A stretch of 64,000 nucleotides of DNA, taken from NCBI GenBank assembly GCA_963728475.1, contig CAVSKL010000002.1, positions 868,001 to 932,000 of the forward strand, in the 5' to 3' direction. The translations under genes were made by a program, and so were the position numbers. The notes beneath the pieces are model-generated. The model saw nothing but the letters and a program-made list of their open reading frames with translations, searched no databases and was not told the DNA's origin. Positions within the stretch are counted from its first letter, which is position 1. Every line of letters starts with the position of its first letter. This DNA is from CAVSKL01 sp963728475 [NCBI: Candidatus Eiseniibacteriota bacterium] (GTDB lineage: Bacteria; Eisenbacteria; RBG-16-71-46; JABDJR01). Positions 1-64,000 of the stretch are shown here, one piece after another.

Positions 1-513
1 CGTGAACGAGGTCATCATGCGGGCGCCGGTGAGCATCTCGAACAGGTTGTACATCACCTCCCGCTCGCGGAAGGTGAGGAAGAACACCGTCATCGCCCCC
101 ACGTCCAGCGCCCAGGTTCCGAGGCCGACGAGGTGGGAGGCCACCCGGGCCATCTCCACCCCGATGGTGCGGATGTACTGGGCCCGGCGGGGCGCCTCCA
201 CCCCCACCAGCTTCTCCACCGCCAGCATGTAGGCGGTGTTGTTGGCGATCTGGGAAAGATAGTCGAGCCGGTCGGTGTAGGGCACGAACTGATGGAAGGT
301 CTTCTCCTCGGCCAGCTTCTCCATGGCCCGGTGGAGATAGCCCATGTGCGGGGTGCAGGTGATGACCTCTTCCCCGTCCAGCTCCAGGAGCAGCCGGAGC
401 ACCCCGTGAGTGCTGGGGTGCTGCGGGCCCATGTTGAGGGTGAAGGTCTTGGTGCGGAGCCCCCGCCCGTCGGGCGTCGGCTCCAGCATGGGCCTGAGGT
501 CGGTCGTGCTCAC
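1..513 (-). CDS. nuoD: NADH-quinone oxidoreductase subunit D (partial)
   Basis: N-terminal 171 residues of the 49-kDa subunit of respiratory complex I; the rest lies beyond the left edge. The subunit helps form the quinone-binding cavity in the peripheral arm. The family pattern is plain: TLNMGPQHPSTHGVLR near the N terminus, then TPHMGYLHRAMEK, PYTDRLDYLS and NNTAYMLAVEKL. The GTG start at 513 is chosen because GGAGGGA lies 7 to 8 bases upstream. It follows nuoB after 63 bases, too short to hold nuoC, which normally lies between them. Identity is secure; only completeness is lacking. Confidence 0.95.
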   Translation of the reverse strand, partial: MSTTDLRPMLEPTPDGRGLRTKTFTLNMGPQHPSTHGVLRLLLELDGEEVITCTPHMGYLHRAMEKLAEEKTFHQFVPYTDRLDYLSQIANNTAYMLAVEKLVGVEAPRRAQYIRTIGVEMARVASHLVGLGTWALDVGAMTVFFLTFREREVMYNLFEMLTGARMMTSFT

Positions 514-576
514 CGTGTGTTCCCTCCGATCATCCTGTACCGCGGGTCCGGCGAGGCGCCGCCGGAACGCGCCCGC

Positions 577-1323
577 TCAGCTCTCGCCGTTCTGCCGCTT
601 CGTCCCCGCCGCCAGCCGCCGGTAGCGATCGCTGGCCAGGTCCACCGAGCCGCCCTTGACCGCGGCGGTGGGGATGCCGAGAGGCCGCACCAGCTCCACC
701 CGGCGGCCGGTCTCGTCCAGGGTCTCGGCCACTTCCAGCCGGCGCCCGGGGCTCTTCATCACCCGCCCCTGCCGTTGCGCGCGCACCGTGGCCAGCTTGT
801 CGTAAAAGAGCTGGCTCAGCTCCCACTGTCCCTCGTGGGCGGCGCGGGCCTTGTTGGGGGGCTCGTCGGAACCGATCAGGTCCTGGATGTGCTGAAGCGC
901 CGAGAGCAGGTTCTCGGGCCGCGGGGGGCATCCGGGCACGTATACGTCCACCGGGATCACCTGGTCCAGACCCTGAACGGTGGAGTAGGAGTGGAACATG
1001 CCGCCGGTGCAGAGGCAGGTGCCCATGGCGATGACCCACTTGGGCTCGGGCATCTGCTCGTAGATCTTCTTCACCACCGGCGCCATCTTGTTCACCAAGG
1101 TGCCCGCGGTGAGCATGAGGTCGGCCTGGCGAGGCGAGAAGCGGAGCACCTCGGAACCGAACCGCGCCATGTCGAACCGGCTGGCCGCCACCGCCATCAT
1201 CTCGATGGCACAGCAGGAGATGCCCATCGGCATCGGCCACACCGAGTTCTTCCGGGCCCACTTCAGGGCAAAATCGAGTCGCGTGGTCAGAATTCGGCTG
1301 AGGACTTCCTTCTCGAGACCCAT
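577..1323 (-). CDS. nuoB: NADH-quinone oxidoreductase subunit B with C-terminal extension
   Basis: Complex I subunit that holds iron-sulfur cluster N2, the last electron carrier before quinone. The four expected cysteines are present: the CC pair in [10 protein letters not shown], one in [11 protein letters not shown] and one in [17 protein letters not shown] is also typical. The protein is 248 residues; the conserved core ends near residue 150, and about 95 further residues rich in charge (for example [19 protein letters not shown]) are not part of the classic subunit. The ATG at 1323 follows GGGGAGAG. It is first in its transcript: no nuoA precedes it. Confidence 0.93.
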
Positions 1324-1380
1324 CCGGGCTCTCCCCTTTCGCGCGTTGTCCACCGGTTCCGGAGCGGCGATCAGCGGACG

Positions 1381-1409
1381 AGTATAGGGTTTTGTGAAAT
1401 GCCGCACAA
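1381..1409 (-). promoter_or_regulatory. Sigma-70-type promoter for nuoB
   Basis: On the minus strand, TTGTGC (1409-1404) and TATACT (1386-1381) are separated by 17 bases. Transcription would start near 1374, about 50 bases ahead of the nuoB ATG. The stretch is less GC-rich than its surroundings. Hexamer matches were made by eye. Confidence 0.55.
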
Positions 1410-1555
1410 GGCGGAGGGGGGTGAAAGAGTCAATTCCACGGGGGCGAAACCCCCCGGGATTTCAAGGGGTTCCGGGCTCGGCCGGGGGGCCGGCCGGCTG
1501 CGGGGAGCCGGCCCCGGGCGCTCAGCCGCGGTCGACCGCGGCCGGCCCTCCCCGG

Positions 1556-2146
1556 TCACCCGAGCCAGCGGGTCCGGGCCCACACCGCCGCCACCGCCCA
1601 CGCTTCCGCGTTCAGGGTGAGCGCCTCCACCCGGAGCGCCCGCCCCCAGGAGCGCTCGCCGGCCGGGCCCGCTCCGGACGCCCGGGCGGCCCGGAGCCGC
1701 CACCCCGCCGCCGGCACCGTGTCCCGGTAGGCGGCCCACGCCTCCGGGAAGGCCGCGGCGAGCGCCGCCTCCTCCCGCTCCGCGTGAAGCCGGTAGAGGA
1801 CCAGGAAGGCCGCCGCGACCCCGGCCGGGAACCAGGGCCATCCCGCTCCGCTCAGCACGGCGAAGCCGACCGCCAAAGCGAAGTTCCCCTGATAGAGCGG
1901 GTGGCGGGTGTGGGCATAGGGCCCGGTGGTCACGAGCTTCCCGGCCCGAGGCCTCCGCGAGCGCGCGGTCCGCCCCAGATGCGCCGCCCCCCAGAGCCGC
2001 AATCCCTCCCCCGCCGCCATGAGCGCGGCCCCGCCGGCGATGAGCGGCGGCCGGGGATGGGCGAAAGCGAGGGCGTAGATCGCCGGCAGCACCGGGACCA
2101 GGCCCCGGTGGCGGAACAGGAACTGGATCGCCGGCTCTCCCCGCAC
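1556..2146 (-). CDS. Isoprenylcysteine carboxyl methyltransferase-like membrane protein
   Basis: Small integral membrane protein of 196 residues, of the ICMT/phospholipid methyltransferase superfamily, which transfers methyl from S-adenosylmethionine to lipid-like substrates. The diagnostic motif is GPYAHTRHPLYQGN around residues 74-87, followed by an acidic stretch (LHAEREE) that matches the conserved glutamates of the family. Hydrophobic helices cover residues 10-50 and 90-120. The start is a GTG at 2146 that directly abuts the hemW stop, with GGAGG in the end of hemW, so the two are translationally coupled. Substrate is unknown. Confidence 0.7.
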   Translation of the reverse strand: MRGEPAIQFLFRHRGLVPVLPAIYALAFAHPRPPLIAGGAALMAAGEGLRLWGAAHLGRTARSRRPRAGKLVTTGPYAHTRHPLYQGNFALAVGFAVLSGAGWPWFPAGVAAAFLVLYRLHAEREEAALAAAFPEAWAAYRDTVPAAGWRLRAARASGAGPAGERSWGRALRVEALTLNAEAWAVAAVWARTRWLG

Positions 2147-3343
2147 TCAATCCTCCGGGGCGAACTCCGCGAACACCGCGTCGCTCAGGAATCGCGCCTC
2201 GGGGCGGAGGCGGACCCGGCCGCCGGTCCGTTCCAGGAGCCCGCCCGCGGTCAGCCGGGCCAGGGCGGGGGCGTGGCGCCGCGCCAGGGGCTCTCCCCAG
2301 AGCGCCTCGTACGCGGCCTCGGAGAGACCCTCGCGGAGGCGGAGGTTCAGGAACACCCACTCGAACCGCGCTTCCCGTTCCGGAACCGGCCGCGGCTCGG
2401 GGACGCGCCCCGGCTCCGCGTACGCGGCCAGCCAGAGTTGGAGGGGGGCGGGGTTGGCCCAGCGGCGCCCGGCCAGGAGGCCGTGGGCGGAGGGGCCGAG
2501 CGCGATGAAGTCCGTGCGCCGCCAGTAGCGCAGGTTGTGGCGGCAGTCGCGGCCGGGGCGGGCGAAGTTCGAGATCTCGTAGAGCGGGAGCCCGGCGGTT
2601 TCGGCGCGCCGGCAAAGAAGGTCGTACTGGAGGCGCGCGGTGTCGTCGTCGGGGCGGGCGGCCCGGCCCAGCGCCACCGCCTCGGCCAGCGGCGTCCCCG
2701 GCTCGAGCCCCAGGCAGTACGCGGAGAGGTGCTCCGGCGCCAGGTCGAGCACCCCTTCCAGGGAGCGGGCGAAGGTGTCCACGCTCTGGCCGGGAAGCCC
2801 GTACATGAGGTCCAGGTTCAGGTTGTCGAAGCCCGCGCCGCGGGCGGTCCGCACCGCCCGCGCCGGCGCCTCCGGGCCGTGAATCCGCCCGAGGCCCCGC
2901 AGTTCCTCCGGGTCCAGGCTTTGCACCCCCAGGCTCACCCGATTGACCCCCGCCTCGCGCATGGCGGCGGCGGTCTCGGGGGTGAAGCTCTCGGGGTTGG
3001 CCTCGCTCGTGAACTCGGCCCCCGGGAGGAGCGTGAACCCGGCGTCGAGGATCGCGCGCAGGCGCCGCCAGCGGCCGGGGGTGAGGGTGGAGGGGGTGCC
3101 TCCTCCCAAGAAGACCGTGTCCAGCTCCGGCCGCCCCCGCCAGGTGGCGCGGGCCCGCGCGGCGATCTCGCGCTCGAGCCCCTCCAGCCACCGGTCGGCG
3201 GCGACGGGGTCGTACTCACCCTTGGCGAAGGCGCAGTAGCTGCAGATCGCCCGGCAGAAGGGGACGTGGACGTAGAGCCCCGCCGGCGGCCGGCCCGGCT
3301 CCCACAGGAGCGGGGAGGAGGCGGAAGCGGGCGTTCCGGTCAA
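2147..3343 (-). CDS. hemW: HemW-like radical SAM protein (heme chaperone family)
   Basis: Radical SAM protein of 398 residues related to coproporphyrinogen III oxidase HemN. The [4Fe-4S] motif is FCRAICSYC (CX3CX2C) near residue 30, followed by VFLGGGTPS, SEANPES, RVSLGVQSLD and LMYGLPGQ, the usual order in HemW. Members bind heme and are thought to deliver it to respiratory enzymes rather than oxidise coproporphyrinogen. The single-Cys spacing and short N terminus favour HemW over HemN. Its ATG overlaps the lepB stop by 4 bases (ATGA). Confidence 0.88.
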   Translation of the reverse strand: MTGTPASASSPLLWEPGRPPAGLYVHVPFCRAICSYCAFAKGEYDPVAADRWLEGLEREIAARARATWRGRPELDTVFLGGGTPSTLTPGRWRRLRAILDAGFTLLPGAEFTSEANPESFTPETAAAMREAGVNRVSLGVQSLDPEELRGLGRIHGPEAPARAVRTARGAGFDNLNLDLMYGLPGQSVDTFARSLEGVLDLAPEHLSAYCLGLEPGTPLAEAVALGRAARPDDDTARLQYDLLCRRAETAGLPLYEISNFARPGRDCRHNLRYWRRTDFIALGPSAHGLLAGRRWANPAPLQLWLAAYAEPGRVPEPRPVPEREARFEWVFLNLRLREGLSEAAYEALWGEPLARRHAPALARLTAGGLLERTGGRVRLRPEARFLSDAVFAEFAPED

Positions 3344-4032
3344 CGGATGATGCGGCCGATCCGGCCCAGGCGGGGGCGGGTGTGCTCCTTGTCCCAGGAC
3401 CAGTAGATGAACTCGGCCTTCCCCTTGATCAGGTCCCGGTCCAGGAATCCCCAGAACCGGCTGTCGTCGGAGTTGTCGCGGTTGTCGCCCATCATGAAGT
3501 AGTGCCGGGGCGGCACCACCACCGGGCCGTAATTGTCGCGGTTCCCGGCTCCGGGGGGATAGATGTTGGGGTTCTGGTAACCCTCGGGGCGGACCCGGGC
3601 TCCGGAGAAGAGCGCGTAGGGCTCGTCCTGCTTCACCCCGTTGACGAAGACCGTCTTGTCCCGGATCTCGATCGTGTCCCCGGGGGCTCCGACCAGCCGC
3701 TTGATGAAGTCGCGGGTGGGATCCTTGGGAAACTTGAACACCATCACGTCCCCGTGCCGGGGGTTGCGGACCTGCGGGAGCCGGACGTCGGTGAACGGCA
3801 CCTTGGCCCCGTAGAGGAACTTGTTCACGAAGAGGAAGTCGCCGACCAGGAGGGTGTTCTCCATGGAGCCGGTGGGAATGCGGAAAGCCTGGATGACGAA
3901 GGTGCGGATGAACAGGGTGAGGATGACGGCGATGACGATCGCCTCGGAGTACTCCCTCACCGCCGACTTGTGCTGGACCCCGTCCTTGCGCGTCTTGGCG
4001 CGGCCGGCGGCCCGTTCGTCCTGGGCGGCCAT
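3340..4032 (-). CDS. lepB: Signal peptidase I
   Basis: Membrane serine protease of 230 residues that removes signal peptides from exported proteins. One transmembrane helix (residues about 29-49, IVIAVILTLFIRTFVI) precedes the catalytic domain. The catalytic Ser is in IPTGSMENTLL and the general-base Lys in FIKRLVGAPGD; GDNRDNSDDSRFWG is the family box. The many secreted proteins in this window are its likely clients. The start overlaps the lepA stop by one base, within one operon from DUF5683 to the methyltransferase. Confidence 0.95.
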   Translation of the reverse strand: MAAQDERAAGRAKTRKDGVQHKSAVREYSEAIVIAVILTLFIRTFVIQAFRIPTGSMENTLLVGDFLFVNKFLYGAKVPFTDVRLPQVRNPRHGDVMVFKFPKDPTRDFIKRLVGAPGDTIEIRDKTVFVNGVKQDEPYALFSGARVRPEGYQNPNIYPPGAGNRDNYGPVVVPPRHYFMMGDNRDNSDDSRFWGFLDRDLIKGKAEFIYWSWDKEHTRPRLGRIGRIIR

Positions 4033-5828
4033 CAGCGCTCGACCTTGAGGACGGCCAGGAACGCGTCCTTGGGGATGGTGACGTTTCCGACCTGCTTCAT
4101 GCGCTTCTTCCCCTCTTTCTGTTTCTCCAGGAGCTTACGCTTCCGGCTGATGTCCCCGCCATAGCACTTGGCGGTGACGTTCTTGCGGAGCGCGCCCACC
4201 GTCTCCCGGGCGATGACCCGGCTTCCCACGGCGGCCTGGATGGCCACCTGGAACATCTGGCGGGGAATGAGCTCCTTGAGCTTGGCGGCCACGCTCTTTC
4301 CCCATTCGAAAGCCTTCTCCCGGTGGACGAGCACGCTGAGCGCGTCCACCGAGACGTCGTTGAGCAGGATGTCCATCTTCACGATGTCGGACTCCCGGTA
4401 GCCGATGTGCTCGTAGTCGAGGGTGGCGTAGCCCCGGGAGATCGACTTGAGCCTGTCGTAGAAGTCGAGGACGATCTCGTTGAGCGGAAGCTCGTACTCC
4501 AGCCGTACCCGCTCGGTGTCCAGGTAGTGCATCACCTTGTACACGCCGCGCCGCTCCTGGGCGAGCTTCATGATGTTGCCCAGGTAGTCGGAGGGGACCA
4601 GGATCACCACCCGCACGAAGGGCTCCTCCACCATCTCGATCTGGCCGGGATCGGGCATCCGGGCCGGGTTCTCCACCGAGATCACCTCGCCGTCGGCCAG
4701 CAGCACCTGGTAGCGCACGTTGGGGACGGTGGCGATGAGATGGAGCCCGTATTCGCGCTCCAGCCGCTCCTGCACGATCTCCAGGTGGAGCGGGCCCAGG
4801 AATCCGCACCGGAAGCCGAAGCCCAGGGCCTCCGAGGTCTCGGGTTCGTAGGAGAGGGCCGCGTCGTTGAGAGAAAGCTTCTCCAGCGCCGCCTTGAGCG
4901 CCTCGTAATCGTCGGTGTCCACCGGGTACAGGCCGCTGAACACCATCGGCTTCATCGGCTTGTATCCGGGCAGCCGCTCCTCGGCGGGATTCACCGCGTC
5001 CACCACCGTATCCCCCACCTTGGCGTCGCCCAGCCGCTTCACCCCCGCGATCAGGTACCCGACGTCCCCGGCCTCCAGCCGTTCCCGCTTGATCATCTCC
5101 AGCCGGAAGATCCCGACTTCCAGCACCTCGTACTCCTCGCCCGGGTTGGCGAAGAACCGGACCTTCTGCCCCAGCGCCAGCACGCCGTCCACCACCCGCA
5201 CGTAGGCCACCACCCCGCGGAACTGGTCGAACACCGAGTCGAAGATCAGCGCCCGGGTGGCGCGGGCGCCGGGACGGGGCGCGGGCACGTCCCGGATGAT
5301 CCGCTCCAGGACCTCCTGCACCCCCTCGCCGGTCTTGGCCGAGATGTGGAGGATCTCCTCCGGATCGCACTCCAGGAGCATGGCCAGTTCCTCGGCCACC
5401 GCCTGGGGACGGGCGCCGGGGAGGTCGATCTTGTTGAGCACGGGGATCAGCACGAGGCCGGCGTCGCGGGCCAGGAGCATGTTGGACAGGGTCTGGGCCT
5501 GCACCCCCTGGGCGGCGTCCACCACCAGCACCGCCCCCTCGCACGCGGCCAGGCTCCGCGAGACCTCGTAGGAGAAATCCACGTGGCCGGGGGTGTCGAT
5601 CAGGTTCAGCCGGTAGGAGCTGCCGTCCCCGGCCCGGTAGTCCATGGTGATGGGATGGGACTTGATGGTGATGCCCTTCTCCCGCTCCAGGTCCATGCTG
5701 TCGAGCACCTGCTCCTTCATCTGGTACTTGGTCAGGGTACCGGTGATCTCCAGGAGCCGGTCGGCCAGGGTGGACTTACCGTGATCCACGTGGGCGATGA
5801 TGCAGAAGTTGCGGACGTGATCCCTCAT
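4032..5828 (-). CDS. lepA: Elongation factor 4 (LepA)
   Basis: Ribosome-associated GTPase of 598 residues, the usual length. G-domain motifs are in order: AHVDHGKST near residue 12, DTPGHVDF, and NKIDLP. The LepA-specific C-terminal domain is present (RLEYELPLNEIVLDFYDRLK region and a basic end with KCYGGDISRKRKLLEKQK). The ATG at 5828 (MRDHVRNF) overlaps the upstream DUF5683 stop as ATGA; a longer in-frame extension exists but has no family support. LepA acts in ribosome assembly or translation under stress. Confidence 0.96.
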   Translation of the reverse strand: MRDHVRNFCIIAHVDHGKSTLADRLLEITGTLTKYQMKEQVLDSMDLEREKGITIKSHPITMDYRAGDGSSYRLNLIDTPGHVDFSYEVSRSLAACEGAVLVVDAAQGVQAQTLSNMLLARDAGLVLIPVLNKIDLPGARPQAVAEELAMLLECDPEEILHISAKTGEGVQEVLERIIRDVPAPRPGARATRALIFDSVFDQFRGVVAYVRVVDGVLALGQKVRFFANPGEEYEVLEVGIFRLEMIKRERLEAGDVGYLIAGVKRLGDAKVGDTVVDAVNPAEERLPGYKPMKPMVFSGLYPVDTDDYEALKAALEKLSLNDAALSYEPETSEALGFGFRCGFLGPLHLEIVQERLEREYGLHLIATVPNVRYQVLLADGEVISVENPARMPDPGQIEMVEEPFVRVVILVPSDYLGNIMKLAQERRGVYKVMHYLDTERVRLEYELPLNEIVLDFYDRLKSISRGYATLDYEHIGYRESDIVKMDILLNDVSVDALSVLVHREKAFEWGKSVAAKLKELIPRQMFQVAIQAAVGSRVIARETVGALRKNVTAKCYGGDISRKRKLLEKQKEGKKRMKQVGNVTIPKDAFLAVLKVER

Positions 5829-6469
5829 CGGGCGCGGCGATCCTCCCCGCCCGGGTCGAGCGGCACGGTGACCCGGAGCGCCAGGCCGTCTCCGGCCGGG
5901 GCCGGGACCAGGGCCACCGGCGCATCCATCCTTCGGTCGAAATGAAAAAGCTGTGCATCCACGTAGGCATCCGCCATGGAAAGGAGCAACACGAGACCGG
6001 CCAGCCAGTACTTGCCGTTCCGGTCGTTTTCCAGCCGGTCCACTTCCGCTTGCCAGTGCGCCCGGCCGGCATCGTCGGCGGCGGCATGGAGCTTCCCGAT
6101 CGCGTCCATCCGGTCCTGGTGGATCGAGATCGACCACGCCCACAGGCCCGCATACGCCCCGAGGAAGAGCCCCGCCTTGATCCACTTGCCGTCGTAGGCC
6201 TGTCCCCAGCCGGGAAGGACCATCGAGCGCAGCGCCGCCCCTCCCGGGGAGGGGCCGTGGAACCCGGGCCCGGGGGTCCGGGCCGCCGCCGAAATCGAAA
6301 CCGAATCCGGGACCGCCCTCCCGGCGGAGTCCGGCGCCGCAATCGAGTCCGCCGCCCCGGAGGAATCCGGCACCGCCGGGACCCGTTCCTGCCCCCGGAC
6401 CGGGGTCGCCGCCGCCAGGGCGGCCAGGGCCAGGATCGCCGCCCGGAGCCGCCGACGCGCGGCCGAAGC
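5825..6469 (-). CDS. DUF5683-like membrane protein, start codon unresolved
   Basis: Exported or membrane protein of roughly 210 residues. The family core is SMVLPGWGQAYDGKWIKAG with two hydrophobic helices (LFLGAYAGLWAWSI and YWLAGLVLLLSMADAYVD). A signal-like segment, RRRLRAAILALAALAAATPVRGQ, sits at the N terminus. Between the tRNA-Sec CCA end (6470) and that segment there is no ATG, GTG or TTG in frame. The frame is open upstream through the tRNA to a GTG at 6613, but that GTG lies upstream of the predicted tRNA promoter start. The coordinate given is only the first codon after the tRNA. Function of DUF5683 is unknown. Confidence 0.6.
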   Translation of the reverse strand, partial: ASAARRRLRAAILALAALAAATPVRGQERVPAVPDSSGAADSIAAPDSAGRAVPDSVSISAAARTPGPGFHGPSPGGAALRSMVLPGWGQAYDGKWIKAGLFLGAYAGLWAWSISIHQDRMDAIGKLHAAADDAGRAHWQAEVDRLENDRNGKYWLAGLVLLLSMADAYVDAQLFHFDRRMDAPVALVPAPAGDGLALRVTVPLDPGGEDRRAR

Positions 6470-6567
6470 TGGCGGAGACGCGTGGGAATCGAACCCACCC
6501 CGGACGGGATTAGCGCCCGGCTGAAGGATTTGAAGTCCTCGGGGCCCACCAGGACCCGTTCGCCTCC
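6470..6567 (-). tRNA. selC: tRNA-Sec (anticodon TCA)
   Basis: A 98-base gene including an encoded CCA. The anticodon loop is CTTCAAA with anticodon TCA, which reads UGA. The D stem has six pairs (GGGTCC with GGGCCC), the variable arm is long (stem CGGG/CCCG), and the T arm is GTGGG-TTCGATT-CCCAC. These three traits are specific to selenocysteine tRNA. The acceptor begins GGAGGCG and ends CGTCTCC-G-CCA, with a G.U pair and an A.G mismatch at the eighth pair. No selA, selB or selD lies in this window. Confidence 0.95.
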
Positions 6568-6582
6568 ACAATCGAGCGAGAC

Positions 6583-6612
6583 AGTGTATGGGGGAAACCG
6601 GGCCCGTGTCCA
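6583..6612 (-). promoter_or_regulatory. Sigma-70-type promoter for tRNA-Sec
   Basis: On the minus strand TGGACA (6612-6607) and TACACT (6588-6583) are 18 bases apart. The predicted start near 6576 gives a leader of only about 9 bases before the tRNA. Identified by eye. Confidence 0.55.
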
Positions 6613-6618
6613 CGCGGC

Positions 6619-6993
6619 TCAGACGAGGGCGACCGCTTCGATTTCCACCCGGGCGCCCAGCGGCAGCGCGGCCGCCTGCACCGTGGACCGGGCGGGGCGG
6701 TGGTCACCGAAGGCCTCGGCGTAGACCGCGTTCACCTTCCCGAAATCCGCCATGTCCGCCACGAACACCGTGGTCTTGACCGCCCGGCCCAGGCCGGAGC
6801 CGGCGGCATCGAGCACCGCGGCCAGATTGCGCAGGGCCTGTCGGGCCTCGGCCTCGACCCCGCCCTCCACCAGCTTCCCCGAGCCGGGATCGATCCCGAT
6901 CTGTCCCGCGGTGAACACCAGGGCCTCGGCCACCACCGCCTGGCTGTAGGGGCCCACCGCGGCGGGCGCCCGATCCGTCTGCACGTACTTCAT
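6619..6993 (-). CDS. ridA: RidA family enamine/imine deaminase
   Basis: Protein of 124 residues, the usual size of the YjgF/YER057c/UK114 family. It hydrolyses reactive 2-aminoacrylate released by PLP enzymes. The start is MKYVQTDRAPAAVGPYSQA; the active-site Arg is in RPARSTVQ near residue 103 and the partner Glu in ARVEIEAVAL near the end. It starts 5 bases after the glmS stop, so the two are probably one transcript. The ATG at 6993 is set by the family N terminus. Confidence 0.93.
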   Translation of the reverse strand: MKYVQTDRAPAAVGPYSQAVVAEALVFTAGQIGIDPGSGKLVEGGVEAEARQALRNLAAVLDAAGSGLGRAVKTTVFVADMADFGKVNAVYAEAFGDHRPARSTVQAAALPLGARVEIEAVALV

Positions 6994-6998
6994 CGTCG

Positions 6999-8825
6999 TC
7001 ACTCCACCGTCACGCTCTTGGCGAGGTTGCGGGGCTGGTCCACGTTGCATCCACGTTCCACCGCGATGTGGTAGGCGAGGAGCTGGAGGGGGATCACGGT
7101 GAGGAGCGGGTAGAGCATCTCCTCGGTGTGCGGGACGTAGATCACGTGGTCGGCCTTCTCCCGCACCAGCGTGTCGCCTTCGCTCGCCACCGCGATGATC
7201 TTGCCCTGGCGGGCGCGGACCTCCTCCATGTTGGACAGCACCTTGTCGTACGCTGAATCCTGGATGCAGATGAACACCACCGGCATGTTCTCGTCAATGA
7301 GGGCGATGGGTCCGTGCTTCATCTCCGCCGCGGGGTAGCCCTCGGCGTGGATGTAGGAGATCTCCTTGAGCTTGAGCGCCCCCTCCAGGGCCACCGGGAA
7401 GTTGAAGCCGCGGCCCAGGTACAGGAAGTTGTTGTGGCGGGAGTAGGCGCGGGCGATCTCGTGGATCTGCTCGTTGTTCTCGAGGATCCGTTCCATCTTG
7501 CCCGGGATGTCGGCCAGCGCCCTCACGAACCGGCGCCCGGTGTCGGCGTCCATTCCCCGGAGCCGGGCCAGGCTCAGGGTGAGCACGGCCAGCGCCGCCA
7601 CCTGGCTGGTGAAGGCCTTGGTCGAGGCCACCCCGATCTCGGGGCCGGCGTGGACGTAGACCCCGCCGTCGGACTCGCGGGCGATGGTGCTTCCCACCAC
7701 GTTCACCACGCCCAGCGCGGGCGCCCCCAGCCGCTGCGCCTCGCGCATGGCGGCCAGGGTGTCGGCGGTCTCGCCGGACTGGCTGATCACGAAGCAGACG
7801 GTGCCCGCCTTGATGATGGGGTTCCGGTAGCGGAACTCCGAGGCGTACTCCACCTCCACCGGGATTCCCGCGTACTCCTCGAGCATGTACTCGCCGATGA
7901 TGCCGGAGTGCCACGACGTCCCGCATCCGATGATGATGATGCGGTCCACCAGCTTGAGGGCGTTCTTCTCCATGTTGAGCCCGCCCAGGTGGCCGGTCCC
8001 CTCGTCCATGAGGAGCCTCCCCCGGAACGCGTTCTGCACCGACTGGGGCTGCTCGAAGATCTCCTTGAGCATGAAGTGGGGGAAGCCCCCCTTCTCGATC
8101 TGCTCCAGCTCCCACTCCACCTCCTGGACCTGCTTGTTCATCACCCGCCCGTCCACGGTGGTGGTCCGGAACGAATCGGGGGTGATCACCACCATCTCGC
8201 CGTCGTCCAGGTAGACCACGTTCTTGGTGTAGCGGAGAATGGCGGAGACGTCGCTGGCCACCCAGTACTCGCCGTCGCCGACCCCCACCACCAGCGGGCT
8301 CCCGTGACGCGCCCCCACCACCTTCTCCGGCTCGCGGTCGCTGAGCACCGCGATCCCGTAGGTCCCTTCGACCAGGGCCAGCGCGTTGACCACCGCCTCC
8401 TCGAGATTCCCCTCGTAGTACTTCTGGATGAGGTGGGCCAGGACCTCGGTGTCGGTGTCGGTGTGGAAGGCGTGGCCTTCGGACTCCAGCTTGCTCTTCA
8501 GCGCCCGGTAGTTCTCGATGATGCCGTTGTGGGCGATGGCGATCCCGCCGGTCCCGTCGACGTGGGGATGGGCGTTGTTGGTGGTGGGCTCGCCGTGGGT
8601 GGCCCAGCGGGTGTGCGCGATGCCGGTGGTGCCGTTGATGGGGGAGGTGCGCAGGAGCTCTTCCAGCTCCGAGATCTTCCCCGCCTGCTTCTTAATCTGG
8701 AGCCCGTGCCCGTTGATGACCGCGACCCCGGCCGAGTCGTAACCCCGGTACTCGAGCCGTTTGAGGCCGTCCATGAGGATGCTCAGACACTCGCGACGAC
8801 CCACGTAACCCACGATGCCGCACAT
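6999..8825 (-). CDS. glmS: Glutamine-fructose-6-phosphate aminotransferase
   Basis: Makes glucosamine-6-phosphate from fructose-6-phosphate and glutamine, the entry step to UDP-GlcNAc for peptidoglycan and lipid A. At 608 residues it has the normal length. The N-terminal Cys nucleophile is exposed in MCGIVGYVG; the class II amidotransferase domain has HTRWATHGEP; two SIS sugar-isomerase domains follow (SQSGETADTLAA and the second near GRGFNFPVALEGALKLKE); the C-terminal motif is NVDQPRNLAKSVTVE. ATG at 8825 follows GGAGG. No glmS ribozyme was recognised upstream. Confidence 0.97.
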   Translation of the reverse strand: MCGIVGYVGRRECLSILMDGLKRLEYRGYDSAGVAVINGHGLQIKKQAGKISELEELLRTSPINGTTGIAHTRWATHGEPTTNNAHPHVDGTGGIAIAHNGIIENYRALKSKLESEGHAFHTDTDTEVLAHLIQKYYEGNLEEAVVNALALVEGTYGIAVLSDREPEKVVGARHGSPLVVGVGDGEYWVASDVSAILRYTKNVVYLDDGEMVVITPDSFRTTTVDGRVMNKQVQEVEWELEQIEKGGFPHFMLKEIFEQPQSVQNAFRGRLLMDEGTGHLGGLNMEKNALKLVDRIIIIGCGTSWHSGIIGEYMLEEYAGIPVEVEYASEFRYRNPIIKAGTVCFVISQSGETADTLAAMREAQRLGAPALGVVNVVGSTIARESDGGVYVHAGPEIGVASTKAFTSQVAALAVLTLSLARLRGMDADTGRRFVRALADIPGKMERILENNEQIHEIARAYSRHNNFLYLGRGFNFPVALEGALKLKEISYIHAEGYPAAEMKHGPIALIDENMPVVFICIQDSAYDKVLSNMEEVRARQGKIIAVASEGDTLVREKADHVIYVPHTEEMLYPLLTVIPLQLLAYHIAVERGCNVDQPRNLAKSVTVE

Positions 8826-8934
8826 ACCTGCCTCCTCCGCGCGGAACGGGGGCGGGACGGCCCCCAATCGGGTTCCCGGGGATCCGGGGGGATCGCCCGA
8901 GGCCGGCCTTCCCGACCGGAAGGCCGATGAGAGC

Positions 8935-10281
8935 TTAAGCCAGGGCCGACTCCGCCGCCCCGGCCAGGGCCCGGGCCCGGCCGGGATCGGGGGATTCGGC
9001 GATCACTCTGATGATCGGCTCGGTGCCGGACTTTCTCAAGTGTACCCATTCCCTACCCGCGGCGAGCCGCAGTCCGTCCCGGCGATCGGCGGAGGCTCCG
9101 GCCAGGAGCGACCTCACCGAGGCCTCGGCGGCGGCCCAATCCGGTTCCCGGGTGAGTTCGACCTTGCGCTTGACCATGCTGAGGGCGGGCAGGCTCCCCA
9201 CCCACTCCGAGAGGCTCCCCCCCCGGCGGACGAGGCCGGTGAGGACCAGCGCCACCCCCACCGGAGCGTCGCGGCCCAGGTGGAGCGCGGGAAGGATCAC
9301 CCCTCCGTTCCCCTCGCCTCCGATCCGGGCGCCGTGTTCGAGGATCCCCGCCACCACGTTCGCCTCCCCCACCGGGGTCCGGAACACGGTCTGGCCGTGG
9401 CGCTCGGCCACCGCCTCCAGGCGGGCGCTGGTGGAGAGGTTGGTGACCACCGGGCCGGGGGCGGTCCCCAGGACGTGATCGGCGGCCAGCGCCAGGGTGC
9501 ATTCCTCCCCCACCGCGGTCCCGGTCTCGTCCACCAGCGACAGCCGGTCCACGTCGGGATCGAAGGCCAGGCCCAGGTCCGCCCCCTGCCGGCCCACCTC
9601 CGCGGCGAGAATGCCCAGGTGATCCGCGGTCGGTTCGGGGGGGCGCGGGAAGATGCCGGTGGGCTCCTCGAAGAGGATGGTGAAGTCGGCGCCCAGCCGC
9701 TCCAGGAGCTCGCGGGCGACCGCTCCCCCGGCGCCGTGGACCGCGTCCAGGATCACCCGGGGGCGTTTCCCGGCGATCGCGGCGGGGTCCACCTCGTCCA
9801 GCTCCAGGATCAGATCCACGTGGTGGCGGACCGCGTCGGCAATCTCGCGCCGGGCGCCCAGGCCGTCCCAGCGAACGGCGGGGAGCGCGTCGTTCACCGA
9901 GGCCAGGAAGCGGCCGGCCTCCTCGGGGTTCAGGAAGCGGCCGGAAGGGCCCACGAACTTGAGCGCGTTCCACTCGATGGGGTTGTGGCTGGCGGTGAGG
10001 GCGATCCCGCCGGCGGCGCGGTGGCGCTCCACCTCGAGCTGGACGGTGGGGGTGGGCACGATCCCCACCTCCAGGACGTCGCGGCCGGCGCCGAGAAGGC
10101 CGGCCAGCACCGCGTGGCGGAGCGCGGGGCCGCTGGGCCGGGAGTCGCGCCCGAACACCACCGGACCGGGTCCGAGGCTCCCGGCGAAGGCGGCGGCGTA
10201 GCGGAGAATCACCTCGGGGGTCAGGGTCTCGCCCACCACCCCGCGGACGCCGGACACGCCGGCCATGAGTTTGGAAGCCAA
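8935..10281 (-). CDS. glmM: Phosphoglucosamine mutase / phosphohexomutase
   Basis: Alpha-D-phosphohexomutase of 448 residues. The phosphoserine loop is TASHNPIEWNALK near residue 95, the Mg-binding loop DPDVDRLS near 240, the sugar loop GEGNGG near 320 and the phosphate loop RKSGTEPIIRV near 418. Position next to glmS favours conversion of glucosamine-6-phosphate to glucosamine-1-phosphate, but phosphomanno/glucomutases share all motifs. A TTG at 10281 is preferred because GGAGG lies 5 bases upstream; the ATG five codons later is too far from any ribosome binding site. Confidence 0.88.
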   Translation of the reverse strand: MASKLMAGVSGVRGVVGETLTPEVILRYAAAFAGSLGPGPVVFGRDSRPSGPALRHAVLAGLLGAGRDVLEVGIVPTPTVQLEVERHRAAGGIALTASHNPIEWNALKFVGPSGRFLNPEEAGRFLASVNDALPAVRWDGLGARREIADAVRHHVDLILELDEVDPAAIAGKRPRVILDAVHGAGGAVARELLERLGADFTILFEEPTGIFPRPPEPTADHLGILAAEVGRQGADLGLAFDPDVDRLSLVDETGTAVGEECTLALAADHVLGTAPGPVVTNLSTSARLEAVAERHGQTVFRTPVGEANVVAGILEHGARIGGEGNGGVILPALHLGRDAPVGVALVLTGLVRRGGSLSEWVGSLPALSMVKRKVELTREPDWAAAEASVRSLLAGASADRRDGLRLAAGREWVHLRKSGTEPIIRVIAESPDPGRARALAGAAESALA

Positions 10282-10376
10282 CCGGACCTCCGTCCCGCGT
10301 CCCGGGAGCCGGTCGGGCGCGGTCGTCGGCCGGGGACCGGCGGGCGGGCGTCCCCGGGCTCAGGGAGCGGGAAGAC

Positions 10377-10452
10377 TGGAGCTGGTGAGCGGAATCGAAC
10401 CGCTGACCTACGCATTACGAGTGCGTTGCTCTACCGGCTGAGCTACACCAGC
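10377..10452 (-). tRNA. tRNA-Thr (anticodon CGT)
   Basis: A 76-base cloverleaf with encoded CCA. The acceptor GCTGGTG pairs with CACCAGC, discriminator T. The anticodon loop CTCGTAA gives CGT, reading ACG. The T arm is AGCGG-TTCGATT-CCGCT. It lies 95 bases upstream of glmM on the same strand. Confidence 0.96.
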
Positions 10453-10520
10453 CCCCGACAGGCCGTGCACGACGCGCGCCGGTAACCGGAGAAAAAGCGC
10501 GCCGCAATTTCAGGGCGCAG

Positions 10521-10550
10521 ATTGTACCCCGCCCTTCCCGGGGTGAGCAA
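10521..10550 (-). promoter_or_regulatory. Sigma-70-type promoter for tRNA-Thr
   Basis: On the minus strand TTGCTC (10550-10545) and TACAAT (10526-10521) are 18 bases apart, in a locally AT-richer stretch. Start of transcription would be near 10514. Confidence 0.55.
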
Positions 10551-10666
10551 ACCCTTTGTCCGGTCGGGAATTCGGGCCGCGCGCCCGCCGCCGGCGGCTG
10601 GCGGTGGAGGCCAAGGTGGGTTAGATTCAAGGGAGATTCGGTTCGTTCCCGTTCGTGGAGGACGCC

Positions 10667-11308
10667 ATGCCCGGAATCCTGTCCGCCGCCTTGATGATCC
10701 TGGCCCTGGGGGCTCCGGCTCCCGCGGCTCCGGCCAGGGTTCCGGACCTCACGCTCTCCCACTTCCCCACCGTCCTCACCCTGAGCCCGGACGGGGAGCT
10801 CACCTACTCGGCCCGGGTGGTGTACCCGAACGGGAACTCTTACGCGGGGGACTCCGTGGAGATCGAGTTCAGCCCCCAGGCCGAAGCGATGATCTCCTGG
10901 GCGCCGGGACAGGAGCATCCGATCGTCTCCGGCTACACCGACGCCGGCGGGGGGGTGGAGTTCCAGATCCGCGGCGGCGGCTGCGTGCGCCCCGAAGACG
11001 TTCCCGGCGCCCCCTACGTGGCGCGGGTCCGGGTAAACAACATCGTTGTGTCGACCCTCACCGTCAACTCGCCCGACGCGGTGAACGCCGCCGGTCTCCT
11101 TCCCTCCCAGTCCGGGGGTTCGACCTGCGACGACGGCGCCTTCGGGGTGTCCCTGGCCGACGCCACCTATCACGGCGACGCCATCCGGAACGGCCGGGCG
11201 GAGATCTGCTCCAAGTTCACCGAGCCCTACGACGCCGAGGTGGGCCTGGGGGATGCCGCCATCCTCAGCGTCTACATCAAGCGCGGGGCGAGCGCGAGCT
11301 GCCGGTAG
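10667..11308 (+). CDS. Secreted protein of unknown function, copy 1
   Basis: Protein of 213 residues with a signal peptide (MPGILSAALMILALGAPAPAAPA). No known domain recognised. The mature part reads like a beta-sandwich, with four or more cysteines and the motifs WAPGQEHPIV, NSPDAVNA, TCDDG and SLADA. It shares these with the gene facing it at 11492-12028, so the two are paralogs in convergent orientation. GGAGG lies 5 bases before the ATG at 10667; an earlier GTG at 10655 overlaps that ribosome binding site and is rejected. The C terminus (VYIKRGASASC) is conserved in the broken copy. Confidence 0.8.
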   Translation: MPGILSAALMILALGAPAPAAPARVPDLTLSHFPTVLTLSPDGELTYSARVVYPNGNSYAGDSVEIEFSPQAEAMISWAPGQEHPIVSGYTDAGGGVEFQIRGGGCVRPEDVPGAPYVARVRVNNIVVSTLTVNSPDAVNAAGLLPSQSGGSTCDDGAFGVSLADATYHGDAIRNGRAEICSKFTEPYDAEVGLGDAAILSVYIKRGASASCR

Positions 11309-11377
11309 CGCGAGGCCAAGGGCGCCCGGGCCTTCCCCCGGGGCCCGGCGCGGCCTCTCCGAGGCCTCGGACTGCGG

Positions 11378-11491
11378 GCACGAGGCCGCGGTGCCGTCCT
11401 TGACGTAGCCGGTGACGAACACCGCGTCGGCCAGGTTCACCCCGTCCCCGAAGGGTTCGGTGAAGTCCGAGCAGACGGCCTGCGCCCCCGC
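11378..11491 (-). pseudogene. In-frame continuation of the secreted paralog beyond a TAG stop
   Basis: Directly after the TAG that ends the gene at 11492-12028, the same frame continues with AVCSDFTEPFGDGVNLADAV and VKDGTAASC. This matches the C terminus of the copy at 10667-11308 (EICSKFTEPYDAEVGLGDAA, IKRGASASC) with no gap: 13 residues separate the preceding His from the matching Cys in both copies. One base change in an ancestral sense codon would give this TAG. No stop follows soon after the conserved Cys, so the original end is unclear. Confidence 0.65.
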
Positions 11492-12028
11492 CTAGATGTT
11501 GCGGGCGTGGAAGACCGCGTCGGCGAGCGAGACCTGGAAGATCCCGTCATCGCAGGTGGTCCGGCCGGAATCGGTGGGGGTAAGGCCCTGGGCGTTCACC
11601 GCGTCCGGCGAGTTCACCCCCACTTCCGCCATCAACACCCCGTCCGCCCTCACCTGGGCTATGAACGACCCTCCGCCCCAGGTGGCCGGGTCCAGGCATC
11701 CGCCGGCCGCGACGTGGAAGGTCGCCTCCCCGTTGGCATCGGCGACGGCCAGGAGCAACGGATGATCCTGCCCCGGGGCCCACGAAATGAGGCTGTCGGC
11801 CTCGGAGGAAAACTCCAGCTCGACGTAGGCGCCGGAGACCGGCCCCCTCCCGCACACCACGATCCGGACGGTGTAGGCGGCCGAGCCGTCGGGGGTCACC
11901 GTGACCATGGCGGGGATGGTGGAGCAGGATGGGTCCGGAAAGGGATTGGCGGCGGGGCCGGTCGAGGCCCCTGCGGGCGCGGCCAAGGCCGCCATCAGGG
12001 CCCCGCCCGCCAACAGGTGACGAATCAT
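11492..12028 (-). CDS. Secreted protein of unknown function, copy 2 (C-terminally truncated)
   Basis: Protein of 178 residues with a signal peptide (MIRHLLAGGALMAALAAPAGA). It is paralogous to the protein at 10667-11308: both carry an ISWAPGQ-H-P motif, NSPDAVNA, TCDDG and SLADA in the same order. The ATG at 12028 follows AAGGAGG. The reading frame stops at a TAG (AVFHARNI-stop), about 35 residues earlier than its partner, although the missing C terminus is still readable in frame. Either a recent nonsense mutation, readthrough, or a base error. Function unknown. Confidence 0.7.
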   Translation of the reverse strand: MIRHLLAGGALMAALAAPAGASTGPAANPFPDPSCSTIPAMVTVTPDGSAAYTVRIVVCGRGPVSGAYVELEFSSEADSLISWAPGQDHPLLLAVADANGEATFHVAAGGCLDPATWGGGSFIAQVRADGVLMAEVGVNSPDAVNAQGLTPTDSGRTTCDDGIFQVSLADAVFHARNI

Positions 12029-12125
12029 GGCAGCCTCCTTCGGACCGGGAACGCAGACCGATCGGCGACCATGGGGGATACCGGCACTATAGTCCCGAAG
12101 CCGGGCCGGGGCGAGGGAGGAGACG

Positions 12126-12156
12126 AAAAAGCCCCTCCGGTCGCGGCCGGAGGGGC
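12126..12156 (-). terminator. Rho-independent terminator after tRNA-Phe
   Basis: Ten-pair stem (GCCCCTCCGG with CCGGAGGGGC, 12131-12140 and 12147-12156) followed on the minus strand by TTTTT. It begins 9 bases beyond the tRNA 3' end. Confidence 0.85.
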
Positions 12157-12165
12157 AGAAGAAAG

Positions 12166-12241
12166 TGGTGCGACCCCCCAGAGTTGAACTGGGGACACCG
12201 TGATTTTCAGTCACGTGCTCTACCAACTGAGCTAGGGTCGC
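12166..12241 (-). tRNA. tRNA-Phe (anticodon GAA)
   Basis: A 76-base cloverleaf with encoded CCA. The acceptor GCGACCC pairs with GGGTCGC, discriminator A. The anticodon loop CTGAAAA gives GAA. The T arm is CCCAG-TTCAACT-CTGGG. It has its own promoter and terminator. Confidence 0.96.
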
Positions 12242-12259
12242 ACCGAAAACCGGCCCACG

Positions 12260-12288
12260 AAGTTATCCGGCTCCCCTGCCATTGTCAA
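12260..12288 (-). promoter_or_regulatory. Sigma-70-type promoter for tRNA-Phe
   Basis: On the minus strand a perfect TTGACA (12288-12283) is followed after 17 bases by TAACTT (12265-12260). The start near 12253 leaves a short leader. Confidence 0.65.
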
Positions 12289-12402
12289 GGCGGGATCCCG
12301 GGAAGCCATGCCATTCGCCGTCGGCGCGCGCGCTCCCGCTCTGGCGCGGGCGATGCCGGGGCGGCGCGTGGGACGGGCGGTTCCGCTTTCGCCCGGCGGC
12401 GG

Positions 12403-13737
12403 TCAGGCCCGGCGCCGGTCGCGGCCGCCCCGCCGGTCGCGGGGACGTCGCCGGTCCTGGTTTCCGGGAATGGGGAGGATGAGCGAGAAGGCCAGCGGCC
12501 AGTCCCGGGTGGAGGTCACCCGCAGCACCGCCCGGTGGTCCCGAAGGATCTGCTGCACCACCGCCGCGCTGGTCCCGGCGGACCCGCCGCGCTCGGCCAG
12601 GAACGGCTTCCAGATCCGGTCGAGGGTCGCGCCCGCCTCGGCGGGCCCGTCGGTGGAGACCGAGGCCTCGACGTGGTCCCCCCGGCGCTTGGTCTCGAGC
12701 TTGATGCGCCCTCCCGCCGGAGCGTCGTCGATGGCCGCGCGGATCAGATTCAGGAACACCCTCCGGAGAAGGTCCGGGTTGAGGAGAAGCTGAGGGAGGC
12801 TCCCGCTCAGGCGCCGGGTCACGTGAAGACCCTTGGCCCGCAGGCCTTCGTCAAGGAGCATCAGGCACTCGGTGAGCACGCGATTCAGGTCGTCGGGCCG
12901 GAGCGTCCCGTCCCGCTCCCGCACCATGGCGGCCATGTCGCCGAGGAGCCGCTCCAGCCGGCGGGATTCGGTAAGCATGATCTCGAGCCCGGCCCGGTGG
13001 GGATGGTCCTCGGGAAGCTCCCGGGCCATCCTCGCCGCCAGCCCGCCCAGGCTGGCCACCGGGGCCTGAAGCTCGCGGGCCATGTCCGCCGCGGTCTGGC
13101 CCACCGCCGCGCCGCGCTCGGCGGCCAGGCGCCGGCGCTCGCTCTCCCCGTACCGGCTCTCCAGGTCCCGCACGCGCCCGCGCTCGCGTTCCTGGGCCAG
13201 GGCCAGAGCGGTGGCTGCCGCCAGCAGGGCCATGCCGCGCCGGCGGGCCTCGGTGTCCCCGGCGGGGTCCGGCTCGCGGTCGAACACCACCAACGCCCCC
13301 GGGGTCCGGCCCCAGGCGGTGAGAGGAAAGGCGAGGAGCGGCCCGGCCGGGGCGGCGTAGCCGGCGAACCGGGGATCGGCGGCGGCATCGGAGGCAACCA
13401 GTCCCCCCCGGGTTCGCACCACCCAGTCCCCGGCGCGGCGGGCCACCCGCAGGGACTCGGTCCGGCCGTCCGCCCCCTCGAATCCCGCCGAGCCCACGGC
13501 CAGGAGGCCGTCCCGGTCCGCGCTCTCCACCAGGGCCACCGCGCGGGCGGCCCCGTACCGGCCGAGACAGAGCGCGCACGCCCGGCCGGCCACCTCCCCG
13601 GCGGAGAGGGGCGCGAGAAGCGACCCGGCCAGGGTTTCGAGGAGGGTGAACGCGCCGTCGGGGGGCGCGTCGACCTCGTCCGCGGGCGCGTTGACCTCGT
13701 TCGAGGCCCCGTCTAGACTTCGCTGACTTCGGTCCAT
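12403..13737 (-). CDS. Degenerate histidine kinase-like protein (GAF, DHp, HATPase fold)
   Basis: Soluble protein of 444 residues laid out like a sensor kinase: a GAF-like sensor (about 30-160), a coiled coil (170-215), a dimerisation region (212-280) and an ATPase-like region (315-420), with a basic tail. The catalytic residues are missing. The H box reads MARELQAPVASL, with Arg221 where His is expected. The N box reads NLIRAAIDDA, so the Mg-binding Asn is Ala. The G1 box is STDGPAE and the glycine-rich G2 box is GTSAAVVQQIL. PilS in this window keeps all of these. Probably a pseudokinase with a scaffold or sensor role; divergently placed 41 bases from the DUF3467 gene. Confidence 0.75.
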   Translation of the reverse strand: MDRSQRSLDGASNEVNAPADEVDAPPDGAFTLLETLAGSLLAPLSAGEVAGRACALCLGRYGAARAVALVESADRDGLLAVGSAGFEGADGRTESLRVARRAGDWVVRTRGGLVASDAAADPRFAGYAAPAGPLLAFPLTAWGRTPGALVVFDREPDPAGDTEARRRGMALLAAATALALAQERERGRVRDLESRYGESERRRLAAERGAAVGQTAADMARELQAPVASLGGLAARMARELPEDHPHRAGLEIMLTESRRLERLLGDMAAMVRERDGTLRPDDLNRVLTECLMLLDEGLRAKGLHVTRRLSGSLPQLLLNPDLLRRVFLNLIRAAIDDAPAGGRIKLETKRRGDHVEASVSTDGPAEAGATLDRIWKPFLAERGGSAGTSAAVVQQILRDHRAVLRVTSTRDWPLAFSLILPIPGNQDRRRPRDRRGGRDRRRA

Positions 13738-13778
13738 GTCCCGTCCCGTCCTGAAATCACCGAGATTGGAGCGCCGCT

Positions 13779-14105
13779 ATGAGCGAGGAGAAACCCGAAG
13801 AGCGCCGGCCCCCGGCTGCCGGTCCCAATATCCAGCTCGCCATCGACGAGGCCGAGGCGCAGGGGATCTATTCCAACCTGGCCCTCATCTCCCACTCGAA
13901 CTCGGAAGTGATCATCGACTTCGCCCGCGCGCTCCCCGGCCTGGCCAAGGCCAAGGTCCATGCCCGCATCGTCCTCACCGCCCCCAACGCCAAGGCGCTG
14001 CACAAGGCCCTCGGCGACAACCTGGCCAAGTTCGAGGAGCAGTACGGCCCCATCCCCGCCAGCGGCCACCCCGATCCCGGGAAAGGCATCGGGTTCAAGA
14101 GCTGA
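13779..14105 (+). CDS. DUF3467 family protein
   Basis: Small soluble protein of 108 residues. The family pattern covers residues 17-90: IQLAIDEAEAQGIYSNLALI, HSNSEVIIDFARALPG, KVHARIVLTAPNAKAL and LGDNLAKFEEQYG. The function of DUF3467 is not established; members often occur beside regulators. Here it diverges from the degenerate kinase gene, sharing a 41-base interval, so the two may be co-regulated. An acidic, proline-rich N terminus precedes the domain. Confidence 0.85.
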   Translation: MSEEKPEERRPPAAGPNIQLAIDEAEAQGIYSNLALISHSNSEVIIDFARALPGLAKAKVHARIVLTAPNAKALHKALGDNLAKFEEQYGPIPASGHPDPGKGIGFKS

Positions 14106-14212
14106 CCCGTTATCGGCGGGTTCCGGGCCGGGATTGAGGCGGGAGCGGCCGGGGATGCGCGCTCCGCGGCCGGAACCTTATGGCCTTATGGCGGATGGGC
14201 GGTTCCGGCCCC

Positions 14213-14275
14213 GGGTCGGGGGGCGCGGGGGTTGCGGGGTCGCGGGGGCCGCGGGGCCGCTGGGCTTGCGGGGGC
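14213..14275 (+). other. G-rich tract with G-quadruplex potential
   Basis: At least six G runs of three to six bases with short loops lie in the untranslated stretch ahead of the amidohydrolase start (14311), on the sense strand of that gene. Such tracts can fold as G-quadruplexes and slow polymerase or ribosome loading. Base composition in this genome is high, so part of this may be chance. Confidence 0.4.
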
Positions 14276-14310
14276 CCCGAGCACGGGTTTCCCGAAACGA
14301 GGAGACCGTG

Positions 14311-15726
14311 ATGCGGAAGATTCTTCCCCACCTCACCGCCGGCCTGCTCGCTCTCGGGGCCGGCGCCTGCGGGGGCGGCAGCCCCGCCCAGCTCGCGGTG
14401 CTCCACGCCGACGTCTTCGACTCCCGAACCGGCAACGTGCTCACCGATCGCAACGTGATCGTGCGGCGGGGGCGGATCACCGCGGTGAACCCGGGTTCGG
14501 TGAAACCGCCCGGCGCGCTCCGCACCATCGATGCCGGCGGCCGGCTCCTCACCCCCGGCTTCATCGACGGCCACCACCACACCGCCATGGTCCTCGCCGA
14601 CTCCATCCTCGCCACCGGCGGCCCGGTGGTGAACCTGACCATGGCGCCCGACTCGATCGCCGCCTACCGCCGGCGGTGGGCCCGGGCCTACCTCCCCTAC
14701 GGCGTGACCTCGGTCCGGGCCGCCGGCGACGACGAGCGCGACCTGCCCATGCTCATCGACTGGATGCATCCGGTGTACTGGGCCCCCGATTTCTACCCGT
14801 GCGGCGGCGCGCTCGTTTCTAACGAGGAGGGGCGCGTTCCCCATCCCGGGCATACGGTGGTGGCGAGCCCCGAGGCCGCCGCGGCCAAGGTCCGCGAGTA
14901 CCACGACCTGGGGTTCCGGTTCGTGAAGCTCCACTGGCGGCTCCGCGAACCCGAGTTCACCGCGGCCATCCGCCAGGCGCTGGCTCTCGACATGATTCCC
15001 TTCGCTCACATCGACTTCAACGTGTTCTCCATCTCGAAGGCGCTCGACCTGGGGCTTCAGGACGTGGAGCACGCCTACACCCTGATCAAGGACGTGATGC
15101 CGCCCGAGGAGCAGGAGGCGGTCTGGGAACGCGAGGTGAAGCCCCTGGCCGGCGGAAGCCGCAACGGACTCTTCTTTGCCCAGACCATGGGGTACTACGC
15201 GCACCTGGGAGCCGACGATGCGGAGATGAACGCGCTGATCAAGCGCCTGGCCGGATCCGGGTGCTCGGTGACGCCGACCCTCCACGTGTTCGGCCGGTTG
15301 TACGGGTTCACCTGGTTCGCGCCGCCGCCCGCGGGCCCGTTCGATGATCTCTCCGGCTACTCCGACGCGCTCATGTCGCAGGGGCGGCAGGGATTCCGGG
15401 TGCTTCTGGCGTACGTGAAGCGGATGTACGACGAGGGGGTGCGGCTCAACCTGGGCACCGACACCGCGGAGCCGGGGAAGTCGGCGCTCTCGGACATGCT
15501 GCTCCTGCACGAGGCCGGGATCCCCATGTCGGGGGTGCTCCAGATCGCCACCTGGAACACCGCGACCACGATGGCCATCCAGGACTCGGTGGGGGCGGTG
15601 GAGCCGGGGATGAAGGCGGATCTGGTGCTCTTCGACAAGAGCCCGCTCGAGGACCCGAGGAACCTGCTCGCCGGAAAGACGGTGATCAAGGACGGCGTGC
15701 TCTACGGGGCGACGATCGCGAAGTAA
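14311..15726 (+). CDS. Secreted metal-dependent amidohydrolase
   Basis: Protein of 471 residues of the imidazolonepropionase-like amidohydrolase superfamily, metal-dependent hydrolases of cyclic amides and dipeptides. An N-terminal signal (MRKILPHLTAGLLALGAGAC) ends in a weak lipobox, so it may be a lipoprotein. Metal ligands: DGHHHTA near residue 87, Lys in FVKLHW, His in FAHIDF and DVEHAY, and the catalytic Asp in LGTDTAEPG. The C terminus (VEPGMKADLVLFDKSPLED) is the usual return strand of the composite beta domain. ATG at 14311 follows GAGGAG. Substrate unknown. Confidence 0.85.
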   Translation: MRKILPHLTAGLLALGAGACGGGSPAQLAVLHADVFDSRTGNVLTDRNVIVRRGRITAVNPGSVKPPGALRTIDAGGRLLTPGFIDGHHHTAMVLADSILATGGPVVNLTMAPDSIAAYRRRWARAYLPYGVTSVRAAGDDERDLPMLIDWMHPVYWAPDFYPCGGALVSNEEGRVPHPGHTVVASPEAAAAKVREYHDLGFRFVKLHWRLREPEFTAAIRQALALDMIPFAHIDFNVFSISKALDLGLQDVEHAYTLIKDVMPPEEQEAVWEREVKPLAGGSRNGLFFAQTMGYYAHLGADDAEMNALIKRLAGSGCSVTPTLHVFGRLYGFTWFAPPPAGPFDDLSGYSDALMSQGRQGFRVLLAYVKRMYDEGVRLNLGTDTAEPGKSALSDMLLLHEAGIPMSGVLQIATWNTATTMAIQDSVGAVEPGMKADLVLFDKSPLEDPRNLLAGKTVIKDGVLYGATIAK

Positions 15727-15735
15727 GGAGGCGGC

Positions 15736-15794
15736 GGGAGCGGGGGCGGGGCGGGAAACCGGGGCGGGGCGGGAAGCCGGGGCGGGGCGGGATC
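15736..15794 (+). repeat. Three tandem 18-bp G-rich repeats
   Basis: Three near-identical copies of the unit AAGCCGGGGCGGGGCGGG (first copy diverged at its 5' end) begin 10 bases after the amidohydrolase stop. Each carries three G runs, so the tract has strong G-quadruplex potential on the plus strand. It lies between two convergent genes and borders the palindrome array. Confidence 0.8.
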
Positions 15795-16266
15795 CACACC
15801 CCCGGCCGCCGGCACCCTGTGATCCACGCGCGCGCGCCCACCGGGTGGACCCGGGTCCACACCCTCGGCCGTGGGTTCGAAGCTGTTGACCCATCAACCC
15901 GACCAAACGGGACCCGGGTCCACACTCACGGCCGTGGGTTCGAAGACGTCGGCCTATCAACACGACCAAACGGGATCCGGGTTCGCGTGTGGCCGCCGGC
16001 ACCGCTTGCCCACGCGCGCTCCCGCCCACCGGCTGGACCCGGGTCCACACCCACGGCCGTGGGTTCAAAGATGTTGACCCATCAACCCGACCAAACGGGA
16101 CCCGGGTCCCTATCGTCGGCCGCCGGCACCGAGTGACCCACGCGCTCTCGCCCTCCGGCTGGACCCAGGTCCACACCCACGGCCGCGCATTTCGAAAGGC
16201 CCGCGATCGAGAACCCAGACCGGCCGGACCCGGGCTCGCGCCATGGACCCCTGGGGACCCGGGTCC
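15795..16266. repeat. Array of palindromes phased at 63 bp
   Basis: The 12-base palindrome GGACCCGGGTCC or a close variant recurs at 15847, 15910, 15973, 16035, 16098, 16161, 16226 and 16255; the first six steps are 63, 63, 62, 63 and 63 bases. Two spacer types occur. Type A (after 15847, 15910, 16035, and degraded after 16161) contains CACGGCCGTG, TTCGAA and the inverted repeat GTTGACCCATCAAC. Type B (before 15847, after 15973 and 16098) shares GGCCGCCGGCACC and CCACGCGCGCTC. No protein reading of it is convincing, because the 62-base step breaks the frame. Nothing like it was seen elsewhere in the window. Confidence 0.85.
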
Positions 16267-16309
16267 GCATCGTCCGCCTCCCGCCGATCCGTTGCCCGCC
16301 TCCCCGGCG

Positions 16310-16357
16310 TGGCCGGCGCCGGTGCCGGGCGACTGGCCGGCGCCGGAGCCGGGGAAA
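16310..16357. repeat. Two tandem 24-bp repeats
   Basis: Two copies of a 24-base unit starting TGGCCGGCGCCGG lie just beyond the end of lpxL, completing the 670-base non-coding stretch between the convergent amidohydrolase and lpxL genes. The rest of that stretch (16267-16309, 16358-16396) shows nothing recognisable. Confidence 0.7.
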
Positions 16358-16396
16358 GGCCGGCGGCGGGTCCGGAAAACGGCCGCGGCCCGGTGG

Positions 16397-17338
16397 CTAG
16401 GGACGGCCGGTACCGGCGCGCGCCGCCTGCTCCTCACGCGGCCGGGTATGCCAGCGGCGGTGGACCCAGAACCAGTGGTCGGGGCGGGCGCGCACGTGTT
16501 CCTCGACCCGGGCGGTGTAGAGCGCGGCCAGCCGGCGCGCCTCCGCTTCGACCTCCGCCTCGCCGGACACCGCGCGGGGCCACTCCGGGGGCTGGAGGCG
16601 GCCGCGCCAGCGGCTCCCCTCCCGCATGCTGAACCCGGTGACCAGCGGCAACCGTGCCCGCGCGCAGAGGCGGAAGAGCCCGGACTGGACCGAGGCCTTC
16701 CGCCCCAGGAAGTCGATGAAGAACCCACCCCGGCCCCCGTCCTGGTCGGCGAGGGTGGCCACGAACTGACCCGCCCGAAGCGCTCTCAGGATCGGCTTCA
16801 GGCTGTCCCCCCGCGAGATCGCCCCCAACCCCATCCGCGCCCGGTAGCGCTCGAACAGGTCCTCGACCAGAGGATTCCGCTGGCGGCCCCCGAGCACGGT
16901 GACCGGAAAGCCGTGAAAGGCCGCGGCCGCCCCCAGCGCCTCCCAGTTCCCGAAGTGGGCGGTGAGGAGGATTCCCCCCCGGCCGCCGGCCTGGGCCTCG
17001 GCGAAGGCCTCCGGGTTCTCCAGGCGGAGCACCCCGTCCACCGGCTCCACCGGATCGCGCCCGAACCGGGCGAAGTCCGCGAGCACCACCCCCAGGTTCT
17101 CGAGCATGCCGCGATAGACCGCCTCCACCCGCTCCCGGTCCCAGTCCGGGAAAGAGGCCGCGATGTTGGCCAGCGCCACCCGCCGCCGCAGCGGAACCGC
17201 GCGGGCGGCCAATCGCCCGAACGCCGCGCCCCGCGCCGCACCCCGGTCGCGCGAACCCGCGCGCATGAACCGCAAGAGGCCGGCCAGTGCGGCGTACTCC
17301 AGCCGGTCGCGCAAATCAGGTTCGAGAGGCTTGCCCAT
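16397..17338 (-). CDS. lpxL: Lipid A biosynthesis lauroyl/myristoyl acyltransferase-like protein
   Basis: Inner-membrane acyltransferase of 313 residues of the LpxL/HtrB family, which adds secondary acyl chains to lipid A. The catalytic HX4E motif is HFGNWEA near residue 126; a second family block is LADQDGGRGGFFIDFLGR, and the C-terminal signature is PDHWFWVHRRWHTRP. Its presence indicates a lipopolysaccharide-type outer membrane. It follows menG by 4 bases, at the end of the menaquinone operon. The exact acyl chain and step cannot be told from sequence. Confidence 0.88.
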   Translation of the reverse strand: MGKPLEPDLRDRLEYAALAGLLRFMRAGSRDRGAARGAAFGRLAARAVPLRRRVALANIAASFPDWDRERVEAVYRGMLENLGVVLADFARFGRDPVEPVDGVLRLENPEAFAEAQAGGRGGILLTAHFGNWEALGAAAAFHGFPVTVLGGRQRNPLVEDLFERYRARMGLGAISRGDSLKPILRALRAGQFVATLADQDGGRGGFFIDFLGRKASVQSGLFRLCARARLPLVTGFSMREGSRWRGRLQPPEWPRAVSGEAEVEAEARRLAALYTARVEEHVRARPDHWFWVHRRWHTRPREEQAARAGTGRP

Positions 17339-17342
17339 GAGA

Positions 17343-18077
17343 TCAGCGGCGGCAGAGGTGAAGGGCGGCGATCCCGCCGGTGAGGAGTTCCCACCGCACC
17401 TCGGCGAATCCCGCCGCGCGCGCGATTGCGGCCAGGGCGGGCGGATCGGGGAAGCGCGCCACCGACTCCGGAAGATAGCGGTAGGCTTCGCGGCGGCCGC
17501 TCACCACGCCTCCCACCAGCGGCAGGAACCGGTGGAAGTAGAGGTGGTAGAGCCCACGGAAGGCGGGGTTGGGGGGGGTGGTGAACTCCAGCACCGCGAA
17601 CCGCCCGCCGGGCCGGAGCACCCGAGCGGTCTCGGCGAAGGCACCGGGGAGCGAGGCCACGTTCCGGATCCCGAACCCCACACAGGCGCGGTCGGCGGAG
17701 CGATCGGCGAGCGGCAGCCGTTCCGCGTCCCCCTGGGCGAACAGCACGGGCGCGCCGTCCCGCTTCCCCTCGCCGCGGACGAGCATGGCCCGGGCGAGAT
17801 CCACCCCGATCACCCGCACCCCCGGGACCGCCCGCGCCGCCTCCAATCCCAGATCGCCGGTCCCCGCGCAGAGGTCCACCACCAGCTGGCCGGGGGCGAG
17901 CGCCAGCGCGCGCACCGCGCGCCGCCGCCAGCGGACGTCGATCCCCAGGCTGAGGAGGTGATTGAGAAAGTCGTACCGGGGAGCGACCGCGTCGAACATC
18001 CCCCGGATCCGGCGCTTCTGCTCCGAGGCCTCGGAGCGCGCGGCGGGACGGTCTCCGGTTTCCGCGGCGCCCGTCAC
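17343..18077 (-). CDS. menG: Demethylmenaquinone methyltransferase
   Basis: SAM-dependent methyltransferase of 244 residues of the UbiE/MenG family, the last step of menaquinone synthesis. Family motifs: FDAVAPRYDFLNHLLSLG near residue 28, SAM-binding DLCAGTGDLGLEAA, GFGIRNV, ARVLRPGG and LEFTTPP. It sits 40 bases after ubiX, downstream of the futalosine-pathway genes, so menaquinone rather than ubiquinone is the expected substrate. Confidence 0.93.
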   Translation of the reverse strand: MTGAAETGDRPAARSEASEQKRRIRGMFDAVAPRYDFLNHLLSLGIDVRWRRRAVRALALAPGQLVVDLCAGTGDLGLEAARAVPGVRVIGVDLARAMLVRGEGKRDGAPVLFAQGDAERLPLADRSADRACVGFGIRNVASLPGAFAETARVLRPGGRFAVLEFTTPPNPAFRGLYHLYFHRFLPLVGGVVSGRREAYRYLPESVARFPDPPALAAIARAAGFAEVRWELLTGGIAALHLCRR

Positions 18078-18117
18078 CCGGCCCTCGCCGTCCCCGCCGC
18101 CGGGCGCGCCGGCGCCC

Positions 18118-18759
18118 TCACCGGCCCTCCCCCCAGCGGGGATGGAGGTCGTGGGAGGCCGGGATCCCGAGCTGCTCCAGGACCCGGGCGGCGATGAAAT
18201 CGCCCAGGTCCTCGAAGGTGCGGGGCTTCTGGTAAAAGGCCGGGTCGGCGGGGAGGATCACCGCCCCCGCGTCGTGGAGCCGGAGGAGGTTCTCGAGCTG
18301 GATGCGGTTGAGCGGGGTCTCGCGCGGCACCAGCACCAGCGGCCGCCGCTCCTTGAGCGTGACGGCGGCCGCGCGGTCGACCAGGGTCGCGCCCAGGCCC
18401 GAGGCCACCGCGCCGATCGTGCGCATGCTGGCCGGCACCACCGCCATCCCGTGAACCGGGAAGGAGCCGCTGGAAAGCGCGGCCCCCAGGTCGGTGTTGG
18501 CGTGCCCGGTCACCTGTTCCGGGGCCGGCGCGAGGCCGTGCCGTTCGGACAGCGCCGCCACCAGCTTCCTCGGCTCGCCGGGAAGGTCGCGCTCCTCCTT
18601 GAGGAGCCTCGCCCCGTAGGCGGAGACGATCAGCTCCACCCGGTGGCCCTCTTCGATCAGCGCCTTCAGGAGCCGCTCGGCATAGAGGGCGCCGCTGGCG
18701 CCGGTCACCGCCAGGATTATCCGCCGAGGCTCCGGCGGCGCGGGCCGGCCGGCGCTCAC
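18118..18759 (-). CDS. ubiX: UbiX-like flavin prenyltransferase
   Basis: Makes prenylated FMN, the cofactor of UbiD-type decarboxylases; 213 residues. The flavin-binding N terminus is RIILAVTGASGALYAERLL, followed by ELIVSAYGARLL, SFPVHGMAVVPASMRTIGAVASG, LVLVPRETPLN and a terminal FEDLGDFIAARVLEQLG. The GTG start at 18759 overlaps the mqnP stop (GTGA). In futalosine operons UbiX/UbiD pairs carry out the decarboxylation of the naphthoate ring; the UbiD partner is not in this window. Confidence 0.9.
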   Translation of the reverse strand: MSAGRPAPPEPRRIILAVTGASGALYAERLLKALIEEGHRVELIVSAYGARLLKEERDLPGEPRKLVAALSERHGLAPAPEQVTGHANTDLGAALSSGSFPVHGMAVVPASMRTIGAVASGLGATLVDRAAAVTLKERRPLVLVPRETPLNRIQLENLLRLHDAGAVILPADPAFYQKPRTFEDLGDFIAARVLEQLGIPASHDLHPRWGEGR

Positions 18760-19646
18760 AGCCGGGTCCCGGCGATCGCGGAGAGGAGATAGACCACGCC
18801 GATCACCGCGTTCATGTCGAAGAACGCCTTGTCGAGGCGCGAGAGGTCGTGGGGATGAACCAGCCGGTGCTCGTAGAACAGGAGGGCGGCGATCACCCCC
18901 AGCCCCCCGAAGTACCAGGCCGAGAGGTGGAGCGCCGCCCCCGCCGCGGCCAGGGCGAGGACCGCGAAGCCGTGAAGGAAGCGGGCGGCGATCACCGCCC
19001 CCGCGGGGCCGAACCGGGCCGGGATGGAGTGCAGCCCGGTCCGCCGGTCGAACTCCAGGTCCTGGAGGGCGTAGAGGACGTCGAAACCGGCCACCCACCC
19101 CAGCACCCCCGCCGCCACCAGGAAGGGAGCCGCCTCGAGCCGGCCCGACACCGCCACCCAGCCCCCGACGGGAGCCACTGCAAGCCCAAGTCCCAAAAAC
19201 AGATGACTGGACCAGGTAAAGCGTTTTGTGAATGAATAGAAAGCCACGATGGCCAGGGCCGCCGGGGAGAGCCGGAAGGCAAGGGGGTTCAGGCTCCAGG
19301 CTGCGAACACGAACACCGCCGCCGCGGTGAGGGTGAACGCCCAGGCGGCGGCCGGGCTCAGCGCCTTGCGCGGAAGCTCGCGGTTCCGGGTGCGGGGGTT
19401 GGCCGCGTCCAGCCGCCGGTCGGCGATGCGGTTGAAGGCCAGGGCCGCCGACCGCGCCGCCACCATGGCCACGATCACCCAGATCCATACCGCCGGCCCC
19501 GGTCGCGCGCCGTTCGCATGGATCGCGAACAGCACCCCGGCCAGGGCGAAGGGGAGCGCGAACACCGAGTGGGAGAAGCGGACCAAGTGCCCGAGGGTGA
19601 CCACCCGCTCCCCCAGGCCCCGGACCGAACCGGGCACGTCGCTCAT
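18756..19646 (-). CDS. mqnP: UbiA-family prenyltransferase of menaquinone synthesis
   Basis: Polytopic membrane protein of 296 residues with about eight hydrophobic helices. The two aspartate-rich motifs of UbiA prenyltransferases are NRIADRRLDAANPRTRNRE near residue 73 and DVLYALQDLEFDRRTGLHS near 190; they bind the prenyl diphosphate through Mg. The position between mqnC and ubiX indicates attachment of the polyprenyl tail to the futalosine-derived naphthoate. A 4-base overlap with ubiX shows translational coupling. Confidence 0.9.
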   Translation of the reverse strand: MSDVPGSVRGLGERVVTLGHLVRFSHSVFALPFALAGVLFAIHANGARPGPAVWIWVIVAMVAARSAALAFNRIADRRLDAANPRTRNRELPRKALSPAAAWAFTLTAAAVFVFAAWSLNPLAFRLSPAALAIVAFYSFTKRFTWSSHLFLGLGLAVAPVGGWVAVSGRLEAAPFLVAAGVLGWVAGFDVLYALQDLEFDRRTGLHSIPARFGPAGAVIAARFLHGFAVLALAAAGAALHLSAWYFGGLGVIAALLFYEHRLVHPHDLSRLDKAFFDMNAVIGVVYLLSAIAGTRL

Positions 19647-19652
19647 GGGGGG

Positions 19653-20798
19653 CTAGGCCCGCGCTTCCGCCCGGGTCGCGGCGGGACCGCCCGCCTCCAC
19701 CGGCTCCTCGATCAGGTCGTAGCGCATGCCGCGGCGGAAAGGGGTGAACCCGGCCCGCTCCACCAGCCGGCGGATCCGCTCCTCGTCCAGGTCGTAGGTC
19801 GTACCGGCGGCGGAGACCACGTTCTCCTCCATCATCACGCTCCCGAAGTCGTCGGCCCCATAGTAGAGCGCGAGCTGGCCGATCTTGTCCCCCATGGTGA
19901 CCCAGGAGGACTGGATGTGGGGGACGTTGTCCAGGTAGAGCCGGGCCGTGGCCTGCATGCGCAGATACTCCACCGCCCCCGCCGGCCGCTTCACCTTCTT
20001 CTTGAGAGCGGTGTGGTCGGGCTGGAAAGGCCAGGCGATGAAGGCGGTGAACCCGCCGGTCTCGTCCTGGAGGTCGCGGAGCATGCGGAGGTGGCCGATC
20101 CGGTCGGCGGAACTCTCGATGGTGCCGAACATCATGGTGGCGGTGGTGGGAAGCTCCAGGAGGTGGCACTGGCGGTGGACCTCGATCCACTCCTCCCCCG
20201 TGCACTTGCCCACCGCGATCTCGTCCCGCACCGGCGAGACCAGGATCTCGGCCCCGCCCCCGGGGAGGGAGTCCAGCCCCGCCGCCTTCAGCCGGGAGAG
20301 GGTCACGCGGTAGCTCAACCCCGAGAGGCGGGCGATGGCCACGATCTCCGGCGCGCTGAACGCGTGCACCCAGAGCCCCGGGAACTCCGCCTTCATCCGC
20401 CGGAGCATCCCTTCGTACCACTCGATGGTGTAGTCGGGGTGGAGCCCGCCCTGCAACAGGATCTGGTTCCCGCCGATGGCGCGAAGCTCCGCGATCTTGT
20501 CCCGCATCTCCTCCCAGGTCAGGACGTATCCGTGGGGAGAGGTCTCGGGAAGATAGAACGCGCAGAAGCGGCAGCGGGCGGTGCAGTAGTTGGTGTAGTT
20601 GATGTTCCGGTCGATGTTGTAGGTCACCCGCGGCTCGGGGTTCTTGCGGAACCGCACCTCGTGGGCGAGCGCCCCCAGCCAGCCCAGCTCCGCCCGGTCG
20701 TGGAGCCAGAGCGCCTCCCCGTCGGTGAGCCGGCCGCCGGCCAGGATCTTCTCTTCCAGGGCGGCGTCCCGCCCCGCACTCTCAAGCACTGGTGACAT
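19653..20798 (-). CDS. mqnC: Cyclic dehypoxanthinyl futalosine synthase
   Basis: Radical SAM enzyme of 381 residues that cyclises dehypoxanthinyl futalosine. The cluster motif is CTARCRFCAF (CX3CX2C) after NIDRNINYTNY. Family blocks ILLQGGLHPDYTIEWYE, LDSLPGGGAEIL and TTATMMFGTIE distinguish MqnC from MqnE. The ATG at 20798 lies inside the end of mqnA (17-base overlap) with GGGGGATC upstream. It acts between the MqnB/MqnD steps; those two genes are not in the window. Confidence 0.93.
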   Translation of the reverse strand: MSPVLESAGRDAALEEKILAGGRLTDGEALWLHDRAELGWLGALAHEVRFRKNPEPRVTYNIDRNINYTNYCTARCRFCAFYLPETSPHGYVLTWEEMRDKIAELRAIGGNQILLQGGLHPDYTIEWYEGMLRRMKAEFPGLWVHAFSAPEIVAIARLSGLSYRVTLSRLKAAGLDSLPGGGAEILVSPVRDEIAVGKCTGEEWIEVHRQCHLLELPTTATMMFGTIESSADRIGHLRMLRDLQDETGGFTAFIAWPFQPDHTALKKKVKRPAGAVEYLRMQATARLYLDNVPHIQSSWVTMGDKIGQLALYYGADDFGSVMMEENVVSAAGTTYDLDEERIRRLVERAGFTPFRRGMRYDLIEEPVEAGGPAATRAEARA

Positions 20799-21600
20799 GG
20801 GTGATCCCCCGGGCGGCCGGGGCGAAGATGCCCGCCTCGACCCCTTCGGCGACGAACGTCTCGAGCCCCTGCTGTTCCCGCGCCCCCAGCCGGTAACGGA
20901 TGGAATGCCGGAGGTAGGACGCGATGGTCTCCGCGCGCGCGGCGTCCCCGCCCGAGGCCCCGCGCGCCAGCTCGTCCTCGCGTCCGGTGTTGGCCCGGTG
21001 GCAGGCGGCGAGCGCGCCGGCCAGGCCCGGCGCGTCCGCCCCCGGTCCCGCCCACACCGCGAACACGAAGGGGAGGCCCGTCCACTCCGTCCACGCTCCC
21101 CCCAGGTCGACCCGCTCCCGCACCGGTCCGGTCCAGAACAAGGCGTCGTCACCGATGGCCACGGTGGCGTCGTCTCGCTCCAGGCGTTCGGCCAGGGTCC
21201 GGGCGCCCACCACGGTGGCCACGTCGCGCCCCAGGCGCCGGCGGAGCCAGAGCCGGGCGAGGGCGTTGGAGGTGCGCGAGGCGGGGTCCAGCACCAGCCG
21301 CGCGATCCGGTCCACCGGGACCTTGGAGAGGAGCAGCACCGAGCGCACCGGGCCCTCGGCGGCGATGCCGAGACCGGGGACCACCGCCCACCAGGGATGG
21401 TCGGCGAGCGCCGCCACCGGCACCAGGCCCGCGTCCAGATCTCCCGAGGCCAACCCGTCCGCGATCACCGACGGCGCGGTACGCACCAGCTCCGCCTCCG
21501 GGAGGAAGCGATCCAGACCGGTAGCCAGCGGCAGCGTATTGGTGAACTCCACCACCCCGATCCTCAACGCCGGCCTCCCTCGCGGTTCCCCCGCGCTCAT
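20782..21600 (-). CDS. mqnA: Chorismate dehydratase
   Basis: First enzyme of the futalosine pathway, converting chorismate to 3-enolpyruvylbenzoate. It has 272 residues in the periplasmic-binding-protein fold. Family markers: RIGVVEFTNTLPLATGL at the N terminus, LDAGLVPVAAL, LDPASRTSNALARLWL, and IGDDALFW followed by WTEWTGLPFVFAVW. The start overlaps the mqnE stop as ATGA. It is shorter in variable loops but complete. Confidence 0.92.
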   Translation of the reverse strand: MSAGEPRGRPALRIGVVEFTNTLPLATGLDRFLPEAELVRTAPSVIADGLASGDLDAGLVPVAALADHPWWAVVPGLGIAAEGPVRSVLLLSKVPVDRIARLVLDPASRTSNALARLWLRRRLGRDVATVVGARTLAERLERDDATVAIGDDALFWTGPVRERVDLGGAWTEWTGLPFVFAVWAGPGADAPGLAGALAACHRANTGREDELARGASGGDAARAETIASYLRHSIRYRLGAREQQGLETFVAEGVEAGIFAPAARGITHVTSA

Positions 21601-22778
21601 GCGTACTCCCTCACCGTGCGGTAGAGCGCATCGCGCTCCACCGGCACCCGGCCCGCCTTGCGGATGAAGTCCACCAGGGCTTCCACCGACATCGCCTGGT
21701 CGGTGGTGGCCCCGGCCATGTGATAGATGTGCTCCTCCACCACCGTGCCGTCCACGTCGTCCACCCCCATCCAGAGCGCGGCCTGCGCGAGCTTGGGGGT
21801 GTGCATGGGCCAGTACGCCTTGATGTGGGGCACGTTGTCGAGCAAGAGCCGCGACACCGACAGGTTCTTGAGGTCGTCCACCCCGGTGGGGGCGTCGAGC
21901 TTGCGCAGCCGGTTGTTCTCGTTGTGGAAGGCGAGGGGGACGAAGGCCTGGAACCCTCCGGTCTCGTCCTGAACCCCGCGCAGCTTCAGGAGATGGTCCA
22001 CCCGGTCCTCGGGCTTCTCGATGTGGCCGTAGAGCATGGTGCAGTTCGATTTCACCCCCGCCTTGTGCACCCGCCGGGCGGTCTCGAGCCAGCCGTCGCC
22101 GTCGACCTTCCCCCGCACGATCTTCTTCCGCACCCGCTCCCCCAGAATCTCCGCTCCCCCCCCGGTGCAGGCGTCGAGTCCGGCGGCGACCAGGTCCGCC
22201 GTCACCTCCTCGATCGTCTTCCCGGAGATCTGCGAGAAGAAGAAGATCTCGGCCATGGTGTAGGCCTTGACGTGGATCTCCGGGCGCACCTCCTTGATCC
22301 AGCGGATAGTGTTCACGAAATAGTCGTAGCCGATCCCGGGGTTGTGCCCCCCCACCACGTGGATCTCGCGGACGTCGTCGGTGATGATCTTCCGGATCCG
22401 CTCCTGGATCTGCTCCTTGTTCAGGGTCCAGCCCCCGGGCTCGCCGGGATTGGCCTTGAACGCGCAGAAGAGGCAGTCGGCCTCGCACACGTTGGTGGGG
22501 TTCAGGTGCCGGTTCCGCACGAACCAGGTGCGGTCGCCGTGCATGCGCTCGCGGAGGACGTTGGCCAGCATTCCCACCGAGGCCACGTCGGGGGCGGCGT
22601 AGAGGGCCAGTCCGTCGCCGGCGTCGAGCCGCGCTCCGGCCAGCACCTTGTCCGCGACCGCCCCCAGTCCGGCCCGGTCCACCCGGCGGCGCATGAGCGA
22701 GGTGAGCGGGATCCCGGCGATCCCGGGATCGGCGGGGGAGGCGGCGGCGGCCCCGGCGGGCCCGGACGATGACGGCAC
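21597..22778 (-). CDS. mqnE: Aminodeoxyfutalosine synthase
   Basis: Radical SAM enzyme of 393 residues that joins 3-enolpyruvylbenzoate and SAM to form aminodeoxyfutalosine. The cluster motif is CEADCLFCAF after NRHLNPTNV; other family blocks are REIHVVGGHNPG, YTMAEIFFFS, GLDACTGGGAEIL and CTMLYGHIE. A GTG at 22778 is chosen because GAGGAG lies 6 bases upstream; an ATG 27 codons later is a possible alternative. First gene of the menaquinone operon. Confidence 0.92.
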   Translation of the reverse strand: MPSSSGPAGAAAASPADPGIAGIPLTSLMRRRVDRAGLGAVADKVLAGARLDAGDGLALYAAPDVASVGMLANVLRERMHGDRTWFVRNRHLNPTNVCEADCLFCAFKANPGEPGGWTLNKEQIQERIRKIITDDVREIHVVGGHNPGIGYDYFVNTIRWIKEVRPEIHVKAYTMAEIFFFSQISGKTIEEVTADLVAAGLDACTGGGAEILGERVRKKIVRGKVDGDGWLETARRVHKAGVKSNCTMLYGHIEKPEDRVDHLLKLRGVQDETGGFQAFVPLAFHNENNRLRKLDAPTGVDDLKNLSVSRLLLDNVPHIKAYWPMHTPKLAQAALWMGVDDVDGTVVEEHIYHMAGATTDQAMSVEALVDFIRKAGRVPVERDALYRTVREYA

Positions 22779-22879
22779 TTGGCGCTCCTCTGAGCCCCCC
22801 ATCCGGGGGGCGGGCCCATGGAAAGGTGCTTCCGGCAAGACGTTCCTGCGGCGATGCGGCGGCAAGGATCGGACGAAAG

Positions 22880-22909
22880 AGGATAGCCGACCGCCGAAAC
22901 GGGTGTCAA
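22880..22909 (-). promoter_or_regulatory. Sigma-70-type promoter of the mqn operon
   Basis: On the minus strand a perfect TTGACA (22909-22904) and TATCCT (22885-22880) are 18 bases apart, giving a leader of about 95 bases ahead of mqnE. It is one of two divergent promoters in the 334-base gene-free stretch 22779-23112; nothing else was recognised there. Confidence 0.65.
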
Positions 22910-23015
22910 AGGCCCGCCCCGCCCGCCACCCGACCGGTCCCCCCGTCCCCCTTCCACCCGAGGCCCCCGCCCCCCTGCCGGGCCGCCGGCCCGCCGGCGG
23001 GAGTAGATTAATTTC

Positions 23016-23044
23016 TTGCCCGAATCCGAATTTGTTGATAATAT
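23016..23044 (+). promoter_or_regulatory. Sigma-70-type promoter of the secreted FlgD-tail protein
   Basis: TTGCCC (23016-23021) and TAATAT (23039-23044) are 17 bases apart, in an AT-rich island (23003-23047) that stands out sharply from the GC-rich surroundings. Transcription would begin near 23051, about 60 bases before the ATG. Confidence 0.65.
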
Positions 23045-23112
23045 ACTGCGTCGGTCTCCTTAGGTGATCGCACCGAATTGCCCTGCTCCTCAGTTTCCGC
23101 CAAGGAGGTCCC

Positions 23113-24687
23113 ATGACCCGCCGCTTAGGCGCGTGGATCGCGCTCACCCTGCTTGCCCTGGCCACGATTCCCGGCCTGGCCGCCGCCGAGGAGGCCACCC
23201 TCACCGCCAACCTGACCTACGTCGGACCCGGACCGGGCGCGACGTCCGTCTATCGATACGACTACACCCTGACCAACAACACCATCACCCCCGAGGTGAT
23301 CGAGCTCTTGGTCTTCTTCGACAGCGACCCCGACAGCGGGGTGGTGTTCGTGGGCGACTACAGCGACTTCAACAACACCGCCGGTTTCTCGGGCAGCGCT
23401 TCCGGGCCGTCGGGTTGGTCCGCGGACGTCTTCGAGGATCCCGATCCCAATCCCTGGGTGGTGGACTTCTTCAACGGCAGCGGGTCGAGTCCCATCCTGC
23501 CCGGGCAGACCCGGTCCGGCTTCTCGGTCACCTTCCTCTGGAAGGGCTCCGGGGTGCCCGGCGACCAGTTCTACGAGGCCCTCGACGGCTACGCCCACGA
23601 GGGGCGGAGCAAGGTGGTCGAGGTCAACTTCCCGCCGATCAGCGGCGTGATCACCTCGGACTGCACCGGCAATCCGATCTACCCGGCGGTGGTGGACCTC
23701 TACAACTCGTCGAACGAGCTGGTGGCTTCGACCATCACCGCCTCCGACGGGAGCTACACCTTCGCGAACCTGCCCCCGGACGCCTATACCGTGAGCATCT
23801 CGACCCCCATCGGCTACGAGGACCCAGGAGACCAGACCGCGGTCTCGGGGACGCCGGTGAACGTGGCCCTGGTCTGCCAGGAGAGCCAGAACTCCCCGCT
23901 CACCATCGGCTACTGGAAGCACCAGGCCAACGCGTGGCTGGTGGGCAAGGGGAAGGCCCAGGTTCCCTACACCACGTTCCTCGGGTATCTGGACGCGGTG
24001 ACCGCCCACTTCGCCGAGAATCCGCTTCACCCGGTGAGCGTGTACACCCTGTCCGCGGCCACCCCCGCCCAGACCAAGCTCGAGACGGCCCAGGAGATCT
24101 TGACCGTCAACGGCGGGAAGAACATGGAGCTCCGGGCCCGCCAGCAGCTCATGGCCCTGCTGCTCAACGTGGTGTCGCTCTCCATCGGCCAGAACGCGGC
24201 GATCAGCTCGGACGGTTCCACGGTCTCCCAGGCCATCACCTACTGCTGGGACCTCATCGCCAACGGCGATCCCTCCGACGACGTGATCGCCGACGGCATC
24301 GCCGACGAGATCAACAACGGCCACATGGTGGCCTCCGGCCTCATTCCGCCGCTGACCCCCAGCTACACCTACGGGGATCCGGCGATCGGCCTGAGGCAGC
24401 TTCCCGATCACACCGCCCTCCTCCCCGGGTATCCGAACCCGGTCCGGGCGGGGGGAACCACCATCCGGTTCCGGATGGCCGAAGCAGGTCCCGCCCGGCT
24501 GGACGTGTTCGACGTTCAGGGGCGTCGCGTCCAAACCCTGGTGGACGGTAACGCCCCGGCCGGAGAGACACTGCTCCAGTGGGACGGACGCTCCTCCGGC
24601 GGCGCGTTCCTGGCCAACGGCCTGTACTTCTACCGGTTGACCACCGCAAGCGGCGTCTTTACCCAGAAGCTGCTGTTGGCAAAGTGA
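23113..24687 (+). CDS. Secreted multidomain protein with FlgD/T9SS-like C-terminal tail
   Basis: Protein of 524 residues with a signal peptide (residues 1-25). After an anchor-like N-terminal beta domain (about 26-175) comes a carboxypeptidase-regulatory-like/SdrD B-like fold (176-258, SGVITSDCTG and SDGSYTFANLPPDAYTVSI), then a region starting LTIGYWKHQ (about 265-430). The last 85 residues form a FlgD-like sorting domain: GYPNPVRAGGTTIRFRM, LDVFDVQGRRVQTL, WDGRSSGGAFLANGLYFYRL and a terminal KLLLAK. The tail resembles those handled by the type IX secretion system in FCB bacteria. Strong AAGGAGG before the ATG. Role unknown; likely surface-exposed. Confidence 0.85.
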   Translation: MTRRLGAWIALTLLALATIPGLAAAEEATLTANLTYVGPGPGATSVYRYDYTLTNNTITPEVIELLVFFDSDPDSGVVFVGDYSDFNNTAGFSGSASGPSGWSADVFEDPDPNPWVVDFFNGSGSSPILPGQTRSGFSVTFLWKGSGVPGDQFYEALDGYAHEGRSKVVEVNFPPISGVITSDCTGNPIYPAVVDLYNSSNELVASTITASDGSYTFANLPPDAYTVSISTPIGYEDPGDQTAVSGTPVNVALVCQESQNSPLTIGYWKHQANAWLVGKGKAQVPYTTFLGYLDAVTAHFAENPLHPVSVYTLSAATPAQTKLETAQEILTVNGGKNMELRARQQLMALLLNVVSLSIGQNAAISSDGSTVSQAITYCWDLIANGDPSDDVIADGIADEINNGHMVASGLIPPLTPSYTYGDPAIGLRQLPDHTALLPGYPNPVRAGGTTIRFRMAEAGPARLDVFDVQGRRVQTLVDGNAPAGETLLQWDGRSSGGAFLANGLYFYRLTTASGVFTQKLLLAK

Positions 24688-24693
24688 TGTAGT

Positions 24694-24719
24694 CGGGGCC
24701 GGGCCCGCGCCCGGCCCCG
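24694..24719 (+). terminator. Strong GC hairpin between the secreted genes
   Basis: Eleven-pair stem (CGGGGCCGGGC with GCCCGGCCCCG) and a 4-base loop, 6 bases after the stop of the upstream gene. No T run follows, so it may protect the 3' end or attenuate rather than terminate. Confidence 0.45.
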
Positions 24720-24778
24720 TCACTCCCTTCGCGCGCGGTGCCGCGCGGGGGATTCCCAGCTTGGGGAGGAGGCACAAC

Positions 24779-25354
24779 ATGAATATCCGGCGAACGGCGG
24801 TGGTCCTGGCCGCGGCGGTGGGAACGTTCCTCTCCGCATCCGCGTATGCCCAGCAGACCGGCGTCACCTACCATCTCTACCATTACGAGGGCTCGAGTTG
24901 GGTGGAGTACAGCGCCAACGACGCCTTCCCTACCGGGGGCGACCAGAGCGGCACCAATCTCTGGCGCTACACCTACGAGCTCTGCAACGTGGGGTTCTCG
25001 ACCGGGGTCCGTGAGCTCGACGTGTTCTTCAACTCGGACAACGTGCTCTGCGCCACCCTGGACGCGGCCGCAACCCCCAGCTCGGACTGGACCGCGACCC
25101 AGGTGGGGCCGGTCGCGCCCGACAACAACTGGCGGATGCGCTTCCGCACCCTGGTGACCGCGGCCCGGGTGGCCCAGGGAGTCTGTGAGCCCGCGTTCTC
25201 GGTGGACTTCACCTGGGGCTGCCCCACTCTTCCCGGCTCGCAGAACTACGACGCCATCTCCTCCTCGGGATCCGACGCCGAGGTCACCGTCCCCGCGGGA
25301 CCGGTGGCGGCCACCCCCTCGACCTGGGGGAGGATCAAGGCGCTCTACAACTAG
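24779..25354 (+). CDS. Secreted protein ending in a TWGRIKALY motif
   Basis: Protein of 191 residues with a clear signal peptide (MNIRRTAVVLAAAVGTFLSASAYAQ). The mature part is beta-rich with four cysteines (CNVG, VLCATL, GVCEP, WGCPTL). Its opening, LWRYTYELCNVGFSTGVREL with VFFNSDN, resembles the N-terminal domain of the upstream protein (YRYDYTLTNNTI, LVFFDSDPDS), so the two share a domain. It ends PSTWGRIKALYN: a short conserved-looking C terminus that could be a sorting or cell-surface signal. GGGGAGGAGG precedes the ATG. Function unknown. Confidence 0.75.
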   Translation: MNIRRTAVVLAAAVGTFLSASAYAQQTGVTYHLYHYEGSSWVEYSANDAFPTGGDQSGTNLWRYTYELCNVGFSTGVRELDVFFNSDNVLCATLDAAATPSSDWTATQVGPVAPDNNWRMRFRTLVTAARVAQGVCEPAFSVDFTWGCPTLPGSQNYDAISSSGSDAEVTVPAGPVAATPSTWGRIKALYN

Positions 25355-25417
25355 TCCCCCGGCCGGGACTCCGCCGGTCCCGGCCGGAGGTCGAAGCGGA
25401 ACCCACCCCCGCCCTTC

Positions 25418-25448
25418 GGCGAGACGACCCGGTCGTCTCGCCTTTTTT
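25418..25448 (+). terminator. Rho-independent terminator
   Basis: Eleven-pair stem (GGCGAGACGAC with GTCGTCTCGCC) followed by six T on the plus strand. It closes the two-gene secreted-protein unit; its T run touches the end of dprA, which converges on it. Confidence 0.9.
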
Positions 25449-26329
25449 CATCTCCGTCCGCGGCGGCCGCTCAGGGCGTATCCCTCCCGGTCGCGTTCGA
25501 CGTGGCCTTCCAGCTCCAGGTTCGAGAGCGCCTCGAGGAGGGCGGAGACGGCGAGACCGGTCCGGCGCGAGAGCGCCTCGGCGTCGCCGGGACCGTCGCC
25601 GGCCAGGGTTCCCCATACCCGGGCCTCGTCGGGGGAAAGGCCGGGAGGCGCGGCGGGTCCGGACTCCGGGGCCTCGGGTGGGATGCGCGCGAGCCCCAGG
25701 CCCGCCACCACGTCGGCGGCGTCCAGCGCCACTAGCGCCCCGTCCCGGAGGAGCCGGTTGTTCCCGCGGCAGCCCGGCCGGCGCGGGTCGCCCGGCACCG
25801 CCCACAGCTCGCGGCCGAACTCCAGCGCGAAAGCCGCGGTGATGAGCGCCCCGCTTCGCGCCCCCGCCTCCACCACCACCGTTCCCGCGGTGTAGGCGGC
25901 CACCAGCCGGTTCCGCTCCACGAACCGCCACGGCAACGGGGGCACCCCCGGCGGGTATTCGCTCAGCACCGCCCCGCACCGGGGGAGCTCCGCGATCAGC
26001 TCGCGGCTGGTGCGGGGATAGGGCACGTCGATCCCGCTCCCCAGGAACCCCACGCTCACCCCACCCCCGTCGAGGGCGCCGCGGTGGGCGGCGGCGTCGA
26101 TCCCGCGGGCGAGCCCGCTCACCACCGCCACCCCCGCCCGGGCCAGGTTGCGACCGAGGGCGTAGGCGGTCTCCTCGCCGCTCGGGGAGGGCGAACGGCT
26201 TCCCACCACCGCCACCCGCGGCACCGGATCGGGGGGCAACGCGCCGCGGAGGTAAAGGCGGCGGCAGGGACGGGGCAGGCCGCGCAGGGCGGCGGGGATG
26301 CGGAGACCTTCGAGCACGCGGACGTCCAT
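25448..26329 (-). CDS. dprA: DNA-processing protein DprA (short form)
   Basis: Protein of 293 residues that loads RecA on incoming single-stranded DNA during transformation. The Rossmann-like core is clear: VAVVGSRSPSPSGEE near residue 39, VSGLARGIDAAAHRGAL, VGFLGSGIDVPYP, LSEYPPG, RNRLVAAYTAGTVVVEA and VPGDPRRPGCRGNNRLL. A C-terminal winged-helix-like segment follows (LSRRTGLAVSALLEALSNLELEG). The N-terminal SAM-like domain of many DprA proteins is missing or very short. With the ComEA-like gene and the type IV pilus it suggests competence. Confidence 0.88.
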   Translation of the reverse strand: MDVRVLEGLRIPAALRGLPRPCRRLYLRGALPPDPVPRVAVVGSRSPSPSGEETAYALGRNLARAGVAVVSGLARGIDAAAHRGALDGGGVSVGFLGSGIDVPYPRTSRELIAELPRCGAVLSEYPPGVPPLPWRFVERNRLVAAYTAGTVVVEAGARSGALITAAFALEFGRELWAVPGDPRRPGCRGNNRLLRDGALVALDAADVVAGLGLARIPPEAPESGPAAPPGLSPDEARVWGTLAGDGPGDAEALSRRTGLAVSALLEALSNLELEGHVERDREGYALSGRRGRR

Positions 26330-26383
26330 GACTCGCTCCCGGACGGGGAGGGTCGGGGACGGGGTCGCGGGGGAGGCGGGCGA

Positions 26384-27037
26384 TCAGGCCTGGGCGTTGT
26401 GGCGGGGGATGTCCGAGGCCGGCTCCTCCTCCGCCCGGGGCGCTTCCTTCAGGAACGAGGCCGGGTCGGCCAGGAGTTCCGCCACCGGCCCGCCGGCGTC
26501 GGGGTGCACCGCGAGCAGGAGCCGCTTGAGCTCCTCGGCCCGCCGCGCGCCGCCCGCCCAGAAGAGCCGCGCGGTCTCGCGGGCGTGGCCGTCGCGCACC
26601 ATGTCGGCCACCGAGGCCAGGGCCGCCCCCTGCACCGTCTTGTTGGGCTCGCCGAGGAGGTCCACCAGCCGCGGCAGGCTCCCGGTGTGCCCCATCCGGC
26701 CCAGCGCGCGGGCGGCGGCGGCGCGCGTGTACCACAGGCCATGATCGAGAAGCGCCAGAAGCCGGGGGGCGGCCGCGCCGCCCACCTCGGCGAGCGCGTT
26801 CACCGCCAGGTCCCGCAGGTACCAGGAGTCCTCTTCCAGCACGTCCACCAGGATCTCGACCGCCTTCTCGGAGCGGCGCCGCTTGAGGTCCGCGATGAGC
26901 GCGCGCTTCCCCTCCAGGTTCCGCCGCTTCAGGGCGTCGAGAAATTGCTCGGGCGGAACGCCAGCCAGGTCGTCCATGTCCGCTCCGGTCGGTTGGGAAA
27001 ATCGGTTCTTGTTGGGATCGCGCTTCATGGGACTCAT
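26384..27037 (-). CDS. HEAT-repeat protein
   Basis: Soluble, all-helical protein of 217 residues made of about four HEAT/PBS-lyase-type repeats, for example AVEILVDVLEEDSWYLRDLA, AAPRLLALLDHGLWYTRAAA and SLPRLVDLLGEPNKTVQGAA. Such arrays mediate protein binding; no catalytic domain is present. The ATG at 27037 overlaps the obgE stop (ATGA), so it is coupled to obgE; dprA follows 54 bases later. Specific role unknown. Confidence 0.8.
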   Translation of the reverse strand: MSPMKRDPNKNRFSQPTGADMDDLAGVPPEQFLDALKRRNLEGKRALIADLKRRRSEKAVEILVDVLEEDSWYLRDLAVNALAEVGGAAAPRLLALLDHGLWYTRAAAARALGRMGHTGSLPRLVDLLGEPNKTVQGAALASVADMVRDGHARETARLFWAGGARRAEELKRLLLAVHPDAGGPVAELLADPASFLKEAPRAEEEPASDIPRHNAQA

Positions 27038-28056
27038 CGCTCCCGCTCGGCGGCGTGGGCCGCGTCGTCGTCTTCCAACGTCTTCACCCGCCGGTCCAGT
27101 TCTCGAACGAGCGCGTCCAGCCCCCGACGCGAGTGGGACGAGATGATAAACGGTTTCTCCGCCAAACGCGAGAGGCCGGGGGGATCTTCGCCGGGGGGAA
27201 GGAGATCGGCCTTGGTGAGGGCGGTCAGCCGGGGCTTGCCGGCCAGGGTGGGCGAGTGGGAGGCCAGCTCCGACTGCAGGACGGCCAGCGTCTCCTCCGG
27301 CTCGGGATCGGTGGCGTCGACCAGGAAGAGGAGCACCCGGGTCCGCTCCACGTGGCGCAGGAACTTGTGCCCGAGCCCCTTTCCCGCACTCGCTCCCTCG
27401 ATGAGCCCGGGGATGTCGGCGAGCACGAAGGAGCCGTACTCCCCCACCGCCACGATGCCCAGATGGGGCTCCAGGGTGGTGAAGGGGTAGTCGGCGATCT
27501 TGGGGTGGGCGGCGCTGAGCGAGGCCAGGAGCGTGGACTTCCCCGCGTTGGGAAGCCCCACCAGCCCCACGTCGGCGATCAGCTTCAGGGTGAGGACGAT
27601 CTCGCGCTCCCCTCCGGCACGGCCGTCCTCGGCGAAGTCGGGGGCCTGCAGGGTGGCGGTGGCGAACGCCCCGTTTCCGCGCCCGCCCCGTCCGCCGCGG
27701 GCGGCGATGAGCCGGGCTCCCGCTTCGGTGAGGTCCCCCAGGAACTCCCCCGAGACCCCGTCCCGGACCTCGGTCCCCGGGGGGACGCGGATCACCACGT
27801 CCTCGCCGGAACGCCCGGTCTTGCCGGAGCCGCCCCCGTGCGCCCCCCGCTCCGCCTTCCACTCCCGGCGGTAGCGGAAGTCGAGCAAGGTGTGGAGGTT
27901 GGGGTCCACCTCCAGCACCACGTCGCCCCCCCGGCCGCCGTTCCCGCCGCAGGGCCCCCCCCGCGGGACGTACTTCTCCCGCCGGAATGCGATCAGCCCG
28001 TGGCCCCCGCTCCCCGCCATCACCCGGATGCGGGCCTCGTCGACGAACGCGCTCAA
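27034..28056 (-). CDS. obgE: Obg family GTPase
   Basis: Ribosome-associated GTPase of 340 residues needed for 50S assembly. The glycine-rich Obg fold covers residues 1-158 (FVDEARIRVMAGSGGHG, GGPCGGNGGRGGDV). The G domain has GLPNAGKST, DIPGLIEGAS, TKADL and a SSHSRRGLD-type G5. The start is a TTG at 28056 that overlaps the upstream stop (TTGA); it restores the usual Obg N terminus FVDEA, which an internal Met would remove. Second in the FmdB-obgE-HEAT unit. Confidence 0.93.
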   Translation of the reverse strand: MSAFVDEARIRVMAGSGGHGLIAFRREKYVPRGGPCGGNGGRGGDVVLEVDPNLHTLLDFRYRREWKAERGAHGGGSGKTGRSGEDVVIRVPPGTEVRDGVSGEFLGDLTEAGARLIAARGGRGGRGNGAFATATLQAPDFAEDGRAGGEREIVLTLKLIADVGLVGLPNAGKSTLLASLSAAHPKIADYPFTTLEPHLGIVAVGEYGSFVLADIPGLIEGASAGKGLGHKFLRHVERTRVLLFLVDATDPEPEETLAVLQSELASHSPTLAGKPRLTALTKADLLPPGEDPPGLSRLAEKPFIISSHSRRGLDALVRELDRRVKTLEDDDAAHAAERER

Positions 28057-28373
28057 TCCGAGCCCTTCTTCCCGGCCTTCTTCGACTTGGCCGGCTTCTT
28101 TTCCGCGGCCGGCTTCTCCGCCTTCGCCTCGGTCTTGGCCTCCGGCTTCCCGGTCCCCTTCTCCGCCTTGGCGGCGGACCGGTAGGAGTCGCTGCGGTAG
28201 TCGGTGGAGTAGAACCCGCTTCCCTTGAAGATGATCCCTCCGCCGGTCCCGATCAGGCGCTTGACCTTGCGGCCCTTGCACTTGGGGCAGACCTTGACCG
28301 GGGGATCGTTGATCCCCTGGAACTTCTCGAACCGGTGCCCGCACTTGGGGCATTCGTACTCGTAGGTGGGCAT
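28053..28373 (-). CDS. FmdB-type zinc-ribbon protein
   Basis: Protein of 106 residues. The N-terminal zinc ribbon is MPTYEYECPKCGHRFEKF with a second CPKC pair near residue 29, the FmdB/CxxC_CXXC regulatory-protein pattern, and FKGSGFYSTDYRS follows as in the family. The last 45 residues are a lysine, alanine and glutamate-rich low-complexity tail. Function is not firmly known; the family was first linked to expression of formamidase genes. Coupled to obgE by overlapping codons. Confidence 0.85.
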   Translation of the reverse strand: MPTYEYECPKCGHRFEKFQGINDPPVKVCPKCKGRKVKRLIGTGGGIIFKGSGFYSTDYRSDSYRSAAKAEKGTGKPEAKTEAKAEKPAAEKKPAKSKKAGKKGSD

Positions 28374-28410
28374 GGGGGTCTTTCGCTTCCTTCCTTGCTC
28401 CGCCGGGCGG

Positions 28411-29604
28411 TCAGCGTCCGCCGGCGGTCCGCAATATGTCTCGGATGCCTTCCCTGAATCGTCGTACCCCGGTGAGCAGCCGCTCTTCCCCCACCGCGAA
28501 GGAGAGGCGCAGGTGCTCGTCGGCGCCGAACCCGGCGCCGGGGACGGTAGCCACCCCCGCCTCCACCAGCTTCCCGGCCAGGGCCACCGAGCCCCCCGCC
28601 GCCCGCGCCGCCCCGGCCACCCGGGGAAAGGCGTAGAAGGCGCCCCGGGGAAGATCCAGCTCGATCCCCTCGGCTCCGGACAGCTCCTCCATGACCAGGT
28701 CCCGGCGGCGCTGGTAGGCGATCCGCATCTCCTCCACCACCTCGGTGGGGCCGCGCAGCGCCGCGAGCGCCGCGGCCTGGGAGGCGGCGGCGGGATTGCC
28801 GGTGGTCTGCCCCTGGAACTTGATCATGGCCCGGATCACCTCGCGGGGGCCGGTGGCGAAGCCGATCCGCCACCCGGTCATCGAGTGCGACTTGGACACC
28901 CCGTTCACGGTGACGGTGGCGGCCAGGACCTCGGGGCCGATCGCGGCGGGGCTCAGGGTCACCGCGCCGTCGTAGACCAACCGGTCGTAGATCTCGTCGG
29001 AGAGGATGAGGACGTCGTTCCGCAGGCACCAGGCGGCCAGCCCCCGCACCGCGTCCGGGGCGTAGACCGCGCTCGAGGGGTTGTTGGGGCTGTTCATGAT
29101 CAGCATGCGGGTACGGGGGGTGCGAACCCGCTCGAGGTCCGCGGGGGTGACCTCGAGGCCGGCGGCGGGGCGAACCGGCACCGGCACCCCCTCGGCCAGC
29201 TTCACTTGCTCCGGGTAGCTCACCCAGTACGGGACCGGGAGCAGGACCTCGTCCCCCGGCCGGAGGAGCGCCGCCATCGCCTCGAACAGCGCGTGCTTGG
29301 CACCGCAGGCGACCATGGTGGTCTCGCGTTCGGCGGGCACCCCGCAACGGTCCCGGAAGAAGGCGGCGGCCGCCTCGCGCAGTTCGTTGGTGCCGCCGGG
29401 CGGGGTGTAGCGGGTCGCGCCCGCCTCCACCGCCCTCGCCGCCGCCTCGCGCACGAAGGCGGGGGTCGGGAAGTCCGGCTGGCCCACCCCGAGGTTCACG
29501 ATGTCCTCGCCCCGGGCCACCCGCTCCTGGACCTTCACGTCCACGGCCACGGTCAGCGACTCGGCGAGGGAAAGCAGCCGGGGGGACACTTCGATGGGCT
29601 TCAT
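28411..29604 (-). CDS. aspC: Class I aminotransferase, aspartate aminotransferase-like
   Basis: PLP-dependent aminotransferase of 397 residues. The PLP-binding Lys is in NGVSKSHSMTGWRIGF near residue 235; NSPNNPSSAVY holds the cofactor-interacting Asn; ILSDEIYDRLVYDG contains the conserved Asp/Tyr; and RLSFAVGEE carries the Arg that binds substrate carboxylate. The sequence is of the thermophile-type aspartate/prephenate aminotransferase group, so substrate range may be broader than aspartate. Overlaps the coaD stop (ATGA). Confidence 0.88.
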   Translation of the reverse strand: MKPIEVSPRLLSLAESLTVAVDVKVQERVARGEDIVNLGVGQPDFPTPAFVREAAARAVEAGATRYTPPGGTNELREAAAAFFRDRCGVPAERETTMVACGAKHALFEAMAALLRPGDEVLLPVPYWVSYPEQVKLAEGVPVPVRPAAGLEVTPADLERVRTPRTRMLIMNSPNNPSSAVYAPDAVRGLAAWCLRNDVLILSDEIYDRLVYDGAVTLSPAAIGPEVLAATVTVNGVSKSHSMTGWRIGFATGPREVIRAMIKFQGQTTGNPAAASQAAALAALRGPTEVVEEMRIAYQRRRDLVMEELSGAEGIELDLPRGAFYAFPRVAGAARAAGGSVALAGKLVEAGVATVPGAGFGADEHLRLSFAVGEERLLTGVRRFREGIRDILRTAGGR

Positions 29605-30080
29605 GGGCGGAACTTGGCGCTCAGGGCCGCGCGCACCGCGGGCGGAACCAGCCCGGACACGTCGCCTCCCAGGCGCGCGACCTCCTTGATCACGCTGGAG
29701 TTGAGATACGAGTACTCGGCGCTGGGCATGAAGAACAGGGTTTCCACCTCCGGATCCAGCCGCCGGTTCATGAGCGCCAGCTGGAACTCGTATTCGAAAT
29801 CGCTCACGAACCGGAGCCCGCGCACGATCACGGTGGCCCCCATCCGCCGGGCCAGGTCGGCGAGAAGCCCGTCGAAGGGGATCACCTCCACCTCCCGGAG
29901 GCCTCCCAGGGAACCCCGGATGAGCCCGGTGCGCTCCTCCAGGGTGAAGAGGGTGTCCTTGTGGTAGCCCTGCGCCACCGCCACCACCATCCGGTCCAGG
30001 ACCTTCGAGGCCCGCTTGAGAATGTCGAGATGGCCTTCGGTCACCGGATCAAACGTGCCCGGAAAGATCCCCGTCCGCAT
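29601..30080 (-). CDS. coaD: Phosphopantetheine adenylyltransferase
   Basis: Penultimate enzyme of coenzyme A synthesis, 159 residues. The nucleotidyltransferase motif is GIFPGTFDPVTEGHLDI at the N terminus, with VIVRGLRFVSDFEYEFQLALMNR in the middle and SSVIKEVARLGGDVSGLVPP near the C terminus, the ISSS-type loop. The ATG at 30080 lies 32 bases inside the 3' end of rsmD. The rsmD-coaD pairing is common in bacteria. Confidence 0.96.
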   Translation of the reverse strand: MRTGIFPGTFDPVTEGHLDILKRASKVLDRMVVAVAQGYHKDTLFTLEERTGLIRGSLGGLREVEVIPFDGLLADLARRMGATVIVRGLRFVSDFEYEFQLALMNRRLDPEVETLFFMPSAEYSYLNSSVIKEVARLGGDVSGLVPPAVRAALSAKFRP

Positions 30081-30672
30081 GAAGCCCCCCTTTCGCCGGC
30101 TCCTCCCGGTACCAGGAGAGCGCGGTGTCGCCGTAGACGCGGCGCTGCACATTCTGCCACGAAGGGTGCGCCGGCGCAGTCCCCGTCTCGTGCTCGAGCA
30201 CCAGAACCCCCCCCGGGGCCAGCGCCTCCACCCCGGCCAGCGCGGCCAGAAACGCCTCTCCCAGCCCCATCCGGTAGGGCGGGTCGGCGAGAACGAGGTC
30301 GGCGGGGAGGACCCCCCCGGGCCACGCCTCCGGCCGGAGCGCGTCCATGGCCACCACCCGGGCCGCCTCGCCCCCCTCGCCGAGGCGGGCCAGGTTTCCC
30401 TCGAGGAGGGCCAGCGGCCGCCGGCCCCGCTCCACGAAGGCCACCCCGGCCGCGCCGCGGCTCAGGGCCTCGATCCCCAGCGCTCCCGTCCCGGCGAACG
30501 CGTCCACCACCCGGGCTCCGGCCACCCGCGCCCCCAGGATCGAGAAGAGCGCCTCCTTGACCCGGTCGGCGGTGGGCCGGATCTCGATCCCGGCCGGGGT
30601 GGCCAGGCGGAGGCCGCGAAACCGCCCCGCCACCACCCGCACTCCGGTCCTCCCGCCGCCGGCCCTGGGCAT
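30049..30672 (-). CDS. rsmD: 16S rRNA guanine-N2 methyltransferase RsmD
   Basis: Methylates G966 of 16S rRNA; 207 residues. Motifs: VVAGRFRGLRLATP at the N terminus, RPTADRVKEALFSIL, SAM-binding VVDAFAGTGALGIEALSRGA and the catalytic LADPPYRMG. The ATG at 30672 is preferred over one at 30702 because GAGAGGGG stands just before it. An AT-rich stretch at 30685-30735 upstream probably holds its promoter, though no clear pair of hexamers was found. Confidence 0.93.
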   Translation of the reverse strand: MPRAGGGRTGVRVVAGRFRGLRLATPAGIEIRPTADRVKEALFSILGARVAGARVVDAFAGTGALGIEALSRGAAGVAFVERGRRPLALLEGNLARLGEGGEAARVVAMDALRPEAWPGGVLPADLVLADPPYRMGLGEAFLAALAGVEALAPGGVLVLEHETGTAPAHPSWQNVQRRVYGDTALSWYREEPAKGGLHADGDLSGHV

Positions 30673-30751
30673 CTCATCCCCTCTCGCGGATTCTACAATC
30701 ATGACTCTAATTAACTTGCACGATTGAAGTTAGCAAACCGAGTCCCCGCCG

Positions 30752-31297
30752 TCAACGGACGGGTGGCGGGCCGGCCAGAGCCTCCAGCAGCTCATCCCGG
30801 AGATCCTCGGGTCGGGTCTGGACGGTGGTGGTGAGGATGAGCCGGGCGAGGTCGCGGTAGAGCGGATCGCGCCGGCGGGCCAGCGCATCCAGGACTGCGT
30901 CCGGGTCGCCTTCGGCGAGGAGCGGCCTCCCCCGGTCTCCGGCCAGGCGCCGGGCGGCCTCGACGGGATCGATCCGGAGCCACACCACGTAGAACCCGCG
31001 GCGCAGGCTCTCGCGGTTCTCCGGCCGCTCCACCACCCCGCCTCCGGTGGCGACGATGAACGGAGCCGGACGGGCGGCCAGGCCGGCCAGCGCCTCGCTC
31101 TCGCGATTGCGGAAACCGTCCTCCCCTTCCCGGCGAAAGATCTCCGGCACCGGGCACCCGGCCCCCTCCTCCACCAACCGGTCGGCGTCGACGAACGGCC
31201 AGCGGAGCGCGGCGGCGGCCAGCCGTCCCACCCGGGTCTTTCCCGCTCCCATGAGGCCCACCAGGGCGATCCGGCGGGGCCGGACCTCGGCGTTCAT
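30752..31297 (-). CDS. aroK: Shikimate kinase
   Basis: Phosphorylates shikimate on the way to chorismate, the precursor of both aromatic amino acids and the futalosine pathway found here; 181 residues. Walker A is GLMGAGKTRVG; the shikimate-binding Asp is in PFVDADRLVE, Arg in FRNRESEAL and the glycine triad in ATGGGVV; the lid holds GDRGRPLL, and YRDLARL is the C-terminal Arg motif. It stands alone between rsmD and pilQ. Confidence 0.93.
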   Translation of the reverse strand: MNAEVRPRRIALVGLMGAGKTRVGRLAAAALRWPFVDADRLVEEGAGCPVPEIFRREGEDGFRNRESEALAGLAARPAPFIVATGGGVVERPENRESLRRGFYVVWLRIDPVEAARRLAGDRGRPLLAEGDPDAVLDALARRRDPLYRDLARLILTTTVQTRPEDLRDELLEALAGPPPVR

Positions 31298-31349
31298 GCC
31301 GCAGATCCTACCAGCCTTCCCCGGCCCCGCGCCCGGAGGCCTCGGGGGG

Positions 31350-31389
31350 AAAAGGAAAACGCCGCCGTGCCCTCCAGCATCGGCGGCGT
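31350..31389 (-). terminator. Rho-independent terminator after pilMNOPQ
   Basis: Nine-pair stem (ACGCCGCCG with CGGCGGCGT, 31359-31367 and 31381-31389) followed on the minus strand by TTTTCCTTTT. It lies 30 bases beyond the pilQ stop. Confidence 0.8.
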
Positions 31390-31419
31390 CTTCCCCTATC
31401 GAACCGGGACCGGTCCCGA

Positions 31420-33213
31420 TCAGTCTCCCTGGGAGTCGGCGGCGAACGAGTTGATGATCCTCGGGGTGACGAAGATCAACAGTTCCCGCTTCTCCTTCAC
31501 CTCGGAGCTTCCCCGGAACAGCCCGCCCACGAGCGGGATGTCCTTCAGCACCGGCACCCCCCGGTGGAGCGTGGTGGTGTTGGCGCGGATGAGGCCGCCG
31601 ATGACCGCGGTCTCACCGTTCCCGACCATGACCCGGGTGTCGGCTTCGCTGGTGTTGATGATCACGCCGCCCTGCACCGTGGCCTGGCTCGAGAGGTCCG
31701 AGACCTCGGGATGCAGGTCGAGGGTGATGCGGTTGTTGTCGTTGATGTGCGGGGTCACCCGGAGCGCGATCCCGATGGTGGTGAGCTGGGTCACCGCGTT
31801 GCCGGCGGTGTCCAGCACGATCAGCGGGATCTTCTTGCCGACCAGGATCCGGGCCTCGCGGTTGTTCACGGTGGTGATACGCGGGTTGGAGATGATGTTG
31901 GCCTTGTTCTCCTGCTCGAGGGCGGAGAGCATCGCCGACACCGTGCCCCACGACTTCACCAGGCCGAAGTGCACCGAGGCGCCGGGGTCCACCACCGTGT
32001 CCGATCCGACGGTGGCGTCGGCGGACGCACCGCTGGTGGAGTGCAGGCCGCTCAGGTTCCACAGGATCCCGAGATCCTGCGAGTACCGGGCGTCCACGTC
32101 GACCAGCTTGGCCACGATCTCGACCTGCGGGGTCTGGGAATCGAGGTGCTGGATCATCTCCACCGCCGAGTCCAGCCGGCCGGGAATGTCGGTGACCACC
32201 AGCGAGTTGGTGCGCTGGTCGACCTCGATCATGCCCCGCTTGGTCAGGCTCTTCTCCACCGAGGACTTGAGCTCGTCGGCGTTGGCGTAGACCACCTGGA
32301 CGATGCGGGTGCTGAGCGGCATCACTTCCTCGAGCTGGCGCGCGGCCTGCCCGGCGTCCAGCTCCTCCTTGCGGAGGTTCTCCTCGGTGTCGACGCGGAT
32401 GATGCCGTTGTCCTCGCGGTACCAGAGGTGCGCGCTGCGCAGGACCTGCTCCAGGGCCTCGCCCCACGGCACGCTCTCCAGGTGGAAGGAGAGCGGCTCC
32501 TTCACTTCCTTCTTCACGTCGTAGCCCATGACGATGTTGACGCCGCTGTACTCCGAGATCGCCCGCAGCACGGTGTAGATGTCGGCGTTCTGCATGTCGA
32601 GGCTCACCCGGGCGCCGCCCCGCGCCGCCAGCCCTTCCTTCTTCTCGGTACCGAAGCTGGTGACGGCGGGCTCGGTGCGGGTGTAGCTCGCGGCGTAGTT
32701 GGCCTTGGTGGGCACGGTGTATTCGAACTTCTCCTCGGCCGGGGTCAGGTTCGCCTGGGCCGGTTCCTGCTCCGGCTCCGGGGCCTGCCCCAGCGACCAC
32801 TCCGAGGCGTTCCCCGGGGAGAGGGTGATGAGAAGCCCGTCCTCCACCTGCCGCACCTCCGGCGTGGCCGGCTTGGTGAGGTCGACGCTGAGGCGGGTGA
32901 GCCCGTTCTCCGCGTCCCCCTTCCACACGCTGGCCTGGATGGGGCCGGCGAGGCCGTCGCCGGCGGGCAGGTTCTCCATGCCGACCTGGTCCACGCCCTT
33001 CAGGTCCACGTAGAGGCGGGCCGGATCCTTGAGGGTGAAGCTCGAGAACTCCACGGGCTCATCGAGCGTCACGTGGATCCGTGTCACCTCACCCTCGGTG
33101 GACACCGACATCCCCGTCAGCGTCGCTGCGGCGGCCCACCCGACCGTGACTGCCGCGCCAACGGCGCAGAGTACGGCGGTGCGTGCCGCGGCGCTCAATT
33201 TACCGTGTCTCAT
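31420..33213 (-). CDS. pilQ: Type IV pilus secretin PilQ
   Basis: Outer-membrane secretin of 597 residues through which the pilus leaves the cell. A signal peptide (about 1-30) is followed by one AMIN domain (32-115, binds peptidoglycan), an STN/N0 domain (205-285, SLDMQNADIYTVLRAISEYSG), an N1 domain (about 295-365) and the secretin pore (about 380-590, ending VPVLKDIPLVGGLFRGSS and ELLIFVTPRII). Most PilQ proteins have two AMIN domains. Last gene of pilMNOPQ, overlapping pilP by 4 bases. Confidence 0.95.
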   Translation of the reverse strand: MRHGKLSAAARTAVLCAVGAAVTVGWAAAATLTGMSVSTEGEVTRIHVTLDEPVEFSSFTLKDPARLYVDLKGVDQVGMENLPAGDGLAGPIQASVWKGDAENGLTRLSVDLTKPATPEVRQVEDGLLITLSPGNASEWSLGQAPEPEQEPAQANLTPAEEKFEYTVPTKANYAASYTRTEPAVTSFGTEKKEGLAARGGARVSLDMQNADIYTVLRAISEYSGVNIVMGYDVKKEVKEPLSFHLESVPWGEALEQVLRSAHLWYREDNGIIRVDTEENLRKEELDAGQAARQLEEVMPLSTRIVQVVYANADELKSSVEKSLTKRGMIEVDQRTNSLVVTDIPGRLDSAVEMIQHLDSQTPQVEIVAKLVDVDARYSQDLGILWNLSGLHSTSGASADATVGSDTVVDPGASVHFGLVKSWGTVSAMLSALEQENKANIISNPRITTVNNREARILVGKKIPLIVLDTAGNAVTQLTTIGIALRVTPHINDNNRITLDLHPEVSDLSSQATVQGGVIINTSEADTRVMVGNGETAVIGGLIRANTTTLHRGVPVLKDIPLVGGLFRGSSEVKEKRELLIFVTPRIINSFAADSQGD

Positions 33214-33725
33214 TTGGCACCCTCTCCTTCACTGATCTGGATGGTGACGTTGGCGGTCTCACCGAAGAAATAGTGCTGAACGGTGAGGCTCGTCCGGGTG
33301 ATCTCGGTGACCTTTCCGTTCACCACCCGGTCTCCTACTCGCAGGGTGTGGACGTTGTTGCGCTTGTCCTGCACCACCGCGAACTTGTCGTTCTCTCCCC
33401 AAACCACGCCCACCAGCGAGAGCTCGCCCACGTCCAGGAGGTCGCCCTCCCCGGTGCTGGCGAACTTGCCCTTGAGGAGCGAAGCGAACGGATCCCGCCG
33501 GGCGAAGCTGGAGTAGAAATACCGCTCCCGGCTCATCAACAGCTCGTCGGCGGGGGCCGCCGCCTGCTGCCGGATCGAGTCCGGCGGCGCGGGCGCCGTC
33601 CGGTCCACCGCGGCCCCGGTGTCGTTGCCGGCGCCGCCCGCGGGGGGCGGCGCGGCCTGGACCGCGGTCCCGATCAGGCAGATTCCCAGCGCGGCCGCCA
33701 GGCCGCAGAAATGCCTAGCCCTCAT
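33210..33725 (-). CDS. pilP: Type IV pilus assembly protein PilP
   Basis: Periplasmic alignment protein of 171 residues that links the PilN/PilO inner-membrane ring to PilQ. A signal peptide is followed by a disordered Pro/Ala-rich linker (25-60) and the beta domain (about 75-165) with YSSFARRDPF, LSLVGVVW, KFAVVQDKRNNVHTLRVGD and VNGKVTEI. A lipobox with Cys, common in PilP, is not obvious. Overlaps pilO by 11 bases. Confidence 0.9.
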   Translation of the reverse strand: MRARHFCGLAAALGICLIGTAVQAAPPPAGGAGNDTGAAVDRTAPAPPDSIRQQAAAPADELLMSRERYFYSSFARRDPFASLLKGKFASTGEGDLLDVGELSLVGVVWGENDKFAVVQDKRNNVHTLRVGDRVVNGKVTEITRTSLTVQHYFFGETANVTIQISEGEGAK

Positions 33726-34407
33726 TTCTCTTCGCTCCTTTCCCCTTCGCCGCCGCCGGAGCGGGGGTCCCGCGGCCGGCGGACTTGTCCCCGGCGACCC
33801 CGGCCGGGGCCGGAGCGGGCGCGTTCGGGTTCAGGGTGTAGGCGGTGGCGGTGAAGTGCGCCTCCACCGTCTGGTCGGAATCCTGGTCGTCCGAGCCCTT
33901 CTTGTTCTTGTCGGGCGAGGTCAGGGCCAGGTCGCTCACGTTCACGATGCGGTCCATGTTGGCCACCGAGGCCAGGAACTGCCCCACTTGGTGGTATCCC
34001 CCGGTCACCTGGACGTCGACCGGGTTCTCGTTGTAGACCTCGCCGTTGACCTGCGGCTTGGGCTTGAACAGCAGGAATTCCACCCCCGACTGCTGGCCGA
34101 CCAGGGTGACCTTGCGCAGGAGCTCGGCCACTTCCTTGTCCTCGGGGAGGAGCTTGGACGCCACTTCCCAGCGGCGGTTCAGCACCGCGTACTGCTTCTC
34201 CACTCCGGCCAGGTTGTTGAGGGTCTGGCGGGCCTTGCTCAGATCGGAGGAGAGCTGCTGGTACTGGCTCTCCAGATCCGCTCGCTGGGCCGCCATCGCC
34301 CGGTGCCCGAAGGGGATGAAGGTGCTGAAGAAGTAGAGATAGAAGATCGCCGCGGTCCCGAGGGCGACCACGATGAGTTTCTGCGTGCGCGCGTTGCGGA
34401 AGTCCAT
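33715..34407 (-). CDS. pilO: Type IV pilus inner-membrane protein PilO
   Basis: Bitopic inner-membrane protein of 230 residues. One transmembrane helix (about 11-32, LIVVALGTAAIFYLYFFSTFIPF) is followed by a coiled coil (40-95) and a ferredoxin-like domain (about 100-190, FLLFKPKPQV and VQVTGGYHQVGQFLASVANMDR). A long Ala/Pro/Lys-rich C-terminal tail is unusual. It pairs with PilN in the alignment complex. Confidence 0.92.
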   Translation of the reverse strand: MDFRNARTQKLIVVALGTAAIFYLYFFSTFIPFGHRAMAAQRADLESQYQQLSSDLSKARQTLNNLAGVEKQYAVLNRRWEVASKLLPEDKEVAELLRKVTLVGQQSGVEFLLFKPKPQVNGEVYNENPVDVQVTGGYHQVGQFLASVANMDRIVNVSDLALTSPDKNKKGSDDQDSDQTVEAHFTATAYTLNPNAPAPAPAGVAGDKSAGRGTPAPAAAKGKGAKRNEG

Positions 34408-34410
34408 GAT

Positions 34411-35025
34411 CTACTTCTCCTCCTCGGGCATCGGGGGGATCGAAGCGTCGGCGGAGAGCTCCGAGGGGTTCTCCTCCGGGGTGAGGTTCGCGGTGACCGT
34501 GAACTCCACCACGTCGCGGTCGTCGATCTCGCCGCGCTGGGTGGTGATGAGATCCACGCCGGCGAACAGGGGCGAACGCTCCATCCGCATCATGAAATCG
34601 GCCACGATGAGGTTGGAGAAGGTGACGCCCTCGACCGAGATCTTCCCGGGCCCCTGCTGCTTGAGACTGGTGAGCCACAGGTAGCGGGGCACCTGGCTCG
34701 AGAGGTCGTCCATGACCCGCACCGAGAGGAACCGGCCGTCGTCGAGCTGGCGGATCACGTCCAGGCGGCGCTCCAGCTCCTCGCGCTGCGCGGTGAGCTT
34801 CTTCACCCGGTCCACCTGGGGCTGGATGGCGCGAACCTCGTCCTGGAGTTCGGCCACGTCCGAGTTCAGCGCCGCCACCTTCGAGCGTTCCAGGGTCGCG
34901 GCCACGCCCACCACCGCCACCACCGCGATCAGGGCGGCCAGGGGGGCGAGCGACGCGGCTCTGGGAAGGACGATTCTCCTCGAGGTGACGCGCTCTTCCT
35001 TGGGGAGCAGATTGATGCGGATCAT
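34411..35025 (-). CDS. pilN: Type IV pilus inner-membrane protein PilN
   Basis: Protein of 204 residues. The N-terminal MIRINLLPKEER is the conserved cytoplasmic motif that inserts into the groove of PilM. A transmembrane helix (24-46), a coiled coil (50-95) and a ferredoxin-like domain follow. The C terminus is extended by about 20 acidic residues. Starts overlapping pilM stop by 4 bases. Confidence 0.93.
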   Translation of the reverse strand: MIRINLLPKEERVTSRRIVLPRAASLAPLAALIAVVAVVGVAATLERSKVAALNSDVAELQDEVRAIQPQVDRVKKLTAQREELERRLDVIRQLDDGRFLSVRVMDDLSSQVPRYLWLTSLKQQGPGKISVEGVTFSNLIVADFMMRMERSPLFAGVDLITTQRGEIDDRDVVEFTVTANLTPEENPSELSADASIPPMPEEEK

Positions 35026-36068
35026 CGGTCATCGACCTTTCTCAGGGCGAGCCCCAGGCCAACGGCCAGGCTCGGCGCCACGTCCTCGGGGCGCTTGTCG
35101 CCGAACAGGGCCGGGTCGTACTGCACGCGCTTGAGCGGGTCCGCCACCTCCACCGGAGCCTGGTGCCGTTCGTTGAGGAAGGCCACCAGGCCGGGGATGC
35201 GGACGGCGCCGCCGGTGAGGAGGATCCGGCTCAGGGGCTCGGACTCCCCGGAGGTCTGGAGGTAGAGGATCGAACGCTCGATCCCCATCGCCAGCTCCTC
35301 GGCGGTGGATCGCACCACCTGGTTGAGATCGAACTCGAACTGTTCCTCGCCCCGGACCGCGGACTCGGCTTCGGCCTGGCTGAGGTTGAAGTTCTTCTGG
35401 ACCGCGTCCACGAAGTTGGTGCCGCCGAGGCTCAGGTCCTGGGTGTAGAGCGGGATCCCGTTCTTCACGATGTTGATGTTCGTGATCTCGGAGCCCAGGT
35501 TGACCATGGCCACCACCTCTTCGGGGGCGAAGTCGTAGCTGACGCTGAGGACGTTCTGGACCGCGAACGCGTCCACGTCCAGCACCAGCGGGTTCAGCCC
35601 CGCTTCCCGGATGAGGTCGGCGTAGGAGACGAGCATCTCCCGCTTCGCCGCCACCAGGAGGACCTCCATGTGCTTGGGGTCGGAGTTGCCTTCAAGGATC
35701 TGGAAATCCAGGCACACCTCGTTGATGTCGTAGGGGACGTGTTGCTCGGCCTCCCAGTTGATGGCCTCGCGGGCGTCCTCGGGGGTCATGCGATCCATCT
35801 GGATCTTCTTCACGATCACCGCGCGCCCGGAGACCGCGGAGGCGATGTTGCGGGTCTTGATCCGCTTGGACTCGAACAGGTTCTGAATGGTCTCGACCAC
35901 CAGCTGCCGGTCCATGATTTCGCCGTCCACGATGGCCTCGGGCAGGAGCTCCGCGGCGCCGTAATCCCGAAGGCGCACTTCGCTGCCGGTCCGCTCCACC
36001 TGCACCACCTTGATCGCGCTGGAGCCGATATCCAGTCCGACCATGGGTTTCTGACGATTGAAAAGCAT
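35022..36068 (-). CDS. pilM: Type IV pilus actin-like protein PilM
   Basis: Cytoplasmic actin-fold ATPase of 348 residues that anchors the pilus inner ring through PilN. Motifs: VGLDIGSSAIKVVQVE (phosphate 1), AINWEAEQHVPYDINEV, VNLGSEITNINIV (phosphate 2), RSILYLQTS and ILLTGGAVRIPGL (adenosine). ATG at 36068 chosen on family N terminus. First gene of the pilMNOPQ operon. A sigma-54 promoter like those of pilA and fimT was looked for upstream and not found. Confidence 0.94.
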   Translation of the reverse strand: MLFNRQKPMVGLDIGSSAIKVVQVERTGSEVRLRDYGAAELLPEAIVDGEIMDRQLVVETIQNLFESKRIKTRNIASAVSGRAVIVKKIQMDRMTPEDAREAINWEAEQHVPYDINEVCLDFQILEGNSDPKHMEVLLVAAKREMLVSYADLIREAGLNPLVLDVDAFAVQNVLSVSYDFAPEEVVAMVNLGSEITNINIVKNGIPLYTQDLSLGGTNFVDAVQKNFNLSQAEAESAVRGEEQFEFDLNQVVRSTAEELAMGIERSILYLQTSGESEPLSRILLTGGAVRIPGLVAFLNERHQAPVEVADPLKRVQYDPALFGDKRPEDVAPSLAVGLGLALRKVDDR

Positions 36069-36346
36069 GTCGTCACCAGCCCTCTTTAGGTCCGAGATGC
36101 CGTCCGCTCCGGCCGCTCCCTGCGGTCCGTCGCGACTCACGGCCAGGATCCCTTCCCGCCGCCCCGCGAGGCGGGACGGTCCTTGACCGCCCTCCGCCCG
36201 CCCTGGATGCTTAGGGGCCGCGATGCGGGGCCACGTCACGCGATGCCGGCGCGACGCACCCTCGCGGCCTGCACGGCGCGTGGGAAAGTTGGCCCGCGGG
36301 GCCGAGTTCCCTCTCCAGGGTTCTGCGTTGAACATCGGATTGGGTC

Positions 36347-38437
36347 ATGAAAGCTTTAGTGAAAAGCGCGCATAACCCCTGCACCCTGCATGCCCTGGGG
36401 TATCTCGCCCTGGCCCTGGCGCTGGGGGGGTGGGCCGTCCATCTGACCCTGAAAGCCTGTGGGGGGCAACTCGTTCCGCCGCTGGACGACTCCTACATCT
36501 ACCTCCAGTACGCCCGCGCCGCCGCCCATGGGCACCCCCTCCGCTACACCCCGGGCGCGCTCCCCAGCCGGGGGGCCACCAGCCTCCTCTACCCCCTGGT
36601 CCTGGCCCCCTTCGCCCGGCTCCTCTCCCCCGACCGGCTTCCCTGGGCGGCCTGGGGGCTGGGGGTGTTGTGCCTGGCCGGAACCGCGCTGGCCGCCGAC
36701 CGGTGGGCGGCGCGGCGCCTGGGACCCCGGGCGGCGTGGCCGGCCGGACTCCTGGTGCTGGCCTCGGGACACTTCCTGTGGGGCGCGGTGAGCGGCATGG
36801 ACGTCGCCCTCTACGCCTTCTGCCTGGCGGCGGCGGCGGCGGCGGTCCCCTGGTACGAAGACGCCCCCGATCCCGCTTCCGGGATCCGCCGGCTGGCCGC
36901 GCTCGCCCTGCTCCTGGCGGCGGTCTCGCTCGCCCGCCCCGAGGGAATGCTGATCGCGGGAGCGGTCGCGGGCCTGGTCCCGTTCTCCTCCCACGCTCCC
37001 AACAGCCGCCGCGCGCGCTGGATCCTCGTCCTGGCCCCGGCGGCCGCCGCCCTTCTCACCTTCGGGATCGACCTCCTCGCCCTCGGGCGACTTGGATCCA
37101 ACACCCTCGCGGCCAAGGCGGTATGGAGCACCCCCGCCCCCGACGTGCACCGGGCGCTCCTCGCGCGCCTCCCCTGGGTGCTGGGACAGATCACCGTCAG
37201 CCTCTTCACCGACTTCCGCGCCCATCCCTTCGGCCCCTGGTCGGGGCCGCTGGTGGCCGCGCTCTTCGCGGGGGGGGCGCTGGCGGGGGCGGCGTTCGCG
37301 CTTCTCCGGCGGTCGCGCGGGGCGGCCCTGCCGGTGGTGACGGCGATCCTGGCCGGAGGACTCCTGGCGGGCCTGGTGCCGGTGGGGTTCAACTCCCACC
37401 ACGAGCGCTATCAGATCCCCTACGTGCCGCTGGCGCTGCTCCTGGCGCTGGCCGGCTGGTGGCGGATCTGGCCCCGGAGGTTCGGAACGGCGCCGAGGCT
37501 CGCCGCCCCGGTGCTCCTCGGGGTGTGCCTCCTTCCCGGCCTCGTCCGTTACGAGCGCCTGGTGGCGGAGAACGCGGAGAACATCTGCGACCAGCAGGTG
37601 GCGGCGGGGCGCTGGATCGACCGCAACCTGGCCCCGGACGCGGTGGTCGCCCTCAACGACGCCGGCGCGCTCGCCTACTACGGCAACCGGAAGGTGCTGG
37701 ACCTGGTGGGCCTGGTCACCGACGGGCCCGCGCTCCCCAACCGGGCCGGCCCCGCCTCGCTCTACGAGTGGCTGGAGAAGCTCCCTCCCGGCCGCCGGCC
37801 CACCCACTTCGCCATCTTCCCGACCTGGTTCCCCTACCTCCGCCACACCAGCCTGGTGGGGCGGAAGCTGGCCCAGTTCACCCTCGGCCGCAACACCATC
37901 TCCGGCTCCGACGTGATGGGGATCTACGAGGCGGACTGGTCGAACGTGGACCGGACCGGCCTCCCCGTCCTCCGCCAGCCGCTGATCGGGCTCTGGGGCT
38001 TCCGGATCGTGGACGCCCTCGACGCCTCGGATCTGGCCTCCGAGCGGGCGCACGGCTACGCCGCCTTCGACACCTGGCGGCAATCGCTCCGGGAGTTCCC
38101 CCACGCCGGCCGGCCCGGCCGCTTCCTCATCGACGGGGGGAACGAGCCCCACCGCGGAGAACGCTTCACCATGAAGGCCCTCTCCCGCCGGCCGGGGGTG
38201 CTGGTGCTGCGGACCGAGGCCTACCGGGAGTTCGCCCTCGACGTCTTCGTCAATGGAATTTCTGTCGGTACGTTGAAGATAGCTGCCCACCCATTGGAGT
38301 GGACCGAACCATTCCTGGAGCTTCCGGACTCGGTATTCACCGGTTCCCGGGCTCGCTTCGAGTTGCGCCTGGCCCCTCCACCGTCGGATGCGTCGGAGTA
38401 TCGGTACGCTTCCTATCAGTACTGGCTGCTGCAGTGA
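36347..38437 (+). CDS. GT-C-type membrane glycosyltransferase-like protein
   Basis: Polytopic protein of 696 residues with about ten hydrophobic helices up to residue 390 and a soluble C-terminal domain of about 290 residues. The first loop has PPLDDSYIYLQYARAAAHGHPLRY, the DD-containing motif of GT-C enzymes that use polyprenyl-phosphate sugars; RPEGM and NSHHERYQIPY are further family-like loops. The C-terminal part reads as beta-rich. Donor and acceptor are unknown. It is the only plus-strand gene in the pilus block, diverges from pilM, and its 3' end overlaps the convergent DUF2723 gene by 101 bases. Confidence 0.7.
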   Translation: MKALVKSAHNPCTLHALGYLALALALGGWAVHLTLKACGGQLVPPLDDSYIYLQYARAAAHGHPLRYTPGALPSRGATSLLYPLVLAPFARLLSPDRLPWAAWGLGVLCLAGTALAADRWAARRLGPRAAWPAGLLVLASGHFLWGAVSGMDVALYAFCLAAAAAAVPWYEDAPDPASGIRRLAALALLLAAVSLARPEGMLIAGAVAGLVPFSSHAPNSRRARWILVLAPAAAALLTFGIDLLALGRLGSNTLAAKAVWSTPAPDVHRALLARLPWVLGQITVSLFTDFRAHPFGPWSGPLVAALFAGGALAGAAFALLRRSRGAALPVVTAILAGGLLAGLVPVGFNSHHERYQIPYVPLALLLALAGWWRIWPRRFGTAPRLAAPVLLGVCLLPGLVRYERLVAENAENICDQQVAAGRWIDRNLAPDAVVALNDAGALAYYGNRKVLDLVGLVTDGPALPNRAGPASLYEWLEKLPPGRRPTHFAIFPTWFPYLRHTSLVGRKLAQFTLGRNTISGSDVMGIYEADWSNVDRTGLPVLRQPLIGLWGFRIVDALDASDLASERAHGYAAFDTWRQSLREFPHAGRPGRFLIDGGNEPHRGERFTMKALSRRPGVLVLRTEAYREFALDVFVNGISVGTLKIAAHPLEWTEPFLELPDSVFTGSRARFELRLAPPPSDASEYRYASYQYWLLQ

Positions 38438-39971
38438 CCCCGCTCCGCGGGCCCCGGGCCACCCGGTAGAGCGGCCCCGCCGGGGTCGCGGTGAAGAGCG
38501 AAGCCAGCTCCGGCTCCAGTTCGGTCACGTAGACCGGGCGGTCCTCCAGGAACCGCTCCAGGATCGCCCCCCGCAGGACCGGCCGCGAGAGGCCGGTGGG
38601 CGGCAGCGGCAGATGCGGGTTCCGCTCCGCCAGGAGCCGCCGGTACCACGGCCAGTCCAGGAGGTTGTCGTAGAGGATGACCACGTCGGGCCGGGGGTCG
38701 AGCACCAGCGCTCCGTACCAGAGCGAGAAGGTGCGCCCGTCGCCGTGGGCGAGGACCAGGGCCCCCGGCGGAAGCGCGGCCATGGCTCCGCGGGCGTAGT
38801 CGAGGGCGGCGCGGTCCCGGTGGACGTCGGCCCGGGGCCAGGCGCGGGCCCCGGCGAAGATCAGGATCGACGCCGTCGCCGCGACCGCCCCCGCCGCCAC
38901 CGCGACCCGTCCGAGGCCTCGGAGGGAGGCGCTCCGGAGGGCGGAGGCCAGCACCCACGCCGCTCCCATCCCCGCGAACAACCCCAGGGCGAGGTTGGCG
39001 GGCAGGTAGTAGGCCACCGGATCAGGAACCGCGTAGGCCGCCCCCACCACCGTGCTCCCCAGGTAGAGCAGCACGAGCGCCGCCGCCTCCCGGGGGGCCC
39101 GGCGGAAACCCACCGCCGCCCCCACCGCCGCCAGCGCCGCGCCGCCGGCGGTGATCTGGGCGGCGGGACCGTGGAGGAGGGCGTCGGCCAGGCGCTCCAG
39201 GAAGGGGGAGAGCCCGTTCCGGAAGAGATAGCCGCGGTAGGCGCTCCCCGAGATCATCCAGCCGATCCCGCGGAGGGTCTCGGGATCGCCCCAGTCCAGG
39301 GCCGGGTGTTGCCGGGCCCGGAGGAGAGGCACCAGGTAGAGGGTGAGCGGCGCGAGCAGGGCAGCCGCCACCGCGAGCCGCGGCCGCCGGCGTCCGGAGA
39401 AGAAGAGGTACGCGGCCACCACCATCAGGAACGGCACCGTCTGCAGATGGTTGGCCAGGCCGAGCCCCAGACACCAGGCGGCGAGAAGCCCCCGGCGGGG
39501 GCCGCCGGCGAAAACCAGGGCCAGGGCCGCGGTCATCAGCGCCAGGTGGAGCGGATAGACCTCGCCGATCACCGCCTGCTTCCACCAGGAGAGCGACACC
39601 GCGAAGAACGCCGCCCCCGCGAACCCGGCGAGCCAGGCCCCCCGCGGTTCGCCCGGGAAGAGCCGCCGGCCCGCCGCCCGTCCCGCGTAGCCCGCCGCCA
39701 CCACCGCCGCGGTCGCGGCGAGCAGGGTGACCACGTTGAGCGCCGACACCGGGGGGGGAACCAGGCGGGAGACCACGTGAACGAGGAGGGTGAGCAGCGG
39801 ATAGCCGGTGGGATGGGCCACGCCGAAGATGCGCCCCACCGTTTCCAGTTCGGGGCCGTCGTCCCCCAGATGGGCCCAGGTCACGACCGGGCACCAGGTG
39901 GGGACGTAAAGGGCGAGCGCGAGCGCGGCCAGGGCCGCCCCCGGCGCGATCCGGCGAAATCTAGGGGTCAA
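38337..39971 (-). CDS. DUF2723 family membrane protein, probable GT-C glycosyltransferase
   Basis: Polytopic protein of 544 residues. The DUF2723 N-terminal pattern is present: ALYVPTWCPVVTWAHLGDDGPEL near residue 20, AHPTGYPLLTLL near 52, and WWKQAVIGEVYPLH near 128. The family is distantly related to protein O-mannosyltransferases. About eleven helices cover 1-380; a soluble part follows with LVLAHGDGRTFSLWY. The TTG start at 39971 has GGAGG 7 bases upstream. Its last 34 codons are antisense to the end of the GT-C gene at 36347. It follows the pilX gene by 144 bases, so pilin glycosylation is a possible job (inference). Confidence 0.75.
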   Translation of the reverse strand: MTPRFRRIAPGAALAALALALYVPTWCPVVTWAHLGDDGPELETVGRIFGVAHPTGYPLLTLLVHVVSRLVPPPVSALNVVTLLAATAAVVAAGYAGRAAGRRLFPGEPRGAWLAGFAGAAFFAVSLSWWKQAVIGEVYPLHLALMTAALALVFAGGPRRGLLAAWCLGLGLANHLQTVPFLMVVAAYLFFSGRRRPRLAVAAALLAPLTLYLVPLLRARQHPALDWGDPETLRGIGWMISGSAYRGYLFRNGLSPFLERLADALLHGPAAQITAGGAALAAVGAAVGFRRAPREAAALVLLYLGSTVVGAAYAVPDPVAYYLPANLALGLFAGMGAAWVLASALRSASLRGLGRVAVAAGAVAATASILIFAGARAWPRADVHRDRAALDYARGAMAALPPGALVLAHGDGRTFSLWYGALVLDPRPDVVILYDNLLDWPWYRRLLAERNPHLPLPPTGLSRPVLRGAILERFLEDRPVYVTELEPELASLFTATPAGPLYRVARGPRSGVTAAASTDRKRTDTPTHPTVEGPGATRSEPGNR

Positions 39972-40115
39972 GGCGGTTCCTCCCCTCCGGATCTTCGGCT
40001 GAAGCGCCCCCCGCCTTGACCCCTCCGGCTCCGGACCCCGCCCGGACCCCCGGCAACGAATCGGGGCCCCTCCCGGAGGGAAGGACCCCGGCCGTATCCG
40101 CGCTGCGGGGCGCTT

Positions 40116-41393
40116 CTACAGCTCGTGCCAGCCGGTGACGGTGTACGGCGAGAGCGAGGCCAGCCGCGCCAGGGTGGCGCTCGAGTACAGGATGTCGGCC
40201 TGGCCCCCGACCACCTGGGCGCTGACTCCGCCCTGCACCAGCACCGAACCGTAGATGTGCACCCCGGCGCCGCCGCCCGAAAAGCTCATGTCCCCCAGCA
40301 CCAGCACCAGTCCGTACCAGATCATCTGCCCGGTGCAGGTGAAGTCCCCGTCCACGATCAGGATGCCGCCTCCGGTCATGTCGCCGGAGACGTGCATGTC
40401 GCCGGTGCAGTGGACCACGTGGTAGTTGTCGTAGTCGCCGTAGTTCACGTTGGAGAAGGTGCCGCCGGCGATGACGATGTCGGCGAGAGGGGCGTACTGG
40501 TCGGCCATGGCCTGGAGATCCAGGTCCACGGTGGCGTCGGTGACCGAGGGATAGCCCCCGGACCCCGCCACGTTGTTCTGCTGCTGGTTGTTGAGCGATC
40601 CCGCGATGTTGCTCGGGTCCCCGGTGGTCACGATCCCCGGGACGGTGGGGTTGCCCGGCACCGGGGCCCCGGTGATCGGATCGTAGTCCTCGCCGCTCAC
40701 CAGGAACTGGGTGCCGTTGAACTTGAAGTCGTCGGTCTCGGCGTAGATGGCGGTGTCGATGATCTGGAACGGGTACTTGACCGCCTCCACCTCCACCGTG
40801 CGCGCGGCCGAACCCTGCTCGCCGTGCGAGGTGACCACGATCACCGGGTAACCGGTGGTGATGTTCATCCGGGGCGGGGTGGTCATGTCGTTGTCGTCGT
40901 CGCCGAAGAGGATGGCCTGGCCGGTGCCGTTCAGCTTGTACCGGATCTTGACCCAGTCGTAGTTGATGGCATCGTCGGCGAGCTGCTTGGTCGCCACTTC
41001 CGGATAGTGCTCGCCGGCCTCGTCCACCGATCCGTCGCCGTTGTTGTCGCGGCCGTCGGTGCCGGGGGCCGCGTAGTCCGGATCGCTGGCGGCGTCGCCG
41101 GCGGCGAGGACGATGTAGGTTCCCCACCCCGGCTCGGTCAGCCACTCGTCCTGGGCCTGCCCCACGTAGTCGGTGGAGTCGGTGGACTTGGACATCCGGG
41201 CCAGCGCCTCGCCGTACCCGGCCTCGGCGTTGTAGAGGGCCTGGGTGGAGCGCATGTCGTGGCCGGAGATCTGGGTCTCGGTCTTGGTCTGGACCAGGTA
41301 GAGGGTCCCGACCATGGTCAGCACCAGGAGCACCAGGAGGCTGATCACCATCGCGCTCCCCCGCTGGTTACCGGGAATGTGAATCGCTTTCAT
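40116..41393 (-). CDS. pilX: PilX-like minor pilin / pilus assembly protein
   Basis: Protein of 425 residues. The N terminus, QRGSAMVISLLVLLVLTMVGTLYLVQTKTETQ, is the PilX-type hydrophobic helix with GSAM at the processing-like site, followed by ALYNAEAGYGEAL, the usual PilX helix. The large remaining part is glycine-rich and beta-repetitive, with repeated DMHVSGDMTGGGILIVDGDF-type turns as in polymer-forming cell-surface domains. Fourth gene of the minor-pilin operon, 9 bases after pilW. Confidence 0.8.
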   Translation of the reverse strand: MKAIHIPGNQRGSAMVISLLVLLVLTMVGTLYLVQTKTETQISGHDMRSTQALYNAEAGYGEALARMSKSTDSTDYVGQAQDEWLTEPGWGTYIVLAAGDAASDPDYAAPGTDGRDNNGDGSVDEAGEHYPEVATKQLADDAINYDWVKIRYKLNGTGQAILFGDDDNDMTTPPRMNITTGYPVIVVTSHGEQGSAARTVEVEAVKYPFQIIDTAIYAETDDFKFNGTQFLVSGEDYDPITGAPVPGNPTVPGIVTTGDPSNIAGSLNNQQQNNVAGSGGYPSVTDATVDLDLQAMADQYAPLADIVIAGGTFSNVNYGDYDNYHVVHCTGDMHVSGDMTGGGILIVDGDFTCTGQMIWYGLVLVLGDMSFSGGGAGVHIYGSVLVQGGVSAQVVGGQADILYSSATLARLASLSPYTVTGWHEL

Positions 41394-41402
41394 GGCGCCT
41401 CC

Positions 41403-43538
41403 TTAGGGAGTCAGGGTCCAGACGTAGGGGTTGAGATAGATCACGATTTCCCCGCTGGTGCTGTTGACCGCGGTGCCGCAGACGATGTCGTAGAGCGGGT
41501 CGTACTCGGGGTGGTCCCGGGACGCCTCGATCTTCTGCACCGCCACCGCGTTTACCACTCCGCCGGTGTTCCGGTCCGCCCAGGATTCGTTGGCGGGAAT
41601 GATGCCGGAGGGCGAGGCCGCGCTCCGGTCGCAAAACCACACCTGCACCGACTTGGCCGCGGTCCCGGCCACGATGTCCAGCGAGGTGTTGCCGTAATCG
41701 ATCGGACCCAGCGCCACCGAGAGGACCGCGTTGTCCGCGGTGGCCTGGTCGGAGAGGGTCATGGTGCCGTTGCCGGCGTTCAGCCAGAGTTCGATCTTGC
41801 CCTTGGTGTTGTTGGTCTGGGTCCCCGCCACCAGGTCGATGCTGGTGTTGGCGTCCATGGGGCCGGCGGCCAGGTCGCGCACCGACCCCCCCGAGGTCCA
41901 GGGGCCGAGTTCGGTGAAGTTGTAGAGGGTCTTGTTGATCCAGACGTCGACCGATCCCGCCCGGCCCTGGCTGTTGGTGGTGGTGCCGGCGGCGATGTCG
42001 GACCACCCGTCTCCGTCGAAGTCGGCGCACACCAACGAGTTCACCTCCCCGTCGGCGGTGAGCACCCGGCGCTGGGTGAACACCCCGATGCCGTCGTTGG
42101 TCCAGATCTCGATCCTTCCGGCGGCGGTGCCGGTCCGGGTCCCCAGCACCACGTCGGGGATGCCGTCGTTGTTCATGTCGGCGATGGCCACCGCGGTGCC
42201 CTTGCCGCTCGAGTTGGTGTAGAACGCGTTGCCCGCGGTGGTGGGCGACCCCGTGCCCACCCAGCCTTCCTGGGCGATCCCCTGGTTCAACCACACCTCG
42301 AACCCGCCGGTCACGTCGCTGGAGGAGACCGCGGCCACCACGTCCTGGTACTTCCATTCCCCGGCGTCGATGTTGGCGACGGTCATGTCGTTGATGTCGT
42401 AGGTGCTGTGGCCGGTGTAGTTGGGCACCGAATTGTACAGCCGGTCGCCGCTGTAGCGGTCGGGATAGCCCTCGAACCACACCGCCAGGTTGTTGGTGCC
42501 GCTGGTCTGGGTTCCGACCACGATGTCGTAATCGTGCTGATGGTCGACGGTGACGTTGGACCCTTCCTGGGAGTCCGCTTCGTGGAAGTCGGCCACCGCC
42601 ATGCTCAGCACCCGCTCGGTGGGGATGTGGATGGCGGGCTCCTGGGGCGGCAGGGTGGTGTTGGTGCCGGTGCTGGTCCCGGTCCCCGGCTCCCCGGTGC
42701 CGGTGGTGTCGACGCCGGTGCCGGACCCGGTGCCGGTGCCGGTGACGGTGGTCGCGTAGCCGGCGAGGGAGACGATCCCCAGGTTCCGGGGATAGATGGT
42801 CCCGCTCACCCGCACCTGCTGGTAATCGTGGGATTCGGGGTCGATGCGTCCCGCCTCCGCCACCACCTGCACCCGCACCGTGCGCACCTGGCTGTCGTAT
42901 CCGGTCCCGGCCGGGGCTCCGAGGAGCGAGTCGGCGACGGTTCGTCCGTAGACCGCATCGTCCGGATCGGCACCTCCGCCCAGGAGCGAGGTCCCGTTGC
43001 CGGCGTAGTAGTCGAAGAGCGGGACCCCCCACCCGTCCCCGCCCGCCGGCCGCTGGGTCACCCCATAGGCCACGATGTCGCCGGTTCCGGCGGCGGGGGC
43101 GGCCATGCTGTCGGCGGCGGTCGAGATGATGCGCCGGATGACGTAGTCGTGCGGGTTGGGGGTGTTGGCCACCGCGGGATCACTCTGGTCGGCGTCCAGG
43201 AAGTAGGTGATCCGCTCGCCGGGATCGATGGTTCCGTTCTGGTTCTGGTCGATGACGAAGGTCATCCGGTACTGGCTGGCGGTCTCGATGGGCACGTTCT
43301 TGGAGCTGTCGATGTTGTAGCCGGCCTGCCGCAGATCGCGGAGGATGGTGTCGAGGGCGGCGCGGGCGTTCTGCTGGGCCTCGGTGAGGGACTGCCCCAC
43401 GTCCTCGCTCTGGTTGGTGTGGACCAGGATCTGGAAGATGGCCACCCCGACCAGGGCGAACACCACCAGGGCCACCATGATCTCCAGCAGGGTGAACCCC
43501 CGGTTCGATCCGGCGCGAACGATCGGTTTGCGAGGCAT
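41403..43538 (-). CDS. pilW: PilW-type minor pilin fused to a seven-repeat beta-propeller
   Basis: Protein of 711 residues, two to three times longer than ordinary PilW. Residues 1-45 are a class III/type IV prepilin signal: SNRG then FTLLEIMVALVVFALVGVA, with Glu at position 5 after the cleavage site. A pilin globular part reaches about 260, then a Thr/Gly-rich linker (264-297). From about 305 to 707 seven repeats of the form D-[IV]-V-x-G-T ... [IVL]-x-V-W-x-N occur (at about 338, 399, 462, 514, 568, 621, 684), with calcium-type loops DMNNDGIPDVV and DFDGDGWSDIA. This is an FG-GAP/VCBS-like propeller. ATG set by the prepilin motif. Confidence 0.88.
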   Translation of the reverse strand: MPRKPIVRAGSNRGFTLLEIMVALVVFALVGVAIFQILVHTNQSEDVGQSLTEAQQNARAALDTILRDLRQAGYNIDSSKNVPIETASQYRMTFVIDQNQNGTIDPGERITYFLDADQSDPAVANTPNPHDYVIRRIISTAADSMAAPAAGTGDIVAYGVTQRPAGGDGWGVPLFDYYAGNGTSLLGGGADPDDAVYGRTVADSLLGAPAGTGYDSQVRTVRVQVVAEAGRIDPESHDYQQVRVSGTIYPRNLGIVSLAGYATTVTGTGTGSGTGVDTTGTGEPGTGTSTGTNTTLPPQEPAIHIPTERVLSMAVADFHEADSQEGSNVTVDHQHDYDIVVGTQTSGTNNLAVWFEGYPDRYSGDRLYNSVPNYTGHSTYDINDMTVANIDAGEWKYQDVVAAVSSSDVTGGFEVWLNQGIAQEGWVGTGSPTTAGNAFYTNSSGKGTAVAIADMNNDGIPDVVLGTRTGTAAGRIEIWTNDGIGVFTQRRVLTADGEVNSLVCADFDGDGWSDIAAGTTTNSQGRAGSVDVWINKTLYNFTELGPWTSGGSVRDLAAGPMDANTSIDLVAGTQTNNTKGKIELWLNAGNGTMTLSDQATADNAVLSVALGPIDYGNTSLDIVAGTAAKSVQVWFCDRSAASPSGIIPANESWADRNTGGVVNAVAVQKIEASRDHPEYDPLYDIVCGTAVNSTSGEIVIYLNPYVWTLTP

Positions 43539-43552
43539 GATCGGCTCCTTTG

Positions 43553-43951
43553 TCAATGCTTGGCGGTTACGTAGGTGGTGAGCCGCGCGGACTTGGTCCC
43601 GGTCAGATTCGCCCACGTCGCCGTCAGGTCCACCCGCTTGCTGCCGGGCACCGGATCGTTGTCGGTGATGGTCCAGTTGAGGGTGTAGGTCCCGGTGGAG
43701 TCGGTGTAGTCGCCCGCGGTGAGGGCGGGCGAGGAGTACTCGGCCTGCTTGAGCACGTCCATCTGCTCCTGGGCGGTCTGGACCGCGACCGTCCGCACCC
43801 GGGCCTGGGTGACCCCGGCCATCCCCAGCGGAATGAGCTGGGCCACCGCCAAAAGCCCGATGGCCAGGAAGCTCATCGCGATCATGACCTCCACCAGGCT
43901 GAAGCCCTCCTGGTCCCGGGCGCGCGTGCGAAGTCGGTTCAGGTAGTTCAT
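43553..43951 (-). CDS. pilV: PilV-type minor pilin
   Basis: Prepilin of 132 residues. The leader ends DQEG and the mature helix starts FSLVEVMIAMSFLAIGLLAVAQL, with Glu5. The rest is a short pilin head including MAGVTQARVRTVAVQTAQEQMDVLK, as in PilV. ATG at 43951 preferred over GTG at 43957 because GAGG lies 5 bases before it. It lies between fimT (7 bases) and pilW (14 bases). Confidence 0.87.
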   Translation of the reverse strand: MNYLNRLRTRARDQEGFSLVEVMIAMSFLAIGLLAVAQLIPLGMAGVTQARVRTVAVQTAQEQMDVLKQAEYSSPALTAGDYTDSTGTYTLNWTITDNDPVPGSKRVDLTATWANLTGTKSARLTTYVTAKH

Positions 43952-43958
43952 GGCCACC

Positions 43959-44441
43959 TCAGTCGATGCGCACCTGGCCGGTGGGGGCCAGAACGCTCAG
44001 GGTCAGGGTGTGGGTGTCGTCGGTGGAGAGCACCACCGAGCCCGACTCGGAAGCGCTCCCGTCGGGACTGAAGATCACCTGGGATCCGGTGAAAGCGTCG
44101 GACCCGGTCGCGTTGGCCAGGTCCACTCGGTCGGGGAGCGTGAACGGGCCCACGGTGGGCTCGCCGACCCCGGCGACCCCGTTGCCGTCCTCGTCGGTCA
44201 CGATGCGGTACTGCCGGGAGTCCGGGTTCCAGACCACGATCTGGTCCACCGACTGGGAGACCGCCATCTGGCGGGCCAGCCGGAGCTGGGCGGCCAGGTT
44301 CTCGGTCCCATTCTTGAGGCCGCTGCTCCGGATGAAGCTCTGGAACGCGGGCACCCCCGCGGCCAGGGTGATGCCTACGACCAGCAGGACCACCATCAGC
44401 TCGATGACCGAGAAACCGGCCTGCCGGAACGCGACGCGCAT
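43959..44441 (-). CDS. fimT: FimT/GspH-type minor pilin
   Basis: Prepilin of 160 residues. The processing site is RQAG followed by FSVIELMVVLLVVGITLAAGVPAF, with Glu5. LAAQLRLARQMAVSQS is the conserved second helix of GspH/FimT, and the beta head ends in LTLSVLAPTGQVRID. FimT proteins in other bacteria bind DNA and help transformation. First gene of the fimT-pilV-pilW-pilX operon, with a sigma-54 promoter upstream. Confidence 0.88.
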   Translation of the reverse strand: MRVAFRQAGFSVIELMVVLLVVGITLAAGVPAFQSFIRSSGLKNGTENLAAQLRLARQMAVSQSVDQIVVWNPDSRQYRIVTDEDGNGVAGVGEPTVGPFTLPDRVDLANATGSDAFTGSQVIFSPDGSASESGSVVLSTDDTHTLTLSVLAPTGQVRID

Positions 44442-44494
44442 GGAACCTCCCGGGAACGAGGGCATTCGATAGGGTTTACCGGGGGGTTCCAAAC

Positions 44495-44509
44495 GCAAGA
44501 TCGGTGCCA
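44495..44509 (-). promoter_or_regulatory. Sigma-54 promoter of the minor-pilin operon
   Basis: Minus-strand sequence TGGCACCGATCTTGCG has the -24 GG and -12 GC dinucleotides exactly 10 bases apart and matches the consensus TGGCAC-N5-TTGC. Transcription would begin near 44483, about 42 bases before the fimT ATG. The nearby PilR-type activator is the expected partner. Confidence 0.8.
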
Positions 44510-44718
44510 TCGTCCGGGCCGGGGTCCCTCCCCCATCAAGTTGCGTAATGGTAGAGGGTTGGAATGACGGCGGGACAACGGGTTGGAAGCCCCGGCCTGC
44601 ATTCCGCCATGCCCGCCCGTGAAATCGGCAAGATCGGGGGGCGGTTCGAGGCCTCCGCGGTCCGGCTCGATTCGGGGCGGTACGCCGCGGGGCGGCCGGT
44701 CTCAGCCGCCGGAGACCC

Positions 44719-45507
44719 TCAGCGCCGGGCCAGATTCAGGTACCAGTGGAAGAGCGACGGCCCCCATACGTAGACCGCAAGCCCCATGGGGGCGAGGAAG
44801 GTGCCGAAGGGAAGCGCCGTCCGCCGGCCACCCCGCCCCTTCGCCATCATCGCCACCCCGGTCAGGGTGCCGGCGAGCGAGGCCAGGAAGATGGTGAGGA
44901 GGAGCCCCTGCCATCCCAGGAACGCCCCCAGCATGGCCGCGAGCTTCACGTCGCCTCCCCCCATGCCGTCGATCCCGGTGGCGGCCTTGTAGGCCCACCC
45001 CAGCCCCCACAGGAGCGCGAACCCCAGCGCCGCCCCCACCAGCGACTGCACCAGCGTGACCGGGGTCAACAACGACGCCCCCACCCCCAGGAGGATCCCC
45101 GGCAGGGTGATGGCGTCGGGGATGATGCGGGCGTCGAAATCCACCAGGGTGACCACGATCATGGCCGAGGCGAAGTAGAGCGCGGGCGCCAGCGCCCAAG
45201 TGAGCCCGTATCGCCAGGCCAGCAGGAGGAACACCGCCCCGGTCAACCCCTCCACCACCGGATAGCGGGCGGAGATCGGCGACCGGCAGTTCCGGCACTT
45301 GCCCCGGAGCCACAGCCAGCCCAGGACCGGCACGTTGTCGTAGGGGGCGATCCGGTTGCGGCAGTTCGGACAGGCCGACGGCGGGCTCACCACCGAGAGC
45401 CCCCGCGGGATCCGGTAGATGCAGACGTTGAGGAACGAGCCCAGCACCGCACCGAAAAGCGCGGTGGCCAGGAGCAGGAACCACACCGGGTAGAGGGCCG
45501 CCGTCAT
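44719..45507 (-). CDS. pilD: Prepilin peptidase/N-methyltransferase
   Basis: Polytopic aspartic protease of 262 residues that cleaves and N-methylates the prepilins encoded nearby. The N-terminal block has GSFLNVCIYRIP and the tetracysteine zinc site CPNC...CRNC. Catalytic Asp residues lie in DFDARIIPD near residue 128 and GMGGGDVKL near 190. Starts overlap the TPR gene stop (ATGA). Confidence 0.94.
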   Translation of the reverse strand: MTAALYPVWFLLLATALFGAVLGSFLNVCIYRIPRGLSVVSPPSACPNCRNRIAPYDNVPVLGWLWLRGKCRNCRSPISARYPVVEGLTGAVFLLLAWRYGLTWALAPALYFASAMIVVTLVDFDARIIPDAITLPGILLGVGASLLTPVTLVQSLVGAALGFALLWGLGWAYKAATGIDGMGGGDVKLAAMLGAFLGWQGLLLTIFLASLAGTLTGVAMMAKGRGGRRTALPFGTFLAPMGLAVYVWGPSLFHWYLNLARR

Positions 45508-46175
45508 CGCGCCGGGCCCGGCGCCGTCCGGCCCTGGAGCCGGGCGATGTTCTGCTCCGCCAGCCGCTTCATCCCCGGGTTCCCGGTCCGCCGCGCCACC
45601 TCGGACCAGAGGAGGATCGCCGTTTTCGGCTCTCCGGCCTTGGCGGCCACGTAGGCCGCGAAGCGTTCGGCGTAGTCGGGCGCCCCCGGGAGCTCCGCGG
45701 CCCGTCGCAGGTAGGCCGAGGCCTCGGAGTAGTTGCGCAGGAAGACGTATTCCATGAACCCGCTCTCGAAATAGATCTCCGAGGACCGCGGATTGTGCGC
45801 GCGCCCCTTGGCCAGGAGCGCCTCCGCCTCGGCGGGGCGGGTGCCGTCGGAGAACAGCACGAACGCCCCGAAGGTATAGGGCTCGATGAACTTCGGATCG
45901 AGATCGGTGACCACGTCGCAGAGATGGTACATGAGGTCGAAGCGGCGGTCCCCCTTCACGTGTTCCCCGTAGTACTGGACGGTCCGGAGCCAGGCTCCGG
46001 CCGCCGCCGCCTGATCGTACCCGAGGGCCGCCTCCTTCAGGAACCGGCCGTTGGGATAGTAGAGGAGTTCGCCGGCGCGGACCCGGTTGCCGCCCGCCCC
46101 GTACGAGGCCGCGGTGGCCGCGCCCCACAGCGCCAGCGCCGCCCCCAGGCCGGCCAGGGTACCGCGGCCGATCAC
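45504..46175 (-). CDS. TPR-like protein of an ABC-transporter operon
   Basis: Protein of 223 residues with an N-terminal membrane anchor or signal (about 4-22) and a helical-repeat body. LYYPNGRFLKEAALGYDQAAAAGAWLRTVQYYG and LDPKFIEPYTFGAFVLF recall a family of TPR proteins often encoded with ABC-2 permeases. The GTG start at 46175 overlaps the permease stop (GTGA) and has GGGAG upstream. Its function is unknown; coupling to both the permease and pilD suggests a role in envelope export. Confidence 0.65.
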   Translation of the reverse strand: MIGRGTLAGLGAALALWGAATAASYGAGGNRVRAGELLYYPNGRFLKEAALGYDQAAAAGAWLRTVQYYGEHVKGDRRFDLMYHLCDVVTDLDPKFIEPYTFGAFVLFSDGTRPAEAEALLAKGRAHNPRSSEIYFESGFMEYVFLRNYSEASAYLRRAAELPGAPDYAERFAAYVAAKAGEPKTAILLWSEVARRTGNPGMKRLAEQNIARLQGRTAPGPAR

Positions 46176-46936
46176 CGGAACTCCCGCCGCGAGAAGATGA
46201 CCGAGGCCGCGGCCAGGAGGCTGGCCGAGTAGAGCACGGCGTAGAGGGCGGCGGCCAGGGCCCGGCCCGGGGCGGGGAGGAGCCCGTAGGCGGCCTCCGC
46301 GCGCAGGTTGAACAGATCGAGGTGCGGGAGCGCGTAGTACACCACTTTGGCCGCAGCGGCCAGCGCCGCGTCGGGGGCGCGGCCGGCGAAGCGGAGGAGG
46401 TCCCCGGCGAAGTGCCCGGTCACCCACACCGCCAGGGTGAACACCCCGGAGAGAGCGGGCGAGACGAACGCCGAGAAGGCCACCACCACCGCGGTCATCA
46501 CCGCCAGCTCGCCCAGGGTGAAGGCGGCCGCCGCCATCACCGCCGGGTTCACCGCGTGGTCGCGGAGGGCCATCACCCCGGCCAGGAGCGCGGCCATGAG
46601 CACGAACACCGTGGCCACCATGGCCATGAGGCCCAGGTACTTGCCGATCAGGAACTCGGGCCGGCGGACCGGCTTGGCCAGCACGGTGAGCACGGTGCGG
46701 CGCTCCACCTCCTTCTGCACCATCCCCGCCCCCACCAGCACGATCAGGATCACCCCGACCAGGGAGATCGCGGCCAGGCCCAGGTCGCGGGTGACCCGGT
46801 CCCCCTCGCCCATGGCCAGGGGGCTCAGGACGTAGGCGCCGCCCAGGACCACCGCCGCGTAAAGCAGCAGGATCCACTGCACCCGGTCGCGCCGGGCCTC
46901 GCGGAAGGTATTGAGGGCGATGGCGAGAATCTTCAT
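46172..46936 (-). CDS. ABC-2 type transporter permease
   Basis: Membrane protein of 254 residues with six predicted helices. The N terminus MKILAIALNTFREARRDRVQW and the block MVQKEVERRTVLTVLAKPVRRPEFLIGKY match ABC-2 (NosY/GldF-like) permeases. It is coupled to the ATPase gene by a 4-base overlap. Substrate unknown. Confidence 0.85.
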   Translation of the reverse strand: MKILAIALNTFREARRDRVQWILLLYAAVVLGGAYVLSPLAMGEGDRVTRDLGLAAISLVGVILIVLVGAGMVQKEVERRTVLTVLAKPVRRPEFLIGKYLGLMAMVATVFVLMAALLAGVMALRDHAVNPAVMAAAAFTLGELAVMTAVVVAFSAFVSPALSGVFTLAVWVTGHFAGDLLRFAGRAPDAALAAAAKVVYYALPHLDLFNLRAEAAYGLLPAPGRALAAALYAVLYSASLLAAASVIFSRREFR

Positions 46937-47925
46937 GCCGCCCCCCTCCGGTCCCGGCCGGCGTCGCTCCGGTGAGCCTGGTCGAGTTCGGCCAGGAACG
47001 CGTCCTCGAGCGAGGCCTGAAGCGGCCGCACCGCCAAGAGCCGCGCTCCCGCCGCCAGCACCTGCCCAACCCGGGACTCCAGGTCCTCGGCGGCCCCCAC
47101 CCCGATCAGGATCCGATCCCCGCTCTCCCGGGCCAGGCCGGCGTCCGACCACGCGCGGAAGAGCGCGGGGGGGAGGCCGGCGACCTCGATCTCGAACCCG
47201 GCGCCGCCGGTCCGGACCAGGTCGCTCACCCGTCCGGTGCGGCGGAGCACGCCCCCCACCAGGATCCCCACCCGGTCGCAGAGCGCCTCCACGTCGGGGA
47301 GCACGTGGGAGGAGAGGATGACCGTCTTCCCTTCGTCCTTGAGCCCCAGGATGAGCTCGCGCACCTGGCGGCGGCCCACCGGGTCCAGGCCCGACATCGG
47401 CTCGTCCAGGATCACCAGCTCCGGGTCGTGGACGATGGCCTGGGCCAGCCCCACCCGCTGGAGCATTCCCTTGGAGAACTTGCGGAGGCGTTTCCGCTCG
47501 GCGGGGTCGAGCCCCACCCGCTCCAGGACGGCGGCGATCCGTTCGCGGCGGCCGCGGCGCGGCAGGCCGGTGAGCGAGGCGCAGGTGTCCAGGAACTCGG
47601 GGGCGGTGAGGTAGTCGTAGAAGTAGGGGTTCTCGGGAAGGAAGCCCAGCCGGGCGCGCACCGGGACCGTGCCCAGCGCCTTTCCCAGGAGCGACCCCAT
47701 GCCGCCGGTGGCGGGAAGCAGGCCGAGCACGATCTTGAGCGTGGTCGACTTGCCCGCCCCGTTGGGGCCGAGGAGCCCGAAGATCTCGCCGGTGGCCACC
47801 GAGAAGGTGACTTCCCGGAGGGCGGTCACCCGGCGCCCCCAGGAGTCGCGGTAGGTCTTGGACAGGCGGGCCACCGAGAGGGCGGCGGGGTTCCGCCCCG
47901 CCCCGGGCATGGAAATCACGGACAT
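46933..47925 (-). CDS. ABC transporter ATP-binding protein
   Basis: ATPase of 330 residues. Walker A GPNGAGKST near residue 54, signature FSKGMLQRVGLAQA, Walker B LVILDEPMSGLDP and the H-loop ILSSHVL are intact. It carries a C-terminal extension of about 90 residues typical of CcmA/GldA-like ATPases that pair with ABC-2 permeases. GGAGG precedes the ATG. Gliding or export transporters of FCB bacteria use this type, but the substrate here is unknown. Confidence 0.9.
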   Translation of the reverse strand: MSVISMPGAGRNPAALSVARLSKTYRDSWGRRVTALREVTFSVATGEIFGLLGPNGAGKSTTLKIVLGLLPATGGMGSLLGKALGTVPVRARLGFLPENPYFYDYLTAPEFLDTCASLTGLPRRGRRERIAAVLERVGLDPAERKRLRKFSKGMLQRVGLAQAIVHDPELVILDEPMSGLDPVGRRQVRELILGLKDEGKTVILSSHVLPDVEALCDRVGILVGGVLRRTGRVSDLVRTGGAGFEIEVAGLPPALFRAWSDAGLARESGDRILIGVGAAEDLESRVGQVLAAGARLLAVRPLQASLEDAFLAELDQAHRSDAGRDRRGAA

Positions 47926-47965
47926 GGCAGGATCCTCCCCCGGAAGAGCGCTTCCGTGATCCGTT

Positions 47966-47985
47966 ATCGGCTGGGATCAGCCGAT
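47966..47985. promoter_or_regulatory. Inverted repeat upstream of the ABC operon
   Basis: Perfect 8-base inverted repeat ATCGGCTG-GGAT-CAGCCGAT, 41 bases upstream of the ATPase start. It could be an operator or a leader hairpin. No T run follows. Confidence 0.35.
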
Positions 47986-48002
47986 CTTGAGCCCGCCGGG
48001 CA

Positions 48003-48036
48003 ACAAGAAAGCGGCGGGGCCGTGGGGCCCCGCCGC
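48003..48036 (-). terminator. Rho-independent terminator after pilA
   Basis: Eleven-pair stem (GCGGCGGGGCC with GGCCCCGCCGC, loop of 4) followed on the minus strand by TTTCTTGTT. It begins 24 bases after the pilA stop. Confidence 0.85.
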
Positions 48037-48059
48037 TCTCGATTCACAGCCGGTCCGGA

Positions 48060-48485
48060 CTAGGAGCCGTTGGTGAGCTGGAGGCTCAGGAGCGCGGCCT
48101 TGCCGTAACCCTGGATGATGTACTGGGTGGTGGTGGCGGTGCTGAAGCCGATTTCACCCTTGGCCGCCGGGGCGGCTCCCCAACCCACCGCGGTGGCGGC
48201 GTTGGAGAAGGGGTTGTTCGGGTACACGCCGTTGGCGCACAGGTCCTCGACGGTGTCCCCGTTGGGGGTGACGTCGGCGGCGGCGGTGGCATACACCCCG
48301 TTGCTCTGGACCGCGAAGTCCTCGGCCGCGAGCTGGATGGTGTGCATGTTCGCCTTCACGCTGCCCTCACGGGCACGGTCCTGCATGGAGATGAAGTTCG
48401 GAATGGCGATCGCCGCCAGGATCCCGATGATGACCACGACGATCATCAGCTCGATAAGGGTGAAACCCTTGGAGTTCCGCAGCAT
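48060..48485 (-). CDS. pilA: Major type IV pilin PilA
   Basis: Prepilin of 141 residues. The leader is very short (MLRNSKG) and the mature N terminus FTLIELMIVVVIIGILAAIAIPNF is the classic type IVa helix with Glu5. A pseudopilin-like head follows, with two Cys absent except one near residue 81 (DLCANG). ATG at 48485 follows GGAGG. It stands alone between terminators, as expected for an abundant structural subunit, and has a sigma-54 promoter and a roughly 100-base leader containing a GGGGCG/CGCCCC hairpin (48510-48523). Confidence 0.93.
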   Translation of the reverse strand: MLRNSKGFTLIELMIVVVIIGILAAIAIPNFISMQDRAREGSVKANMHTIQLAAEDFAVQSNGVYATAAADVTPNGDTVEDLCANGVYPNNPFSNAATAVGWGAAPAAKGEIGFSTATTTQYIIQGYGKAALLSLQLTNGS

Positions 48486-48595
48486 GGATTTGACCTCCGT
48501 TTGCAAAGTGGGGCGCTCGCCCCGGTCTCTGCGTGCTTGTATCGGCTTCGGAGCGACCTTCTTGAGCTCGAAACCTATCGACGGACAATCGTTAA

Positions 48596-48612
48596 TGCAG
48601 GCGGTGTGCCAA
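48596..48612 (-). promoter_or_regulatory. Sigma-54 promoter of pilA
   Basis: Minus-strand TTGGCACACCGCCTGCA carries GG and GC exactly 10 bases apart, close to the consensus TGGCAC-N5-TTGC. The start would lie near 48585. It sits in the 345-base gene-free stretch 48486-48830 together with the pilA leader and the pilR terminator; 48613-48773 shows nothing else recognisable but is where activator sites would be expected. Confidence 0.75.
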
Positions 48613-48773
48613 ACCGGGGAAGGCGGCGCCTTTCCCTGGAACCTGCTGCCGGGCAACGTGATGGACCCTCGGGCGGGGTCGCGGAGCGATGGGGCCTTTC
48701 CCCCGGATTCCCGACCGGCCATGCTTCGTGCGGGCGGAGCGTGCCGAATGCATCGCCGTGCACCCTGCACTCA

Positions 48774-48809
48774 AAGAAAAGCGCCCCGAGGCGGCTTGCC
48801 CCGGGGCGC
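48774..48809 (-). terminator. Rho-independent terminator after pilR
   Basis: Eight-pair stem (GCGCCCCG with CGGGGCGC, 48781-48788 and 48802-48809) followed on the minus strand by TTTTCTTT, 21 bases after the pilR stop. Confidence 0.8.
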
Positions 48810-48830
48810 TCGCGAACGCGCGCGGACGGC

Positions 48831-50237
48831 TCAGGCGGCCTCGTCCAGCATCTCCTCGTCCCCGGCATCCTCCCCTTCCGCGATCAGTCCCTGGGCCTTG
48901 TAGGTCTGGAGCTTGCGGTAGAGGGTGGAGGCGTTGATTCCCAGGAGGTCGCTGGCCCGCTTCTTCTGCCACCCCGTGTGCTCCAGCACCTTCAGGATGT
49001 ACTCGCGCTCCAGCTCCTCCAGGGTCATGTTGGGCTGGTCGATGATCAGGCTCCCGCGGGCCGCCTCGCCCCGGACCACCTTCTCCGGAAGGTCGCACAG
49101 GTCGATCTCGTCCGCGTCGGAGAGGATCACCGCCCGCTCGATCACATTCTCCAGCTCCCGGACGTTGCCGGGCCAGTGATAGCGCCCCAGCGACTCCAGC
49201 GAGGCCTTGGTGAGGTGCTTGGGGCCGTTGGGACCCAGGAACCGCTTCAGGAAGTGGTCGGCCAGGACCGGGATGTCGTCGAGCCGCTGGCGGAGCGGGG
49301 GAAGCCGGACCGGGATCACGTTCAGGCGGTAGAAGAGGTCGGTGCGGAACCGCCCCTCCCGCACGTCCCGCTCCAGGTCGGCGTTGGTGGCCGCCACCAG
49401 GCGCACGTCGATCTTGATCGGCTTGGTTCCGCCCACCGGGATGATCTCGCGCTCCTGGAGGGCGCGCAGGAGCTTGACCTGGGTCGCGGGCTGGGTCTCC
49501 CCCACCTCGTCCAGGAAGAAGGTCCCCGCCTCCGCCACCTGAAAGAGCCCCAGCTGGTCGCGCACCGCGCCGGTGAACGAGCCCTTCACGTGGCCGAACA
49601 GGTTCGACTCCAGCAGGTCCTTGGGAAGCGCGCCGCAGTTGATCGACACGAAGGGGCCGGTGGACCGGCGGCTCCGGTAGTGGATCTCCCGCGCGATCAG
49701 CTCCTTCCCCGTCCCCGACTCGCCGAAGATGAGGATGGTGGAGTCGGTCTCCGCCACCTTGTCCACCATCTTGAACACCTGCATCATCTGCTCGGAGCTT
49801 CCGATGATCTCCTTGGTGGCGTGGCTCTTCTTGAGCTGCCGCTTGAGATACGAGTTCTCGGAACGGACCTTGCGCATCTCGAGGGCGTTGCGCACCGCGA
49901 GCTTGATCTCGTCGTTCTTGGCGTGCTTTTCCATGTACTGGAACGCGCCCAGGTTGAGGGCGTCGATCGCCGACTTCTGCGAAGCGTAGGCGGTCATGAT
50001 GATCACCGGGATGCTCTCGTCGATCCCCTTCACCTTCTCGAGCAGGGTGATCCCGTCCATGCCCGGCATCTTGATGTCGGTCACGATCACGTCGGGAGAG
50101 TGGTCGCGGACCGACTCCAGCGCCTCGGGACCGGAGCGGGCGGCCAGCACCTCGTACCCGTCCCGCCGCAGCAGGGCGGTGAGGAACTGCACCATGCTCT
50201 GCTCGTCATCCACCACCAGGATCTTTTCTTGGGCCAT
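48831..50237 (-). CDS. pilR: Sigma-54-dependent response regulator PilR
   Basis: NtrC-family activator of 468 residues. The receiver domain (1-120) has the acidic pair DDE and the phosphorylated Asp54 in VTDIKMPGMDG. The AAA+ domain has Walker A GESGTGKE near 172, LDEVGE and the sigma-54 contact loop GSFTGA (219-224), in which the usual GAFTGA Ala is Ser. A Fis-type helix-turn-helix (about 420-460, WQKKRASDLLGINASTLYRKL) binds DNA. It lies between pilS and pilA, and pilA and fimT have matching promoters. Confidence 0.94.
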   Translation of the reverse strand: MAQEKILVVDDEQSMVQFLTALLRRDGYEVLAARSGPEALESVRDHSPDVIVTDIKMPGMDGITLLEKVKGIDESIPVIIMTAYASQKSAIDALNLGAFQYMEKHAKNDEIKLAVRNALEMRKVRSENSYLKRQLKKSHATKEIIGSSEQMMQVFKMVDKVAETDSTILIFGESGTGKELIAREIHYRSRRSTGPFVSINCGALPKDLLESNLFGHVKGSFTGAVRDQLGLFQVAEAGTFFLDEVGETQPATQVKLLRALQEREIIPVGGTKPIKIDVRLVAATNADLERDVREGRFRTDLFYRLNVIPVRLPPLRQRLDDIPVLADHFLKRFLGPNGPKHLTKASLESLGRYHWPGNVRELENVIERAVILSDADEIDLCDLPEKVVRGEAARGSLIIDQPNMTLEELEREYILKVLEHTGWQKKRASDLLGINASTLYRKLQTYKAQGLIAEGEDAGDEEMLDEAA

Positions 50238-50271
50238 GTCCGTCAGGTCCTTTCGTCGTCGAAGCCAACGC

Positions 50272-51879
50272 TCAGGCCGCCGCCAGGGTTGCCGGGGTCT
50301 CGGCCGGTTGCTGCAACACGATCCGGAGACGGGCACCGCCCAGCTCCGAATCCAGGAGCTCGAGCCGCCCGTCGTGCTCTTCCACGATCCGGGAGACGAT
50401 GGCCAGACCCAGGCCGGTCCCTCCCGGTTTGCTGGTGTAGAACGGCTGGCAGATCCGCTCCCGCTCCTCCGCCGGGATCCCGGGGCCGTCGTCCTCCACC
50501 TCCAACCACGCCTCTCCTCCGGCGGTGCGGCCGGCGCGAATCACCACCGTGCCTTCGGGCCCGGAGGCGTCTCCCGCGTTCAGGACCAGGTTGCGGACCG
50601 CCTGGCGGATCTGGTCGGGATCCGCCCAGGCCCACACCGAGGCCCCGTCCCCCGCCACCGTCACCTCCGGCCCGTCCTTGCGGGCCAGGCGGAAGTCGTC
50701 CGCCGTCTCCGCCGCGAGCCGGTCCAGGTCCACCGCCGCCGGGTGCCGGGCCTGGGAGCGGGTGTAGGAAAGGAGCGCGCTCACGAACCGCTCCACGTTC
50801 TCCGTCTCGCGCGAGATCACCTCGAAGAGCTTCTTCTGCTCGGCGTCCAGGGCCAGCTCCTGGTTCAGGATCTCCACCGAGCCGGAGATCGGGAGGACGC
50901 TGTTGCGGATTTCGTGGGCGATCCCCGCCGCCAGCTCCCCCACCGCGGCCAGCCGGTCCCGCCGGCGGGCCAGCCGCTCGCGGTGCCGGACCTCGGTGAG
51001 GTCCTGAAACAGCGCCACCACCCCGGTGATCTCGCCTCCGGCGTCCCGGAGGATGGTAGTTCCCACCCCGAGGGGGAGTGTGGTCCCCCCGAGGGCGATC
51101 TCCACCTCTCCGCGGCTCACCGGGCGGCCGTCGGAGAGCCCGGCGGCCAGCACCTCCACCAGCGGCGCCACCGCCTCGGGGAGCGCCTCCACCGCCTTCC
51201 GGCCCCGGACCTCGGCGGCCTCGATCCCCAGGGTCTCCTCCGCGGTCCGGTTCACGTGAACCACGTTCCCGCTCCGGTCCACGCTGAGGACTCCGCTCCC
51301 CAGGTTCTGGACGATGGTGTCGGTGTCGAGCCGCATCCGTTCCAGGGCCCGGGAGGCGAAGGCCAGGGCCCGCTCCCGCGACATCAGGAGCGCCCGCATC
51401 CGGTCGCTCACCGCCCCCAGCACCAGGACCAGGAGTCCCTGGAACACGATCCATCCCGAGTCCACCCGCAGCGCGGGCCCGCCGCTCACCCCGGCCACCA
51501 GGGCCAGCCCCGCGGCCAGGCTCAGCCCGAGGGCGGTGCGCCCGCCCAGGGTCAGCCCCGCTCCGAACGCCACCAGGGGATAGAGCACGGTGAGCCCCAT
51601 CTCCGGGTTCCCCGCCCCGGCCACCGCCAGGGTGATCCAGGCCAGGTCGGCCACGAAGAGCCCGGCGCCCAGGGCCCGCCTCCCGCGCGAGAACGGGGTC
51701 ACCGCCGCCACCGCCACCGCCACCCCCGCGGCCAGCAGCATGAGTCCCGGGGAGCGGGCGTCGCCGTTGGCGGTCAGGGCGAGGAGCGCCAGCAGGCCCC
51801 CCGCCCCCAGGCGCCCCACCGCGAGCCAGGTGCGGCCGAGATCGCCCTCGGGATGGACGAAGTCCCGCCTACCCTCCAT
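50272..51879 (-). CDS. pilS: Sensor histidine kinase PilS
   Basis: Membrane sensor kinase of 535 residues. Five to six helices (about 18-160) are followed by a PAS domain (185-295) and the kinase core: the phosphorylated His322 in AAGIAHEIRNSVLPI, N box VRNLVLNAGDAS, G1 VEDDGPGIP and G2 GGTGLGLAIVSRIVEEH. PilS in other bacteria senses pilin levels in the membrane and phosphorylates PilR. It starts 11 bases inside the 3' end of pilC. Confidence 0.93.
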   Translation of the reverse strand: MEGRRDFVHPEGDLGRTWLAVGRLGAGGLLALLALTANGDARSPGLMLLAAGVAVAVAAVTPFSRGRRALGAGLFVADLAWITLAVAGAGNPEMGLTVLYPLVAFGAGLTLGGRTALGLSLAAGLALVAGVSGGPALRVDSGWIVFQGLLVLVLGAVSDRMRALLMSRERALAFASRALERMRLDTDTIVQNLGSGVLSVDRSGNVVHVNRTAEETLGIEAAEVRGRKAVEALPEAVAPLVEVLAAGLSDGRPVSRGEVEIALGGTTLPLGVGTTILRDAGGEITGVVALFQDLTEVRHRERLARRRDRLAAVGELAAGIAHEIRNSVLPISGSVEILNQELALDAEQKKLFEVISRETENVERFVSALLSYTRSQARHPAAVDLDRLAAETADDFRLARKDGPEVTVAGDGASVWAWADPDQIRQAVRNLVLNAGDASGPEGTVVIRAGRTAGGEAWLEVEDDGPGIPAEERERICQPFYTSKPGGTGLGLAIVSRIVEEHDGRLELLDSELGGARLRIVLQQPAETPATLAAA

Positions 51880-53088
51880 TCGCCACCACGGAGACCAGCT
51901 TGAACATGGGCATGTACATGGCCACCACCATGCCGCCCACCACCGTCCCCATGACCACGATCATCACCGGTTCGATGATCGAGGTCAGGGTGTCGACCGC
52001 GGTGTTCACCTCGTCGTCGTAGAACACGGCGATCTTGTTCAGCATCTCGTCCAGGGCCCCGGTCTCCTCGCCCACCCCGATCATCTGCACCACCATGGGC
52101 GGAAACACCTTGGCCTCCTTGAGCGGCGCGGAGATGGTCTCGCCCTCGCTGATGGAGCCGCGGGTGGCGAGGATCGCCTCCTCGATGATCTTGTTGCCCG
52201 AGGTCTGGGCGGTGATCTCGAGGCCGTCCAGGATCGGCACGCCCGAGGAGATCAACGTTCCCAGGGTCCGGGTGAACCGGGCGATGGAGCCCTTGCGGAG
52301 CACGTCGCCCAGGACCGGAATCCGGAGCTTGAACGCGTCCACCTTCCGCCGGCCGTTCTCGGTGGCGGCGTAGCGGCGGTAGGCGAAGATGAGTCCCACG
52401 ATGCCGGTCAACAGCGCCCACCAGTAGCCGCGCAGGAAGGAAGAGAGGCCCATCACCACCCGGGTGGGGAGCGGCAGCTGCCCGCCGAACTCGGTGAAGA
52501 TCTTGGCGAAGGTGGGGATGATGAAGATCAGCATGAACGCGGTCGCCATCATCGCCACCGAGGCTACCACCACCGGGTAGGTCATGGCGCTCTTCACCTT
52601 GCGTTTCAGCGCCTCCGCCTTCTCGATGTAGGTCGCCAGCCGGAGGAGAATGTCGTCCAGCACACCGCCGGCCTCGCCCGCTTCCACCATGTTGGTGAAG
52701 AGCTTGTCGAAGACCTTGACGTGCTTGCGCAAGGCCTCGGCCAGGGTCGCCCCCGACTCCACGTCGTGCATGACGTTGTTGATGACCGTCTTGAACGCCT
52801 TGTTGTCCTGCTGCTGCGACAGGATGTCCAGGCACTGCACCAGGGGCAGGCCGGCGTTGATCATGGTCGCGAACTGCCGGGTGAAGATGGCCAGTTCCTT
52901 GGTCTTTACCCCGCTCCCCCCCCCAGCCGCACCGCCAGTCCGACCTGTTTGGGCTTCTCGCGGACGAAGGTGGCGATGATCCGCTTACGCCGGAGCTGGG
53001 CCAGGACTTCCTCCTGGCTCCCCAGCGTGATCTCGCCGCTCTGGACCTCGCCCGAAAGGGTGCGTCCTTTCCATACGTAGGTAGGCAC
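51869..53088 (-). pseudogene. pilC: Type IV pilus platform protein PilC, frameshifted at a G9 run
   Basis: Inner-membrane platform protein of pilus assembly, about 406 residues if intact. The first 60 residues (MPTYVWKGRTLSGEVQSG to VRLGGGAG) end at a stop at 52906. The normal PilC sequence then resumes in another frame as SGVKTKELAIFTRQFATMIN, and continues intact with three GspF-type helices to GG at 51869. The switch point is a run of nine G on the coding strand (52916-52924). Ten or seven G would restore the frame as LGGGSGVKTKEL or LGGSGVKTKEL. This may be a sequencing error, phase variation or slippage. Confidence 0.85.
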
Positions 53089-53114
53089 GGTTCAGTTCTC
53101 CTCTCGTTGCCCGC

Positions 53115-54308
53115 TCACGCGGCCTTGAGCCCGCTCTTGGAGATGAGGTTGTTGAGCTCCTGCGGGTCGAAGCTCCGTCCGAGCGCTTCTTCGTGGCTGA
53201 TGAGCCGGTTGGCGTAGGCGGCGAACAGGGCCTGGTTCATGGTCTGCATCCCGAACTTGGCCCCCGCCTGCATCAGCGTGTAGATCTGGTGGGTCTTCCC
53301 CTCGCGGATGATGGCCTTGATGGCGGGGGTGCAGACCAGGACCTCGGGGATGAGGACCCGGCCGCCGCCCCGGGCCTTGGGCAGGAGCTGCTGGGCCACC
53401 ACCCCCTCCAGCACGAAGGCGAGCTGGGACAGGACCTGCTGCTGCTGGGAAGGTGGGAATACGTCCACCACCCGGCTCACCGCCTCGAAGGTGGAGTTGG
53501 TGTGGAGGGTGGCGAAGACCAGGTGGCCGGTCTCGGCGATGGTCAGGGCCGCCGCGATGGTCTCCAGGTCCCGCATTTCCCCCACCATGATCACGTCCGG
53601 GTCCTGCCGGAGGACGAACTTGAGGGCGTTGGCGAAGCTTTCGGTGTCGGCGTTGATCTCCCGCTGGTTCACGATGCACTTCTTGTGCTGGTGCACGAAC
53701 TCGATCGGGTCCTCGATGGTCATGATGTGGCTCCGGCGTTCCTCGTTGATCATGTTGATGAGGGCGGCCAGGGTGGTGGACTTGCCGCTGCCGGTGGGGC
53801 CGGTGACCAGCACCAGGCCCTTGGGCTTGCGGGCGAAGTCGACGATGGTCTTGGGCAGCCCCAGCTGCTCCACCGTCTGCACGCTGTAGGGAATCTGCCG
53901 GATGGCCATGCTGACCACCCCGCGCTGGAGGAAGATGTTGGCCCGGAACCGGGAGAGGCCGGGAATGCCGAACGACACGTCCAGCTCCCGCCGCATCTCG
54001 AAGCGCTTGCGCTGCTCCTCGGTGAGGACCGAGTAGGCCAGCCTCTCGCACATTTCGGGCTTGAGCGGCCGGTAGGCCCCGGGCAGGAGCTGCCCGTCCA
54101 CCCGGAACATCGGCGGCACCCCCGCGGTGAGATGGAGGTCCGACGCCTTCTTGGTGATCGCCTCCTTGAGGAGGTCGTGCATGTTGAGCGCGTTCCCCGG
54201 CCCCGAAGCGGGGGCGGGACCGCCGGCGGCGGGAGCGGGCACGGCCGTCCCGGGAACGACCTGGGGCCGGGGCCCGGGTCCCGTGGGCGGGAGGTTGGGA
54301 TTAGTCAT
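53115..54308 (-). CDS. pilT: Twitching motility retraction ATPase PilT
   Basis: Hexameric ATPase of 397 residues that retracts the pilus. Walker A GPTGSGKST at about 170, Asp box TIEDPIEFVHQHK, Walker B VIMVGEMRDLETI, His box ALTIAETGHLVFATLHTN, and the PilT-specific AIRxGK-like AIIREGKTHQIYT. A Pro/Ala-rich extension of about 40 residues precedes the usual start (MHDLLKEAITKKASDLHLT); the first ATG is kept because it overlaps the pilB stop. Confidence 0.94.
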   Translation of the reverse strand: MTNPNLPPTGPGPRPQVVPGTAVPAPAAGGPAPASGPGNALNMHDLLKEAITKKASDLHLTAGVPPMFRVDGQLLPGAYRPLKPEMCERLAYSVLTEEQRKRFEMRRELDVSFGIPGLSRFRANIFLQRGVVSMAIRQIPYSVQTVEQLGLPKTIVDFARKPKGLVLVTGPTGSGKSTTLAALINMINEERRSHIMTIEDPIEFVHQHKKCIVNQREINADTESFANALKFVLRQDPDVIMVGEMRDLETIAAALTIAETGHLVFATLHTNSTFEAVSRVVDVFPPSQQQQVLSQLAFVLEGVVAQQLLPKARGGGRVLIPEVLVCTPAIKAIIREGKTHQIYTLMQAGAKFGMQTMNQALFAAYANRLISHEEALGRSFDPQELNNLISKSGLKAA

Positions 54309-55992
54309 CTTTCGCGCTCTCCTTCAACACCTCTTCCACCGAGGTGATACCGGACTTGAGTTTGCCCAGGGCGTGGGCGCGCAGGGTCAGCATGCCTTCC
54401 TGGATGGCCAGGCTGCGGATCTCCGAGGTGGGGGCGCGGTCGAGGATCATGTCCCGGACCGCGGGCGAGATCGGCATGACCTCGTAGATCCCCTCCCGGC
54501 CCTTGTAGCCGGTGTTGTTGCAATCGACGCATCCCGCCCCCTCGTGGACCACCAGGTCCTGGGCTTCCTCCTCGCTCAACCCGAGCTCCTCGATGACCTC
54601 GGGGTGGAGGACGGTGGGCTGCTTGCAGTTCTTGCAGATGCGGCGGATGAGCCGCTGGGCCATGATCAGGTTCACCGAGCTCGCCACCAAGAACGGCTCC
54701 ACTCCCATGTCGACCAGGCGGTTCAGGGTGCTGGGGGCGTCGTTGGTGTGCAGGGTGGAGAGCACCAGGTGCCCGGTGAGGGCGGCCTTGACCCCGATCG
54801 ACGCGGTCTCAATGTCCCGGATCTCCCCGACCATGACGATGTTGGGGTCCTGGCGGAGGAAGGCGCGGAGGGCGGCGGCGAAGGTGAGGCCGATCTCCTC
54901 GTTCACGTTCACCTGGTTGATCCCGTCCAGGTTGTACTCCACCGGGTCCTCGGCGGTCATGATGTTGACGCTGGTCTTGTTGACCCGGCTCAACGCCGAG
55001 TAGAGGGTGGTGGTCTTGCCGCTCCCGGTGGGACCGGTGACCAGGACCATGCCGTAGGGCATCTCGATCGCCTTCACCAGCTTCTTGAGCGAGGCCGCGT
55101 CGAAGCCCATCTTGGTGAGGTCGATGTTGAGGTTCGACTTGTCCAGGATACGCATCACGATCTTCTCCCCGTAGATCGTGGGCAGGGTGGACACCCGGAG
55201 GTCGATGTTCTTGTTCATGAGCCGGAGCCGGATGCGCCCGTCCTGGGGCACCCGCCGCTCGGCGATGTCGAGTTCGGCCATGATCTTGAGCCGGGAAAGC
55301 ATGGCGGACTTGAGCCGGTGGGGCGGGCTCATCATCTCGTAGAGTTCGCCGTCGATGCGGAACCGCACCCGGAGCGATTTCTCGAACGGCTCCACGTGGA
55401 TGTCCGAGGCCCCCTTGCGGATCGCGTCGGCCAGGAGCGAGTTCACCAGCTTCACCACCGGGGCTTCTTCCGCGGTGATGTCGCCCAGGTTGACCGCCTC
55501 GTCCTCGGCATCCTCGACGATCTCCACGTCGTCGTCGAACTGCTTCATCACGCTGGCCAGCGACTCGTGGCTGTCGTAGAACCGGTCGATGGCCTTCTTG
55601 ATCGCGTCCTCGGACGCCACGCAGGTCTCGACCTCGCAGCCGGTGATGAACTTGATGTCGTCGAGGGCGAAGATGTTGGACGGATTGGCCATGACCACGG
55701 TGAGCTTGCGCCCGTTCCGCTTCATGGGCACCACCTGGAAGCGGCTGGCCACGTCGGCGGGAATGAGCCGGATCACCGCCGGGTCCACGTCGAGGTTGCC
55801 GATGTCCACTACCGGCGCGCTGTAGAACTTGCCCAGGAAATCGTTCAGCTCGTCCTGGCTGAGGGCTCCCACCTTGACCAGGTTCACGGCGAGCGACCCG
55901 CCCCCCGACTTGGCCAGGCGCTCGGCGTCGTTCAAGTGCTGTTTGGAGATCTTCTTGGTCTCGATGAGGCGCTGGTTCAGGGTGTCCTGCAA
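54301..55992 (-). CDS. pilB: Type IV pilus extension ATPase PilB
   Basis: ATPase of 563 residues that powers pilus extension. An N-terminal MshEN/GSPII_E domain (1-150) is followed by the ATPase core: GASDIHVEP, Walker A GPTGSGKTTT near 320, Asp box MTAEDPVEYNL, Walker B IVMVGEIRDIETA and a tetracysteine zinc site (CKNC near 450, CVDC near 490). The TTG start at 55992 has GGAGG 7 bases upstream and gives the family N terminus; the frame upstream lacks family similarity. First gene of pilB-pilT-pilC-pilS-pilR. The 232 bases before it show no clear promoter. Confidence 0.93.
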   Translation of the reverse strand: MQDTLNQRLIETKKISKQHLNDAERLAKSGGGSLAVNLVKVGALSQDELNDFLGKFYSAPVVDIGNLDVDPAVIRLIPADVASRFQVVPMKRNGRKLTVVMANPSNIFALDDIKFITGCEVETCVASEDAIKKAIDRFYDSHESLASVMKQFDDDVEIVEDAEDEAVNLGDITAEEAPVVKLVNSLLADAIRKGASDIHVEPFEKSLRVRFRIDGELYEMMSPPHRLKSAMLSRLKIMAELDIAERRVPQDGRIRLRLMNKNIDLRVSTLPTIYGEKIVMRILDKSNLNIDLTKMGFDAASLKKLVKAIEMPYGMVLVTGPTGSGKTTTLYSALSRVNKTSVNIMTAEDPVEYNLDGINQVNVNEEIGLTFAAALRAFLRQDPNIVMVGEIRDIETASIGVKAALTGHLVLSTLHTNDAPSTLNRLVDMGVEPFLVASSVNLIMAQRLIRRICKNCKQPTVLHPEVIEELGLSEEEAQDLVVHEGAGCVDCNNTGYKGREGIYEVMPISPAVRDMILDRAPTSEIRSLAIQEGMLTLRAHALGKLKSGITSVEEVLKESAKDD

Positions 55993-56224
55993 GGATGTGC
56001 CTCCGCATGGGGACGTAGGATTCCGCGTCCCGCGTACGCGCGCCCGCGCGCGCCTCCGCGATCTTGGGCAGAATGCTGCCTTCCGCCTTGCCTTTTGCAA
56101 CCTAGGTATCGGCGGGAGCGCACGGACTTGAAGCCCGAAGGGCCTCGGAAGTGCAGCCGGCGACGCCGGTGGGCCTGCCCACCCATCGATTCCGGGCCCG
56201 GTTGCGGCTCCGGCCGTAACCGGT

Positions 56225-56722
56225 TCATGGGAGATTCAATAGCGGGCGCATCCGGGCCAGGGTGGCGGGCCCGATTCCCGGGACCCGGAGGAGGTCCTCG
56301 GCCCGGCGATAGGGTCCCCGGCGGGCCCGGTCGGCCACGATCCGGCCGGCCAGGGCCGGCCCGATTCCCGGGAGCGCGGTGAGGGCCTCCGGTCCCGCGG
56401 TGTTGGGGTCGATCCTCGCCCGCGCGGACGGCGCTTCCTCCGGGGACGCGCCGGGCCCCGGGGGGGCGCCCGCGGCGGCGCTCCCAGGGCCCGGTTGCGG
56501 GGCCTCGGGGGGATGCGCGAGGGCCCCGGGGGCGGTCGGGGCGCCCTCCCCTCCCGGCGCCGTCGCCGGTCCGTTCGCGGGGGCGGGGCCCTCGGTGAGC
56601 CAGGCCTCCACCCGGGGGTCTAGCCGGCGGCCCAGGTGGACCGCCGAGCCCACCAGGGCCAGGCCGAAAACCAGCACCGCCAGCCGCCGTTCGGCGGTGG
56701 TGAGAAGTCCGTGGACGCGCAC
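56225..56722 (-). CDS. comEA: ComEA-like helix-hairpin-helix protein
   Basis: Protein of 165 residues with an N-terminal membrane anchor (about 11-32, RRLAVLVFGLALVGSAVHLG), a Pro/Ala/Gly-rich linker (45-100) and a C-terminal double helix-hairpin-helix domain: DPNTAGPEALTALPGIGPAL, then YRRAEDLLRVPGIGPATLA. This is the layout of ComEA, the periplasmic receptor that ratchets DNA into the cell during transformation. The GTG start is weakly supported by AAAGGA. With dprA and the pilus it supports competence. Confidence 0.82.
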   Translation of the reverse strand: MRVHGLLTTAERRLAVLVFGLALVGSAVHLGRRLDPRVEAWLTEGPAPANGPATAPGGEGAPTAPGALAHPPEAPQPGPGSAAAGAPPGPGASPEEAPSARARIDPNTAGPEALTALPGIGPALAGRIVADRARRGPYRRAEDLLRVPGIGPATLARMRPLLNLP

Positions 56723-56777
56723 GGCGCGTTCCTTTCCGGCGGGGGCGCGGGAGGCGGGCGCGGGGACCGGGACGCGG

Positions 56778-59354
56778 TCAGTCGCGCAGGTACATGGTGA
56801 GACCCAGGAGGACGGTCTGGCCGGGGATGGGAAGCGGGGTGACGGTGTCGTTGCTCCGGAGATCCGACTCCATGTAGATGCTCCCGAGGTTCTGGAAGCC
56901 CAGGATGAGGAGCCCGTTGTCGATCCGGCCGGTGAGGCGGGCGTATCCCACCGCGGTGGTGGGATAGAGGGCGCCGTTCGGGTTCCGCCGCGGGCCCACC
57001 AGCGCCCCCCCGATGGAGGCGTCGAGGTCGAGGCTCCGCTTGAACCACAGCCGGCGCCAGTGGAGCGCGCCCCGGGCGGAGAACGCGGGGAGGTAGGGCA
57101 CCTCCCGGTCGTCGCGATTCTGCGTCCGCCCCTCCCCCTCGCCGAAGAGGTGGGTTCCCGCGTTCACGCGGAAACGGGCGTAGAGCCCCTGCACGTCGCC
57201 GGTGGTTCCCGGCGAGAAAACCGGCGCGTAGTCGCTGGCCAGGGGAACCCAGAGGGGGTTCGAGTCGATCCGGTACCCGGTGATCCGCGCCGCCCACATC
57301 CCCGCGGCCAGCGCCGCCCACCCTCCCTTCCAGCCCGCCTCCGCCCGCACCGCGTTCCGCGTCTCGGGCCGCTCGGCGGTCTCGTACCGCTCGAGCCACG
57401 ACGAGACCCCCGCCTCCGGCGCCGGCCGGTCCACGTCGAGGACCAGGGGCGGGAGGTCCACCTCGCGGCTGGCCGCGAGCCGGAGGCCCCAGGACCCGCG
57501 TTCGTATCCGGCGACGAGCGCCCCCTCGGCGAAGTTTCCGTAGGGCTCCTGATGCCCGGCCGAGGCCTCGGCCCCCAGCCGCACCCCCCCCCGGGATCCG
57601 CTCCAGGACGCCTCTCCCCGCTCCCCGTCCAGGGTGCGGGAGGGATCGAGGCCGCCCCGCCGGCGGTCGCGGTCGAAACGGGCGCGGAGGGTGAGGCCGG
57701 GGACCGGCGCCGCCCAGTCGGCCTGGGCGGTGCCGCCGTCGAAGATGATCTCGCCGAAGGCGCCGGCGCCCCCGGAGAGCTGGAGGGCCTGGCGGCGAAG
57801 GGCCAGGGTGAGCCGGGTGGCGCCTCCCAGGAAGGGGCCGTTGAGCGAGGTCTGGAGCCGCCGGGAGAGGCGGTTGAGGCGCTGGCCGGTGGAGAGGGTG
57901 CGTTTGTCCTCCCCCCCCGCCACGTCCACCGACCAGTCGGGACGCCGGCCCGCGATCGACTCCACCCGGAGCCACAGCCGGTCGCCGGCGGCGGTGCCCG
58001 AGAGGAAGCCGCCCAGCGCGTCGAGGAGCGCCTCCTCGCGGTCGCGGAAGTCCACCCCCACGTTCACCGGGCCCAGGTTCCGGAAGAGCGCGAACTCCGC
58101 GGTGCGCCGGCCCAGGCTGCCGCTGGTGAGCGAGATCTGGCTCAGGGGCGAGCCCTCCGCCGGAGGCGGCGAGGCCACGTCCACCCGGGTCCCCGACGCG
58201 GTCCAGCGCTCCCGCCACCCCGCCCGCCAGGCCAGGGGAAGATCGGGCGGCTCCCCGAAGTCGTGAACCGGGCCCGCCATGGGCACCCCGTCGTAGCTGT
58301 AGCGCACCCGCCCCCAACCCAGGCCCCAGGCGTCCAGGACCGAGGGGAGCGCGGGAGCGGTGGTCCAGGAGCGGGCGGCGCCGGCGAAAACGTCCGTGTC
58401 CTGGAGCTGGGTCACCCCCAGGGGGGCGGCGGCGGCGACGTCGAGCGGCTGCCACACCGGAGCCGGACGGAGGGCCAGCGGGCGGAGGGGCGTGCCGGGG
58501 GGCGGAGGCCGGAGGGGAACCTCGACCGTGTCCACCACCGCCGCGGCCGCGGTGTCGCGCAGGGACGGGGCGAGCAGGGTGTCCACCACCACGGTGTCGG
58601 GGGGAGCGGGAACGAAGGTGTCCACGGGGCCGTGGTCGAAGACGGTATCGGGGAGGGCCACCACCCGCCGTCCCCGCCCGGCGCCCCCGGGGGCGGCTTC
58701 GAGCGGATCGGAGGGAACGGGGGCCGCTTGCGAACGGGCCCCCACCACCAGCGCGCCCGCGACCACGACCACGACCAGCCCGGCCCGCGCCTCGCGCCAC
58801 CAGCCGCGGCGGCGCGCCTCGCGGCGGAGCACGGTGGCGGCCACCGGGCCTCCCACCGCGAACACCGCCGCGTTCCAGATCATGTCCAGGAGCCCGAACA
58901 GCATGCCCGAGACGAAGGCGGCGGTGCGGGTGGCCTCCCCGGAGCCCAGGAACCAGGCGTAGGCCCCGTTCAGCAGCGCCTGGTCGAGCGCGGCGAGGAG
59001 GAAACCGATCGCGGGGAGCGCCAGCATCGCCCCCCGCCGGGGCGCCCGCCCCCGGAGCCAGGCCCGGCGCCAGAGCGCCCCCGCTCCGCCGGTGATCGCC
59101 ATCCCCAGCATCTGGGTGGCCAGGACCGGGAGCGGCGAGGGGGGGAAGCCGTGAACCGCGCTGTTGGCGAAGGTGTAGAGGAGCATGCCGGCGGCGCCGA
59201 TCAGGGCTCCCGCCCGGGCGCCGAGGAGCAATCCCGCGGTGAACGCGGTGAGCGTCACCAGCTCCACGTGGGGAACCAGGGAGAGCGCCAGCCCCACCGC
59301 CACCATCGCGGCGAGGAACGCGGCCGACAGAGCGAGTCGTTCGGTTTCGGTCAT
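56778..59354 (-). CDS. ECF S-component-like membrane domain fused to a TonB-receptor-like barrel
   Basis: Single frame of 858 residues. Residues 1-180 are five to six hydrophobic helices resembling the substrate-binding S component of ECF vitamin transporters (PHVELVTLTAFTAGLLLGARAG and PLPVLATQMLGMAITGGAG). Residues 181-212 look like a signal peptide: basic RREARRRGWWREAR, then GLVVVVVAGALVVGA and ARSQAAP. Residues 213-858 form a plug-like part (LDAWGLGWGRVRYSYDGVPMAGP) and many amphipathic strands as in outer-membrane receptors, ending LLGLTMYLRD. No stop and no ribosome binding site separate the halves. Substrate unknown. The start site is weakly supported. Confidence 0.7.
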   Translation of the reverse strand: MTETERLALSAAFLAAMVAVGLALSLVPHVELVTLTAFTAGLLLGARAGALIGAAGMLLYTFANSAVHGFPPSPLPVLATQMLGMAITGGAGALWRRAWLRGRAPRRGAMLALPAIGFLLAALDQALLNGAYAWFLGSGEATRTAAFVSGMLFGLLDMIWNAAVFAVGGPVAATVLRREARRRGWWREARAGLVVVVVAGALVVGARSQAAPVPSDPLEAAPGGAGRGRRVVALPDTVFDHGPVDTFVPAPPDTVVVDTLLAPSLRDTAAAAVVDTVEVPLRPPPPGTPLRPLALRPAPVWQPLDVAAAAPLGVTQLQDTDVFAGAARSWTTAPALPSVLDAWGLGWGRVRYSYDGVPMAGPVHDFGEPPDLPLAWRAGWRERWTASGTRVDVASPPPAEGSPLSQISLTSGSLGRRTAEFALFRNLGPVNVGVDFRDREEALLDALGGFLSGTAAGDRLWLRVESIAGRRPDWSVDVAGGEDKRTLSTGQRLNRLSRRLQTSLNGPFLGGATRLTLALRRQALQLSGGAGAFGEIIFDGGTAQADWAAPVPGLTLRARFDRDRRRGGLDPSRTLDGERGEASWSGSRGGVRLGAEASAGHQEPYGNFAEGALVAGYERGSWGLRLAASREVDLPPLVLDVDRPAPEAGVSSWLERYETAERPETRNAVRAEAGWKGGWAALAAGMWAARITGYRIDSNPLWVPLASDYAPVFSPGTTGDVQGLYARFRVNAGTHLFGEGEGRTQNRDDREVPYLPAFSARGALHWRRLWFKRSLDLDASIGGALVGPRRNPNGALYPTTAVGYARLTGRIDNGLLILGFQNLGSIYMESDLRSNDTVTPLPIPGQTVLLGLTMYLRD

Positions 59355-59433
59355 TCCGGCGTGATCGGAGGGGTGGACCGCTGCGCGCGAGCACGGGGGC
59401 GGCCGCGACCGCCGTCCCCCGACGGAGCCGCGG

Positions 59434-60282
59434 TCACGCGCGGGGGCGCCGCTCGCGGAGCCGGTCGAGAATCTCGGCGGGAATCGGTTCCTGGCCGACC
59501 TCGGCGTCGCCCACGCTCGCCCCATGATAGTCGGATCCCCCGGCGGGGACCAGATCCAGCTCGCGGGCCCGGCGGAGATACCCCTCGCGCTGCCCGGAAT
59601 TGTGCTTGGGGTGCCAGACCTCGATCCCGTCCAGCCCCGCCTCGGCCATGCCGGCGATCCACTCGTCGTGGCGCATGGGTCCGGGATGGGCCAGGGTGGC
59701 GGTCCCTCCCGCTTCGTGGATCCAGCCGATGGCCTCCTCCGGGGAGGGTCCCGGCTTGGGAACGTAACCGGGGGTGCCGGGGCGCAGGAACTTGCGAAAG
59801 GCTTCCTCCACCGAGGACGCCGCGCCCGACTCCACCAGCGCCAGGGCCAGGTGGGGGCGCCCCACCGTGCCCCGTCCCGAGAGCGCGTGCACCCGCTCCA
59901 GGGTAATCGCGATCCCCAGCCCCGCCAGCGCCTCCACCATGGCGCGGGCGCGCTCGGCCCGGGTCCGGGCCAGCTCGCCCAACCGCTCGCGCAGGATCGG
60001 GTCCGCGGGAGAAATGAAGTGGCCGACCAGGTGGACGTCGGTCTGGTTCCGGCGGGCGCTCACCTCGACCCCCGCCACCGCCTCGAATCCCCGGGCGGCG
60101 TTCACGAACTCGACGAGGCCGTCCAGGCAGTCGTGGTCGGTGAGAGCGAGGGCGGCGAGGCCGGCGGCGGCGGCCATGTCCGCGACCCGGGCCGGGGGGT
60201 GCTCGCCGTCGCTGTAATGGCTGTGGGCGTGGAGATCGACGCGGGGGGTGCGGGAGTCCTGGCTAGGCCGCTCCCCGATCAC
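59434..60282 (-). CDS. PHP-domain phosphoesterase
   Basis: Metal-dependent phosphoesterase of 282 residues, of the YciV/TrpH (RNase AM, 3',5'-nucleotide bisphosphatase) group. The four PHP motifs are present: VDLHAHSHYSDG near residue 15, LTDHDCLDGL near 47, a middle His/Glu block (GVEVSARR, HLVGHF), and TLAHPG plus GGSDYHG near the end. The GTG start overlaps the upstream TPR gene by 20 bases, with GGAAG upstream. Likely acts on short RNAs or pAp. Confidence 0.85.
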   Translation of the reverse strand: MIGERPSQDSRTPRVDLHAHSHYSDGEHPPARVADMAAAAGLAALALTDHDCLDGLVEFVNAARGFEAVAGVEVSARRNQTDVHLVGHFISPADPILRERLGELARTRAERARAMVEALAGLGIAITLERVHALSGRGTVGRPHLALALVESGAASSVEEAFRKFLRPGTPGYVPKPGPSPEEAIGWIHEAGGTATLAHPGPMRHDEWIAGMAEAGLDGIEVWHPKHNSGQREGYLRRARELDLVPAGGSDYHGASVGDAEVGQEPIPAEILDRLRERRPRA

Positions 60283-62221
60283 GGCGTTCTTCCATGGACT
60301 CGAGAAGTTCCATGGCCTCGACCAGGTCCTCGTTCAGCTCGAGGGCCTTGAAGTACGCCTCTTCGGCCTTGTCCCATTCGCGCAATCCCTCGTAGGTGCG
60401 GCCGAGCTGCAGGTTCAGCCGCGCCGCGCTCTCCCCTTCGGTCGCCGGCAGGAGCTCCTCGAAGACCGGGAGCGCCTCCTGGAATCGATCCTGAAGAAGA
60501 TAGCATTCTCCGAGCATTTCCAGCGAACGGTTGCGATCCTCGTTGGAGTCGGCGGCGGTCTGGAAAGCATGGACCGCTTCCTCCACCAGCCCCATCTCCT
60601 TGTAGGCGACGCCCAGGTCGTAGTGGCTCTTGGAGTCCTCGGCCGGAATCTGCCGGGTCACCGAGCTGCGGAACTCGTCCAGGATCCGGGAGAGATCGAA
60701 GGGACTCTGGCTGGCCTCCGACGGCTCCTCCGCCACCGTGACCTGCGCCCCCTCCACCTCGCTGGCGTCGGGAGCGAGCGCGCCGTAGCCCACGCCTTCC
60801 ACCCCCGCGATGGTGTTGAGACGGTTGACCCGGGAGCGCGCCTTGGCGTTCTCCGAATCGAAAGCCAGCACCCGCTCGAACTGGAGCTTGGCCTCGGCGT
60901 ACATCTCGCGGGCCAGGAGCACGTCGCCGAGCTCGCATCCCCAGTGCGCCATCTTGCCGCGCTCGCCGTTGATGTGAGCGATCTCCACCAGGCCTCGGAG
61001 CGCCTTCAGGTGGTTGGGGTCCATCTGGACCACGCGGCGGTAAAGCTCCTCCGCGTCGTGGCTCCGGCCCGCCTTGAAGTAGGCCGCCGCCGCCTTGATC
61101 AGCTCGCGCTGGGCGCGGACCGGTTCGTCGCGCTCCAGGAACTCCAGGGCGCGCGCACGGAGAACGTCGGGGCTCTCCCCCGGCGCCGCCTCCGCTTCGC
61201 TCTCGGCTCCGGCCGCGTCGACGGCCGGCTCGGAATCCGCCTCCGTCCCGCTTGCGACGGCGGCGTCCAGCTCGTAGGCGGCGGGCGCGGAATCCTCGTC
61301 CTCGACTGCCGCCTCGTCCGGCTCGTCGGCCGAAAGCTCGGCGGAGAGGTCCACCGCGTGGAGTTCGGGGACGCCCTCGCGATGGCCGTTCCCGGAGACT
61401 GGCGGTTCGGGCCCGGCATCGAGGGTGACCGCGCTCGGGTCCGCCTCGTAGTCGAAGTCGTCCAGGGAGAGGGTGGGGGTCGGGTCGGGAGACGCGGGCG
61501 CCGCCGCGGCCGGGACCGCCGGTGCGGCCGGCGCCGAGGCCTCGGCGAAGTTCACCGCGCCGGGATCGAGGAAGGTGGGCGCTTCCTCCACCGGTTCCTC
61601 GGTTCCGGCGTTCGGATCGATCTCGGGGTCGAGTTCCAGGGCCAGCTTGGCCAGCCGTTCGGCATTGCCGGGGTCGCCGAGCCGTCCGGCGCGGCGGGCC
61701 TGGTGCATCACCCCGGTTCCCACCCGGTCGTGGCGGTCCACCGCCTTGGCCGCCTCCACCACCCGGTCCACCAGGTCGAAGGAAGGAAGTTCCATCTCGA
61801 GCATGCGGATGCAGACGTGCTCGATCTCGTCGGGGGCGTTTTCCGCCTCGCGGTTCACCTTCTCCAGGAACTTCACGAAGTGGATCGAGGCCTCGCTGGC
61901 CAGCCCCTCGGCGGCGTAGAGATCGCCCAGCCGGCGCTGGATCGAAACCAGGTCCGGAGCCAGCCGGTGGACCTTCTTGGCCAGGGCGATGGCGTTCCGG
62001 TGCAACCCGGCCTCGGCGTAGCTGTTGAGCGCTTCCAGGTAGCGGTCGACCGCGTCCCGGCGCTTGCCGGTGCGGATGAGCAGATCGCCCAGAACCACGA
62101 AGTCATAGGGCTGCATGGCGCTCGAGCCGGCGAGGTTGAGATAGACCTCGGCCGCCTCGGCGTACGACCCCTTCTTCATCAGGTCCTGGGCACGACGCTT
62201 GATGGTGGCATTGTTGTCCAA
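60263..62221 (-). CDS. Large TPR-repeat protein
   Basis: Soluble protein of 652 residues. TPR-like helical repeats cover about 1-200 (AAEVYLNLAGSSAMQPYDFV, AVDRYLEALNSYAEAGL) and 355-650 (AEELYRRVVQMDPNHLKAL, AKLQFERVLAFDSENAKA, AEEAYFKALELNEDLVEAM). They are split by an acidic, Ala/Pro/Asp-rich linker (about 205-350) that is probably disordered. No signal peptide. The start is a TTG at 62221 after GAGAGGG. A scaffold is likely; the partner is unknown. The 271 bases upstream to hutI hold no recognised element. Confidence 0.8.
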   Translation of the reverse strand: MDNNATIKRRAQDLMKKGSYAEAAEVYLNLAGSSAMQPYDFVVLGDLLIRTGKRRDAVDRYLEALNSYAEAGLHRNAIALAKKVHRLAPDLVSIQRRLGDLYAAEGLASEASIHFVKFLEKVNREAENAPDEIEHVCIRMLEMELPSFDLVDRVVEAAKAVDRHDRVGTGVMHQARRAGRLGDPGNAERLAKLALELDPEIDPNAGTEEPVEEAPTFLDPGAVNFAEASAPAAPAVPAAAAPASPDPTPTLSLDDFDYEADPSAVTLDAGPEPPVSGNGHREGVPELHAVDLSAELSADEPDEAAVEDEDSAPAAYELDAAVASGTEADSEPAVDAAGAESEAEAAPGESPDVLRARALEFLERDEPVRAQRELIKAAAAYFKAGRSHDAEELYRRVVQMDPNHLKALRGLVEIAHINGERGKMAHWGCELGDVLLAREMYAEAKLQFERVLAFDSENAKARSRVNRLNTIAGVEGVGYGALAPDASEVEGAQVTVAEEPSEASQSPFDLSRILDEFRSSVTRQIPAEDSKSHYDLGVAYKEMGLVEEAVHAFQTAADSNEDRNRSLEMLGECYLLQDRFQEALPVFEELLPATEGESAARLNLQLGRTYEGLREWDKAEEAYFKALELNEDLVEAMELLESMEERRDRGAA

Positions 62222-62492
62222 CGGGGAGCCCTCTCTTCACCCTCCCGCCCGCTCGCACCGGGGGGAGCTGGGTCCTCACGCTCATGAGCGGACGGGCCCG
62301 GAAGCCGATCCGCTCCAGGTTCCTTATCGTCGGATCGAACCGGAACGTTACCCGGAAGTGCGAAGTTTTTGCCGAAGTGGGGGATGGGGGACGGCTTGGA
62401 GGGGGTGCCGGGCGAATTGGCCCGGGCCCGGAACCGGCCCGGCCGCCGCCGGATCCGGGCGCCGGCGCCGGCACCACCTTGGGGGCGGGGGG

Positions 62493-63764
62493 CTAGGCGG
62501 CGCCGAAAACCCGCCGGCCCGCCCGGTAGACCGCCCGGACCCGGGAGACCCCATAGTGGTAGGGAACCTGGCGGTGGCCGGGGAGATCCAGGAGTTGGAA
62601 ATCCGCGCGGAACCCGGGTCGGAGGCGTCCCACCCGGTCCGCCCGGGCCAGCGCCGCCGCGCCGTTCACGGTGGCCGCCACCAGCGCCTCCTCCGGGGTC
62701 ATCCGGAGCTGGAGGCAGGCCAGGGTGGTCATGAGCGGCATGCTTTGGGACATGGACGATCCGGGATTGAAGTCGGTGGCCACCGCCACCGGGAGCCCGG
62801 CCTCGATCATCTCCCGGGCCGGCGCCTTCCCGGCGAGGTTCAGGAAGAACGCGGTCCCCGGGAGCAGCACCCCCACCGTCCCCGCCCGGGCCAGCTCCCG
62901 GGCCACCTCGGGCGGGGTGCCGTGGAGGTGGTCGGCGCTCACCGCGCCCAGCTCCGCGGCCAGGCGCGATCCCCCGGTGTCGCCGAACTCGTCGGCGTGG
63001 AGCTTGAGCATGAACCCGTGGGCGCGGGCGGCCTCCAGGATGGTGCGGCTCTCGGCGGGAGTGAAGACGCCCTCCTCGCAGAACACGTCGCAGAACCCGG
63101 CCAGCCCCTCCGCGGCCACCTGCGGGATCATCGTCTCCGTCAGGAGCCGCACGTACCCGGCGCGGTCGCGCCTCCACTCGGCGGGGATCTCGTGGGCGCC
63201 CAGGAAGGTGGGAACGATCTCCACCGGGTGGCTTCCGGCCAGGGTCCGGATGAGCCGGAGGGCGCGCAGCTCCTGCTCCACCGAGAGCCCGTAGCCGCTC
63301 TTGATCTCGAGGGTGGTGGTGCCGAGCGAGAGCGCCAGGTCCAGGTTCCGCCGGGCCCGGTCCAGGATCTCCCCGTCGGAAGCGTTCCGGAAATGGCGGA
63401 CGCTGGCATGGATCCCGCCGCCCGCCGCGGCGATCTCCTGGTAGGACCGCCCCTGGGTCCGCATCACGAATTCGTCCTCGCGGGTCCCCCCGAACAGGAG
63501 GTGGGTGTGGGCGTCCACCCAGCCCGGGAGGACCAGCCCCCCGGCGGCGTCCACCGTCTCCACCGCCCCCGAGACCGCCCGCTCGACCTCCGCCCCCAGC
63601 CCCGCGGCCAGCACCCGCCCCCCGGCCACCGCCAGGGCAGCCCCGGCCACCGCGCCGACCTCCCCCTGCGCCGGCCCCGCCTGAGGGCCGGAGCCCGGCC
63701 CCATGGTGCAGAGCTCCCCGATTCCCACCATCAGGAGATCGGCGAAGGGCCTCGCCTCAAGCAT
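62493..63764 (-). CDS. hutI: Imidazolonepropionase
   Basis: Third enzyme of histidine degradation, hydrolysing imidazolone propionate to formiminoglutamate; about 423 residues. Family motifs: WVDAHTHLLFGGTREDEF near residue 80, GGGIHASV, LEIKSGYGL, FLGAHEIP, LKLHADEFGDTGG, SADHLHG and ATDFNPGSS. The start is uncertain: ATG at 63764 is used, TTG at 63785 is possible; neither has a clear ribosome binding site. It follows hutU after about 40 bases. Confidence 0.94.
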   Translation of the reverse strand: MLEARPFADLLMVGIGELCTMGPGSGPQAGPAQGEVGAVAGAALAVAGGRVLAAGLGAEVERAVSGAVETVDAAGGLVLPGWVDAHTHLLFGGTREDEFVMRTQGRSYQEIAAAGGGIHASVRHFRNASDGEILDRARRNLDLALSLGTTTLEIKSGYGLSVEQELRALRLIRTLAGSHPVEIVPTFLGAHEIPAEWRRDRAGYVRLLTETMIPQVAAEGLAGFCDVFCEEGVFTPAESRTILEAARAHGFMLKLHADEFGDTGGSRLAAELGAVSADHLHGTPPEVARELARAGTVGVLLPGTAFFLNLAGKAPAREMIEAGLPVAVATDFNPGSSMSQSMPLMTTLACLQLRMTPEEALVAATVNGAAALARADRVGRLRPGFRADFQLLDLPGHRQVPYHYGVSRVRAVYRAGRRVFGAA

Positions 63765-63804
63765 GACGCGAGACCACGCCTGCAAGTATGAATTCCATGA
63801 TGAA

Positions 63805-64000
63805 TTAACCCTCTTCCATCGGCATGCGGATACCTTTCTCTCGAGCCACCTCCCGGGCCAGCTCGTACCCGGCGTCGGCGTGGCGCACCACCCCGATCCC
63901 GGGGTCGTTGGTGAGCACGCGTTCCAGCCGGGCCGCCGCGTCGGAGGTTCCGTCGGCCACGATCACCATCCCCGCGTGCAGCGAGAGCCCGATCCCCACC
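63805..64000 (-). CDS. hutU: Urocanate hydratase (C-terminal fragment)
   Basis: The last 64 residues of urocanate hydratase, second enzyme of histidine degradation; the rest lies beyond the right edge. The tail is characteristic: [42 protein letters not shown] and a short end GIRMPMEEG. It directly precedes hutI in transcription, the usual hut order. Confidence 0.93.

What the first reader, a model, noticed from the sequence alone, without database searches (positions are those of the whole stretch)
58719..58830. One reading frame joins an inner-membrane S-component-like domain to an outer-membrane barrel
Residues 1-180 look like an ECF transporter S component and residues 213-858 like a TonB-dependent receptor. 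The joint (181-212) reads as a signal peptide. If real, one gene encodes both membrane steps of uptake and would need cleavage by signal peptidase to release the barrel. Such a polyprotein is not a known standard design.
Basis: partly seen in the sequence, partly recalled or inferred. Interest (0 to 1): 0.75.

Follow-up and report, generated by a model that had tools for sequence, protein, structure and literature searches.

The report
Fused two-membrane vitamin uptake gene
In an uncultured Eisenbacteria lineage one unbroken gene encodes both an inner-membrane vitamin-uptake subunit and an outer-membrane barrel, joined by a signal-peptide-like segment; two related genomes show the same fusion, one under a vitamin B12 switch, while 22 others keep two overlapping or adjacent genes.

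Summary
Window 56778-59354 (-) is one 858-codon frame. Residues 1-182 belong to an ECF S-component family, residues ~178-211 look like a signal peptide, and the rest is a diverged TonB-receptor-type barrel with a degenerate plug.

Of 24 held Eisenbacteria genomes with the S gene, 22 have a stop after S and a separate barrel frame; two (G018, G028) are fused in frame like the window.

G018 is clearest: one ORF with S part, plug (7e-23) and receptor barrel (1e-30) directly behind a cobalamin riboswitch, which points to vitamin B12 as ancestral substrate. A riboswitch precedes S in the four loci with intact plug and in none of the other 21, the window included.

Best reading: a polyprotein whose S tail serves as signal-peptide n-region, cut by signal peptidase I at the joint. 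Cleavage is inferred. Separate barrel initiation at an internal GTG is a live rival in the window; an assembly artefact is unlikely. None of the papers listed by nine searches describes such a fusion.

The parts
56778..59354 (-). Fused open frame, 858 codons plus stop (could start up to 57 codons further upstream, at 59525)
58809..59354 (-). S-component domain, residues 1-182
   Evidence: Alignments A1/A2; PF12822 at E<=1 in 19 of 19 members, best 7.5e-8; the window member 0.0041, below the curated cut-off; profile against PDB: 4rfs_S 1.9e-4, 6fnp (ECF-CbrT) 0.15
58719..58823 (-). Joint, residues 178-212: basic tail, hydrophobic core (residues 191-206, 58737-58784), site S208-Q209-A210 | A211
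   Evidence: signal-peptide reading by eye, no predictor was available
58842..58844 (-). Candidate internal in-frame start GTG (residue 171) with GGGAGG 4 nt upstream; rival start for a separate barrel product
58341..58724 (-). Pro/Ala/Asp-Thr-rich linker after the putative cleavage site
   Evidence: sequence; end taken from the alignment
58059..58340 (-). Degenerate plug-like segment (contains YDGVP), residues 339-432
   Evidence: hhalign of the window barrel against four intact receptors, E 0.031, co-linear; eight shuffles gave 0.12 to 0.89
56781..58058 (-). Diverged outer-membrane barrel region, ends ...GLTMYLRD
   Evidence: hhalign to 17 relatives without the window: E 6.9e-4, co-linear over 264 C-terminal columns, eight shuffles 0.44-0.77; A4 against intact receptors E 1.1e-7
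59434..60282 (-). Upstream neighbour, PHP-domain protein
   Evidence: PF02811; order in relatives
56225..56722 (-). Downstream neighbour, helix-hairpin-helix (ComEA-like) protein
   Evidence: PF12836; order in relatives
54301..55992 (-). PilB-type ATPase, used to place the window in the phylum
   Evidence: PF00437; 67% identity to Candidatus Eisenbacteria WS_7; tree

Best explanation
The gene is a real in-frame fusion of two neighbouring uptake genes that most Eisenbacteria with the S gene keep separate: an ECF S component (inner membrane) and a TonB-receptor-type barrel (outer membrane). With no stop codon between them, every ribosome that translates the S part must continue into the barrel (follows from the sequence). 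S-type proteins such as BtuM have six helices with both ends in the cytoplasm, so the basic tail of the S part acts as the n-region of the barrel's signal peptide, the hydrophobic core crosses the membrane as a seventh segment, signal peptidase I cuts after Ala210, and the freed barrel is inserted into the outer membrane (all inferred). The ancestral system takes up vitamin B12: in G018 the fused gene carries an intact receptor with plug and follows a cobalamin riboswitch. In the window the switch and a recognisable plug are missing, so its present substrate is uncertain.
For: One stop-free frame with no stop in the other frames near the joint. Gene order PHP - S - HhH - PilB in 14 of 18 loci by tblastn; of the other four, three are cut by contig ends and in one (L065) S was reached only by profile. 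Two further in-frame fusions: G018 (open frame of 968 codons, 933 from the ATG, about 54% G+C; its other two frames hold at least 25 stops each) and G028. The G018 ORF matches PF00593 at 1.3e-30, PF07715 at 7.4e-23 and an S-component model at 4e-4 (the last below its cut-off). All three joints have basic residues from the S tail, a hydrophobic core and a small-x-small site. In G018, within frame residues 256-297, the only ATG/GTG/TTG is a TTG just before the core, without Shine-Dalgarno site. In 10 of 10 split loci of one layout the barrel starts at an out-of-frame ATG inside S, made by a rare Leu codon before Trp; G028, which groups with nine of them in the PilB tree (100/97), lacks that Trp. 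Cobalamin riboswitch before S in the four loci with intact plug, none in loci of the other 20 relatives or the window. EcfT in 16 of 24 genomes with S. Strong FecCD (BtuC family) matches, E<1e-70, in 1 of 24 genomes with S and 9 of 23 without (p 0.004; the threshold was set after seeing the table and kinship is ignored). A signal peptidase I gene lies in the same window (PF10502 1.4e-52).
Against: 22 of 24 relatives are split. No cleavage, product or localisation can be tested here. The window joint has an internal GTG with GGGAGG. The window barrel matches no family model and its structure prediction failed (pLDDT 28). The S model is poor (pLDDT 57). No close relative of the window was found (matches lie in the S half and joint only; highest PilB identity 69%). 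EcfT is missing in 8 of 24 genomes with S. Against B12: 11 of 19 S members match the folate-family S-component model TIGR04518 (best 1.6e-6); the receptor profile is closer to Cir and enterobactin receptors than to BtuB; counting every FecCD match over the curated cut-off gives 10 of 24 with S and 13 of 23 without, no clear difference.
Confidence: 0.6

Rival explanations
1. The two genes merely lie in the same frame. The barrel is mainly made from its own internal start (GTG at residue 171), with the signal peptide MAATVLRREARRRGWWREAR-AGLVVVVVAGALVVGARSQA; the long S-barrel product is a by-product or the carrier of S alone.
For: GGGAGG 4 nt before GTG171; in 18 of 22 split relatives the barrel start lies inside the S gene, 8 to 91 nt before its stop.
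Against: The G018 and G028 joints have no comparable start with Shine-Dalgarno site in the stretches listed. Even here S can only be made with the barrel attached, because no stop separates them.
Confidence: 0.25
2. Consensus or assembly error: a base error removed the S stop.
For: The named Eisenbacteria relative is metagenome-assembled, and one relative, L057, has a broken frame inside its barrel. In G018 stops lie close to the joint in both other frames (codons 223, 233 and 256, 258), so an indel there is possible.
Against: Three lineages show it. In the window (codons 159-313) and G028 (codons 57-198) neither other frame has a stop. In G018 a separate receptor would lack a proper start.
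Confidence: 0.06
3. The fusion is not cleaved and stays as an envelope-spanning tether between S component and barrel.
For: A Pro/Ala-rich linker of about 130 residues follows the joint in the window.
Against: Small-x-small sites at all three joints; in G018 only about 40 residues separate the joint from the TonB-box-like motif; split relatives carry similar linkers although their barrels cannot be tethered.
Confidence: 0.05
4. The S part is a vestigial or sensory membrane domain, or transports another vitamin such as folate; the substrate is not B12.
For: No riboswitch in the window and 20 relatives and no Pfam plug in 18 of 22 barrels; 11 of 19 S members match a folate-family S-component model; eight genomes with S lack EcfT; the S-component fold also occurs in receptors (PMC11109136, passages).
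Against: The S family sits beside a barrel frame in the 24 genomes and keeps invariant residues (E31, G41, G49, Q81, G84, G89, G92); cobalamin riboswitch in four loci.
Confidence: 0.2

Closest known systems
ECF S components (PDB 4rfs; ECF-CbrT 6fnp)
   Same: S-domain profile matches 4rfs_S at 1.9e-4; 6fnp (ECF-CbrT, a B12 transporter, PMC5997447, passages) only at 0.15. Foldseek of the weak S model ranks 4rfs_S first (E 0.36, probability 0.94)
   Different: Known S components end at helix 6 (PMC11109136, passages); here a signal-peptide-like segment and a barrel follow
BtuM, S-type B12 importer of Gram-negative bacteria, recognised partly by co-location with btuB (PMC6072759, passages)
   Same: S-type protein encoded beside a receptor gene; B12 link in four loci here
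   Different: BtuM has an invariant cysteine; the window S domain has no cysteine. BtuM's host lacks EcfT; 16 of 24 genomes here have it
Cir / FepA / BtuB type TonB-dependent receptors
   Same: The four intact receptors (G014, G015, G016, G018) match Cir 2e-34, PirA 1.4e-27 and BtuB 7e-26 as a profile
   Different: The window barrel and 17 diverged relatives match no solved structure as a profile and the window's plug is degenerate
Bradyrhizobium japonicum FbcH, cytochrome b / c1 polyprotein cut at an internal signal sequence (recalled; no paper on it among those listed)
   Same: One gene for two membrane proteins, internal signal peptide, signal peptidase cleavage
   Different: FbcH yields two inner-membrane subunits of one complex; here the second product would go to the outer membrane

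Membership tests
ECF transporter S component | Sequence similarity to S-component families | tested here: met
   19 of 19 members match PF12822 at E<=1, best 7.5e-8; the window member alone 0.0041, below the curated cut-off
ECF transporter S component | Six transmembrane helices | tested here: inconclusive
   Low-confidence model (pLDDT 57): six helices before residue 183 and a seventh, 185-210, over the joint; hydropathy peaks do not resolve seven segments cleanly
ECF transporter S component | AXXXA motif in helix 1 (PMC11109136, passage) | tested here: met
   ALSAA, residues 8-12, and others
ECF transporter S component | EcfT/EcfA module in the genome | tested here: inconclusive
   No genome is held for the window; EcfT in 16 of 24 relatives with S, including G018 and G028; EcfA was not searched for
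TonB-dependent receptor | Plug and barrel domains by Pfam | tested here: not met
   Window: no family. G018 fusion: both met
TonB-dependent receptor | Homology to receptors by profile | tested here: met
   A4 (18 diverged barrels, window included) against A5 (four intact receptors): probability 94%, E 1.1e-7, 253 C-terminal columns; the window alone only 0.031, in the plug region
TonB-dependent receptor | TonB box | tested here: inconclusive
   None named by eye in the window; EIVVTATR in G018 (motif recalled)
BtuM | Invariant cysteine | tested here: not met
   No Cys in residues 1-182
Signal-peptidase-processed polyprotein (FbcH-like) | Two membrane proteins in one frame with an internal signal-like segment | tested here: met
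   Frame and joint by sequence; cleavability judged by eye only
Signal-peptidase-processed polyprotein (FbcH-like) | Cleavage in vivo | not testable with these tools
   Needs N-terminal sequencing or proteomics

The most novel reading that the evidence does not exclude
A recurrent one-gene B12 importer: the S component's tail has become the signal-peptide n-region of its outer-membrane partner, coupling synthesis of both membrane steps 1:1. The fused state may even be ancestral in the phylum (in the PilB tree the window branches off first and G018 from the next, unresolved fork; support only 83/72) and have split later into overlapping genes, and an uncleaved fraction could bridge both membranes.
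Probability: 0.15. Interest if true: 0.85.

Novelty: new variant of a known kind. Interest (0 to 1): 0.6.

Why it matters
Inner- and outer-membrane uptake steps are normally made as separate proteins. A single frame encoding both, seen in three lineages, would show that an internal signal peptide can couple an ECF S component to an outer-membrane receptor, and it gives a directly testable substrate (vitamin B12) for an uncharacterised S-component family.

Tried and rejected
Single-protein scan of genome contigs with the fusion: no relative. Pfam/NCBIfam on the window protein: only sub-threshold S-component and holin/DUF hits, nothing for the barrel. AlphaFold with two sequences: S part poor, barrel failed; Foldseek of the S model has no match at E 0.001 or better; the barrel model was not searched. 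The comparison contains the window itself and is not used. Programmed frameshifting as the general way to make the barrel in split relatives was considered because one layout has no ATG/GTG/TTG at the joint; set aside after the out-of-frame ATG 88-91 nt upstream was found in 10 of 10 loci. Three of 20 matches (L046-L048; regions L066-L068) lie in frames that read by eye as glycine hydroxymethyltransferase and were dropped. L057 was left out of the barrel alignments because its frame is broken; L058, L060 and L070 because their contigs end early. The S profile outside the phylum: 0 matches in 11, 247 and 297 genomes; the lists share genomes, in most genomes shown only 11-14 candidates were scored there, and there was no positive control. 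Papers: nine searches; their lists were capped, only listed titles and abstract beginnings were seen, and the library lacks most subscription journals. Passages were read of PMC6072759, PMC11109136 and PMC5997447. PMC11208148, listed with one mention of fbcH, was not opened. FbcH is from recall.

Full report
OBSERVATION. The frame window:56778-59354 (-) has 858 codons and no stop. No whole genome is held for the window. Its PilB protein (54304-55992) is closest among the scan hits to Candidatus Eisenbacteria WS_7 (67%) and falls in a fully supported group of 21 rows from this phylum (100/100). The S part matches ECF S-component models only weakly on its own, but in an alignment of 19 sequences (A2) every member matches PF12822 at E<=1 (best 7.5e-8), and the profile reaches the S subunit of a pantothenate ECF transporter (4rfs_S, 1.9e-4) and, not significantly, ECF-CbrT (6fnp, 0.15) in the PDB. 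In NCBIfam 11 of 19 members match the folate-family S-component model (best 1.6e-6), the window none. A low-confidence model of the S part (pLDDT 57) ranks 4rfs_S first in Foldseek (probability 0.94, E 0.36; no match at 0.001 or better).

RELATIVES. In L001 (WS_7) the same gene order PHP - S - barrel - HhH - PilB occurs, but S and barrel are separate overlapping frames. The search of the phylum returned 47 genomes: the fusion protein matched 17 (20 places, three of them false), the S profile 24. Regions were fetched. By tblastn the order PHP - S - HhH - PilB is complete in 14 of 18 loci; L056, L058 and L060 are cut by contig ends, and in L065 S was reached only by profile. The joint was read in all 24 genomes. 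In 22 a stop codon ends the S gene, and the barrel frame differs from the S frame. Two are fused like the window: G018 (L062/L076) and G028 (L069; its S gene is cut between two contigs, but the joint is intact). Thus 3 of 25 lineages, the window included, are fused.

HOW THE SPLIT RELATIVES START THE BARREL (gaps). In ten loci (L049, L050, L053, L055-L059, L061, L063) the barrel frame is +2 relative to S and an ATG lies 91 nt (88 in L055) before the S stop, created by a Leu codon ending in A before a conserved Trp. CTA and TTA together make up about 0.6-1.8% of Leu codons counted in these loci, so the ATG is very likely under selection as a start. In eight loci (L001, L065, L070-L075) an ATG or GTG lies 8 nt (17 in L065) before the S stop in frame +1. 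In L051, L052 and L054 the receptor starts 17-32 nt after the stop. L064 (G019) is odd: frame +2 with no ATG, GTG or TTG nearer than a TTG at -157. G028 groups with nine of the ten in the PilB tree (100/97; L058 is not in the tree) and has lost the Trp that makes the ATG.

THE JOINT. Window: REARRRGWWREAR-AGLVVVVVAGALVVGA-RSQA|AP. G018: SK-LQTIAPGCLVLVAVGLLSSTGLA|SGG. G028: ARHAARL-AVVAVLGCACAFAPGVAAA|QD. Each has basic residues from the S tail, a hydrophobic core and small residues at -3 and -1; this reading is by eye. Start codons: G018 has only a TTG without Shine-Dalgarno site before its core (frame residues 256-297 looked at); G028 has GTGs and a TTG without one; the window has GTG171 with GGGAGG at 4 nt. 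So in G018 separate initiation looks unlikely, while in the window it is possible. In all three, S itself cannot be made without the barrel, because nothing stops the ribosome.

THE BARREL. Pfam finds plug and TonB-receptor barrel in 4 of 22 downstream proteins: those of G014, G015, G016 and the fused G018. As a profile these match Cir (2e-34), PirA (1.4e-27), FepA (9e-27) and BtuB (7e-26) in the PDB, so receptor similarity alone does not single out B12. The other 18, the window's included, match no solved structure as a profile but align to the four (probability 94%, E 1.1e-7, 253 C-terminal columns). The window barrel alone aligns co-linearly to the plug region of the four (YDGVP against DGVP) at E 0.031 where eight shuffles gave 0.12-0.89, and to its 17 diverged relatives at 6.9e-4 where eight shuffles gave 0.44-0.77. 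It is therefore best called a diverged receptor-type barrel; membership in the Pfam families was tested and not met.

SUBSTRATE. A cobalamin riboswitch (RF00174, 102-120 bits against a cut-off of 31.5) lies directly upstream of S in L051, L052, L054 and L076, exactly the four loci with an intact plug; none was found in the loci of the other 20 relatives (some contigs hold little upstream sequence, about 440 bases in L072) or in the window. Strong FecCD (BtuC family, E<1e-70) matches occur in 1 of 24 genomes with S and 9 of 23 without (Fisher p 0.004), a threshold chosen after seeing the table; all matches over the curated cut-off, weak ones such as G018's 2.9e-13 included, are 10 of 24 and 13 of 23. 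EcfT occurs in 25 of 47 genomes: 16 of the 24 with S, G018 and G028 among them, and none of the eight that use the -8/-17 layout. In G018 one EcfT copy sits in a CbiM-CbiQ-CbiO-like set and the other between genes that read as asd and truA (names by eye). B12 is therefore well supported for G018 and for the ancestral system through the riboswitch, not for the window's present gene.

MECHANISM. Shown: one frame; S family; signal-like joint; three fused lineages; riboswitch in G018. Inferred: membrane topology (BtuM has both ends on the cytosolic side, PMC6072759, passage), Sec export, cleavage by signal peptidase I (an S26 peptidase gene lies at 3343-4032), release of the barrel to the outer membrane, cooperation with EcfT/EcfA. 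The PilB tree needs three changes for the fused label, at least two forced by well-supported branches; the window and G018 are weakly placed (83/72; G018 on a long branch), so it cannot be said whether fusion or splitting came first.

KNOWN OR NEW. S components are described as ending with helix 6, and fusions of the related receptor fold as carrying cytosolic domains or NRAMP (PMC11109136, passages). Among the papers listed by nine searches none describes an S-component/TonB-receptor fusion in its title or the abstract beginning shown. The nearest mechanistic precedent, the cytochrome b/c1 polyprotein of Bradyrhizobium, is recalled. I rate it a new variant: known parts and a known trick, in a combination that would send the two halves to different membranes.

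Noticed in passing
L049, L050, L053, L055-L059, L061, L063: Barrel gene starts at an out-of-frame ATG 88-91 nt inside the S gene, created by rare Leu codons before a conserved Trp: a probably selected long gene overlap.
   Followed up: yes
L064 (G019), around 9538-9580: Barrel frame (+2) has a signal-peptide-like segment but no ATG, GTG or TTG nearer than a TTG 157 nt before the S stop; a frameshift, an unusual start or an assembly error.
   Followed up: partly
G001, G040-G045, G047: Eight genomes keep the S gene beside a barrel but have no EcfT match: possible solitary S components.
   Followed up: partly
L057, 11392-11817: The C-terminal part of the barrel lies in another frame than the rest (assembly error or decay).
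   Followed up: no
L086, L088, L090: A second EcfT copy lies beside a gene that reads as asd in G018, G028 and G036, with a truA-like gene on the other side in G018 and G036, and no ATPase gene recognised next to it.
   Followed up: partly
window 6470-6567 (-): Selenocysteine tRNA gene (ARAGORN and Rfam).
   Followed up: no
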